Below are positions 1 through 36,485 of a stretch of DNA of 36,485 nucleotides, piece by piece. A program made the position numbers and the translations under genes. Source of the stretch: Candidatus Dadabacteria bacterium. Lineage in GTDB: Bacteria; Desulfobacterota_D; UBA1144; Nemesobacterales; Mycalebacteriaceae. The notes beneath the pieces were generated by a model that was not told the DNA's origin, made no database searches, and saw nothing but the letters and a program-made list of their open reading frames with translations. Position 1 is the first letter of the stretch, and each line of letters begins with the position of its first letter. The stretch lies in assembly GCA_026708565.1 (NCBI GenBank), contig JAPOUR010000023.1:1-36485 (forward strand), read 5' to 3'.

Positions 1-1787
1 GTTTCATTTGCTTTTTGCCTGATTCTTCTTTTACCTGATTCAGAGTCTGATTCCATAGCGCGAATAATCCTGTCTATATCCGTCTGGTGTTCCGAGACAG
101 AGACTGGTATTTCGTCCGTCTTGCTGTATTTGGGTAAAACCCTTTCCACGATATAGTCAAAAACATTAGGTTTTGAAAGCCCCAGTCGTTGAAGAAACTC
201 TCGGGATTGTTCATCGGTAGCAATGGAGCGCTGAATGACAGGAAAGTCAGTTTCTTCAGGTATTGGTAAGAAGGCGTTAGGAGTTGTTCCATCCTCCGAC
301 TTAAAGGGAACTGCTTGGCTACCGTCTTCTAAACGAAGTATAGGTTTTGATCTTAGGATACCGATAGGTGCTCTCCAAAGTGCCTCTTGTCCAGATAGAT
401 ATTGATACAAATTGATAAACCATTTGTCTGGTTGATCACATAAAAAAGAGTCATCAAGTTTTTCGGCGAAACGCCTCGCTGTTACTTCCTCTACATCAAG
501 TTCACTAGTCAAATAGGAATGCAGATCGTGCGCTTTATCCTGAGTTATTTCTCTGGTAAGCCATTTAATTGCTGATGAGGACTCAAATAACTGGCACATC
601 TGTGTCTGGCTCAATAGATTGATGAGGTCGGCACCACGAGCCAGTTTGGCATTCTTGGCAGAAATGAATGAACCATCATCTGCCGGGAGGAGCTCTTCTT
701 CTATTAATACGTTTCGGACCGACTCAACAATTGGGTAAAACATATTACCATCTGGAAAATCATCGGTTCTTATCGGAAGCGTCTCAAGAAAAGACACCGA
801 AAGCAAGCCAAGATCCCTTATTTGAGGCAAGGTGTCCCTGATGAGCCCAGCGGTTTCTTGTATCAAAGTTTTGTTCCATTCATCATCTTTTGGGATATTG
901 TCACGCGCCCGTGTTGTCCTGTAAGGACCTTGGAGGAGAAACCCGAACCTTGTCTCTTTCTCTGTGGGGAAATAAACCACCAATGCCGAATCTTTATTCT
1001 CAGTAATAAACTCATTGCCTGTTTTGTCTTTATTCTCCAATCGGAAGCCGACTTCAACGCGCACAGTCTCCGGTTTTTCTGGAACAGTTACCGTGCGTTC
1101 AAAAATGAGCCAGTTTTCATCCTCATTCTCTTCATTGTGTTTACCGATAACACGAACTTGTCTCGCAGGTTTCCGCTTCTCCTTCTCTTCCTCGCGCTGA
1201 TAAGTCCCGCCTATTGAGTTGGTCAGTTTGTACTCAATTTTGTTGATTTTTCGGAGAAACAATAGTGTTCTGGCTCTCATGTTGCGGAGGCAGTTACTTA
1301 TTTCCTTGCATGCTTTTTTCGGTTCTATTTCCTTCGCATTGAATGGGAATACAAAAAGCGTAGTCCATGAGTTACCTGCCTCTTTGGAAGGAATTGAGTA
1401 AGGACGCACATAGTGTTCTATTTTGAAACTTTCACCATCAGAGTGGATTTCCGGAGTTGCTGTGTATGCGTAAACGGACTTAAATCCAATCCCGAATTGA
1501 CCGATCTGTGTCAGATTTTCAGTTTTGGTTCCTTCCCCGATACCACATATTCCAATTACATCTTGCTCATTGAAAGGGCGTCCGTTATGAGCCACCTCCA
1601 CCCTGTCATCAAAAAGGTCGAACTGTATGCGAGTGGCACTCACATCCTCTGCGTTCTGGAGAATCTCAAAAACAAAGTGTGTTTGATCTGTATACATTCG
1701 ATCTGAAAAAGAGGACATGTAGCGGGATGTCTCTTCACCATACTTACGGATATTCTCCTCACGTATCTTTTCGTAATCAATAGGCAT
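1..1787 (-). CDS. Sacsin-like GHKL (HSP90/MutL-fold) ATPase, 3' end outside window
   Basis: The minus-strand frame from 1787 stays open to the window edge (about 595 codons), so the C-terminus is missing. The N-terminus has the GHKL ATPase motifs: an N box with E41-x3-N45-A-E-D (the Asn coordinates Mg), an N-G at 68-69 in the second motif, and a glycine-rich lid at about 95-106 (IGQFGIGFKSV). This pattern is typical of sacsin-type ATPases that often occur in bacterial defence islands. The ATG at 1787 is preferred because GGAAGAA lies about 8 nt upstream; an ATG at 1793 is nearly touching that site. The start lies inside the last codons of the helicase gene, giving a short overlap and probable translational coupling. 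Base composition is visibly lower in GC than the central genome. The effector or C-terminal domain cannot be judged. The fold is well supported; the defence role is inference. Confidence 0.85.
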   Translation of the reverse strand, partial: MPIDYEKIREENIRKYGEETSRYMSSFSDRMYTDQTHFVFEILQNAEDVSATRIQFDLFDDRVEVAHNGRPFNEQDVIGICGIGEGTKTENLTQIGQFGIGFKSVYAYTATPEIHSDGESFKIEHYVRPYSIPSKEAGNSWTTLFVFPFNAKEIEPKKACKEISNCLRNMRARTLLFLRKINKIEYKLTNSIGGTYQREEEKEKRKPARQVRVIGKHNEENEDENWLIFERTVTVPEKPETVRVEVGFRLENKDKTGNEFITENKDSALVVYFPTEKETRFGFLLQGPYRTTRARDNIPKDDEWNKTLIQETAGLIRDTLPQIRDLGLLSVSFLETLPIRTDDFPDGNMFYPIVESVRNVLIEEELLPADDGSFISAKNAKLARGADLINLLSQTQMCQLFESSSAIKWLTREITQDKAHDLHSYLTSELDVEEVTARRFAEKLDDSFLCDQPDKWFINLYQYLSGQEALWRAPIGILRSKPILRLEDGSQAVPFKSEDGTTPNAFLPIPEETDFPVIQRSIATDEQSREFLQRLGLSKPNVFDYIVERVLPKYSKTDEIPVSVSEHQTDIDRIIRAMESDSESGKRRIRQKANE

Positions 1788-4700
1788 TTGCATTTCTTCC
1801 TGAAACCTGAATTACTCCATATGCAACCAGACCAGCAACTATATCTGCTTTCTCTGAGGCGGTGTCCAATTCTCGAATTCGTCTTGTGTAGTCCTCATCC
1901 GCAGCGGTGACTTGAGACCTACGCATTTTTTGAATCTTTTCGTTGGTTGCTTGGCAGAGTTGTTCTTCCAAAAGAGCAACCCGCGCTCGGTGACTGGTGG
2001 ACAGACTCTCCCTCCGATACTCAATTAATTCCTGAGTCTTTTGCCGATGCCTGTCTCTGGCAATGCTCCATAATTCGTAGTGATGAGATTCCAAGTCATC
2101 CCAATCTGAATCTTCAAACCCGTCCGGAATTGGGTCTGGAGAATCCGTGGCATTTTCCAAGAGGAGGCTAAGATGTTCTGTTACTGCGGTGTTTGAAGTG
2201 ATGAGTTTAAGCACCAAGTCATCCCTGATGCCGTGAAAGTGCCACGAGTAAATAGCGAATTCGTAACGCCCTGAGGGTATCTCGTCAGATGTTGCTGTCA
2301 GATTGGCTATGACACATTGTTTAGTATCAAAGAACATGGCCGCCTGTTTGACCAGTGGGTGTAGGGGCATGATAAAGGCGGCTTCGGGATGTTGCATGGC
2401 GCACTCAGACTCAAAGGTGATGACTAAATGCTGACTTCCGCCCTTGAGCCAATTTTCCCATTCACGATAAACAGAAGTATTTTGTCTGGGAAGTTGCTGA
2501 AAATCTCTTAAAAGACTGGCACGGGATTCCTGAGCCAGTCGTAGTGTCTTTAGCGGCTTTTCACCCAGAATAAACTCCTGACCCTTGCCACACACTCGCT
2601 GTAGGTAGAGATTTATCATCCTGCGGAGTGAGGTAGATGACAGCCAAAAACTTGTTGCATCGGCAATTTCGTTATCCATTCGCTCTTGGGGGAGGTGAAT
2701 ACCAAACAGTTCCGCCTGTTTTTGCTCCAGATCTTCTTGCTCTCGGACAAGCCGGATTTTATTGTCGGTCATCTGCTGAAGTTTTTTCGTGCGTTCCTCT
2801 TTGCTCAATTCGTAATTTTCCGCGATGTTTCTAATCTCACGGGTGATTTCCCCAAGTATTTCCTCGCTTCCGCCCAAGGCATTATTGAAGACACCGATGC
2901 GAACCAAGCACCGCTCGTAGATATCTGCATCCACTGTTCCCGGAGTTATTAAGTTTATGACGACAACGCTCTCGCTCTTTTGCCCGTTCCTGTCAATACG
3001 GCCGATGCGTTGCTCAACCCGCATGGGATTCCAAGGAAGGTCATAGTTCACAATGCAATCGCAAAACTGGTAGTCAAGTCCTTCACAACCAATTTCCGAA
3101 AACAACAACAAGTCAAGAGAGTCCTCATCCTCTTTTGGTTTTTCAAAGCGGGCGCGAGAGGCAACTCTATCCTCGTCCGGAGTTCCCCCGTGAATCAACC
3201 CGACACGGAAGCCGTCTTGTTTTAGATGATAGAAGAGGTATTTCAAGGTATGCCGGAAGCTGCTGAACAGCATTACCTTGTTGTTCGGAAGGCTTTGCTT
3301 GTCACGGATTATTTTGCGTAGAGCTTCTAATTTGGGGTCATCCGACTCCAGAGAGCGAGCAACCTTAAGGAGATTCTGAATTTGGGGCTTGATTGAATCA
3401 ATGGTCTCATAATCAGGGATATCTGTATTATCCGCTTCTTCCACAGGCAGTTCATCCACATGGCGGTTGAGAATGTCTTCAAGAAAGGGGGCAAGACCAA
3501 AGAGGCAACTGGCCGCCTGCCGCCTGATGGTGGACATCATGAATTTCACATTAACCTTATTGTGAATCCGGCTGAATATATCAGCCTGAATTCTTAACAG
3601 TTCATCGTGCAGATTCTGCTGGGCCGGAGTAAACGGTACGTCAACCGTCTCGGGCTTTCTGACTGTAAAATTCCCAATGTCACGGCGGCGGGTTCTGTTG
3701 ATAATTCCGGCAAGGGTGTGGATTCCCTCAGTGTCGGAAATCATCCTCACTCGTTCTTCATGTGTAACCTCATTCTCCAGAAGCTCGGAGCGGATTCTAC
3801 AAAAATCCGGATTGCGCCTGAGTAGAGCCTGCCCCCAAGATGTGGCCGCCGCCTGATCAAGAGATTTTACCGCCAGACTTTGCCATTCCGGTTTTTGAGA
3901 CCGCATTACTGAAACTGCCTGATTGATAAACGGGTTTGGTTCTGTCATGTGTTCAAAACTCTCCTGATCTATGATGAGGTCGGGGCGGAGGGTGTTCAAG
4001 AGAACAAAAAGATCGTTGTTTCCGAGTTGAATAGGAGTTGCCGTCAAAAAAACAACCGCTTCGGCATAGTCGCAGAAAAACTTCACGGCCTTGTGACTGA
4101 ATGTATCCTGATTTCTTATATGGTGAGCCTCATCAACAATAATCAGGTCAAAACGCGGTGGCGGGTCAAGGTCCAGCAGACCTTTTTTTCGTTTGCGCTT
4201 TCCTTCGGAGTTTGAGCCGTGTAGCAGTGATTCGTCAAACAGGGAGTAGGGGACAATAATCTTCTGATGTTGTTCCGGCCAAACACCGTTAAGGTCCATC
4301 TCATTGATGCAGTATCTCAAGTTTGCGCCATTGAGATGGATAAAACGCTCTTCAAAGCGTTTCATCTCACTTTGCCATTTTTTCTCGGTAACCAGCGGTC
4401 GTGGACAGACAATAAGCACGGAGCGTATCTCACGCCGAGCCTGAAGTTCCCGCAGGATAAGTCCGGCTTCAATGGTTTTACCTACGCCAACTCCATCGGC
4501 AATGAGCAAGCGCGGACGGTCCGAGCGAATAAATCGCAATACCGGTCTGAATTGATATGGTATGAAATCAATACGGGCGGCATTGAGCGAGTAGAGGGTA
4601 GACAGTCCCGGGTACTTGATTTGTAGGGCAGTAAGATAAGCATGGAATTGATCACAGGGCAAAGTGTGTTCCCTTTGCTTGGGCTGTTCTTCGGTCTGTA

Positions 4701-4857
4701 TTTGCGATGCGTAAAATGTTTGAGTTGATCCGTCCACAAAAACCTTGAATCTGCGTTCCGGTTTTCCGGGCAATGAAGCAACCACAGCGCCACGGATTGA
4801 CGGGTTTGATTTGACGAAGACAATTTGTCCGGGTTTGAAATCAATTTCATTTGGCAT
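1777..4857 (-). CDS. RapA/SNF2-family DEAH helicase (candidate defence helicase)
   Basis: This 1026-residue superfamily 2 ATPase has a small N-terminal beta-type domain (about 5-55). The SNF2 core follows, with Walker A at 122-128 (G-x-G-x-G-K-T), D242-E-A-H and L-T-A-T-P at 271-275. The helicase C lobe (about 510-660) has motif V near 588-595 and the arginine-finger motif Q616-R-I-G-R-x-x-R-x-G-Q. The layout resembles RapA/HepA and the SNF2-type helicases of phage-defence systems such as DISARM DrmD. The long C-terminal half after about residue 660 is partly coiled coil and I do not recognise it as a nuclease or methylase. The SD is AGGAAGAAG upstream of the ATG. It is co-transcribed with, and overlaps, the GHKL ATPase. 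No methyltransferase or nuclease is visible on this side, so the named system is unknown. Helicase identity is firm; the exact family is not. Confidence 0.88.
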   Translation of the reverse strand: MPNEIDFKPGQIVFVKSNPSIRGAVVASLPGKPERRFKVFVDGSTQTFYASQIQTEEQPKQREHTLPCDQFHAYLTALQIKYPGLSTLYSLNAARIDFIPYQFRPVLRFIRSDRPRLLIADGVGVGKTIEAGLILRELQARREIRSVLIVCPRPLVTEKKWQSEMKRFEERFIHLNGANLRYCINEMDLNGVWPEQHQKIIVPYSLFDESLLHGSNSEGKRKRKKGLLDLDPPPRFDLIIVDEAHHIRNQDTFSHKAVKFFCDYAEAVVFLTATPIQLGNNDLFVLLNTLRPDLIIDQESFEHMTEPNPFINQAVSVMRSQKPEWQSLAVKSLDQAAATSWGQALLRRNPDFCRIRSELLENEVTHEERVRMISDTEGIHTLAGIINRTRRRDIGNFTVRKPETVDVPFTPAQQNLHDELLRIQADIFSRIHNKVNVKFMMSTIRRQAASCLFGLAPFLEDILNRHVDELPVEEADNTDIPDYETIDSIKPQIQNLLKVARSLESDDPKLEALRKIIRDKQSLPNNKVMLFSSFRHTLKYLFYHLKQDGFRVGLIHGGTPDEDRVASRARFEKPKEDEDSLDLLLFSEIGCEGLDYQFCDCIVNYDLPWNPMRVEQRIGRIDRNGQKSESVVVINLITPGTVDADIYERCLVRIGVFNNALGGSEEILGEITREIRNIAENYELSKEERTKKLQQMTDNKIRLVREQEDLEQKQAELFGIHLPQERMDNEIADATSFWLSSTSLRRMINLYLQRVCGKGQEFILGEKPLKTLRLAQESRASLLRDFQQLPRQNTSVYREWENWLKGGSQHLVITFESECAMQHPEAAFIMPLHPLVKQAAMFFDTKQCVIANLTATSDEIPSGRYEFAIYSWHFHGIRDDLVLKLITSNTAVTEHLSLLLENATDSPDPIPDGFEDSDWDDLESHHYELWSIARDRHRQKTQELIEYRRESLSTSHRARVALLEEQLCQATNEKIQKMRRSQVTAADEDYTRRIRELDTASEKADIVAGLVAYGVIQVSGRNANAY

Positions 4858-4893
4858 TTTGAATTCAACTTCTTCCTATAACTCTTGGGCAAT

Positions 4894-4922
4894 AATATAA
4901 TCTCCATTCCTCACCCTTTCAA
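4894..4922 (-). promoter_or_regulatory. Predicted sigma-70 promoter of the helicase/GHKL operon
   Basis: On the minus strand there is TTGAAA (4922-4917), a 17-nt spacer, then TATATT (4899-4894). This implies transcription starting near 4887, about 30 nt before the helicase ATG. The -35 box lies within the left copy of the duplicated gene-end repeat, so this promoter depends on the repeat junction. This is prediction by inspection only. Confidence 0.5.
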
Positions 4923-4965
4923 AAGACTCTTCCCCTCCGCCGTCTGCGGAACGGGCATTTTCCAT
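4909..4965. repeat. Left direct repeat flanking hipBA (copy of the phosphodiesterase 3' end)
   Basis: Bases 4918-4956 are identical (39 bp) to 6643-6681, and similarity continues with a few mismatches from about 4909 to 4965. The copy still encodes, in the minus strand, the last residues and stop of the phosphodiesterase gene (PVPQTAEGKSLLKG then TGA), but it is detached from that gene. A further GGGCAATAA occurs outside the repeat in both copies (4887-4895 and 6596-6604). This is the arrangement expected of an attachment-site-like or recombination duplication around the hipBA cassette. hipA stops directly at the repeat edge. Confidence 0.85.
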
Positions 4966-6189
4966 CTACCCGCCAACCTCAATAGCGGTTGCGTAAACGG
5001 CAATATCCGCCGCGCTCATGCCGAGTCGGCGCGCTGTGTTTTTCCAGCCTTTCAGGGCGGCGGCCACTTCCGTGATAACGGCATCCGCCTTGGACTCCTT
5101 CAGCGCGAAACACGGCGCGACCCTGAGGGCAAGTTCAAGGTCGGCTTCCGGCCCTTCCTCCGATATCCAGGTCGTCAGTTCCCGCGCCTTCTCTGTCTGC
5201 GGCACCGGATTCAGGTCATAAGCCGGTGATAAACGCCATTTGTTGTTCCGGTCATAGAGAAAGCCGTGGTTGCGCAAGTGGTCATCAAGGTTGCCGACCA
5301 TCACGTTGAAGACAATGCGCCGCCACAACTCATGCAGGTCTTCCGTCGGCGCGCTTGAATACATCCGTATGCACTCCGCAATGTCAGTATAGGTTGCGGT
5401 GTCTCCGTCACCAAGGCCCAGAAGACTCATGGCGGACAGGAAGGGTATGCGCCTTTCGCCGACACGGTCAAACCGTGTAATCAGCGATACGGCCCGACCG
5501 GCCACTTTGTGCAACCTCGCCGCAGCGACACGTATGTCGGCTTTGGCGGCCAGCGTCATGGCCAGCACTTCGCCGTGGGTGATACTGCGGTCATCATCGG
5601 GTTTCGGGAATTTGGCGATGGCCAGCGTGCCGTTATTGTCCGCAACGGCGGATTTCGGACGCGCGCCGCCGAGCGGCGAACCTTCGTTCAGAAGGAGTTT
5701 CAAATCTTCGGCGGTTTCCGTGTCCGTCTGCACCGCGTCGGCGGCATTGAGGAGGGCAGACAGCTGAATCAGCGGCGGCACACGGTAGCGGCCGATGTCG
5801 TGGCCAAAGGTGTCTCCGCCCTCCCGCTTGTAGCGCAAGGCTCCGATACGGGTTTGGTCGCTGATACCGAGCAGATAATCAATCTCGGACAGCGCCCGCT
5901 CTTTGCCCGCTTTGCGGAAAGCCCGCTCAATCAGGCGCTGCCCCCAGCGGTCAGGCGCCGTGTCACGCAAGGCGCCGGGCAACGCCGACTTGCCCGAAGA
6001 TGTATGGAAGGGTCGCTTTTCCAGCGGGAGATTTGCCGGATCAAGGGAAAAGGCGCTTTGATAGTCAAGCCATTCGTCCGCATATTCAAAAACCGAACTT
6101 TGACTGCCGCGCTTTGCAATATAATGGCACCGGCCAACCAGCCGTATCTCTCCGGTGTGGTCCGTATGAACCTCTATGCCGTCCGTCAT
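4966..6189 (-). CDS. hipA: HipA-family serine/threonine kinase toxin
   Basis: This 407-residue protein is the toxin of a type II toxin-antitoxin pair. HipA kinases phosphorylate translation factors such as GltX and induce dormancy. An N-terminal HipA_N-like region (about 1-100) precedes the kinase core. That core has a glycine-rich phosphate loop (G174-G-A-R-P-K-S), a conserved Lys in I-A-K-F-P near 193, the catalytic loop N300-L-D302-D-H304-x-x-N307 and the metal-binding Asp of A-Y-D325-L-N-P. All key residues are present, so it appears active. Its ATG overlaps the hipB stop by 4 nt (ATGA), so antitoxin and toxin are co-translated. The stop codon abuts the left copy of a direct repeat, and the gene has no other partner. 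The in vivo target is unknown. Confidence 0.93.
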   Translation of the reverse strand: MTDGIEVHTDHTGEIRLVGRCHYIAKRGSQSSVFEYADEWLDYQSAFSLDPANLPLEKRPFHTSSGKSALPGALRDTAPDRWGQRLIERAFRKAGKERALSEIDYLLGISDQTRIGALRYKREGGDTFGHDIGRYRVPPLIQLSALLNAADAVQTDTETAEDLKLLLNEGSPLGGARPKSAVADNNGTLAIAKFPKPDDDRSITHGEVLAMTLAAKADIRVAAARLHKVAGRAVSLITRFDRVGERRIPFLSAMSLLGLGDGDTATYTDIAECIRMYSSAPTEDLHELWRRIVFNVMVGNLDDHLRNHGFLYDRNNKWRLSPAYDLNPVPQTEKARELTTWISEEGPEADLELALRVAPCFALKESKADAVITEVAAALKGWKNTARRLGMSAADIAVYATAIEVGG

Positions 6190-6518
6190 GCCCGCATCCT
6201 TTTCCTGCGCGGCCGGATTTTCGCGGGCAGGCGGTCTTCCTCAATATCCAGTCCGAGGGTGTCATCGCGCCGGTCAGCCACCATTCCGAGGCCGTCCGCG
6301 AGACCGAGGATTGCCAGCACGGTCGCATAGATTCCCATGGAAACCGAGGGGTCGCCCCGTTCCACCTTATACAATGTGCCCCGGCTGATAAACGCCCGTT
6401 CCGCCATTGAGACGGTGGAAATGCGGCGCTTCTTGCGGGCAACCGCCATATCCCCGCCCAACTTTGCCAAAGCCCGCCGCGCCGCGCGGGGCATTGTTTC
6501 TGTTGCCTGTGATTTCAT
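6186..6518 (-). CDS. hipB: HipB-like XRE-family antitoxin and repressor
   Basis: This 110-residue DNA-binding protein precedes hipA and overlaps it by 4 nt. The helix-turn-helix spans about residues 36-75, with the recognition segment around F43-I-S-R-G-T-L-Y-K-V-E-R-G, typical of XRE/Cro repressors. The C-terminal tail (about 98-110) is strongly basic and longer than the minimal HTH. HipB proteins bind HipA, neutralise it and autoregulate the operon. The ATG at 6518 has AGGATGAG just upstream, and this ribosome-binding site lies inside an inverted repeat, consistent with autorepression. Family assignment is strong from fold motif plus context; operator binding is inferred. Confidence 0.9.
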   Translation of the reverse strand: MKSQATETMPRAARRALAKLGGDMAVARKKRRISTVSMAERAFISRGTLYKVERGDPSVSMGIYATVLAILGLADGLGMVADRRDDTLGLDIEEDRLPAKIRPRRKRMRA

Positions 6519-6519
6519 T

Positions 6520-6570
6520 ATGTCTCATCCTGTAGTCAACAGACTTGTATCTGTTCACTGGATAAGACAT
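6520..6570. promoter_or_regulatory. Nested inverted repeats: probable HipB operator
   Basis: The outer arms ATGTCTCATCC (6520-6530) and GGATAAGACAT (6560-6570) are complementary at 10 of 11 positions. A perfect inner palindrome, AACAGA-N6-TCTGTT, occupies 6538-6555. The outer arms contain CATCC and GGATA cores resembling the known E. coli HipB operator halves (TATCC...GGATA), but with wider spacing. One arm covers the predicted -10 box and the other covers the hipB ribosome-binding site. Confidence 0.6.
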
Positions 6571-6595
6571 TATTGCCATCTGTCCGGGAAGTCAA
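6569..6595 (-). promoter_or_regulatory. Predicted hipBA promoter
   Basis: On the minus strand TTGACT (6595-6590) and AATAAT (6574-6569) are separated by 15 nt, slightly short of optimal. The -10 box overlaps the right arm of the inverted repeat, as expected for an autorepressed toxin-antitoxin operon. Confidence 0.45.
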
Positions 6596-6599
6596 GGGC

Positions 6600-6637
6600 A
6601 ATAAAGGGGGGTGGCGGCAATACCGTCCCCGCCCCTC
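6600..6637 (-). terminator. Possible factor-independent terminator after the phosphodiesterase gene
   Basis: Immediately after the phosphodiesterase stop the minus strand reads a G-rich arm, a short spacer, a C-rich arm (CCACCCCCC) and then TTTATT. This could fold as a GC-rich hairpin followed by a short U tract. Pairing is imperfect, so support is weak. Confidence 0.35.
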
Positions 6638-6689
6638 AACCCTTCAAAAGACTCTTCCCCTCCGCCGTCTGCGGAACGGGCGTTTCCAT
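6634..6689. repeat. Right direct repeat flanking hipBA (native 3' end of phosphodiesterase gene)
   Basis: This copy is the functional C-terminal coding end of the phosphodiesterase gene. Bases 6643-6681 match 4918-4956 perfectly, in direct orientation. The distance between copies is 1725 bp, just enough for hipBA and its control region. Confidence 0.85.
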
Positions 6690-8042
6690 ATACTCAAGAA
6701 TGGTCGGGTAAATGTCCACCGTTCGCGCCTCGCGCCCGGACACGGGGGTGTTGATTGCCACAGGGACGGTCGTGTGCTCCGTAGCCATTGAGCCGTGAGA
6801 CGCCATGTGTTCGGGAAACTCAAACCGCGCCCGGAGGTCAAAACCGGGCTTGGCGCTCACCACTATGTCTCCCGCGCGGGACGACTCAAAGATTTGGCAC
6901 GCCTGAACAAGCGCGTCCGGATATTCGGTTGAAAACGTCAGGGAGAGTTGCTCGTCTTTTGACATTGCCTCCGGCATATTCTCAAAGCCGAAAGGGTCGC
7001 CCCCTTTGGTCTCATAGATGATTTTCTCTCCGCGCCGCTCTATGCGCGCCCGCCCCCTTTCGCTTAAAACGGTTACCCCGCCGCCCCCGTCCGCGCTCAT
7101 CACAATGTCCGTCTCCCGCCTGTCGGCAAGCATTTGCGCCACCTCACCGACCGCCGCCCCGTCCGGGTCTCTGAAATAAATATGCGCCATGGCGTTGCCC
7201 GAAACCATCACGGAACAGTCCGCGCCGAAGAAGTTGCGGAATATGTTCGGATACTGAAGAAGCCTGAAGCCGCGCTCCTCAAGAAGCCCCGCCAGATCAA
7301 GGTGCGTATGCGTCGCCGTCAGCCCGTGGTCGCTCACAATGGCGACAAGCGTCCGTTCCAGCAGCCCTTTCTCCCTGAGTTTGCCCGCCACCTCGCCCAC
7401 AATCCCGTCCAATTCCAAATATGCGTCTATCACCTTTTTGTGAAAGGGATGGAGTTTGTGCGACAGCGAATCTATCTGCATAAACACGGAGAAACAGAAA
7501 TCAGGGATGTCCTCCTCCGGGCGCTCAAAACAGCTCAGCAGTTTGTCCGCCGCCACACGGTCAATGGATTTGCCTCTTTCAAAAAAATGGCTTCGCAGTT
7601 TCCAGTAGGCGGAAACCGCGGGCCTCGTGAGATTGTTCTCCGGGGCAAGCCCGCGCGTCATCTCGTTGAAAATACTTGCGCTTGAAGGGAAAATCTCAAA
7701 CAATGTGGGCGGTGACTCCGCCAAATCCCCGTTCAGAAACGCCGCCTCATAGCACACGTAACTCCTGATGCGCCTGATGTTGAAAGGATTGTCCCACAGT
7801 TCCTTGTCCAGCCACCTTATCCCCGGCATGCCGCACTGTCCCGGAAAGACGCCCATCAGATAAGGGGAATAAGCCGGGCCCGTAGTTGACGGAAAGACCG
7901 ACGCCGCTTTTGTGAACCGTCCCGGCTCCACAATGTGGCGGGCGATGTTTTTCAGCATTCCGCGCTCCAGCAGATGCTCAAACACATCACTCCTCGCTCC
8001 GTCCGCGAGCATTACCACGCATCTTTTTTTACTTCCGCTCAA
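6636..8042 (-). CDS. Alkaline-phosphatase-superfamily type I phosphodiesterase/nucleotide pyrophosphatase
   Basis: This 468-residue enzyme of the alkaline phosphatase fold should hydrolyse phosphodiester or pyrophosphate bonds with two metal ions. Visible metal and nucleophile positions are D14 in L-A-D-G-A-R, the nucleophile region F-P-S-T53-T54-G, D191-x3-H195, S-D238-H239-G and a late S-H-G in the C-terminal third. There is no signal peptide, so it is probably cytoplasmic. The start is TTG, overlapping the glnE stop by 4 nt (TTGA). A later ATG would remove the first beta strand. It ends a priA-glnE-phosphodiesterase operon, and its 3' end is duplicated beyond hipBA. The true substrate is unknown; phosphonate, nucleotide or lipid head-group hydrolysis are all possible. 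Confidence 0.85.
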   Translation of the reverse strand: MSGSKKRCVVMLADGARSDVFEHLLERGMLKNIARHIVEPGRFTKAASVFPSTTGPAYSPYLMGVFPGQCGMPGIRWLDKELWDNPFNIRRIRSYVCYEAAFLNGDLAESPPTLFEIFPSSASIFNEMTRGLAPENNLTRPAVSAYWKLRSHFFERGKSIDRVAADKLLSCFERPEEDIPDFCFSVFMQIDSLSHKLHPFHKKVIDAYLELDGIVGEVAGKLREKGLLERTLVAIVSDHGLTATHTHLDLAGLLEERGFRLLQYPNIFRNFFGADCSVMVSGNAMAHIYFRDPDGAAVGEVAQMLADRRETDIVMSADGGGGVTVLSERGRARIERRGEKIIYETKGGDPFGFENMPEAMSKDEQLSLTFSTEYPDALVQACQIFESSRAGDIVVSAKPGFDLRARFEFPEHMASHGSMATEHTTVPVAINTPVSGREARTVDIYPTILEYMETPVPQTAEGKSLLKG

Positions 8043-10807
8043 TTGAAAAACTCCTCGTATATTTTCCTTATCGCCCGCGTCGTGGAGACATATTTCCGGC
8101 GCAGGCCCTTTGCATCTCCCGCCGGTTCAAACTCGCCCGCGAGCCTCTCAAAATCTTCCGGGCCGATTCTGTTTCCGTGATTATGCCTGAATATTCCCTG
8201 AAGGTTTGCTATGGTGCCGAGAAAAACATAACCGTCTCTGAGAGTTTTGCCGCCGCGTTTGCCGATGAGTTTTGCCCCGGTCAGGCGGTCAAGAGCTTCA
8301 AGCGTGTTGCGAACCCTGAGTTCGGGGCGGCCGCGCCCGTGCTTCAACTGCATTGCCTGAACAAGAAACTCAACATCCACCATCGCGCCCGCGCCGGTTT
8401 TGAAATTGAAACTCTCTCCATCCTCAAGGGCCAGTTCCTTTTCCATCCTCTCCCTGATGCGTGCTATCTCCCGGTGGAAATTTTTCTCAAGCGGCTTTTC
8501 GTAGACATATCCCTCAATCTCTCTCATAACCTTTGCGCCGAGCCTTTTTCCGCCCGCGCACGGAAACGCCTTTATCAACGCCTGCCTCTCCCACAAGCGC
8601 GCCCCGCCGGGGGCCTCGTTGTATTTTTTGAAGGCGTCAAAGGATGTTACCAGTGTGCCGGCGTTTCCGGACGGCCGGAGCGTTGTGTCTATCTCATAGA
8701 GGCGCCCGTGCCTGTCCGGCACGGACAGCAGCGCGATGAGCCTTTGCGCAAGCCGTGTGTATTTCTCGGTCTCCGGCCCCTCATGGAGAAGTATTATATC
8801 CAGGTCCGATGAGTAGCCCAGCTCCCCGCCTCCCAGTTTGCCCATTCCCAGCACGCACGTCCCGGACGCCGGGGCGCCGACCCTGCCCGCCGCCATTGCG
8901 AGCGCAGTCTCAACCAGCACGGCGGCCAGCAGCGACAGATATTTGCCGATGCTTTCAAAGTCGGTTTTTTTCTGAAACTCCGCCACGCACAGTTTCAGGG
9001 TCTCTATGTGTTTGAAGTGCCGGAGCGACTCCAGTTTTTCCTCCTCCGACCCGTGGCGCGACACGGTTTTCGCCAGCAACTTCACTATCTCGCTTTTTGA
9101 CGAAAGTTCGCCGCCGGTTTTGAGCGCCGAGGAACTGATGTAATAAGGGTTGTGTATCAGGAACGAGCCCGCGGGGCTGTCGCAGCCGATGATTTTAATG
9201 AATGTGTCCAAAGTTTCGGGCGCGGCGGAGATAAGAGGGTAGAGAGACATCTTCCACTCTTCGTGCGCCATAAGGCGTTTGAGGTTTGAGAGCGCAAAGT
9301 CTCCCCCTCCGGCACGCGGCGACTGCTTGAACAGCGCGCGGAGAAGGTTTCTCACCAGCCCGCGCGCGCGCAAGTCCGCCCCCGCCGCCTGGGGGGACTG
9401 AAGGTCTGATATGATTTCCAGCGCATCGTCCGGGTTTTTGAAGCCCAGAGACTCAAGACTCCGCACGGCCTGCCGTTTGTCCACATCGCCGCTTGTCAGA
9501 AATTCCGTTATCCGTATCGCGTCCTTTTCCCAAGGCTCAATCTCCTCCCGCCGCGCGCTCCGGCGTGTGCCGAACAAATCATCGCATATCGCCTGCGCCG
9601 CCCCGGTCGTCCGCTCCAGTTCCTCCTCAAAATCCGCCGCCGTTTCAAAGCCGCACCGCGCGGCGAGGCGCGCGAGTTTTTCCGGATCTTGCGGAACAGA
9701 ATGGGTCTGCGTCTCCTCCTCAAGCTGTATGTTGTGCTCAACTTTTCTGAGAAACAGGTAACTTGCCGCCAGCCCGTCCGCCGTCTCGCGCGGTATGGTT
9801 TTTCTTCTGAGCAGTTTTTTGAGCGCGGGCAGGGTGCCCGGGTCGCGCATGCCGGTGTTTGACCCGTTGAGTATCTGCAGGGTCTGGGTGAAAAACTCAA
9901 TCTCCCTTATGCCGCCCGCTCCGAGTTTGACGTCTCTCTCCTTTCTTATTCCAAAAAGTTTTCTCTTCATCTCGGCCATGTCTTCAATCAGCCCGTAGTC
10001 TCTGCCCGCTTCGTATATGAACGGCTCAAGCGTTTTCAGTATCCTGCGCCCGAGCGCCTTGTCTCCCGCCACGGGTCGCGCTTTCATAAGGGCGACCCTC
10101 TCCCACGTTTCGCCCCGGTTCAGGTAGTGGTCAATCGCGCCGTCTGCGGTTGCGGCAATTTCCCCCTTGATTCCGCCGGGGCGGAGGCCGAGGTCAACCC
10201 TGTAGAGAAAGCCGTTTTCCGTGGCACGGCTTATCTCGGTGGTGAGGCGCTCCGCCAGATTGAAAAACGCGCCGCCCCCGCCCCCCGTTTCATACACATA
10301 CACAAGGTCTATGTCCGAACTCAGGTTGAGCTGCCGCCCCGCCAGTTTTCCCATTCCGAGAACGCAAAACTTTCCCGCGCCGCCGACGCCGGTTTCTCCG
10401 GAGAGCACGCCGACCGCCGCCTCCACAATTGCCTCGGCAAGGTCTGACAGCGCCGTCATGGTTTGAGTGAAATCCGCCCCGCCTATGTCCTCGCGGATGA
10501 TGCGCGCGAGCATGCGGTATTTGAACTTCCTCATCATTTCAAAGAAGTCGTCCGTATCACGCGCGCCGTCCGTGGCGCGCGCGAGTTCGGTTTCAATGTC
10601 GGCTTTTTTCACCCCTCCGCCCCGCGCCGCAAACGACGCCACTTCGGGGTCTCTTATTGCGGCTCTTGCCAGAAAGCGGCTGTGAGACGAGATTTCAAAC
10701 AGCGCGCGTTTCTCTTCCGCGCCCGCCGCGCCGTGCGTTTTCTCAAATCTCTCGGCGGTGAGCGCCGCGAAGTCGGGGTCGGGCACAATTTTGTTCATCG
10801 GGGCCAT
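8039..10807 (-). CDS. glnE: Glutamine synthetase adenylyltransferase / adenylyl-removing enzyme
   Basis: This 922-residue bifunctional enzyme adds AMP to, or removes it from, glutamine synthetase in response to nitrogen status signalled by PII. It contains two nucleotidyltransferase domains. The N-terminal adenylyl-removing copy has G-M-G-K-L...S-S-D165-I-D167 (about 150-172). The C-terminal adenylylating copy has G-M-G-K-L-G...S-S-D-L-D at about 655-672. Both catalytic Asp pairs are intact, and the length is near the usual ~950. The ATG at 10807 lies 1 nt after the priA stop; a second ATG three codons later is also possible. The downstream phosphodiesterase overlaps it. No glnB or glnA is in the window. 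Confidence 0.96.
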   Translation of the reverse strand: MAPMNKIVPDPDFAALTAERFEKTHGAAGAEEKRALFEISSHSRFLARAAIRDPEVASFAARGGGVKKADIETELARATDGARDTDDFFEMMRKFKYRMLARIIREDIGGADFTQTMTALSDLAEAIVEAAVGVLSGETGVGGAGKFCVLGMGKLAGRQLNLSSDIDLVYVYETGGGGGAFFNLAERLTTEISRATENGFLYRVDLGLRPGGIKGEIAATADGAIDHYLNRGETWERVALMKARPVAGDKALGRRILKTLEPFIYEAGRDYGLIEDMAEMKRKLFGIRKERDVKLGAGGIREIEFFTQTLQILNGSNTGMRDPGTLPALKKLLRRKTIPRETADGLAASYLFLRKVEHNIQLEEETQTHSVPQDPEKLARLAARCGFETAADFEEELERTTGAAQAICDDLFGTRRSARREEIEPWEKDAIRITEFLTSGDVDKRQAVRSLESLGFKNPDDALEIISDLQSPQAAGADLRARGLVRNLLRALFKQSPRAGGGDFALSNLKRLMAHEEWKMSLYPLISAAPETLDTFIKIIGCDSPAGSFLIHNPYYISSSALKTGGELSSKSEIVKLLAKTVSRHGSEEEKLESLRHFKHIETLKLCVAEFQKKTDFESIGKYLSLLAAVLVETALAMAAGRVGAPASGTCVLGMGKLGGGELGYSSDLDIILLHEGPETEKYTRLAQRLIALLSVPDRHGRLYEIDTTLRPSGNAGTLVTSFDAFKKYNEAPGGARLWERQALIKAFPCAGGKRLGAKVMREIEGYVYEKPLEKNFHREIARIRERMEKELALEDGESFNFKTGAGAMVDVEFLVQAMQLKHGRGRPELRVRNTLEALDRLTGAKLIGKRGGKTLRDGYVFLGTIANLQGIFRHNHGNRIGPEDFERLAGEFEPAGDAKGLRRKYVSTTRAIRKIYEEFFN

Positions 10808-10808
10808 C

Positions 10809-13214
10809 TTACAGAAAGCTTACGGGGTCAATATCGGCGGCGAAACGGGTTTTTGGCGGCATGGCCTTTTCCGCCTCCTCTTTGAGAGCCCTTATGAGAG
10901 CCCCCATACCTGCGGCGCTTTCAGAGCGCATTATTATATGCCACCTGAAGCGGTTTTTTATTCTGTATATGGGGCATTCGGAGTGCCCCACGATTTCTAC
11001 GGGGGGCTTCATGCGCGCCGCCGCGCGGACGGCGACAGAGTGAATGTGCCCGGTTATGAGCCGGACGTTTTTCTCGTCCGTTCCCGAAAATCTCAAAGCC
11101 GCAACGCGGGAGAAGGGCGGCCATCCGCTGTTTTTCCTCATCTTTATCTCGGCTTCAAGAAACGCCACCGCATCCTGACCGACCGCATATCTTATGCTCG
11201 GGTGGCCGGGGTTTGCGGTTTGTATCAGCGCCTTTCCCGGAGAGCCCGCTCTTCCCGCCCTTCCCGCAACTTGCGTCAATGTCTGAAAGGTAACCTCTCC
11301 GCTGCGGAAGTCCGGTATGCCCAGAGACATGTCCGCCGACACCACGCCCACAAAAGTTACGCCCGGCAGGTCGTGTCCCTTGGCCACCATCTGTGTTCCC
11401 ACAAGCACATCTATGGTTCCTCTTTCCAGCCTTCGGTAAAGTTCAAGCAAGCCGGTCTTGCCGCCCGAGGCGTCTCTGTCCATCCGCGCCACGGTCGCCC
11501 CCGGAAGGATTTTTCTCACCTCGTCTTCAACCGCCTGAGTTCCCGTTCCCGTCTGCCGTATCTCCCCGCCGCACAGGCCGCAGCGGTTTTCAAACCTCTC
11601 CTCAATGCCGCAGTAATGGCACTTCACCGCGTTCCCCTTCTTGTGGTAGGTGAGGGATATGCTGCAATTCGGGCATGAGACCACGGTGTCGCACCCGTCG
11701 CACACAAGCGTTGTGGAAAAACCGCGCCGGTTCAGAAAGACAATCGCCTTGCCGCCGTTTTTGCGGTTTTCAATCAACGCCTCTTTCATCCGGGCGGAGA
11801 AAACGGTTTTGCCCTGACGGACAACCTCAACTTCGGGAAGCATGCTCCCCTCAACCCTCAGCGGCATTGATATGTAGCCGAACCTGCCCGCTTTTGCGTT
11901 GTGGTAGGTTTCAACCGAGGGAGTGGCGGAGCCCAGAATCACGGGACACCGCATCGTCCGGCCGAGCACAAGGGCAAGGTCGCGCGCGTTGTAGCACGGC
12001 TGTTTGTCTTCCTGCTTGTAGCTTTTCTCATGCTCCTCGTCAACCACTATGAGGCCGAGGTTTGAGAACGGCGCGAACACGGCGGACCTTGCGCCGATAA
12101 CAATTTGCGCCCTGCCGTCCCGTATGCGCCGCCACGAGTCAAACCTTTCGCCTTCGCTCAACAGGCTGTGCATAACGGTAACCGCGTCTCCGAATCTGCT
12201 TCTGAACCTTGTAACAAGTTGCGGTGTGAGCGATATCTCCGGCACCATCACGAGCGACTGCACGCCCCTTTTCCCCGCATCCTCAATGGCTCTCAGGTAA
12301 ACCTCGGTTTTCCCGCTGCCCGTAACGCCGTGAAGCAGAAACGGCGCAAACCGCCCGCCGTCCGCCGCTTTTGTAATTTCATCAAACGCCCTTTTCTGGT
12401 CGGCGGTCATGCGCGGGGCGGGTTTGCCGTCCGGTTTTATTTCCGCAAACGGGTCCCGGATTATCTCCTTTTGTTCGGTTTTGACGATGCCTTTTTCTTC
12501 AAGCCACTTCAGGTGCGAGACGCCCGAATTTCCGAGCATCTCTCTTATTTCGGAGCGCGCCGCCTTTTCGCGCTCCTCAATAAACCGCACGACCTCGCGC
12601 TTGGCGGGCATGGTTGATATCTCGCTCCGTTCGCTCGCGCCCCCGGGCGCGGAGTAAACGGTTTCATAGCGGACCGCCGCCCCGCGCTTCACTTCATATT
12701 CAATCTCCACAAGGCCCCTGCGTTCCAGCCCGTAAACTCTGGAAAACCCGCCGTCCTCCACCACTTCAAACAGTTTTTCAAGCGTCATCTCGCCTGTGGC
12801 GAGAGCCCGTAATATTGCGCTGTCCGCCCCGGCGGCGCGCCCTTTTTCAAGGGCGTCCCTGCCGTCCGCGGTCAGAGACGCCTTTCTTTTTACCCTCATG
12901 CTTCCGAGGCCGGAGGGGTGCGCCGCCTTTATGACCGCGCCCAGAGGGCAGACATAGTAGTTGGAAATCCACTTGAAGAATTCAAGCCGTTTTTCGTCAA
13001 AGAGCGGCTCGTCATCAATCACGTCAATGATGTCCCGCAGGCGCAACCCTTCGGGCGGAGGGGGAGAGCCGATGATAAAGCCGATAGTCCGCCGGTTGCC
13101 GAGCGGAGCCATCACCCGCTTGCCGACACCCGCGCTTTTCTCAAGCCGCTTCGGAACGGAGTAGTGAAAACTGCCGGGCGCGGAGCCGGGAAGGACTATT
13201 TCAACGGAAGGCAC
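10809..13214 (-). CDS. priA: Primosomal protein N' (replication restart helicase PriA)
   Basis: This 801-residue SF2 helicase recognises stalled forks and reloads the replicative helicase. The N-terminal 3'-DNA-binding and winged-helix regions span about 1-260. Walker A is G-V-T-G-S-G-K-T at about 296-303, followed by a D-E-E-H box. The zinc-binding insertion has four CxxC-type pairs (C-x2-C, C-x2-C, C-x2-C, C-x2-C) at about 505-555, diagnostic of PriA. The R-A-G-R-A-G-R motif is present in the C lobe. It begins a tight operon with glnE and the phosphodiesterase. The start is the ATG at 13214. Nothing is missing. Confidence 0.97.
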   Translation of the reverse strand: MPSVEIVLPGSAPGSFHYSVPKRLEKSAGVGKRVMAPLGNRRTIGFIIGSPPPPEGLRLRDIIDVIDDEPLFDEKRLEFFKWISNYYVCPLGAVIKAAHPSGLGSMRVKRKASLTADGRDALEKGRAAGADSAILRALATGEMTLEKLFEVVEDGGFSRVYGLERRGLVEIEYEVKRGAAVRYETVYSAPGGASERSEISTMPAKREVVRFIEEREKAARSEIREMLGNSGVSHLKWLEEKGIVKTEQKEIIRDPFAEIKPDGKPAPRMTADQKRAFDEITKAADGGRFAPFLLHGVTGSGKTEVYLRAIEDAGKRGVQSLVMVPEISLTPQLVTRFRSRFGDAVTVMHSLLSEGERFDSWRRIRDGRAQIVIGARSAVFAPFSNLGLIVVDEEHEKSYKQEDKQPCYNARDLALVLGRTMRCPVILGSATPSVETYHNAKAGRFGYISMPLRVEGSMLPEVEVVRQGKTVFSARMKEALIENRKNGGKAIVFLNRRGFSTTLVCDGCDTVVSCPNCSISLTYHKKGNAVKCHYCGIEERFENRCGLCGGEIRQTGTGTQAVEDEVRKILPGATVARMDRDASGGKTGLLELYRRLERGTIDVLVGTQMVAKGHDLPGVTFVGVVSADMSLGIPDFRSGEVTFQTLTQVAGRAGRAGSPGKALIQTANPGHPSIRYAVGQDAVAFLEAEIKMRKNSGWPPFSRVAALRFSGTDEKNVRLITGHIHSVAVRAAARMKPPVEIVGHSECPIYRIKNRFRWHIIMRSESAAGMGALIRALKEEAEKAMPPKTRFAADIDPVSFL

Positions 13215-13258
13215 GGGAGGGAAATATATCAGAATCTTCAGGTCAGATTAATGTCTTA

Positions 13259-13759
13259 TTATGCCACTATTGCGAGAATTGCCATAATTGCTAGTACTAT
13301 CAAGACTGTTATTTTCCACGTTATCCCCTGACTGTAATGTTGCTGAGGATTGGAAAATGGCACTGGGGGAAGCCCCGTGTATTCGTGAAATTTGTCTTTG
13401 CGGTTATCGCGCCAAGACTTGAGCGCCGCTTCAAAACGCGTTGCATCAGCGCGTTTTTTGAAGGGGCGGGACCTCCATAACATTTCTGGGTTTCCGCCTG
13501 CTGTTGACGGAACTTCATCAGCAAAATGTGCATTTATTCTCGCTTCTATGTTTCCGCTGTGACCAATGTAATATCCGTATTCGGTGTCGAGAACATAGAC
13601 GTAAAATTTGGATCTGCCGAACCGGGCATCTTCCTCTTCAAGTTCTGGCAAATCTTCGGGGTCGTGCCAGCCACTCCGCTTTCTTCTCTGGTGACATCTG
13701 AAACACCGTATGTACGAACTTCTGATAAGTCGCCCGCAGTCAATACACAGTCTTACCAA
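13259..13759 (-). CDS. Zinc-ribbon / GIY-YIG nuclease-like / membrane-anchored protein
   Basis: The 166-residue protein has three parts. The N-terminus is a zinc-ribbon-like C5-x2-C8...C19-x2-C22. A GIY-YIG endonuclease domain follows at about 51-125, with Y53-V-Y55, Y64-I-G66, R74 and E110 in the expected order of catalytic residues. The C-terminal segment 146-166 is a single strongly hydrophobic helix. GIY-YIG domains cleave DNA in mobile elements, repair (UvrC/SLX1) and restriction enzymes. A membrane-anchored version with a zinc ribbon is unusual. Codon use is AT-richer than in the flanking priA and polyferredoxin genes, suggesting separate acquisition. It stands alone with short flanks on both sides. 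The fold is fairly sure; the role is unknown. Confidence 0.75.
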   Translation of the reverse strand: MVRLCIDCGRLIRSSYIRCFRCHQRRKRSGWHDPEDLPELEEEDARFGRSKFYVYVLDTEYGYYIGHSGNIEARINAHFADEVPSTAGGNPEMLWRSRPFKKRADATRFEAALKSWRDNRKDKFHEYTGLPPVPFSNPQQHYSQGITWKITVLIVLAIMAILAIVA

Positions 13760-13807
13760 ATTTACCTCGCTGAACCGAAATGTTTGAGAGTATCAGATAA
13801 TCTTTCC

Positions 13808-15301
13808 TTAACCCCTAACCCTCATATCCCTCATTCCCTTCACAAACCGAACGGCTTCCGCCTTTGTCGGCCTCTCAAAAATCCCGCTGGTGTTGTCTCT
13901 TTTGACCGCCTCAATAAGCGCGCCAAACGGGTTTTCCGCTCCCTTGTATCTGTCAGCGAAGGTCGCGCCGTTTTCAAGTTTCAGCACGCCTCTGGGGCAG
14001 ACCGCCGCGCAGACGCCGCAGCCCACGCACGAGGCGCGGATGATGTTTTCACCCTTCTGCGCGTAGGCGCGCACATCTATGCCCATCTCGCAGTAGGTTG
14101 AGCAGTTTCCGCACGACATGCACTGCCCGCCGTTGGTCGTGATTCTGAACTTTGAAAGAAACCTCTGGAAGATTCCCAGAATCGCCGCCATCGGGCAGCC
14201 GAACCGGCACCACACCCTTGTTCCCATTATCGGGTAAAACCCCACCCCGATGACACCCGAAAAAACCGCGCCGATGAAAAATCCGTACCACCGGGAAAAT
14301 GTATGGGATATGCCGCCGAAAACCCAGCCGCCCGTGGCGGAGTTTGCCCACAGCAGCAACGTTGTGACGGTTACAAACACAAGAACCAAATGAACCATCC
14401 ACCTCTCTATCTTCCACGCCTTTGTGGATTTGTCGGACAACTGCCGCCACGGGTCGCCCATGGTTTCGGCAAGTCCGCCGCACCCGCACACCCACGAGCA
14501 ATACCACCGCTTGCCGAACTTGTAGGTCAGCAGCGGCGTCGCCACAAAGGTCATCACCGCCCCCCAGAAGATAAAGAAAACGCCGAGCCCGCCGGGGCTG
14601 TTCACTATGTATGAAACCGTTCCCGGAAACAGGTAGTCATATTTCAGAGGCCAGAAGTAACTGAAGTAAAACTCCGGCTGGTTGAGCATCCTCAGTATGT
14701 GCGGGATTAGAAACGCAAAGCCGAGTTGAAAAAACATTACGGACACGGTGCGTATCTGCTGGTAGCGGTTGTGGCGGTAGCGCATTATCATCCTCACGCC
14801 GAATGTGCAGACCGCAAGAGTGTAGAGAAACCCGTAAAGAAACCACTGGTTTGCCGCGCTTCCCGACAGGGCGAGCGCAAGCGGGTCCGTCATCCGTATC
14901 GCGCCCTCAAGTGTTGCGGGAAACCAGTAAAGCAGGATGTAAAAACCGGTCATCACAATCCCCGCGAGCCAGCCGAGCCCCCCGCGCGACATCAATCCGC
15001 TGAAATACGCGCCGTTGTTCTTAATGCCGGGCGTTGTGTCTTTGTATGAAAGGATGAAGTAAACGGCCGCCGCCGCGCACGGAAGCGCAAATCCGGCAAT
15101 AAGCCCCGTCCACGTTCCGACCCATCCGGCGGCGGGACCGACGCCGAAAACCTGAACCAGAAACCCCAGCGCGCCCGCGCCCGCAAGCGCAAGGCACACC
15201 TTTTCCAATGCGGTCGGGCCGGTGTCGTCCGCCACCGGCGGCTCTTCAAAGCCCAGCGCCTCTTCATCGTAGTCGTAAGAAAGGGTTTTTGCGTCAATCA
15301 C
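13808..15301 (-). CDS. Membrane polyferredoxin (NosR/NapH-like 4Fe-4S electron carrier)
   Basis: This 497-residue protein has about 6-8 predicted membrane helices between residues 35 and 385. A C-x3-C-x-C group (C268, C272, C274) and a C-P-type pair (C365, C369) sit at membrane boundaries, as in NapH/NosR/CcoG-type proteins. The C-terminus has two classical [4Fe-4S] ferredoxin motifs, C394-x2-C-x2-C-x3-C404 and C425-x2-C-x2-C-x3-C435. The cluster count suggests transfer of electrons across or along the membrane to or from the adjacent flavoprotein. It overlaps that gene by 4 nt (ATGA). There is no periplasmic FMN-binding domain as in full NosR, so it is not NosR itself. The physiological donor and acceptor are unknown. 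Confidence 0.85.
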   Translation of the reverse strand: MIDAKTLSYDYDEEALGFEEPPVADDTGPTALEKVCLALAGAGALGFLVQVFGVGPAAGWVGTWTGLIAGFALPCAAAAVYFILSYKDTTPGIKNNGAYFSGLMSRGGLGWLAGIVMTGFYILLYWFPATLEGAIRMTDPLALALSGSAANQWFLYGFLYTLAVCTFGVRMIMRYRHNRYQQIRTVSVMFFQLGFAFLIPHILRMLNQPEFYFSYFWPLKYDYLFPGTVSYIVNSPGGLGVFFIFWGAVMTFVATPLLTYKFGKRWYCSWVCGCGGLAETMGDPWRQLSDKSTKAWKIERWMVHLVLVFVTVTTLLLWANSATGGWVFGGISHTFSRWYGFFIGAVFSGVIGVGFYPIMGTRVWCRFGCPMAAILGIFQRFLSKFRITTNGGQCMSCGNCSTYCEMGIDVRAYAQKGENIIRASCVGCGVCAAVCPRGVLKLENGATFADRYKGAENPFGALIEAVKRDNTSGIFERPTKAEAVRFVKGMRDMRVRG

Positions 15302-16566
15302 TTTGCCTGCTCCCTGAAAGCCCCCGATATCTCCTTTTCATAGGTCGCATAAAATTCGGGGTCAAAGTTCGCCTCGCCCAGCCTGTCCAGCACATAGTCA
15401 AGCGGGCGTTTTTCTTCAATCCACCGCCCGCACACCTCGTGGCGGTAGCGCAGCCCCATCACGTTGACCCCTATAACCGCCGAATCCGTGTGGACTATCC
15501 TGAGCGCGGCGAGCCCGTCCGGCCTTTCCCAGTAGAGGTTTTTCTCCCCCTCAACGTCCATGTTCACGCGCCCGTAGGTCTGATACTCAAGGTCAAGAAA
15601 CTTTGCCGAATTAAACCACTCCGCAGGCTCGTAAACGGTGGGAACGCCGCACATCGCCTCACCGGCGGCTCCGCCTTGCGCTTTGCCGGTATACCAGACC
15701 TGCTGAAGCAGGTTTCTCTCCCCGCCGGTTATGATCTCCGCGCAGTCGCCCGCGGAATAAATGTTTTCCACGCCCGTTTTGAATCCCCGGTCAACAAGGA
15801 TTCCCCTGCCCGTTTCAACCCCCGCCGGGGCGGCGAGCGCCACATTGGGGCTCACGCCCGCCGTCAGTCCCACAAATCCGCACTCAATCCTGCGGCCGTC
15901 TTTGGTTTCAACGCCGCCCACTCTTCCGTTTCCGTCATCAATTATCTCCGAGAGTTCGGTTTCAAGTTGCAACTCTATGCCCTCCTTCTCTATGACCCTG
16001 TTAACCATGGCGGATTCCTCGGTCGGCAGAACGCGATTCCAGTATGACCGCTCCCGCACAAGGAAGGTTACATGGACGCCCCGGCTGTGAAGCATCTCGG
16101 CGAGTTCAATCCCTATGAGCCCGCCGCCGGTTATAACGGCGCGCCTGAGACCCTTTGAGTTCTCATACAGTTCGCGCAAGTCCATAAGGTCGTAAAGGCC
16201 CTGAACGCCTTTCAGTTCCTGTCCGGGCCACCCGAATTTGTTGGGTTTGCTTCCCACGGCGAGCAGCAGTTTGTCGTAACTCACGGGGTCTTTTTTGTGC
16301 ATAAGGAGGCGGCTGTTTTTTGCGTCAATCTCCGTTACCCAGCCGCGAAGGGTCTCTATGCGTTTCTCGCGCCAGAAGCGGTCTTCGTAGGGCTTGGTGT
16401 CCCGGTAACTCATGTGCCCCATGTAGATATACATCAGGGCGGGGCGGGAGTAGTGAAAGTCGGACTCGCCGGAAATTATAACAATGTCCCAGTCGGGTTT
16501 GAGTTCTCTTATCCTCAGCGCCGCCGAAACGCCCGTTATGCCGTTTCCGATGATGGCGATCTTCAT
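15298..16566 (-). CDS. FAD-dependent NAD(P)H oxidoreductase (nitrite-reductase/rubredoxin-reductase type)
   Basis: This 422-residue class of pyridine-nucleotide-disulfide-fold flavoprotein has the FAD dinucleotide site G7-N-G-I-T-G12. The NAD(P)H Rossmann motif is G147-G-G-L-I-G-I-E154, with a Glu consistent with NADH preference. The second FAD contact is Y270-S-A-G-D274. There is no redox-active Cys pair, so it resembles NirB-like or ferredoxin/rubredoxin reductases rather than thiol reductases. Its stop overlaps the polyferredoxin start (ATGA), so it probably passes electrons between NAD(P)H and that carrier. Its start overlaps the stop of a small upstream gene by 4 nt, linking it to three unknown genes. 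Confidence 0.87.
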   Translation of the reverse strand: MKIAIIGNGITGVSAALRIRELKPDWDIVIISGESDFHYSRPALMYIYMGHMSYRDTKPYEDRFWREKRIETLRGWVTEIDAKNSRLLMHKKDPVSYDKLLLAVGSKPNKFGWPGQELKGVQGLYDLMDLRELYENSKGLRRAVITGGGLIGIELAEMLHSRGVHVTFLVRERSYWNRVLPTEESAMVNRVIEKEGIELQLETELSEIIDDGNGRVGGVETKDGRRIECGFVGLTAGVSPNVALAAPAGVETGRGILVDRGFKTGVENIYSAGDCAEIITGGERNLLQQVWYTGKAQGGAAGEAMCGVPTVYEPAEWFNSAKFLDLEYQTYGRVNMDVEGEKNLYWERPDGLAALRIVHTDSAVIGVNVMGLRYRHEVCGRWIEEKRPLDYVLDRLGEANFDPEFYATYEKEISGAFREQAK

Positions 16567-16775
16567 TGCTTTCTCATCACCACTATGAACTCTTTTGTCA
16601 TGGTGTTGTCCTGCATTCCTTTGACATTTGCCGGGCTACTCTTGTCTTGGGGAGTGTTATATACATTTAGTTGCTCTTCCGCTTGAATTATCTTATATCT
16701 TCCACTTTGCTGAAAAGCAACGGCAATTTGTCTTTGTATGCCTTGAAACCCGTGCCGTGAACACTTGTGAGTCAT
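16563..16775 (-). CDS. Small 70-residue protein of unknown function
   Basis: The frame starts at an ATG that overlaps the stop of the upstream membrane-protein gene by 4 nt (ATGA at 16772-16775). It ends with a stop that overlaps the flavoprotein start in the same way (16563-16566). An upstream in-frame ATG at 16814 is less likely. The protein is soluble-looking and polar, with a central segment around Q-S-G-R-Y-K-I-I that would suit a beta strand. No cysteine pair, signal or membrane helix is present. I do not recognise a family. The double stop/start coupling is the main reason to accept it as a gene. Confidence 0.5.
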   Translation of the reverse strand: MTHKCSRHGFQGIQRQIAVAFQQSGRYKIIQAEEQLNVYNTPQDKSSPANVKGMQDNTMTKEFIVVMRKQ

Positions 16776-17203
16776 AGTGCCATTACCCCGACCACAAACG
16801 ACAAAATCACCCAAAAGGCTATGGTTTTATTGTGCTGCTCTTGTTCATATCGCGTAATATCCCTCTGGTAATCCTCATATTCTTTCATCCACTGCTCTTT
16901 TGGCATTGTTTCACTAGATAACCTTATCAGACGTGCGTCTAAAATGCGCCTTGTTTGTGAGCGAACTTTTCTCTCCTCGGACAGGCGCACAATCAATTCC
17001 TGTCGGATTTGCAGGAGTGATTTGTTCTGAAAATGGTTTCCTCTACTCTGGAGATTTACCAACACACTCGTTAGTGTGGAGTAGGTAACGAGCCAGATTT
17101 CCACGCCCCATACAACAAGCCCGCGAGCGACTTTGTGTTTGTCAAATTCCGACAGTCCGGCTTTTATTTCTCGGAGTTCTTCCTTAACTTCCTCGGTCGT
17201 CAT
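16772..17203 (-). CDS. Membrane protein with central coiled coil, unknown function
   Basis: This 143-residue protein has an acidic/basic amphipathic N-terminus (about 1-22), a hydrophobic segment at about 26-50, a long charged helical middle (about 55-122) and a C-terminal hydrophobic helix at about 127-143. This suggests an inner-membrane hairpin or two-pass protein with a cytoplasmic helical bundle. It overlaps the upstream gene by 4 nt (17200-17203) and the downstream small gene by 4 nt, so it is translationally coupled on both sides. Composition is AT-richer than in the downstream redox genes. No catalytic motif was seen. Confidence 0.7.
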   Translation of the reverse strand: MTTEEVKEELREIKAGLSEFDKHKVARGLVVWGVEIWLVTYSTLTSVLVNLQSRGNHFQNKSLLQIRQELIVRLSEERKVRSQTRRILDARLIRLSSETMPKEQWMKEYEDYQRDITRYEQEQHNKTIAFWVILSFVVGVMAL

Positions 17204-18069
17204 CTAACCTCCGCCTCCTTAATTTTGCTCAATGTGTAGTTTTTGACCAGAGCAAGATTGTCCGCAGTAGTGTATTTGTCCAGCAGGATAACTACTGCCA
17301 TTACTACTCCAATTTCCAACAAGAGCGGCGCGGACAACAAAGCGAAACCGGCAAAGGCCGCGCCACTCAACCCTGCGCCCTTGAGCCACTTTCCCTTGTC
17401 AACTTTCTTTCCAGTCTTCACCATATAGGCAACGCTCCCGATAACCACAAGTCCCATAAGCGGGTTTGCCGACACGATACTGGTTATTGCCATTCCACCG
17501 AGTATTTGGGACGCTTTCTGTAGGTCATTATTGTCCAGATGGTAAATCACGGCGAATGCTGAAAGCCCCGCCGCAACAACCTCCAGCGCGTCATAAGAGA
17601 GTGCGTCATAGACCCACTGCCTTTTGACCCCAAGCATTTTTGACAGGTTATCTGCCAGTTTGTTGTAACTTTCGGGAGACAGGTTTGCAAAGGGTAAGCC
17701 CTTCGGGGTTGTTACATCTTTCCACAACCCGCCCGTGTAGCCCTTCATTTGCTCCGCCAAAGAGCACTTGCCCGCGCACATTGCGTCTATCTTGTTCCAT
17801 GCGCCGCCGAGTGTGTGTCCGCCATCAAAGAGGCGATGGTTGCTCCCACCGATATGGGTTAGGAGATATTCCGAGTCCATTACCTTGTCAAATTTGGTGG
17901 CGGTGGACTCGGTTGCTTTGCCAAGCAAGGCAAGCAACTTATCCTGCGAGAGTGTTACCGTGCCCACATTGACACTCCAAGCGTCTGCCCGCATCGGGGC
18001 AAACACAAGGGCGCAAGCCAACACTAAAAGAGCAAGACGCTTTACAATTGTCTTGCTCTTAATGTTCAT
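17200..18069 (-). CDS. Signal-peptide-bearing membrane protein with a conserved-looking HRLFDGGH motif, unknown function
   Basis: This 289-residue protein begins with a classical signal peptide, a basic n-region and hydrophobic core ending in A-D-A at residue 30. The soluble exported part (about 31-155) contains H78-R-L-F-D82-G-G-H85 and a close Cys pair C98-x3-C102, which could bind metal or form a disulfide. The second half has several small-residue-rich hydrophobic helices (about 161-178, 185-217, 231-265), so the protein is probably anchored in the inner membrane. GGAGAT precedes the ATG. It heads the ATGA-coupled series that continues into the flavoprotein and polyferredoxin. I do not recognise the family. 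Confidence 0.72.
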   Translation of the reverse strand: MNIKSKTIVKRLALLVLACALVFAPMRADAWSVNVGTVTLSQDKLLALLGKATESTATKFDKVMDSEYLLTHIGGSNHRLFDGGHTLGGAWNKIDAMCAGKCSLAEQMKGYTGGLWKDVTTPKGLPFANLSPESYNKLADNLSKMLGVKRQWVYDALSYDALEVVAAGLSAFAVIYHLDNNDLQKASQILGGMAITSIVSANPLMGLVVIGSVAYMVKTGKKVDKGKWLKGAGLSGAAFAGFALLSAPLLLEIGVVMAVVILLDKYTTADNLALVKNYTLSKIKEAEVR

Positions 18070-18167
18070 CGCTTCACTATCTCCAAATTTTCCAAGTGGA
18101 TGCCGCTTTGGACAAACTCACCTACGGGCTTTGAGAGCCGTAAACTTTTTGGCGAACTCCTCAAAGG
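18070..18167. other. Intergenic control region ahead of the five-gene coupled operon
   Basis: These 98 bp hold an inverted repeat, CTTTGAG (18129-18135) and CTCAAAG (18160-18166), with a 24-nt loop and no clear T tract just after the nitroreductase-like gene. On the minus strand a weak TTGTCC...GAAAAT pair could be a promoter. Neither element is strong. Confidence 0.3.
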
Positions 18168-19490
18168 CTATTTCTTTGCTTTGATGTTCTGCATGAAAGT
18201 CTGTTTGTGCACGTCCGTGTATGAGCCCTTGGGGTAGTATTTGTCGTAGAAACCGGTGTCTATGTGCATTGCCTGAAACACAAGCCGCATATACATCGGG
18301 TCAACAAACGCGGGGAAACGCCCGTAGCGGTCGTATATGTAATTTGCCACGTCGCGCACGATTTGAATTGTGGTTTCCGTGGGCTGCGGCGCCTGCATAA
18401 GGTGCTTGTCCGGCTCGGTGTAGGGAAAGGGCTTGTCGCTCTGCCACGCCGATTCCTTGTGCTCCAGAAATGCGTCAATGGCCGCGTCCATGTTTTTGTA
18501 GTAGGGCGGGCAGTATCCTTCAAACACCCCGTCCCGTCCGACCGGTATGGTGTTGGGCGGATTGATGGAGCCCAGTTTGGGCTGCACGAACCTGAAACCG
18601 AGACCCTTGAACATGTCGGGCACGGCGCCCAGCGCGAACCTCGGCACAAGTCCGGTAAAAGTCCACCCGGCGAGTCCCAATGCCTGCAGCACAAGGCTCA
18701 TGTTCTGGCAGATGAACGCCTGCTCAACATTGAGCCCCGTGAGTATCCTCACCTCAAGGTCAAACAGAGACAGTTTCACCTCGCCCTTTATGCGCCCCTT
18801 CTTTATCCACTTGTCCAGACCGGCGGGCTTGCCCGTCAGGTCATCCGTTATGGAGAAGCCGTAACTGCTACTGCAGTAAAGAAGAAGCAGGTTCAGATAC
18901 TCCTCGGTTACGTCCGTAACCGGAATGAAAACCGTGGTTCCGGGTTTGTTGGTGTTCCACTGATTGAAGTCAAACAGCCCCGGCATCTTGTCCGGCAGGT
19001 CGGCTCTTTTTTTCTCAAGTCTCACGAGGCTGCCCCTGTAGAGTTCCAGAAGGCGGTCTATCCGTTTCTGTCTTCCCATCTTGAAAAACATGTCCAACTC
19101 TCCGGGTTCGGGAAGCATGTGCTTTACATCAACATGGTAGAGGCCCTTGTCATTTGTGAAAAACAACTCCGTGCCGTGGTTGTTGCAGGCGGACGGCCAT
19201 GTTCTTCCCGTCCACTGGCACAGAAGGTCTATTCCGTTTTCGGGCGGCAGGTCGGCAAGGCAGAGCCCGGTCAGCCCCGTTCCCGACCAGACAAGAAGCG
19301 CCTCGTCAACCTCGTCCAGCGGCACGGGCTTGTGGGGCGATTTGAACCCCAGTGTGCTTGTTTCCGGCAATTCCATTCCGAGCCCGAATCTGCGCGAGCG
19401 GCGGTTGAATATGGAATCAAACAGCGGGTATTTGAGCGCCTCCTCGTGGCGTTTTGTCAGTTTTGATGTTTTGGGTTTCCTTGCGGCCAT
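18168..19490 (-). CDS. Nitroreductase-family-like protein, divergent
   Basis: This 440-residue soluble protein has an early segment resembling the nitroreductase start (F-D-S-I-F-N-R-R-S-R-R-F at about 24-35) and an S-G-T-G-L-T-G-L segment near 69-76 like the FMN-contacting helix of that fold. The rest, including Trp/Tyr/Pro-rich stretches, aligns with nothing I can name, and it is about twice the size of a simple nitroreductase. It could therefore be a single-chain duplicated or extended member, or an unrelated family. Cofactor and substrate are unknown. It is transcribed in the same direction as the operon downstream but is separated from it by 98 bp. The start is the ATG at 19490, with GAGG upstream. 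Confidence 0.5.
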   Translation of the reverse strand: MAARKPKTSKLTKRHEEALKYPLFDSIFNRRSRRFGLGMELPETSTLGFKSPHKPVPLDEVDEALLVWSGTGLTGLCLADLPPENGIDLLCQWTGRTWPSACNNHGTELFFTNDKGLYHVDVKHMLPEPGELDMFFKMGRQKRIDRLLELYRGSLVRLEKKRADLPDKMPGLFDFNQWNTNKPGTTVFIPVTDVTEEYLNLLLLYCSSSYGFSITDDLTGKPAGLDKWIKKGRIKGEVKLSLFDLEVRILTGLNVEQAFICQNMSLVLQALGLAGWTFTGLVPRFALGAVPDMFKGLGFRFVQPKLGSINPPNTIPVGRDGVFEGYCPPYYKNMDAAIDAFLEHKESAWQSDKPFPYTEPDKHLMQAPQPTETTIQIVRDVANYIYDRYGRFPAFVDPMYMRLVFQAMHIDTGFYDKYYPKGSYTDVHKQTFMQNIKAKK

Positions 19491-19558
19491 TGGTCAGCCC
19501 TCCGGTTGTTTGAATGAGGAATGATAATAACACACACAAGCGCGCCGTGCGCTCTTTT

Positions 19559-20467
19559 TTACAGTCCGGCGTCTTTTATGGCGCGCAGAACTTTTTCAAA
19601 AACTCCGCCTCTCGCGGCGACTATTCCCCTGTTTTTCGGAAGCGTCCGCCCCGCGCCGAAATCAAGCGCGTCCCCGTCAAAGTCTGCCACCCTTGCCCCC
19701 GCCGCTTCGGCAATGGCCGTTCCCGCCGCGTGGTCCCAGACGCTTTCCCTCCTCCGCCGGTTGGGAACTCTTATGTAAACATCGGCGCGCCCCTCCGCGA
19801 TGAGCGCGTATTTGCCCTGCCCGTCCATTCTGACCGAGCGCCCCCGCCCTCCGGCGCGCCGCATGATTTCTCCCGTGTCGGCGTATGCCTGCTCTCTTGC
19901 GCGCGCGCTTTCGCACAAAACCGGCCCCCTGCCGCTCCCGCCCTGTTTTATCAGAAGGTCCGTCTTTTCTCCGGCGACCGGTTTTTTTCTGACCCCGCCG
20001 CCCCTCGCGGCGGACATTATGAAGCCGAGTCCGGGGCAGCCGAGCGCCCCCGCCGCCGCCTCGCCTTCCACTATCAGGGCGACCGCCACGCAGAAGTGCG
20101 CGCCGTCAACAAAGCCCGCCGTTCCGTCAATGGGGTCAACCGTCCAGAACCTCCCGCCGCCCCCGCCGCCGCCCCGTCCGAGTGTCTCAACAAAATCGTC
20201 CCTGCCCGTGTTTCCAAGCAGTTTCAGCGCCGCGTCCGCCGCTCCCGTGTTTTCGGCCGTCTCCTCGGCGACAACCGCATCTCCCGGAAAATGTTCCTCA
20301 ATCGCCTTTGTCAGAATAAACTGCGCCGCATAGTCCGCGGCGGTTACGGCTGTTCCGTCGCTCTTTGTGGTTTTCTCCGCAAGCCCGCTTTTCTGAGCCC
20401 GCCGCGCAAGCTCAACCGCCCGGGCAACGGCGGGGAGAATGGCGGATATGTCTTTTTCAAAACTCAT
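19559..20467 (-). CDS. Inositol-monophosphatase-family phosphatase (CysQ/HisN-like)
   Basis: This 302-residue Mg-dependent, Li-sensitive-type phosphatase has the metal-binding set E68-E69 (A-E-E-T), D111-P-I-D114-G-T, and a late V-W-D245-H-A-A-G. The early K-S-D-G-T-x-V-T-x-A-D segment (35-45) resembles 3'(2'),5'-bisphosphate nucleotidases and histidinol phosphatases. The nearby PiT permease and CysH suggest removal of the by-product PAP. However, CysH here looks APS-specific, which would not make PAP, so a HisN-like role is also possible. A run of seven glycines at 99-105 looks like a GC-driven linker expansion. The stop of the upstream glycosyltransferase overlaps its start by 4 nt. Confidence 0.85.
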   Translation of the reverse strand: MSFEKDISAILPAVARAVELARRAQKSGLAEKTTKSDGTAVTAADYAAQFILTKAIEEHFPGDAVVAEETAENTGAADAALKLLGNTGRDDFVETLGRGGGGGGGRFWTVDPIDGTAGFVDGAHFCVAVALIVEGEAAAGALGCPGLGFIMSAARGGGVRKKPVAGEKTDLLIKQGGSGRGPVLCESARAREQAYADTGEIMRRAGGRGRSVRMDGQGKYALIAEGRADVYIRVPNRRRRESVWDHAAGTAIAEAAGARVADFDGDALDFGAGRTLPKNRGIVAARGGVFEKVLRAIKDAGL

Positions 20468-21774
20468 CTTTTTGCCGTGAGACGCTCAAACGCGAGCATT
20501 GCCCACACCGGAACAAACTGTATCCAGACCAGCGCGCCGGATAAAACCCCCTCCGCCGCGGGTCCGTATTTCAGGTAGTAAAGCGGCAGCAACGCCGTCG
20601 GCAGCATCAGAGACCACAGCGGCCCGCCTTTTCTCAAAGCCAGAAACGGAATCACCCAGCAGTAATACCAGGGAAACTGCGCGGGAATGACAAGGAAAAC
20701 AAGGGCGGACACAAACAGGCAACCCCCGGCGGCGTCCCGTTTTTTTGAGAAAAACGCATAGCCCGTTCCCGCCGCGACCGCAAGCGCGGTTACAACCCGC
20801 GCCGCAACCTGCCCGTGCCCCGGATGAATTCCCGCCGCCTCAAGCGCGCCCTCGCACAACATCAGGACTATTGCGAAAACAGAACTGTTGTTCTCCCACC
20901 CCGCCGCATAGGCGGCAAGCCCGGAGTTATGTTCCTCAAGGGAGGCGAGAAGCGGAAAAGTCAGCGCGGCGGACGCAAGCAAAAACAGCGCGGACATTTT
21001 TGCCCTCTCCCGCGCCGTGCGCAAAAGCGGCGCGATTAAAACAGCCGTCCACACCTTTACCGATACCGAAACCGCGAGCAGGGCGGCGCACAGAGATCCG
21101 CGCCTTTTTTCTGCCGCCCAGAGCGCGCCCAGAACGAACGGGCTGATGAGCGCCTCCATGTGGCACGAGAAGAAAATTGTGAACACCGCAAGCGGATTCC
21201 ACCAGTAAATCACCGCGCCCGCTCCGCCGCGCGCGAGCCGGGTCAGAATAAAAAATGCGGCGATGTCCGCTAAGAGAAGAACAGACCGCCACGCAAAAAC
21301 GCTCCACTCGGACACAATATGCGACAGGGCAAAAAACATTTGGGCGGCGGGCGGATAAATGGTTGTCAGGTGGGGGTGGTTTATGCGCTCCGCCACTCCG
21401 CCGGACTGCGCCGCCAGAGTTTTCAGCGCGCCCGCCGCCGCTTCTGCGGGCGCGGCAAGATAAGGGTTCATTCCCCGCGCCGTTACCGCGCCGTCCCACA
21501 GGTATCTGAAGTAGTCGTCTTCAAGAACCGGATGAGACAGAAAGCCCGCAACTCTCATCGCAAGCCCTATTGCAAAGACGACCGCGAGGCGGGGCGCCGC
21601 GCTCCTCACCGCCCCGAAGTAAAAAACCGCCGAGGCGCAAAGAAGCGCCGTGAGTTTCCCTATGGGCATATCCGCGGTCTGTTCGGGATAGGCCGAAAAA
21701 CTTTCCGAAAACCCCGCGACAATAAAAAGCGCCGCCGCCGCAGCGGCTCCCAGCGCCGTGCTTGTGTGTTTCAT
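20464..21774 (-). CDS. GT-C-fold membrane glycosyltransferase (mannosyltransferase-like, GT87/DUF2029 type)
   Basis: This 436-residue polytopic protein has about 10-12 hydrophobic helices. The first periplasmic loop carries E85-D86-D87-Y-F-R-Y-L-W-D-G and, a little later, N-P-Y. This is the usual acidic motif of polyprenyl-phosphate-sugar-dependent GT-C enzymes. Such enzymes add mannose or similar sugars to lipid-linked glycans on the outer face of the membrane. It overlaps the phosphatase gene by 4 nt (20464-20467). The acceptor cannot be deduced. It is divergent from pyrE across 62 bp. Confidence 0.8.
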   Translation of the reverse strand: MKHTSTALGAAAAAALFIVAGFSESFSAYPEQTADMPIGKLTALLCASAVFYFGAVRSAAPRLAVVFAIGLAMRVAGFLSHPVLEDDYFRYLWDGAVTARGMNPYLAAPAEAAAGALKTLAAQSGGVAERINHPHLTTIYPPAAQMFFALSHIVSEWSVFAWRSVLLLADIAAFFILTRLARGGAGAVIYWWNPLAVFTIFFSCHMEALISPFVLGALWAAEKRRGSLCAALLAVSVSVKVWTAVLIAPLLRTARERAKMSALFLLASAALTFPLLASLEEHNSGLAAYAAGWENNSSVFAIVLMLCEGALEAAGIHPGHGQVAARVVTALAVAAGTGYAFFSKKRDAAGGCLFVSALVFLVIPAQFPWYYCWVIPFLALRKGGPLWSLMLPTALLPLYYLKYGPAAEGVLSGALVWIQFVPVWAMLAFERLTAKR

Positions 21775-21836
21775 CCGTCCAAGCAGGATAACGGATTGAA
21801 CAAAGGGGTGAAGCCGTGTAGTTTCCGAATGAGCCC

Positions 21837-22382
21837 GTGAGCCTGAAAATTCAAAGAGACAGATTGCGTTCCATCCTGCTTGAGCGCTCGGTTGAGTTCG
21901 GGGAGTTTACACTGTCCTCGGGCGAGAAGAGCGCGCTTTACATAGACGCGAGAAAAACCACTCTTGACCCCGAAGGGGCGCGGCTTTGCGCGGAAATCTT
22001 TCTTGCCGAGTTTTCAAAAACCCCGCTGGCAAGCGCGATAGGGGGCCCCACCCTCGGCGCAGACCCCATTGTCGGCGCGATGCTCGCGCTGTGTGAAGAC
22101 TCCGACCCGCGCGGCTTCATTGTCCGCAAGAGCGAAAAGGGGCACGGGACCCGCCGGTTGATTGAGGGCGGCCTTGCGGAGGGCGACATTGCCATGATGG
22201 TTGAGGATGTGGTTACCACGGGCGGCTCGGCGAGGCGCGCCATTGAGGCCGTCCGCGCGGCGGGGGCCGAGGTGTCAAAGGTTGCGGCTGTTGTCAGCAG
22301 GGCAAAGACGGCAAACCCGTTTGCCGATGAGGGCATAGATTTCTTCAGCATATTTGAGGAGAAAGACTTGCTTTCGGGGTAG
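21837..22382 (+). CDS. pyrE: Orotate phosphoribosyltransferase
   Basis: This 181-residue PyrE converts orotate plus PRPP to OMP in pyrimidine synthesis. The PRPP-binding motif is V-E-D-V-V-T-T-G-G-S at 122-131. R-K-S-E-K-G-H-G-T (97-105) is the flexible catalytic loop with Lys and His, and F-T-L-S-S-G-E-K-S (24-32) is the typical early motif. The start is GTG at 21837; an ATG eight bases upstream is out of frame and soon stops. The SD is weak. The divergent region to the glycosyltransferase is only 62 bp, with a poor TTGAAC...TAGTTT pair as candidate promoter. Confidence 0.95.
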   Translation: MSLKIQRDRLRSILLERSVEFGEFTLSSGEKSALYIDARKTTLDPEGARLCAEIFLAEFSKTPLASAIGGPTLGADPIVGAMLALCEDSDPRGFIVRKSEKGHGTRRLIEGGLAEGDIAMMVEDVVTTGGSARRAIEAVRAAGAEVSKVAAVVSRAKTANPFADEGIDFFSIFEEKDLLSG

Positions 22383-22685
22383 GGGATTTGTTACGGGCAA
22401 CCTTCTCTACTGCGGCGACAGCCTTTCCGTTCTCCCGGTTGACTTCCCCCGCTTTTTCGGTATCCTCTCGCCTTAAGAGTGGCAAACATGTCCCGTAATT
22501 TTGACATCTGCTCTGTTTCTTTCGGCGCGCGCCTCTGCGGTTGTGCGCCTTGTTCCTGCTGTATGTGATTTGAACGCGGTTTTCCGCTCCGTTTTTGACG
22601 GGGAGATTTGGAGGACAGGCGTTTGGAATCGGATTCCCCGTCAGGGGATTCGCCGGGTTTTTGTTTGCCGTTTTGAGAGTTTGAT
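22383..22685. other. 303-bp intergenic region: structured leader and a possible methylase-like remnant
   Basis: No convincing gene is seen between pyrE and the permease. Bases 22597-22604 (GACGGGGA) and 22635-22642 (TCCCCGTC) form a perfect 8-bp inverted repeat. Between and over them lie a 13-bp palindrome GGAATCgGATTCC (22625-22637) and CCCC-GTCA-GGGG (22636-22647). This suggests a folded leader or protein-binding site upstream of the permease. Near 22390-22470 a short plus-strand frame reads N-L-L-Y-C-G-D-S-L-S-V-L, resembling the start of some DNA methyltransferases, then stops. The resemblance is brief and may be chance. Confidence 0.45.
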
Positions 22686-23660
22686 ATGGAAACCGTTTTT
22701 ATTGCGGCTGTCGGTCTGTCGGGATTGCTTGCCCTGAACATCGGGGCGAACAACTCCGCCGCGGCCATGGCATCCTCTTACGGGGCGGGCGCGCGGACAA
22801 AGAGACAGGCGGTCGGCCTGATAGCGGTTTTCGCGATTCTGGGCGCGCTGTTTGCGGGCGGCCCCGTGGTTGAAACAATGGGCAAAGGCATAGTGCCGCA
22901 AGCCGTGTTTTCATCCCGCGCCGCGCTTACGGTTGTGGTTCTGGTTATCGCGCTTGCCTTTGTCTCATGGGCGAACGCCTCAAGAGTTCCGGTCGCCACA
23001 ACTCACGCCATTGTCTGCTCAATCGCGGGCATCGGCCTTTACCTCGGCTCGCTCAATCACGCGCGTTTTTACGAGATAGTGGGCTGGTGGGTGGCGGGTC
23101 CCGTAGTGTCGTGGGCGGCGGGCTTTCTTGTCGGCAAATTTCTTTATTACAGGATTTTGAACCATCTTGTTGAAAACTTCTCCGAAGAGGGCGTAAGCCG
23201 CGTTCTCAAGTGGTGCATAACGGTTTCGGGAACTTTTCTCGCGTTTTCCGCGGGCGCGAACAACTCCGCAAACGCCGTGGGGCCCGTTGTGGGGCTGGGC
23301 GTGATGGACTCGTCATCGGGGGTGCTGTTTGCGGGCGTGGCCATGGCTGTGGGGGCTCTTGTTTTAGGAGGCCGGGTTCTTGAGACCGTGGGCAAGGAGA
23401 TAACCGAGATATGCCTCATAAGGGCGATAACGGTTGAGGCGGTCGCGGCGGTGATAATTGTTACGGCGTCTCTTGCGGGAATACCGGTTTCCATCACCGA
23501 GATAGTTACCGCCGGCATTGTGGGCTTCTCATGCGCCCAGCATGGGTTTGGGAAAACGGCAAGAAACCGCCATGTGCTCAGGATAGCGTTTTTCTGGCTT
23601 GCCGTGCCCGCCGCAACGGTGGCAATCGGATACATTGCGGCGATGTTTGTGCTAAAATAG
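22686..23660 (+). CDS. PiT-family inorganic phosphate/sulfate permease (probably sulfate)
   Basis: This 324-residue membrane protein has the PiT internal duplication. G20-A-N-N-S-A near the N-terminus and G-A-N-N-S-A-N near residue 195 are the repeated family signatures, each followed by conserved small-residue helices. About 9-10 membrane helices are expected. PiT relatives carry phosphate (PitA) or sulfate (CysP of Bacillus subtilis). The APS reductase gene begins 8 nt downstream, so sulfate is the more likely substrate here. There is a weak GAGAG ribosome site upstream of the ATG. Phosphate cannot be excluded. Confidence 0.88.
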   Translation: METVFIAAVGLSGLLALNIGANNSAAAMASSYGAGARTKRQAVGLIAVFAILGALFAGGPVVETMGKGIVPQAVFSSRAALTVVVLVIALAFVSWANASRVPVATTHAIVCSIAGIGLYLGSLNHARFYEIVGWWVAGPVVSWAAGFLVGKFLYYRILNHLVENFSEEGVSRVLKWCITVSGTFLAFSAGANNSANAVGPVVGLGVMDSSSGVLFAGVAMAVGALVLGGRVLETVGKEITEICLIRAITVEAVAAVIIVTASLAGIPVSITEIVTAGIVGFSCAQHGFGKTARNRHVLRIAFFWLAVPAATVAIGYIAAMFVLK

Positions 23661-23668
23661 GGCAGGAT

Positions 23669-24415
23669 ATGAGGTTCACCCCCCGGCAGATTGATGAATT
23701 GAACAGGCGTTTCTCGGACAAGAGCCCCGAAGAGATTGTGTCGTGGGCGATTGAGAAACTCCACCCGAAGGTCGCGCTCGCCACCAGTTTTCAGGTTCAG
23801 GGCTCCGTCCTGATAGACATTCTTATGAAAGCGGACCCCCGCGCGCGAATCTTCACGCTTGACACGGGCCGCCTCAATCCGGAGACCTACGAGATGGCGG
23901 AGCGCGTCAGAGAGAAATACGGCGCGCGCGTGGAGGTGGTTTTTCCCGACTCCGCCGAGGTGGGGGAAATGGTTTCGGAGCGCGGGGTCAATCTGTTTTA
24001 CAGGGGCGCGGAGAACAGGCGGCTTTGCTGCGAGGTGAGAAAGGTCAGGCCGCTCGGCAGATACCTTGAGGGGATGGACGGCTGGATGACCTCTCTGCGC
24101 AGTGAGCAGACCCGGCGGAGGGCGGACGCGAAAAAGTTTGAATCAGACACTGTTCACGGCGGAATTTTGAAGATAAACCCCATTGTGGACTGGACGGAAG
24201 AGCGCGTCTGGGACTATGTGAAATCAAACGGCGTTCCCTACAACGCGCTTCACGACCGCGGATACCCGTCAATCGGCTGCGCCCCGTGCACGCGTGCGGT
24301 AGCTCCCGGAGACGACCCGCGCTCCGGAAGGTGGTGGTGGGAAACCGGCTCCGACAAGGAATGCGGCATACACTTTGCCCACGAGGAAACACCCGCCGTT
24401 GGCGACAAAGATTGA
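23669..24415 (+). CDS. cysH: Adenylylsulfate (APS) reductase-type CysH
   Basis: This 248-residue thioredoxin-dependent reductase reduces activated sulfate to sulfite. The substrate motif T63-L-D-T-G-R-L...E-T-Y is present. The [4Fe-4S]-cluster cysteines C120-C121 and C204-x2-C207 mark the APS-using (assimilatory APR) subclass, unlike the cluster-free PAPS reductases. The catalytic Cys is C232 in E-C-G-I-H. The start at 23669 has GGCAGGAT upstream; an in-frame upstream ATG at 23531 lies inside the permease gene and adds 46 unrelated residues, so it was rejected. The gene overlaps the following helicase start by 17 nt. Confidence 0.93.
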   Translation: MRFTPRQIDELNRRFSDKSPEEIVSWAIEKLHPKVALATSFQVQGSVLIDILMKADPRARIFTLDTGRLNPETYEMAERVREKYGARVEVVFPDSAEVGEMVSERGVNLFYRGAENRRLCCEVRKVRPLGRYLEGMDGWMTSLRSEQTRRRADAKKFESDTVHGGILKINPIVDWTEERVWDYVKSNGVPYNALHDRGYPSIGCAPCTRAVAPGDDPRSGRWWWETGSDKECGIHFAHEETPAVGDKD

Positions 24416-26576
24416 AAAGACTCTGCTCTCCGGTCTCAATCCCCGGCAGATTGAAGCGGTTTGCAACACGGGCGGGCATACCCTTGTTTTTGCGGGGGCG
24501 GGTTCGGGAAAGACCCGCGTCCTTACGACACGCATAGCTTTTCTGGTGCTGGAGACGGGAACGCCGCCGGAAGACATACTCGCCGTTACTTTCACAAACA
24601 AAGCCGCCCGCGAGATGAGGGAGAGGGTGGAGGCGGTTTTGCCCGGCGGAATTGGCGGAATATGGCTCGGCACTTTTCATTCCATTTGCGCCCGCATACT
24701 GCGCGCCGACATTGAGAAATTAGGGGAGGGGTACGGGAGCGGTTTTGTTATTTACGATACGGGGGATCAGATGGGTGTCATCAAAAGATGCCTTGCCGCC
24801 CGACAGTTGAGCGATGAGAACGGGCTTGCGGGGACGCTCCGGTTTCTTATTGAGCGGTTCAAAAGGGACGGCGATTTTCCGCCGACTCCGCAATCGTTTG
24901 AGCCGAATGAAAAAAATGCCGGTATGAAACTGGAACTTATTCACGCCTACGATGAGGAGATGAAAAAAGCGAACGCGCTTGATTTCAATGATTTGCTTAT
25001 GCTTACAGACCGGCTTTTGAGGACGGACAAGGGGGCGCTGAAAAAATACAGGGGGCGTTTCCGCCACATACTTATTGACGAGTATCAGGACACAAACAGC
25101 ATGCAATATAACTTTGTCAGAATGCTCGGAGAGAACAACGCGGAGGTTTTCGCCGTGGGTGATGACAGCCAGTCCATATACGCGTGGCGCGGCGCCGAAC
25201 TTGAAAATATTCTGCGTTTTCCGGAGGACTTCAAGGGCGCGAAAGTCGTGCGCCTCACTCAAAACTACAGGTCAACCGCCCGCATAATCAAGGCGTCAAA
25301 CTCCCTGATAAGCAACAACAGGGTCGGTGAAAAAAAGGAGATGTGGACGGAGGGGGAGGAGGGTGAAAAGATAGAGGTTTACGAGGCACGCAACGATTTT
25401 GACGAGGCGGACTTCGTGATTGGGAAAATAAAGTCTCTTGTGGACGGAGGGGGGTTTTCGCCGGGGGATTTTGCGGTTTTATACCGCACAAACAGCAGGT
25501 CGCTTCTGCTTGAGCAGAGATTTGCCAAAGAGCCGGGAATTTCCTGCGTGGTGGTGGGCGCGCTGAGTTTCTTTGCGCGGGCGGAGATAAAGGACATAGT
25601 TTCATATCTGCGTCTTCTGGGAAATCCCTCGGATGACGCGGCCGTCGCACGGATAATCAACATGCCGCCGAGGGGCATCGGCGGGGTAACGGTTGACAGG
25701 CTTTCCGCCTATGCGGCAAAAAACAAAATCTTAATTATGGATGCGGCAAAATCTCCCGAAAAAGAGAGTTTTCTCGGCGCAAGGGCGGCGGCTTCAGTGG
25801 AGAGATTTGTTCAAATAATGGAATCTCTTTCCTTACGGACAAAGAATGCGGGGACGGCGGAGGCGATAGAAACGGTTATTAAGGAGAGCGGCTACAAAGA
25901 CATTTTGGACAAAGATGAGGACAGGAAAGAAAATGTGGATGAATTGTTGAATGCGGCGCATGAGTTTGACGGCGGCTCCGAAGGGGGGGAGGGATTTCGC
26001 GGTTTTATTGAAAATGTCGCGCTTGCATCGGACACCGACACCGGAACCGGCGGAGACCGGGTAAAACTCATGACGCTTCACGCGTCAAAAGGGCTTGAAT
26101 TTCCGGTCGTTTTCATATCGGGAATGAGCGACGGCCTCATACCGCTTTCCCGCGTTTTGAATCGCGACCCCAAGGAGCTTGAAGAGGAAAGGCGGCTCTG
26201 CTATGTGGGGATGACGCGGGCTATGAAGCGGCTTTTTATAAGTTACCCGCTTGAGAGAAGACTTTACGGCGGCGACACCGAGATGGTTCAACCGTCCCGT
26301 TTTCTTAAGGAGATTCCGGAGGAATTTTTGGAGTATGAACAGTTTTACTCCGCTTCCGTTCCGGGCGGAAAGCCCGTCACCGGCGCGGTTTATGCGCCGC
26401 CGCCCCGCCATGCGGTGGCGGCGGGTTTTGCCGCAGGGGGCTACGTGCGGCACGACAAATTCGGACGCGGCAAGGTCGTGAGGGTTGAAGGCGGGGGGCC
26501 GAAGGCGGCCGTAACGGTTATTTTTCCCAGAGCGGGAAGAAAAAGGATTCTGGCGTCGTTTCTGAAAACTGTCTGA
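24399..26576 (+). CDS. UvrD/PcrA-family SF1 DNA helicase
   Basis: This helicase of about 725 residues has the full SF1A set. A-G-A-G-S-G-K-T is at about 32-39, then A-V-T-F-T-N-K-A-A-x-E-M, L-I-D-E-Y-Q-D-T, G-D-D-S-Q-S-I-Y-x-W-R-G-A, the T-x-N-Y-R-S motif and T-L-H-x-S-K-G-L-E-F. The C-terminal V-G-M-T-R-A motif VI is present. UvrD/PcrA acts in repair and plasmid replication as a 3'-5' helicase. TTG at 24399 is chosen because GAGGA lies 11 nt before it; TTG at 24375 is an alternative with a poorer ribosome site. Both starts overlap the cysH end. The C-terminal ~60 residues form a basic, glycine-rich tail, as in PcrA. Confidence 0.93.
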   Translation: MATKIEKTLLSGLNPRQIEAVCNTGGHTLVFAGAGSGKTRVLTTRIAFLVLETGTPPEDILAVTFTNKAAREMRERVEAVLPGGIGGIWLGTFHSICARILRADIEKLGEGYGSGFVIYDTGDQMGVIKRCLAARQLSDENGLAGTLRFLIERFKRDGDFPPTPQSFEPNEKNAGMKLELIHAYDEEMKKANALDFNDLLMLTDRLLRTDKGALKKYRGRFRHILIDEYQDTNSMQYNFVRMLGENNAEVFAVGDDSQSIYAWRGAELENILRFPEDFKGAKVVRLTQNYRSTARIIKASNSLISNNRVGEKKEMWTEGEEGEKIEVYEARNDFDEADFVIGKIKSLVDGGGFSPGDFAVLYRTNSRSLLLEQRFAKEPGISCVVVGALSFFARAEIKDIVSYLRLLGNPSDDAAVARIINMPPRGIGGVTVDRLSAYAAKNKILIMDAAKSPEKESFLGARAAASVERFVQIMESLSLRTKNAGTAEAIETVIKESGYKDILDKDEDRKENVDELLNAAHEFDGGSEGGEGFRGFIENVALASDTDTGTGGDRVKLMTLHASKGLEFPVVFISGMSDGLIPLSRVLNRDPKELEEERRLCYVGMTRAMKRLFISYPLERRLYGGDTEMVQPSRFLKEIPEEFLEYEQFYSASVPGGKPVTGAVYAPPPRHAVAAGFAAGGYVRHDKFGRGKVVRVEGGGPKAAVTVIFPRAGRKRILASFLKTV

Positions 26577-27149
26577 TTATTTCCTTTTCTTTTTATAAAG
26601 AAACAGTTGCCATTTTTCCTCGGCGACTCCCGCCCCGTCCATCTCCGCTCTTGCCAGAGTGAAAAACAGGTCTGAAAGCCGGTTTATGTAGGAAGGAATT
26701 GCGGGATTAACCTCATCCAGTTTCATTAGAGACGCAAGGTGGCGCTCGCCTCTGCGTATCTGAGTTCGGACAACATGGCAGAGCGCGGATATTTCATTGC
26801 CGCCCGGAAGCAGGAAATAATCAGACGGGGACGATATGCTTTCCTCAAGTTCGTCAATCCATTTTTCGCAAAACTCCGCCCCGTCAACCGGCATCGGATT
26901 GGTGTTTGCCTTGTGCGAGTCCGAAGGGCGCGCAAGGTGCGACATCATGTCCATCATGTCTTTTTGTATCTTTTGCAGGTTTTTCTGCCACGGGTGCGAA
27001 TCTCCCAGCTTTGAACGCATAAGCCCTATGGTGGAATTTGCCTCGTCAAGCGTTCCGTAACACTCAACGCGCGTGTCATCCTTGTCAACGCGCCTTCCGC
27101 CGAACAATGCGGTTTTCCCCGTGTCCCCCTTTTTCGTGTATATCTTCAC
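26577..27149 (-). CDS. PduO-type ATP:cob(I)alamin adenosyltransferase
   Basis: This 190-residue enzyme attaches the adenosyl group to the corrin cobalt. The N-terminal K-K-G-D-T-G-K-T (6-13) and G-G-R-R-V-D-K are the ATP-binding signature of the PduO/MmaB family. Further on, the R-x-Q-I-R-R-G-E-R segment is the conserved arginine cluster. It is the last gene of the corrin operon and overlaps the vWA gene by 4 nt. Its stop meets the helicase stop back to back, with no room for a terminator between the convergent units. The symbol is left open (pduO, cobO-equivalent or mmaB). Confidence 0.92.
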   Translation of the reverse strand: MKIYTKKGDTGKTALFGGRRVDKDDTRVECYGTLDEANSTIGLMRSKLGDSHPWQKNLQKIQKDMMDMMSHLARPSDSHKANTNPMPVDGAEFCEKWIDELEESISSPSDYFLLPGGNEISALCHVVRTQIRRGERHLASLMKLDEVNPAIPSYINRLSDLFFTLARAEMDGAGVAEEKWQLFLYKKKRK

Positions 27150-27907
27150 CGTTGCGTCCTCCTTATGTCGCCCGCGCGTGTGTATTCCGCCCCTATGGCG
27201 CGGGAAAAACGCGCCGCCGCCCCTATTTTTACAAACCCCGTCTCGGTGTCAATAACGGTCGCGCGGACTGATTTTCCGACAAGATGTTTGAATTTTTTTA
27301 CGCAGTCCTCAAAAGGGTCGCCGCCGCCCTCGCAGAAATTGACCCTCCCGTCCGTAAATATGTGAATCTCCGCGCCGCCCTTTTTCCGCTTCAGCAATTT
27401 TGCGGCAAGAACAACGCCGGCGCTCATGTTGGTTCTGCCGCCGGTCTTGAGATTTTTCAGGCTTTCAATCAGTTTTTCCGCCCCCGCGCCCGAAGGAGAA
27501 AAAACATGCGCCGAGTCCCCGGAAAGCGCCACTCCGGAAAACTCCACTATTTTCCCCCTGTTGTTTTTTGCCGTTTGCGCCGCCATGGCTTTTGCGTGGG
27601 AGATCTGTTTTCCCGAAGCCATTGAGCCGCTGGAATCAACAAGCAGAACTACGGACACATTCGCCCTGCCGCGCTCCGCTTTGAAGCGCGGCGAAAATTC
27701 CCCCCGTATCACATGCCGCCGCACGGTCTCATAGAGGTCAATTTTTTCTTTTTCACCGGCGGGTTTTTCCCGTCCCGCCGCGTCTCCCGTCTCAAAATAT
27801 CCGCGCCTTCCGGCGGGAGGGTCCGGCTCAATTTTCACCGCCTCAAATTCCCCTTCGGGCGCGAGAACGGCTTCATTTCTCGGAAACCACCCGTAATTTG
27901 AGAGCAT
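27146..27907 (-). CDS. vWA-domain chelatase subunit (ChlD/BchD C-terminal-like)
   Basis: This 253-residue protein is a von Willebrand factor A domain with the MIDAS motif D91-S-S-G-S-M. A later Thr (G-G-R-T-N-M-S-A-G) and F-T-D-G-R complete the metal site. A linker with Pro/Gly/Glu (about 15-60) precedes it. Magnesium and cobalt chelatases use such a domain, normally in ChlD or fused to the ChlI AAA+ domain, to bring AAA+ and metal-inserting subunits together. The AAA+ partner lies 26 nt upstream as a separate gene. It probably serves cobalt insertion, but no CobN-type large subunit is in the window. Confidence 0.83.
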   Translation of the reverse strand: MLSNYGWFPRNEAVLAPEGEFEAVKIEPDPPAGRRGYFETGDAAGREKPAGEKEKIDLYETVRRHVIRGEFSPRFKAERGRANVSVVLLVDSSGSMASGKQISHAKAMAAQTAKNNRGKIVEFSGVALSGDSAHVFSPSGAGAEKLIESLKNLKTGGRTNMSAGVVLAAKLLKRKKGGAEIHIFTDGRVNFCEGGGDPFEDCVKKFKHLVGKSVRATVIDTETGFVKIGAAARFSRAIGAEYTRAGDIRRTQR

Positions 27908-27933
27908 GTCCGTTTCGTCTCCGGCCTTGTCTT

Positions 27934-28875
27934 TTACTTCGCCGCTTTCAGTTTCGGGTTTTTCGGAGTTTTTTTTTCCGTTTGTTCCCCGGAGTCCCGC
28001 GCCGCCGCGCTCCGGTGCGCGAGAACAAAGGGCGCCACTCTTTCCGCATCCCGCCCGGTCGCCTCGTCCCTGCCCTCAAGGGCGGCAAGCGCGCGCGCGG
28101 ATTTAACTATAAGTATGTCCGCCCTCATTCCCTCCGCCCCGCATTCGGACGCCATTGCGGACGCCTTTTCAAATAGCCCGCCGGGAATTTTGACGGACTC
28201 AAGGTTTTTCGCCGCTCCGGTTATGGCGAGGCGCGTTTTTTCCTGCTCCCGCTCAAACCGGGCGCGGAAACCGCCGGGGTCGGAATCAAACTCCATCCTG
28301 CGCCGGGCAATCTCCGTTCTGGTCTCCGTGTCTCCGGGCGCCCCGACCTCAACGCACAGGCCGAACCTGTCCAGAAGTTGGGGTCTGAGTTCCCCTTCCT
28401 CAACATTCATCGTTCCCACAAGGCGGAAGCGCGAGACCACCCTCCGCGAAATTCCGTCCCGCTCAAGCATGTATTCCCCCGCCGCCGCGGCGTCAAGAAG
28501 TATGTCCGTGAGATAGTCGTCAAGAAGGTTTACCTCGTCTATGTAGAGTATTCCGCCGTTTGCCTGCTCCAGCAGCCCCGCGCGCACGCTCTGGTGTTTT
28601 TCGTTTATCAGTTTCTCAAGGTCAACTGCCCCGAGAACCCTGTCTTCGGTGGCGCCGATTGGGAGATTAACCACCGGAAACCGGTTTTTGCCTTCCGAAA
28701 GCATCTCGCCCATCGCCCTCACGGCGGTGGTTTTGCCCGTTCCCTTCTCACCGCGCGCGAGGACGCCGCCTATCTGAACGTCAACCGCGCAAAGCGACAG
28801 GGCGAGTTTCAGGTCATCCTGCCCGACTATCGCCGTGAACGGAAATATGCCTGTCTGTTTCTCAGCCATTTTCAT
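27934..28875 (-). CDS. ChlI/BchI-like AAA+ chelatase subunit
   Basis: This 313-residue AAA+ ATPase has Walker A G42-E-K-G-T-G-K48-T, Walker B L-Y-I-D113-E114-V-N-L-L, and sensor/arginine-finger segments further on. It matches the I subunit of magnesium chelatase or the N-terminal half of single-chain putative cobaltochelatase ATPase subunits. It is slightly shorter than BchI (about 340). The tail is Lys/Pro-rich. It overlaps cbiD by 14 nt, and the vWA gene follows after 26 nt. The two together equal the usual fused protein. Context points to cobalt rather than magnesium. Confidence 0.88.
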   Translation of the reverse strand: MKMAEKQTGIFPFTAIVGQDDLKLALSLCAVDVQIGGVLARGEKGTGKTTAVRAMGEMLSEGKNRFPVVNLPIGATEDRVLGAVDLEKLINEKHQSVRAGLLEQANGGILYIDEVNLLDDYLTDILLDAAAAGEYMLERDGISRRVVSRFRLVGTMNVEEGELRPQLLDRFGLCVEVGAPGDTETRTEIARRRMEFDSDPGGFRARFEREQEKTRLAITGAAKNLESVKIPGGLFEKASAMASECGAEGMRADILIVKSARALAALEGRDEATGRDAERVAPFVLAHRSAAARDSGEQTEKKTPKNPKLKAAK

Positions 28876-29971
28876 CAGGATACCACACTATTTGCCCGTC
28901 AAGCCCCGCGAGCGCGAGGGTGAGTCCGCCGCTGAAACGTTCCCGGCAGCGCGCGCGGCATCTTTTCAGCAGTTCCCTGTAAAACGGCGCGTTCTGCGAA
29001 AGGGGGAAAATTTCCGTGAGACGCCCGGCCATGTTCAACTCTCCAATTGCTTGCGCCGCATCCGTTCCCGCGCCGGATTTTTCCGTAATATCGGCGATAA
29101 GTTCTTTGTTCCAAACATTTTTTCCGCTGTGCGTGTCCATGTCTCCGCCCGCCAGTTTAACCGCTTTTCCTATCATTGTGGCAAGGGTCAGGTCTGCAAT
29201 ACCGTTCTTCTCCGCAGCGTCAAGCAGTTTGCCTATCCAGTTGCCGTATTGGATGAATGCGTAGTCCGGCAGGTCCGGAAACCGCTTTCTGAGAAATTTT
29301 TCGCTTCTTCCGCCTGAGGATGCGACCACATGGGGGCTTCCGTTGCTCGCCGCTATTTTCACCGCCTGAACTATGCTCGCCACATAGGACGCGCTTGAAA
29401 ACGGCCTCACAACGCCCGTTGTTCCTATTATTGAGATTCCGCCTTTTATACCGAGACGGGAGTTAAGGGTTTTTTTTGCGAGTTTTTCTCCTTCGGGAAC
29501 AAAAACCTTTATATCCGCCCCCGGGGTTTTTCCGTTCCCGCCGCTTTGTTCCAGCAACTCGCGGACGATATTGGTCATCATCTTTCTGGGCGTTTTATTT
29601 ATCGCGGGTTCTCCCACGTTCAGACCCAGCCCCGGAAGGGTTACTTTCCCCACGCCTTTGCCGCGCAGAAACCGTATTTCCCCCGTGTTGTTGAGCAGCA
29701 CCGTTGCCCCTATCACCGCGCCGTGCGTAACATCGGGGTCGTCTCCGGCGTCTTTCACCGTGGTGGCGGTCGCTTTGTTTTCCGAGAATTCGCATGAGTT
29801 TATTTTGAACGCCGCTTTTTTGCCGCCCGGAAGAGTTAGTTCCACCCGCCGTATTTTTTTGCGCCCGAGCGCGCTCATCACCGCCGCTTTTGAGCAAGCC
29901 GCCGCGCACGCGCCGGTGGTGTGGCCGGTTTTCATTTTTTTCACATTTGCGGGCGGGGTTTCAAGACACAT
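28862..29971 (-). CDS. cbiD: Cobalt-precorrin-5B (C1)-methyltransferase CbiD
   Basis: This 369-residue CbiD of the anaerobic corrin pathway methylates C1 after ring contraction. The family signature near the N-terminus is K-T-G-H-T-T-G-A-C-A-A-A (14-25). The rest is consistent in length and composition, including a G-T-T-G-V-V-R-P-F segment. The presence of CbiD indicates the early-cobalt (anaerobic) route. It overlaps the next gene by 14 nt and the previous one by 11 nt. The start is the ATG at 29971. Confidence 0.93.
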   Translation of the reverse strand: MCLETPPANVKKMKTGHTTGACAAACSKAAVMSALGRKKIRRVELTLPGGKKAAFKINSCEFSENKATATTVKDAGDDPDVTHGAVIGATVLLNNTGEIRFLRGKGVGKVTLPGLGLNVGEPAINKTPRKMMTNIVRELLEQSGGNGKTPGADIKVFVPEGEKLAKKTLNSRLGIKGGISIIGTTGVVRPFSSASYVASIVQAVKIAASNGSPHVVASSGGRSEKFLRKRFPDLPDYAFIQYGNWIGKLLDAAEKNGIADLTLATMIGKAVKLAGGDMDTHSGKNVWNKELIADITEKSGAGTDAAQAIGELNMAGRLTEIFPLSQNAPFYRELLKRCRARCRERFSGGLTLALAGLDGQIVWYPDENG

Positions 29972-30752
29972 TTGCGCGCCTCCTTATTTTTTCCGCCAGT
30001 TCTTTTTCCGAAAACACCGCGCCGGAAAAGGGAGGTTCTTCCGGCTTTTTTATGACGGCTATTTTCGCGCCGCTTTCAATTGCGGCTCTGATCTTCGCTT
30101 CCTGTCCGCCGCTGTCGCCGCTTTCCTTGGTTACAATCCGTTTGATTTTGAGTTTTTCAAAAAGTGCTTTTTCCTTTTTGAAGTCCGATGACGGCATTTC
30201 CGTTATGAGCCGGTTTTCGGGGAAGCCCTGTTTTACTGCAAGGGAGACCGAGGTTTTGCGCGGCAGTATGCGGGCGTAACAATCCTTCCGCTCTTTCCAT
30301 AATGGCTTGAGTTCGGAAAGGGTTTGAACGCCGCTTAAAATCAGGGTTGCGCCGTCTTCGTTATTCAGTTCCCGAACCGCCTCCGCATAGTTGTCGCAAT
30401 AAACCGCAAGCGGGTGTTCAGTTCGTTCGGGATATTTTCTTGAGTAGCGTATAACCTCCGCGCCGGTTTCTTCCGACACCCGCGCCACGGCGGCGTGAAG
30501 ATGGAGCGCAAAAGGATGCGCCGCATTGACAATCAGCCGTATATTGTTTTTTTCAACGAAACTTTGTAGCGCGTCCCCGTCAAGAGCGCCGTGAATGTAT
30601 TCGCACAATCCGGACGGGCAAAAATCCGTCTGCGTTTTTGTTGAATAAAAATACCGCATATTCAGCCCGTCCAGCGCCGACGCCGCTTTTTTCCCCTCCG
30701 TTGTGCCGCCGAAAATGATCGTGTGCGGCGATTTTTTATTTCCTTTCTTCAT
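29961..30752 (-). CDS. cbiJ: Cobalt-precorrin-6A reductase (CbiJ/CobK family)
   Basis: This protein of 263 residues reduces precorrin-6A. Near the N-terminus I-I-F-G-G-T-T-E-G-K is the NAD(P)H-binding loop typical of the family. Later, T-K-E-S-G-D-S-G-G is the conserved C-terminal loop. The ATG at 30752 is preferred because it overlaps the preceding stop by 4 nt (ATGA); an ATG at 30776 would add eight residues. Its stop lies inside the next gene. The substrate is probably the cobalt form, since CbiD is adjacent. Confidence 0.9.
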   Translation of the reverse strand: MKKGNKKSPHTIIFGGTTEGKKAASALDGLNMRYFYSTKTQTDFCPSGLCEYIHGALDGDALQSFVEKNNIRLIVNAAHPFALHLHAAVARVSEETGAEVIRYSRKYPERTEHPLAVYCDNYAEAVRELNNEDGATLILSGVQTLSELKPLWKERKDCYARILPRKTSVSLAVKQGFPENRLITEMPSSDFKKEKALFEKLKIKRIVTKESGDSGGQEAKIRAAIESGAKIAVIKKPEEPPFSGAVFSEKELAEKIRRRANVS

Positions 30753-32299
30753 CGCGCCCTGAACAAATGCCTCCATTTCGGGTGGTAAAGGCGCGAGCGC
30801 GTCCCGCTTGCCTTCAGCGCGTCTCCCACGACTATCAGAACCGTCCGCGTCAGTTTGTTGTCTCTCACTATGTCCGCAAGTTCCTCAAGCCGTCCGCGCC
30901 ATATTCTCTCATCCTCCCATGTTACCCGGTGAAGAACCGCGACCGGAGTGTCGGGCGCGTAATGTTCAAGAAGACCGCCCTGCACCCTTCGCGCCATTTT
31001 TGCGCTGAGAAAAATGCACATGGTCGCGCCGTGCCTCGCCATATCCCGCAACTTCTCCCCCTCCGGCATCGGGGTTTTCCCCTCGCCCCTTGTCAGAATT
31101 ATTGACTGCGCAACCTCCGGCGCGGTGAGTTCCGCGCCAAGCCGCGCCGCCGCCGCCTGAAAGGAAGACACCCCCGGAACAATGACAAAATCCATCCCCT
31201 TCGCCCGGAGAATCTCCGTCTGCTCGGCGGTCGCCCCGTAAATAGAAGGGTCGCCCGAATGCAGGCGGACAATCAGCGCGCCTTTTTTATAAAATTTCTC
31301 CATCAGCGCGGTTTGCTCTTCAAGCGTCATTGAGGCGGAGTTTTTGACAACGGCGTCCGCCTTTGCTCCGGCGGTCAGGTTTTTCGGAACAAGGCTTCCG
31401 GCGTAAAGAACCAAATCCGCCCGCCTGATTAAATCCCGCCCCTCAACGGTTATTAGGCGCGGGTCTCCGGGGCCCGCCCCCACCATGGCCACCAGCCCGC
31501 GCCCCACTGCGGCTTTCCCTCCGTCCGCAACGGCAAGCGCAAACGTGTATTTTTTGCCGGACGGCAGGGTTATTTTCGTTTTTTCAAGCGAAAGTTTTTT
31601 TACTCCCGCCACAAGCAAAGCCGCCGGCTCGCATACTCCGTCCGTTCCGGTTTTCTGCAAAACCGTTTTTGACGGGTTCGGTTTGAAGGTCGCCGCGAGT
31701 TTCTTTTCTTCGTGAATGATAAAAGGGATGTTCAATTTTTCCGCAAGCGCGACAAATGCCCGCTCTTCCCCTTTGATCTTTGCGCTCGCAATCGCCGCAA
31801 GGTCGTCCGGGGAAAATCCCCGCTTTTTCATTTCTTTTTCAAAGGATTTTATAAACTCCTCCGGATTTATTCCCTTCTGGCTTCCCAGCCCCGCGCACAG
31901 CGCTCCGGGGCGCGTCGTTTCCGCCGTGGTTATCACCGGCGTCGCGCCGATAAGGGCGGCGGTTTTTTCCGCCAGATTGTTCGCCCCGCCCTCATGCCCC
32001 GAAAGAACCGCCTGACAAAAAAGCCCGTCCTCGGAAACATTGACGACCGCCGGGTCGGTTTTTTTATTTTTGATGTTCGGGGCGATGCAGCGAACGCATA
32101 TTCCGAGCGCGCCCACAAAAATGAAACCTTCATAGTCGCCGAATTTTTGCGCGGTGAACTCCGCCACCGATTTGACCGTTTTCACTCCGCCGCCCTTTTT
32201 GACGGACACAATGTCAAACCGCTTCGGCGTTTTTCCGCAAATTTTCCGCGCAAGCGCGATTCCGGTTTCCGACACCGCTATGACGGCGATCTTTTTCAT
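30749..32299 (-). CDS. cbiGF: CbiG-CbiF fusion: precorrin ring opening and C11-methyltransferase
   Basis: This protein of 516 residues joins two corrin enzymes. The N-terminal part (about 1-265) is CbiG, cobalt-precorrin-5A hydrolase, with V-G-A-L-G-I-C-V-R and L-S-G-H-E-G-G-A-N-N signatures. The C-terminal part (about 270-516) is CbiF/CobM, with the SAM-binding G-A-G-P-G-D-P-x-L-I-T and the later G-V-S-S-F-Q-A-A-A motif. CbiF forms the substrate that CbiG opens, so the fusion links consecutive steps. The ATG at 32299 overlaps the upstream stop (ATGA) and has GGTGA nearby; the longer frame start at 32314 was not used. Confidence 0.93.
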   Translation of the reverse strand: MKKIAVIAVSETGIALARKICGKTPKRFDIVSVKKGGGVKTVKSVAEFTAQKFGDYEGFIFVGALGICVRCIAPNIKNKKTDPAVVNVSEDGLFCQAVLSGHEGGANNLAEKTAALIGATPVITTAETTRPGALCAGLGSQKGINPEEFIKSFEKEMKKRGFSPDDLAAIASAKIKGEERAFVALAEKLNIPFIIHEEKKLAATFKPNPSKTVLQKTGTDGVCEPAALLVAGVKKLSLEKTKITLPSGKKYTFALAVADGGKAAVGRGLVAMVGAGPGDPRLITVEGRDLIRRADLVLYAGSLVPKNLTAGAKADAVVKNSASMTLEEQTALMEKFYKKGALIVRLHSGDPSIYGATAEQTEILRAKGMDFVIVPGVSSFQAAAARLGAELTAPEVAQSIILTRGEGKTPMPEGEKLRDMARHGATMCIFLSAKMARRVQGGLLEHYAPDTPVAVLHRVTWEDERIWRGRLEELADIVRDNKLTRTVLIVVGDALKASGTRSRLYHPKWRHLFRAR

Positions 32300-33492
32300 G
32301 TCTTCACCGCGCAAAGAACCGTAACGTTTTCCGCCGTCAGGGCGGGCGGCTCTTCAAATCCCCCGTCCTTTGCGCTCTCGCGGAAAACCGCTTTGCTTTC
32401 CTCCGTAACGCTGTTGATAACCACCCTGCCTCCGGGGCGGACAATGTCGCGCAAAATTTCCATCATCTCCGCAAGCCGCCCGCCGTGCCCGCCGATGAAC
32501 ACCGCATCGGGAGCGGGGCGGCGGCGCGGCTCCGCTTCAAAAAAATCCGACATTACAACCTCTATTCCGGGCGCGGAGAAAAGTCTGGAGTTTTTTTCAA
32601 TAAGCGCCTCGCACCGGGGGTTCTTTTCAAACGCCGTTACCCTCAGCCCCGCAAACCGCCGCCGCGCCTCCACCGAAACCGAGCCCGTGCAGAAACCGAT
32701 GTCCCAAAACCGCCCGGCCCCGCCGAGGCAAAGCCGTTTGAACGCCGCTTCCCGCGCCTCCGGTTTGGTTATCATGCCCGGCCTGCCGGGAAGCGTCTCA
32801 AACGCCGCGCCCTCCCGCGCCGCGCCCGCCGTCTTTTCCATAACAACGGCGCACGGCTGCAAAAAACTTTCCGCCGCCGCCCGCTCCGCATTCATCCGCC
32901 GCACCCTTTCCCCAGCCTCGCCGAGCCGCTCTCCGGTAACAAACCGGTAGTTTCCGAATCCGTATTCAACCATCCGCCCTGCCGCCGCCGAAGGGGATTT
33001 TACCGAATCGGTCAAAAGCCCTATGGTTTGCCCGCCCTCTATGAGGGCGCGGTCAAGTTCGTGCCAGTCTCTGCCGTGGACGGACGCCGCCGAGACCGCG
33101 CGAAAATCAATCCCCGCCCGCCCGCAGAGAGCCTCAATGCTGCTCGGAGCTCTGAAAACCTCCATGCGGCTTTCAGGGCGCAAACGTTTGACGGTTTGCC
33201 CTATGCCGTAAAAAAGCGGGTCTCCCGAAGCGAATATGACAACCGGGCTCTTCCCCTCTCCGATGCGCCGGTCATAGGCGGCAAACACTTTTTCCATGTC
33301 CGCGCCTATGTCTATCCACTCGCCGCCGGACGGAAGCAGTTTGCGAACCTTTTCATAGTGCCTTTTTCCGCCGGAAAAAACCGTGCTTTCCCGCATGAGC
33401 AGGGCGGCCCTTTCGCACAGCGCAACGCCGCCGCTTTCGCACGCAATCCCTATCACCGCGTAGTGCGGTTTTGCCGGGTCTGAACCGTTCAT
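32296..33492 (-). CDS. cobL: CbiE-CbiT fusion (CobL-type) precorrin methyltransferase/decarboxylase
   Basis: This protein of about 398 residues has a CbiE tetrapyrrole methylase half (about 10-205), with an A-S-G-D-P-L-F-Y-G-I-G motif, and a CbiT half (about 220-398). CbiT methylates C15 and decarboxylates. Its SAM loop reads W-D-I-G-F-C-T-G-S-V-S-V-E, with F-C where D-I-G-A-G-T-G-S is usual. The ATG at 33492 is preferred over 33501, because a TATAAT overlaps the latter and would place the transcription start next to 33492. It is the first gene of the corrin operon. The missing steps (CbiL, CbiH, CbiC, CbiA) must lie elsewhere. Confidence 0.92.
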   Translation of the reverse strand: MNGSDPAKPHYAVIGIACESGGVALCERAALLMRESTVFSGGKRHYEKVRKLLPSGGEWIDIGADMEKVFAAYDRRIGEGKSPVVIFASGDPLFYGIGQTVKRLRPESRMEVFRAPSSIEALCGRAGIDFRAVSAASVHGRDWHELDRALIEGGQTIGLLTDSVKSPSAAAGRMVEYGFGNYRFVTGERLGEAGERVRRMNAERAAAESFLQPCAVVMEKTAGAAREGAAFETLPGRPGMITKPEAREAAFKRLCLGGAGRFWDIGFCTGSVSVEARRRFAGLRVTAFEKNPRCEALIEKNSRLFSAPGIEVVMSDFFEAEPRRRPAPDAVFIGGHGGRLAEMMEILRDIVRPGGRVVINSVTEESKAVFRESAKDGGFEEPPALTAENVTVLCAVKT

Positions 33493-33499
33493 ACACCGC

Positions 33500-33548
33500 A
33501 TTATAAGCCCCGCCGCGCAATTGAAAAAGCCCCGGCCTCTCTTATACT
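33500..33548. promoter_or_regulatory. Divergent promoters of hemL and the corrin operon
   Basis: On the plus strand TTGAAA (33521-33526), 16 nt and TATACT (33543-33548) give a good promoter for hemL. On the minus strand TATAAT (33505-33500), with the same TTTCAA (33526-33521) 15 nt away, may serve the corrin operon. The two would share one -35 block. No cobalamin riboswitch consensus could fit in this short gap. Confidence 0.5.
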
Positions 33549-33578
33549 ACTGCCCGCCCCGGAGGACGGGGGCCGGTA

Positions 33579-34886
33579 TTGGCTAAAAAAACAGTGCAAA
33601 AAAATTCAAGGTCGGCGGCGCTTTTCGCCTCGGCGCGCAAGGTTCTGGCGGGCGGAGTCAACAGCCCCGTCCGCTCTTTCAACGCGGTGGGAGGCTCTCC
33701 TCTTTTCATTTCAAAGGCGAAGGGCGCTTATGTTTACGATGCGGACGGCAACCGCCACACGGATTACATGGGCTCGTGGGGCGCGCTGATTCTGGGGCAT
33801 GCGCACCCTTCCGTGGTTCGCGCCGTGTCGGCGGCGGCGCGCGCCGGAACCAGTTACGGCGTTTCGTGCGAGGCGGAAACGGAACTTGCAAAAACGCTTG
33901 CGCGCTCTTTCAAGTCGGTTGAGAAGATCAGAATGACCAACTCCGGCACCGAGGCGCTTATGAGCGCGGCGCGGCTTGCCCGCGCTTTCACCGGGCGCGA
34001 TTTGCTGGTGAAGTTTGACGGCTGCTACCACGGCCACGCAGACCATCTGCTTGTGAAGGCGGGCAGCGGAGCCACCACCTTCGGCCACCCCTCAAGCGCC
34101 GGAGTGCCCCGCGCTTTCACTTCAAAAACGCTCACCGCCCCCTACAACGACACGGGAGCGGTTAAAAAACTTTTCGCCCGCAGGGGGCGCGAGATCGCGG
34201 CAATCGTGGTTGAGCCGGTCGCGGGAAACATGGGGGTCGTTCCCCCCGCGCCGGGTTTTCTTGAGTTTCTCGGAAAAGTGACGGCGCGCCACGGCGCGCT
34301 TCTTGTTTTTGACGAGGTTATAACCGGAATGCGTTTTGCGGGCGGCGCGCAGAAAAGGTTCGGCGTTGCCGCAGACATAACCTGCCTCGGCAAGATAATC
34401 GGCGGCGGGCTTCCGGTGGGCGCGCTGGGGGCGCGCGGGGAGATAATGGACATGCTTTCCCCCGAAGGGCCGGTTTATCAGGCGGGGACCCTGTCGGGCA
34501 ACCCGCTTGCGGTTGCGGCGGGGCTTGCGACCGTCAGGGGCATGGGCGGCGGGCGCGGCCTTGCGGGGATTGACGCCCGCGCGGCGCGGCTGTGCGATAT
34601 GATACTTTCCTCCGCCCGCCGCCTCGGCGCGCCGGTTACGGTCAACCGCGAGGGCTCCATGTTCACGGTCTTTTTCTCTGAAAAGCCGGTTACGGACTAT
34701 GTTTCCGCCCTCAAGTGCGACACCCGGATGTTCGGCGTTTTTCATTCGGCGCTCAGGGAAAGGGGCGTTCTTTTTCCGCCGTCCCAGTTTGAGGCGGCGT
34801 TTGTGTCAAAGGCGCACACGGACGCCGATATAGAGAAAACGGCGCGGGCGGTTGAGGGCGCTCTCGCCCGCGCGTGCGGACAATGA
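33579..34886 (+). CDS. hemL: Glutamate-1-semialdehyde 2,1-aminomutase
   Basis: This 435-residue PLP enzyme of the C5 pathway makes 5-aminolevulinate, the precursor of haem and of corrins. The PLP lysine is K272 in C-L-G-K-I-I-G-G-G-L-P. D245-E-V-I-T-G-M-R carries the cofactor Asp, and N-S-G-T-E-A (121-126) and the D-G-C-Y-H-G-H segment are the substrate and phosphate sites. The start codon is TTG at 33579, with GGAGG about 13 nt upstream. Its stop overlaps the atpZ start (ATGA), so haem precursor supply is co-transcribed with ATP synthase F0 genes. It faces the corrin operon. Confidence 0.96.
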   Translation: MAKKTVQKNSRSAALFASARKVLAGGVNSPVRSFNAVGGSPLFISKAKGAYVYDADGNRHTDYMGSWGALILGHAHPSVVRAVSAAARAGTSYGVSCEAETELAKTLARSFKSVEKIRMTNSGTEALMSAARLARAFTGRDLLVKFDGCYHGHADHLLVKAGSGATTFGHPSSAGVPRAFTSKTLTAPYNDTGAVKKLFARRGREIAAIVVEPVAGNMGVVPPAPGFLEFLGKVTARHGALLVFDEVITGMRFAGGAQKRFGVAADITCLGKIIGGGLPVGALGARGEIMDMLSPEGPVYQAGTLSGNPLAVAAGLATVRGMGGGRGLAGIDARAARLCDMILSSARRLGAPVTVNREGSMFTVFFSEKPVTDYVSALKCDTRMFGVFHSALRERGVLFPPSQFEAAFVSKAHTDADIEKTARAVEGALARACGQ

Positions 34887-35077
34887 GGCACAAGTGGATG
34901 GTTTTTGCGGTTGTGGGGATGGAGATGGCGGCGGCGGTTGCGGCGGGGCTTTTCGCGGGCGACTGGCTTGATTCAAAACTCGGCACAGAGACGCCGTACA
35001 TGACGGTTGCGGGGCTGGTCGCCGGAACCGCCGGGGGGATGGTTCTGCTTTTCAGAACGCTGGGGAGGTTCGGATGA
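34883..35077 (+). CDS. atpZ: AtpZ-like F0F1 ATPase accessory subunit
   Basis: This 64-residue two-helix membrane protein has helices at about 7-25 and 37-57 joined by a short loop, with W-L-D-S-K-L-G between them as in the AtpZ/ATPase protein I family. AtpZ and AtpI help assembly of the c ring and can move Mg or Ca. The ATG at 34883 overlaps the hemL stop by 4 nt; a GTG at 34874 is alternative. It precedes atpI. Confidence 0.8.
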   Translation: MRHKWMVFAVVGMEMAAAVAAGLFAGDWLDSKLGTETPYMTVAGLVAGTAGGMVLLFRTLGRFG

Positions 35078-35433
35078 CGCGCCGTCCCGAAGTTTTCGCC
35101 CTCGGCTTTTCGCTTGCGTCCGCGCTTGGGGGCGGCTTGCTTTTCGGGGCGGGATTCGGGCTGGCCGCCGTGAGTTCGGGGGTTTTGTTTGCGGCCGATG
35201 TTGCGGTTCTGCGCCTCATAGTCGCCGGTTTTACCAACCCCGAAGGGGCGGAGAAAATCTCGGTCGCGCGGGCGGCGGTTCTGTTTTTTATCAAGATAGC
35301 GGTTCTGGTATCAATCGCGGTTTTTCTGATACTGTTTGCAAGATTGGATGTTTTAGGTTTTACTACGGGCCTGACGGCGGGAGTCGCCGGAGTCATAACA
35401 TCGGGTTTGATTACGAAGAGTGGAACACTTTAG
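35074..35433 (+). CDS. atpI: ATP synthase protein I (AtpI)
   Basis: This 119-residue protein with four hydrophobic segments (about 8-28, 30-51, 66-88, 93-115) follows atpZ with a 4-nt overlap and precedes subunit a. Small polytopic proteins in this position belong to the AtpI family, which assists c-ring assembly. Sequence motifs are weak, so the call rests mainly on size, topology and position. Confidence 0.75.
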   Translation: MTRRPEVFALGFSLASALGGGLLFGAGFGLAAVSSGVLFAADVAVLRLIVAGFTNPEGAEKISVARAAVLFFIKIAVLVSIAVFLILFARLDVLGFTTGLTAGVAGVITSGLITKSGTL

Positions 35434-36112
35434 CTGGTGGACATTGATGGGGCCGGAGATTGCCCGTTACGACCACATAATCGGTCTTGGCGTGGTTGTG
35501 GCGTTTCTGACGGTTGTGGGGCTGGGGTTCAGAAGAAGCGTCCGTGCGGACACCTCGCCGCTGCCCTCGGAAAAGGTCAGTTTCAGAAACTTCGTTGAGT
35601 TGATAGGCATAGACTTTCTGTTTGGCATGCTTACAAACATTTTAGGCTCGCGCGAGAAGGCGCAGCATTACTTTCCTCTGCTTGCGGGCTCGTTTTTCTT
35701 CATACTTTTCTGCAACCTGCTCGGCATTGTTCCGGGCTTTCTGCCGCCCACGGGCACGCTCAACACGACCCTTGCCTTCGGGGTTCTGATCTTCATTATG
35801 TATAACTTCTACGGCTTCCGCGCCCACGGCGGCGGTTATGTGAGGCAGTTCTTGGGCCCCGTGGCGTTTCTCGCGCCGCTGATGCTTATCATTGAACTGG
35901 TGAGCCATGTTGTCCGCCCGGTGTCGCTTTCTTTGCGGCTGTTTATGAACATCACGGGAGACCACATGGTTATGGGCGTCTTTATGAACCTGACGCATTT
36001 CTTTATCCCCGCTCTGTTTATCGCGCTCGGCATATTTGTCAGTTTTCTTCAGGCGTTTATATTTACGGTGCTCTCCGCCATTTACATAGGGCTTGCGGAG
36101 TCGCACCACTGA
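35420..36112 (+). CDS. atpB: ATP synthase F0 subunit a
   Basis: This 230-residue subunit a forms the ion half-channels beside the c ring. The essential arginine is in L-S-L-R-L-F-M-N (about residue 173), with the following G-D-H segment, and the C-terminal helices include the conserved Q-A-F-I-F-T-V-L. Five to six membrane helices are predicted. The start is GTG at 35420, inside the end of atpI (14-nt overlap), and gives the M-E-H N-terminus common in this family. It is followed by a strong SD and atpE after 39 nt. Confidence 0.95.
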   Translation: MEHFSWWTLMGPEIARYDHIIGLGVVVAFLTVVGLGFRRSVRADTSPLPSEKVSFRNFVELIGIDFLFGMLTNILGSREKAQHYFPLLAGSFFFILFCNLLGIVPGFLPPTGTLNTTLAFGVLIFIMYNFYGFRAHGGGYVRQFLGPVAFLAPLMLIIELVSHVVRPVSLSLRLFMNITGDHMVMGVFMNLTHFFIPALFIALGIFVSFLQAFIFTVLSAIYIGLAESHH

Positions 36113-36151
36113 TTTGGATTTTGGAGACACAACCTTACAAGGAGGAATAAG

Positions 36152-36475
36152 ATGAAAAGGTTTGTATTTACAGTCGCCGCGCTTGCCGTGGCGGGTGTTT
36201 TCGGCTTTGCGCCGGATGCGTTTGCCGCTACGGGTGAAACCGGAGACCTTGCCAAGCTCGGCATAGGTCTTGGGGCGGGGCTTGGAATCGGCATAGCCGC
36301 GGCCATAGCCGGCCTCGGACAGGGCAGGGCGACCGCCGCCGCGCTTGAGGGTATCGCAAGAAACCCCGGAGCGGCGTCAAAGATTCAGACACCGATGATC
36401 ATCGGTCTGGCTCTGATTGAGTCGCTCGTCATTTACGCGCTTCTGATAGCGTTTCTGCTTCAGGGCAAGATTTAA
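36152..36475 (+). CDS. atpE: ATP synthase F0 subunit c with N-terminal leader
   Basis: This 107-residue proteolipid has an N-terminal signal-like segment (about 1-25, ending A-F-A) followed by the two-helix hairpin. The carboxylate is E90 in helix 2. Q57 in helix 1, S91 and Y95 occupy the positions of Gln32, Ser66 and Tyr70 of the Ilyobacter tartaricus Na+-binding c subunit, so this ring may be Na+-coupled. The conserved polar loop is A-R-N-P at 69-72. AAGGAGGAATAAG precedes the ATG and is the strongest ribosome site in the window, fitting the need for many copies. F1 genes are not in the window. Confidence 0.96.
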
Positions 36476-36485
36476 GTCGGCGTAA

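Follow-up and report, generated by a model that had tools for sequence, protein, structure and literature searches.

In 2008 Iyer, Abhiman and Aravind reported predicted restriction-modification (R-M) systems in which GHKL proteins of the MORC and paraMORC type are encoded alongside SWI2/SNF2 helicases and nucleases of the HNH family; operons that combine a GHKL ATPase with a superfamily II helicase are a published R-M theme (PMC2292703). Each half of such a pair also has relatives in named defence systems. DISARM, BREX and Hma contain the helicases DrmD, BrxHII and HmaA, respectively, the last accompanied by the methylase HmaB, and the RapA-like architecture is present also in BrxHII and BREX-related helicases (PMC12839542). 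Tiamat, as represented in PADLOC by the TmtA models, is a single-gene, sacsin-like system.

The idea that a helicase paired with a GHKL ATPase serves in restriction dates from 2008 (PMC2292703); the sacsin-type version of this pairing had neither a name nor a mechanism in the sources searched. The pair described here provides a bacterial context in which the role of sacsin-type ATPase modules can be studied. Human sacsin is built from related modules and is mutated in a hereditary ataxia.

The locus and its borders

The pair occupies positions 1-4857, minus strand, of the window, a stretch of 36,485 nucleotides that is the entire contig C23 of the source genome (Candidatus Dadabacteria bacterium, GCA_026708565.1, completeness about 96%). 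On gene calls made as longest open reading frames, the genes of the SNF2 helicase and the sacsin-like GHKL ATPase, both on this strand, overlap by 17 bp, or by about 11 bp when the second ATG is taken as start (Table 1). The first-pass annotation had seen an SNF2 helicase gene overlapping a GHKL ATPase gene in a lower-GC segment beside a toxin-antitoxin pair, and this description is confirmed by the coordinates and by Pfam and NCBIfam: the toxin-antitoxin pair is hipBA, located upstream on the same strand, and the GC content is 43% in the sacsin gene and 48% in the SNF2 gene as against 57-60% in the remainder of the window. The drop over the gene pair is genuine. It was also borne out that the visible, right side of the pair lacks methylase and nuclease genes.

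Table 1. Features of the SNF2-sacsin locus; positions refer to the window unless another contig is named.
Feature	Position	Strand	Remarks
RapA/DrmD-type SNF2 helicase	1777..4857	-	1026 aa, intact; Pfam/PADLOC/NCBIfam, Foldseek
TUDOR-like beta-barrel of helicase N-terminus, ~residues 8-56	4690..4836	-	AlphaFold2 model; architecture comparison, PMC12839542
SNF2 motif I, GVGVGKT, residues 122-128	4474..4494	-	GKT invariant in 24/24 homologues
SNF2 motif II, DEAHH, residues 242-246	4120..4134	-	DEAH in 24/24 homologues
Post-helicase alpha/beta region, ~residues 740-900	2158..2640	-	AlphaFold2, Foldseek to RapA
Sacsin-like GHKL ATPase, N-terminal 597 aa	3..1793	-	runs off contig end; Pfam SACS, NCBIfam sacsin
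GHKL N-box EILQNAED, residues 43-50	1644..1667	-	E, N, D invariant in 28/28 homologues
GHKL G2 box IGQFGIGFKSVY, residues 97-108	1470..1505	-	glycines and lysine invariant in 28/28
Rest of sacsin gene	G000:C47 (locus L041) 3-1229	+	408 aa, opens contig
67-bp direct repeat copy 1, duplicated phosphodiesterase 3' end	4894..4960	.	left of hipBA
hipA kinase-type toxin	4966..6189	-	Pfam HipA_C 7e-49
hipB-like HTH antitoxin	6186..6518	-	neighbour
67-bp direct repeat copy 2, 85% identical	6619..6685	.	phosphodiesterase 3' end
Phosphodiesterase-like housekeeping gene (PDE), right border of insert	6636..8042	-	synteny priA-glnE-PDE-carD-nuoF in G001

The left border was found by comparison with G001, the sole same-genus genome found, where priA, glnE and the phosphodiesterase gene are followed at once by a convergent carD and then by nuoF; this is the empty site, without the insert. 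In the source genome nuoF is located near the start of contig C47, which begins with the 408-aa remainder of a sacsin gene, then carD, then nuoF. The parts of 597 and 408 aa abut with no missing residue when aligned with a 1005-aa homologue, and from synteny and homology we infer that C23 and C47 join within the sacsin gene. Since on C47 the sacsin remainder is followed by carD and nuoF, the insert would consist of hipBA, SNF2 and sacsin alone, and since the left end is resolved in this way and the site in G001 is empty, a concealed effector, methylase or nuclease gene is not to be expected. The leftward extension, which yielded the sacsin end, carD and nuoF and no DISARM or BREX locus, thus contradicts the earlier suggestion that the unseen left part may hold an effector.

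The hipBA genes have a history of their own, separate from that of the pair. They form a cassette of about 1.7 kb (4894-6685) between the two 67-bp repeats, which occur in these two copies only in the whole genome; the arrangement resembles a site-specific integration, with no integrase inside. As a candidate part of the module hipBA was rejected: a hipA homologue is found near one other pair locus only, there downstream and on the opposite strand.

The SNF2 helicase

The helicase matches the Pfam families SNF2-rel_dom (3.2e-17) and Helicase_C (3e-20), and its top PADLOC model is DrmD with 384 bits, the BrxHI/BrxHII and HmaA profiles of PADLOC being matched as well. An N-terminal TUDOR-like barrel is followed by the SNF2 core and by RapA-like C-terminal domains; a HEPN domain is absent from the protein of the window. 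The AlphaFold2 model (pLDDT 78) gave a full-length Foldseek match to RapA (E 1e-32), and in this model residues ~740-900 appear to occupy the position that a degenerate REase-like domain has in RapA and BrxHII, an interpretation that follows PMC12839542. Motifs I, II, V and VI are essentially invariant among the homologues, across phyla. In the phylogenetic tree the protein falls into a 27-member clade of sacsin-paired helicases (SH-aLRT 99), its nearest neighbour being the helicase of Desulfobacter latus (L042) with 77% identity.

The sacsin-like ATPase and its C-terminal domain

The sacsin-like protein is recognized by Pfam SACS (6.8e-18) and NCBIfam sacsin (5.6e-26); its top PADLOC model is TmtA with 238 bits over 17-560, the full TmtA length not being reached (the sacsin ortholog covers 33-808 of the 1302 profile positions). 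By PDB profile the solved structures nearest to it are of sacsin (E 2e-12), MORC2 being matched only weakly (E 0.009), and an AlphaFold2 model of the D. latus protein (pLDDT 83) has structural matches to Hsp90, GyrB, MLH1 and MORC2. The nearest relatives in the sacsin tree are those of D. latus and of a Halanaerobiaceae MAG.

The profile of the C-terminus found the HNH domain of TagI (6ghc) with E 6.3e-10; this part of the protein is an HNH-like domain with kinship to the restriction enzymes TagI and McrA. In the window copy the catalytic positions are replaced (HH by KE, Asn by Gln and the last His by Ala), and the catalytic His is missing from nearly all relatives too; what the domain keeps are the zinc cysteines and a few other core residues only. 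Among complete proteins the HNH-like domain with its zinc motif is present in 26 of 28 SNF2-paired and in 0 of 19 UvrD-paired sacsins (Fisher 3e-11, calculated for loci that are not phylogenetically independent), so that it marks the SNF2-partnered sacsins as against the UvrD-partnered ones, which terminate in a DUF3883-like region common to a TmtA model.

A second recurrent module was also noticed, in which a sacsin with a DUF3883-like end is accompanied by a UvrD-PDDEXK helicase-nuclease, a ResIII/TnsA-like helicase and a DNA methylase of the N6/N4 type (L094, L070, L050, L122-L124 and others; Enterobacter hormaechei DSM 14563 and viral contigs of IMG/VR are examples). Other sacsin-like genes were noticed in further settings. 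On plasmid pSULKU01 of Sulfuricurvum kujiense (L023 9237-17772) a Qat defence operon is immediately preceded by a NERD gene and a sacsin-like gene with DUF3883, and in G061 (L016 6141-19305) a sacsin-like gene lies between HmaA and HmaB. The source genome itself encodes another, only distantly related sacsin-like protein, whose gene is truncated at the end of its contig (L010, G000:C59, 2-14042), with large methylase-like and SIR2-like genes some kb away; this looks like another defence region.

Recurrence of the pair

The first genome scan, with the window protein as lone query, gave no match, and a tblastn search of phages gave one partial match. A scan of GTDB genomes and IMG/VR with the sacsin yielded 85 fetched loci. 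At 30 of these, counted without correction for common descent (the loci are not phylogenetically independent), and additionally at L049, the sacsin gene is immediately preceded by a homologous SNF2 gene in the same orientation, in most cases with an overlap; three of the 30 have one small gene between the two, and at two further loci of the 85 a distant SNF2 homologue is found downstream of sacsin. A helicase-led profile survey of 291 genomes of another phylum, which avoids the bias of a sacsin-based search, gave five matches above 1200 bits, all five with sacsin immediately downstream, and a weak one of 592 bits without it. In the phylum of the window 3 of 58 genomes had an SNF2 match, the weak one among them (G032) being without sacsin. 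The association of helicase and sacsin is not due to chance.

The pair is found across many bacterial phyla, on plasmids of Ensifer and Rhizobium and, in a more distant form, in the archaeon Methanomethylovorans hollandica, where R-M genes are nearby. In the ortholog in G026, a genome of the same order as the source, the SNF2 protein carries a fused HEPN_Swt1 and the sacsin is complete with 1011 aa; upstream of this pair are genes for a type I R-M system, a YgjP protease and a nuclease of the HARE-HTH/Mrr type. The flanking genes are altogether mixed, some of them ordinary metabolic ones, and orthologous pairs are not confined to the company of housekeeping genes; a constant third partner did not emerge from the flank scan, in which each family accounted for at most 3 of 108 flanking proteins.

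Mobility, divergence and accessory parts

The module is horizontally mobile, because its GC content is low, the site in G001 is empty, only the 3 genomes of 58 in the phylum have a match, the closest relatives belong to other phyla and there are plasmid copies. The two proteins differ in their divergence, the sacsin evolving much faster than the helicase: relative to the window, L090, for instance, has 35% identity in sacsin and 67% in the helicase, and L108 has 28% and 61%. The SNF2 and sacsin trees conflict for some members, and partner specificity is therefore loose. In Thioalkalivibrio sp. HK1 (L049 2441-13126) two sacsin genes, each from a different clade, come after a HEPN-SNF2 gene, which suggests duplication and possible hetero-pairing.

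The accessory parts vary: there may be a Swt1-HEPN fusion, a ~180-aa gene upstream, a gene of 202-238 aa in between, or none of these. The fusion, with its RNxWAH motif, is present in at least seven fetched relatives; a HEPN search elsewhere in the genome of the window gave no match, and control genomes gave none either. The conserved ~180-aa gene precedes the pair in Alphaproteobacteria (L018-L020, L100-L102, L104 and L106). Its product looks sigma-like by eye and was rejected as a sigma factor, the similarity not being significant (E 0.4). The protein of 202-238 aa encoded between SNF2 and sacsin combines a coiled coil with an alpha/beta part (L042 9264-9980, L045 9314-9955, L048 8901-9509), and no convincing relative of the proteins at these three loci was found.

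Proposed function and its alternatives

From its mobility, its domain kinship and its company we conclude that this mobile module is probably an as yet uncharacterised defence against invading DNA. With moderate confidence we propose more specifically a self-contained module of two ATPases, unnamed and related to the GHKL-SWI2/SNF2 operons of 2008, that acts against invaders. The conserved adjacency of the two genes, the catalytic motifs of both ATPases, kept across phyla, the structural matches of the two models and the partner-specific HNH-like domain support this proposal, as does defence-type company, namely the R-M and HARE-Mrr genes in G026, the R-M genes in Methanomethylovorans and the Swt1-HEPN fusions; so does the precedent of GHKL ATPases encoded with superfamily II helicases. 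Against it stand the mixed flanks, which include metabolic genes and have no constant third gene, the loose partner specificity seen in the conflicting trees, the phylogenetic dependence among the counted pairs, and the lack of a recognised effector in the form found in the window, which leaves the killing or blocking step unexplained. The defence-island-type pair of the first-pass annotation has accordingly survived as a real and mobile helicase-GHKL pair of the defence type, its effector guess has not.

In the mechanism envisaged, the SNF2 protein would be a translocase on double-stranded DNA and the sacsin-like protein a dimerising, ATP-gated GHKL clamp of the Hsp90/MutL type, with the degenerate HNH acting in docking or in the reading of DNA, stabilised by zinc and specific to the partnership with SNF2. 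The sacsin subunit would recognise or license foreign DNA; upon binding of ATP the clamp would close and then load or gate the SNF2 motor, whose translocation would strip or block replication and transcription complexes on the foreign DNA. Both proteins would require their own ATPase sites. Where Swt1-HEPN is fused it could be an added RNA-cleaving effector. In the form found in the window neither a nuclease nor an RNase is recognisable, and it would therefore have to act by translocation and clamping or via host nucleases, the blocking step being either translocation itself or the exposure of DNA to these nucleases. Complex formation and the order of events are what we infer. Since the minimal pair separates the two ATPases from nucleases and methylases, their joint action is directly testable. 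A more far-reaching version, which we consider doubtful, is a distinct type of immunity that needs no nuclease of its own: an HNH restriction domain would have become a docking element without catalytic function, attached to a sacsin-like GHKL clamp through which a RapA-like motor is committed to foreign DNA. RNase (HEPN) add-ons would be optional, and sacsin subunits would be exchanged or duplicated as variable parts that set specificity, as in the tandem pair of L049.

The C-terminal domain could instead still cut DNA, delivered by the SNF2 motor in a type IV-like, modification-dependent restriction. Its homology to the HNH domains of TagI and ScoMcrA, the match of the Ensifer copy to the PADLOC mREase_IV model and the His and Asn retained near the catalytic positions in L053, L072 and L093 speak for such an activity, but with KE, Q and A at these positions in the window, the His lost in nearly all relatives and only the zinc ligands and a small number of other core positions conserved, we regard it as improbable. 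We judge in the same way, as having a small chance of being correct, a transcription-coupled action in which the RapA-like motor would work on RNA polymerase or R-loops of foreign DNA, sacsin would gate it and the HEPN versions would cleave transcripts. The RapA architecture over the full length, the fusion in at least seven relatives to Swt1-type HEPN, a family acting on RNA, and the small sigma-like gene upstream in Alphaproteobacteria are in its favour; the sigma-like similarity lacks significance, however, and with 179 of 576 bits the helicase falls far short of the cut-off for the RapA family. RapA-like architecture moreover does not imply RNA polymerase, because BrxHII and BREX-related helicases have it too (PMC12839542).

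That the copy in the window is a decayed remnant, no longer functional after loss of its HEPN effector, was considered because HEPN is located at the helicase N-terminus in both the closest relative L042 and the ortholog in G026, and because the window helicase begins past the HEPN point with hipBA directly upstream. Neither reading frame is interrupted and every motif is present, however, and pairs without HEPN occur commonly and in diverse forms (L047, L048, L103, L108, L109, L113, L116, L117), which makes decay quite unlikely. A chaperone or a DNA-repair or stress module without a role against invaders would agree with the GHKL/Hsp90 fold, the kinship to RapA and the several metabolic neighbour genes, but the module is patchily distributed, low in GC and missing from the same-genus genome, and it has copies on plasmids and relatives in other phyla, all of which speaks against such a core function; we consider this reading very unlikely. 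That the locus is what is left of a truncated DISARM, BREX or Hma system is scarcely credible: the helicase does match the DrmD, BrxHI/BrxHII and HmaA models, yet only two genes besides hipBA are located between the phosphodiesterase gene and carD, the genome has neither a DrmB nor a PglZ domain, and the scores are low (301 of 610 bits for the DrmD cut-off; 134 bits for HmaA as against 1637 for a true HmaA).

Comparison with named systems

A named system of SNF2 and sacsin was found neither in PADLOC-DB 2023 nor in the openly accessible papers searched, in agreement with the earlier remark that the layout matches no named system. With DrmD of DISARM and BrxHII of BREX the helicase shares the TUDOR, SNF2 and RapA-like C-terminal architecture; it remains below the DrmD equivalog cut-off of NCBIfam, its partner is a sacsin-like ATPase and other DISARM or BREX genes are missing, there being no DrmA, DrmB or PglZ at the locus, where hipBA, SNF2 and sacsin alone lie between the phosphodiesterase gene and carD, and no DrmB-type DUF1998/MZB domain and no PglZ in the genome. 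Hma is likewise an SNF2 helicase defence system, from which the locus differs by its lack of a methylase and by the low HmaA score. RapA is matched structurally over the full length of the helicase, which is not its ortholog by the family cut-off and which is mobile and sacsin-paired. Membership in DISARM, BREX, Hma and RapA was rejected on the scores and the missing genes.

Tiamat shares with the pair the N-terminal GHKL half that matches the TmtA models, but the sacsin of the window is shorter (~1006 aa) and has a pseudo-HNH in place of the DUF3883-type C-terminal end; its adjacency to a helicase argues against a TmtA-like single-gene action. The MORC/paraMORC operons also have a GHKL ATPase gene beside that of a superfamily II helicase of the SWI2/SNF2 family, are laterally mobile and often include HNH domains in the same operon, a restriction function being predicted (PMC2292703). 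The GHKL protein of the window is, in contrast, nearest among solved structures to sacsin and only weakly MORC2-like, and its HNH is degenerate and part of the same polypeptide, with neither a methylase nor a separate nuclease encoded beside it. The present pair thus differs by the absence of methylase and nuclease, by its sacsin-type GHKL ATPase and by the pseudo-HNH domain fused to it.
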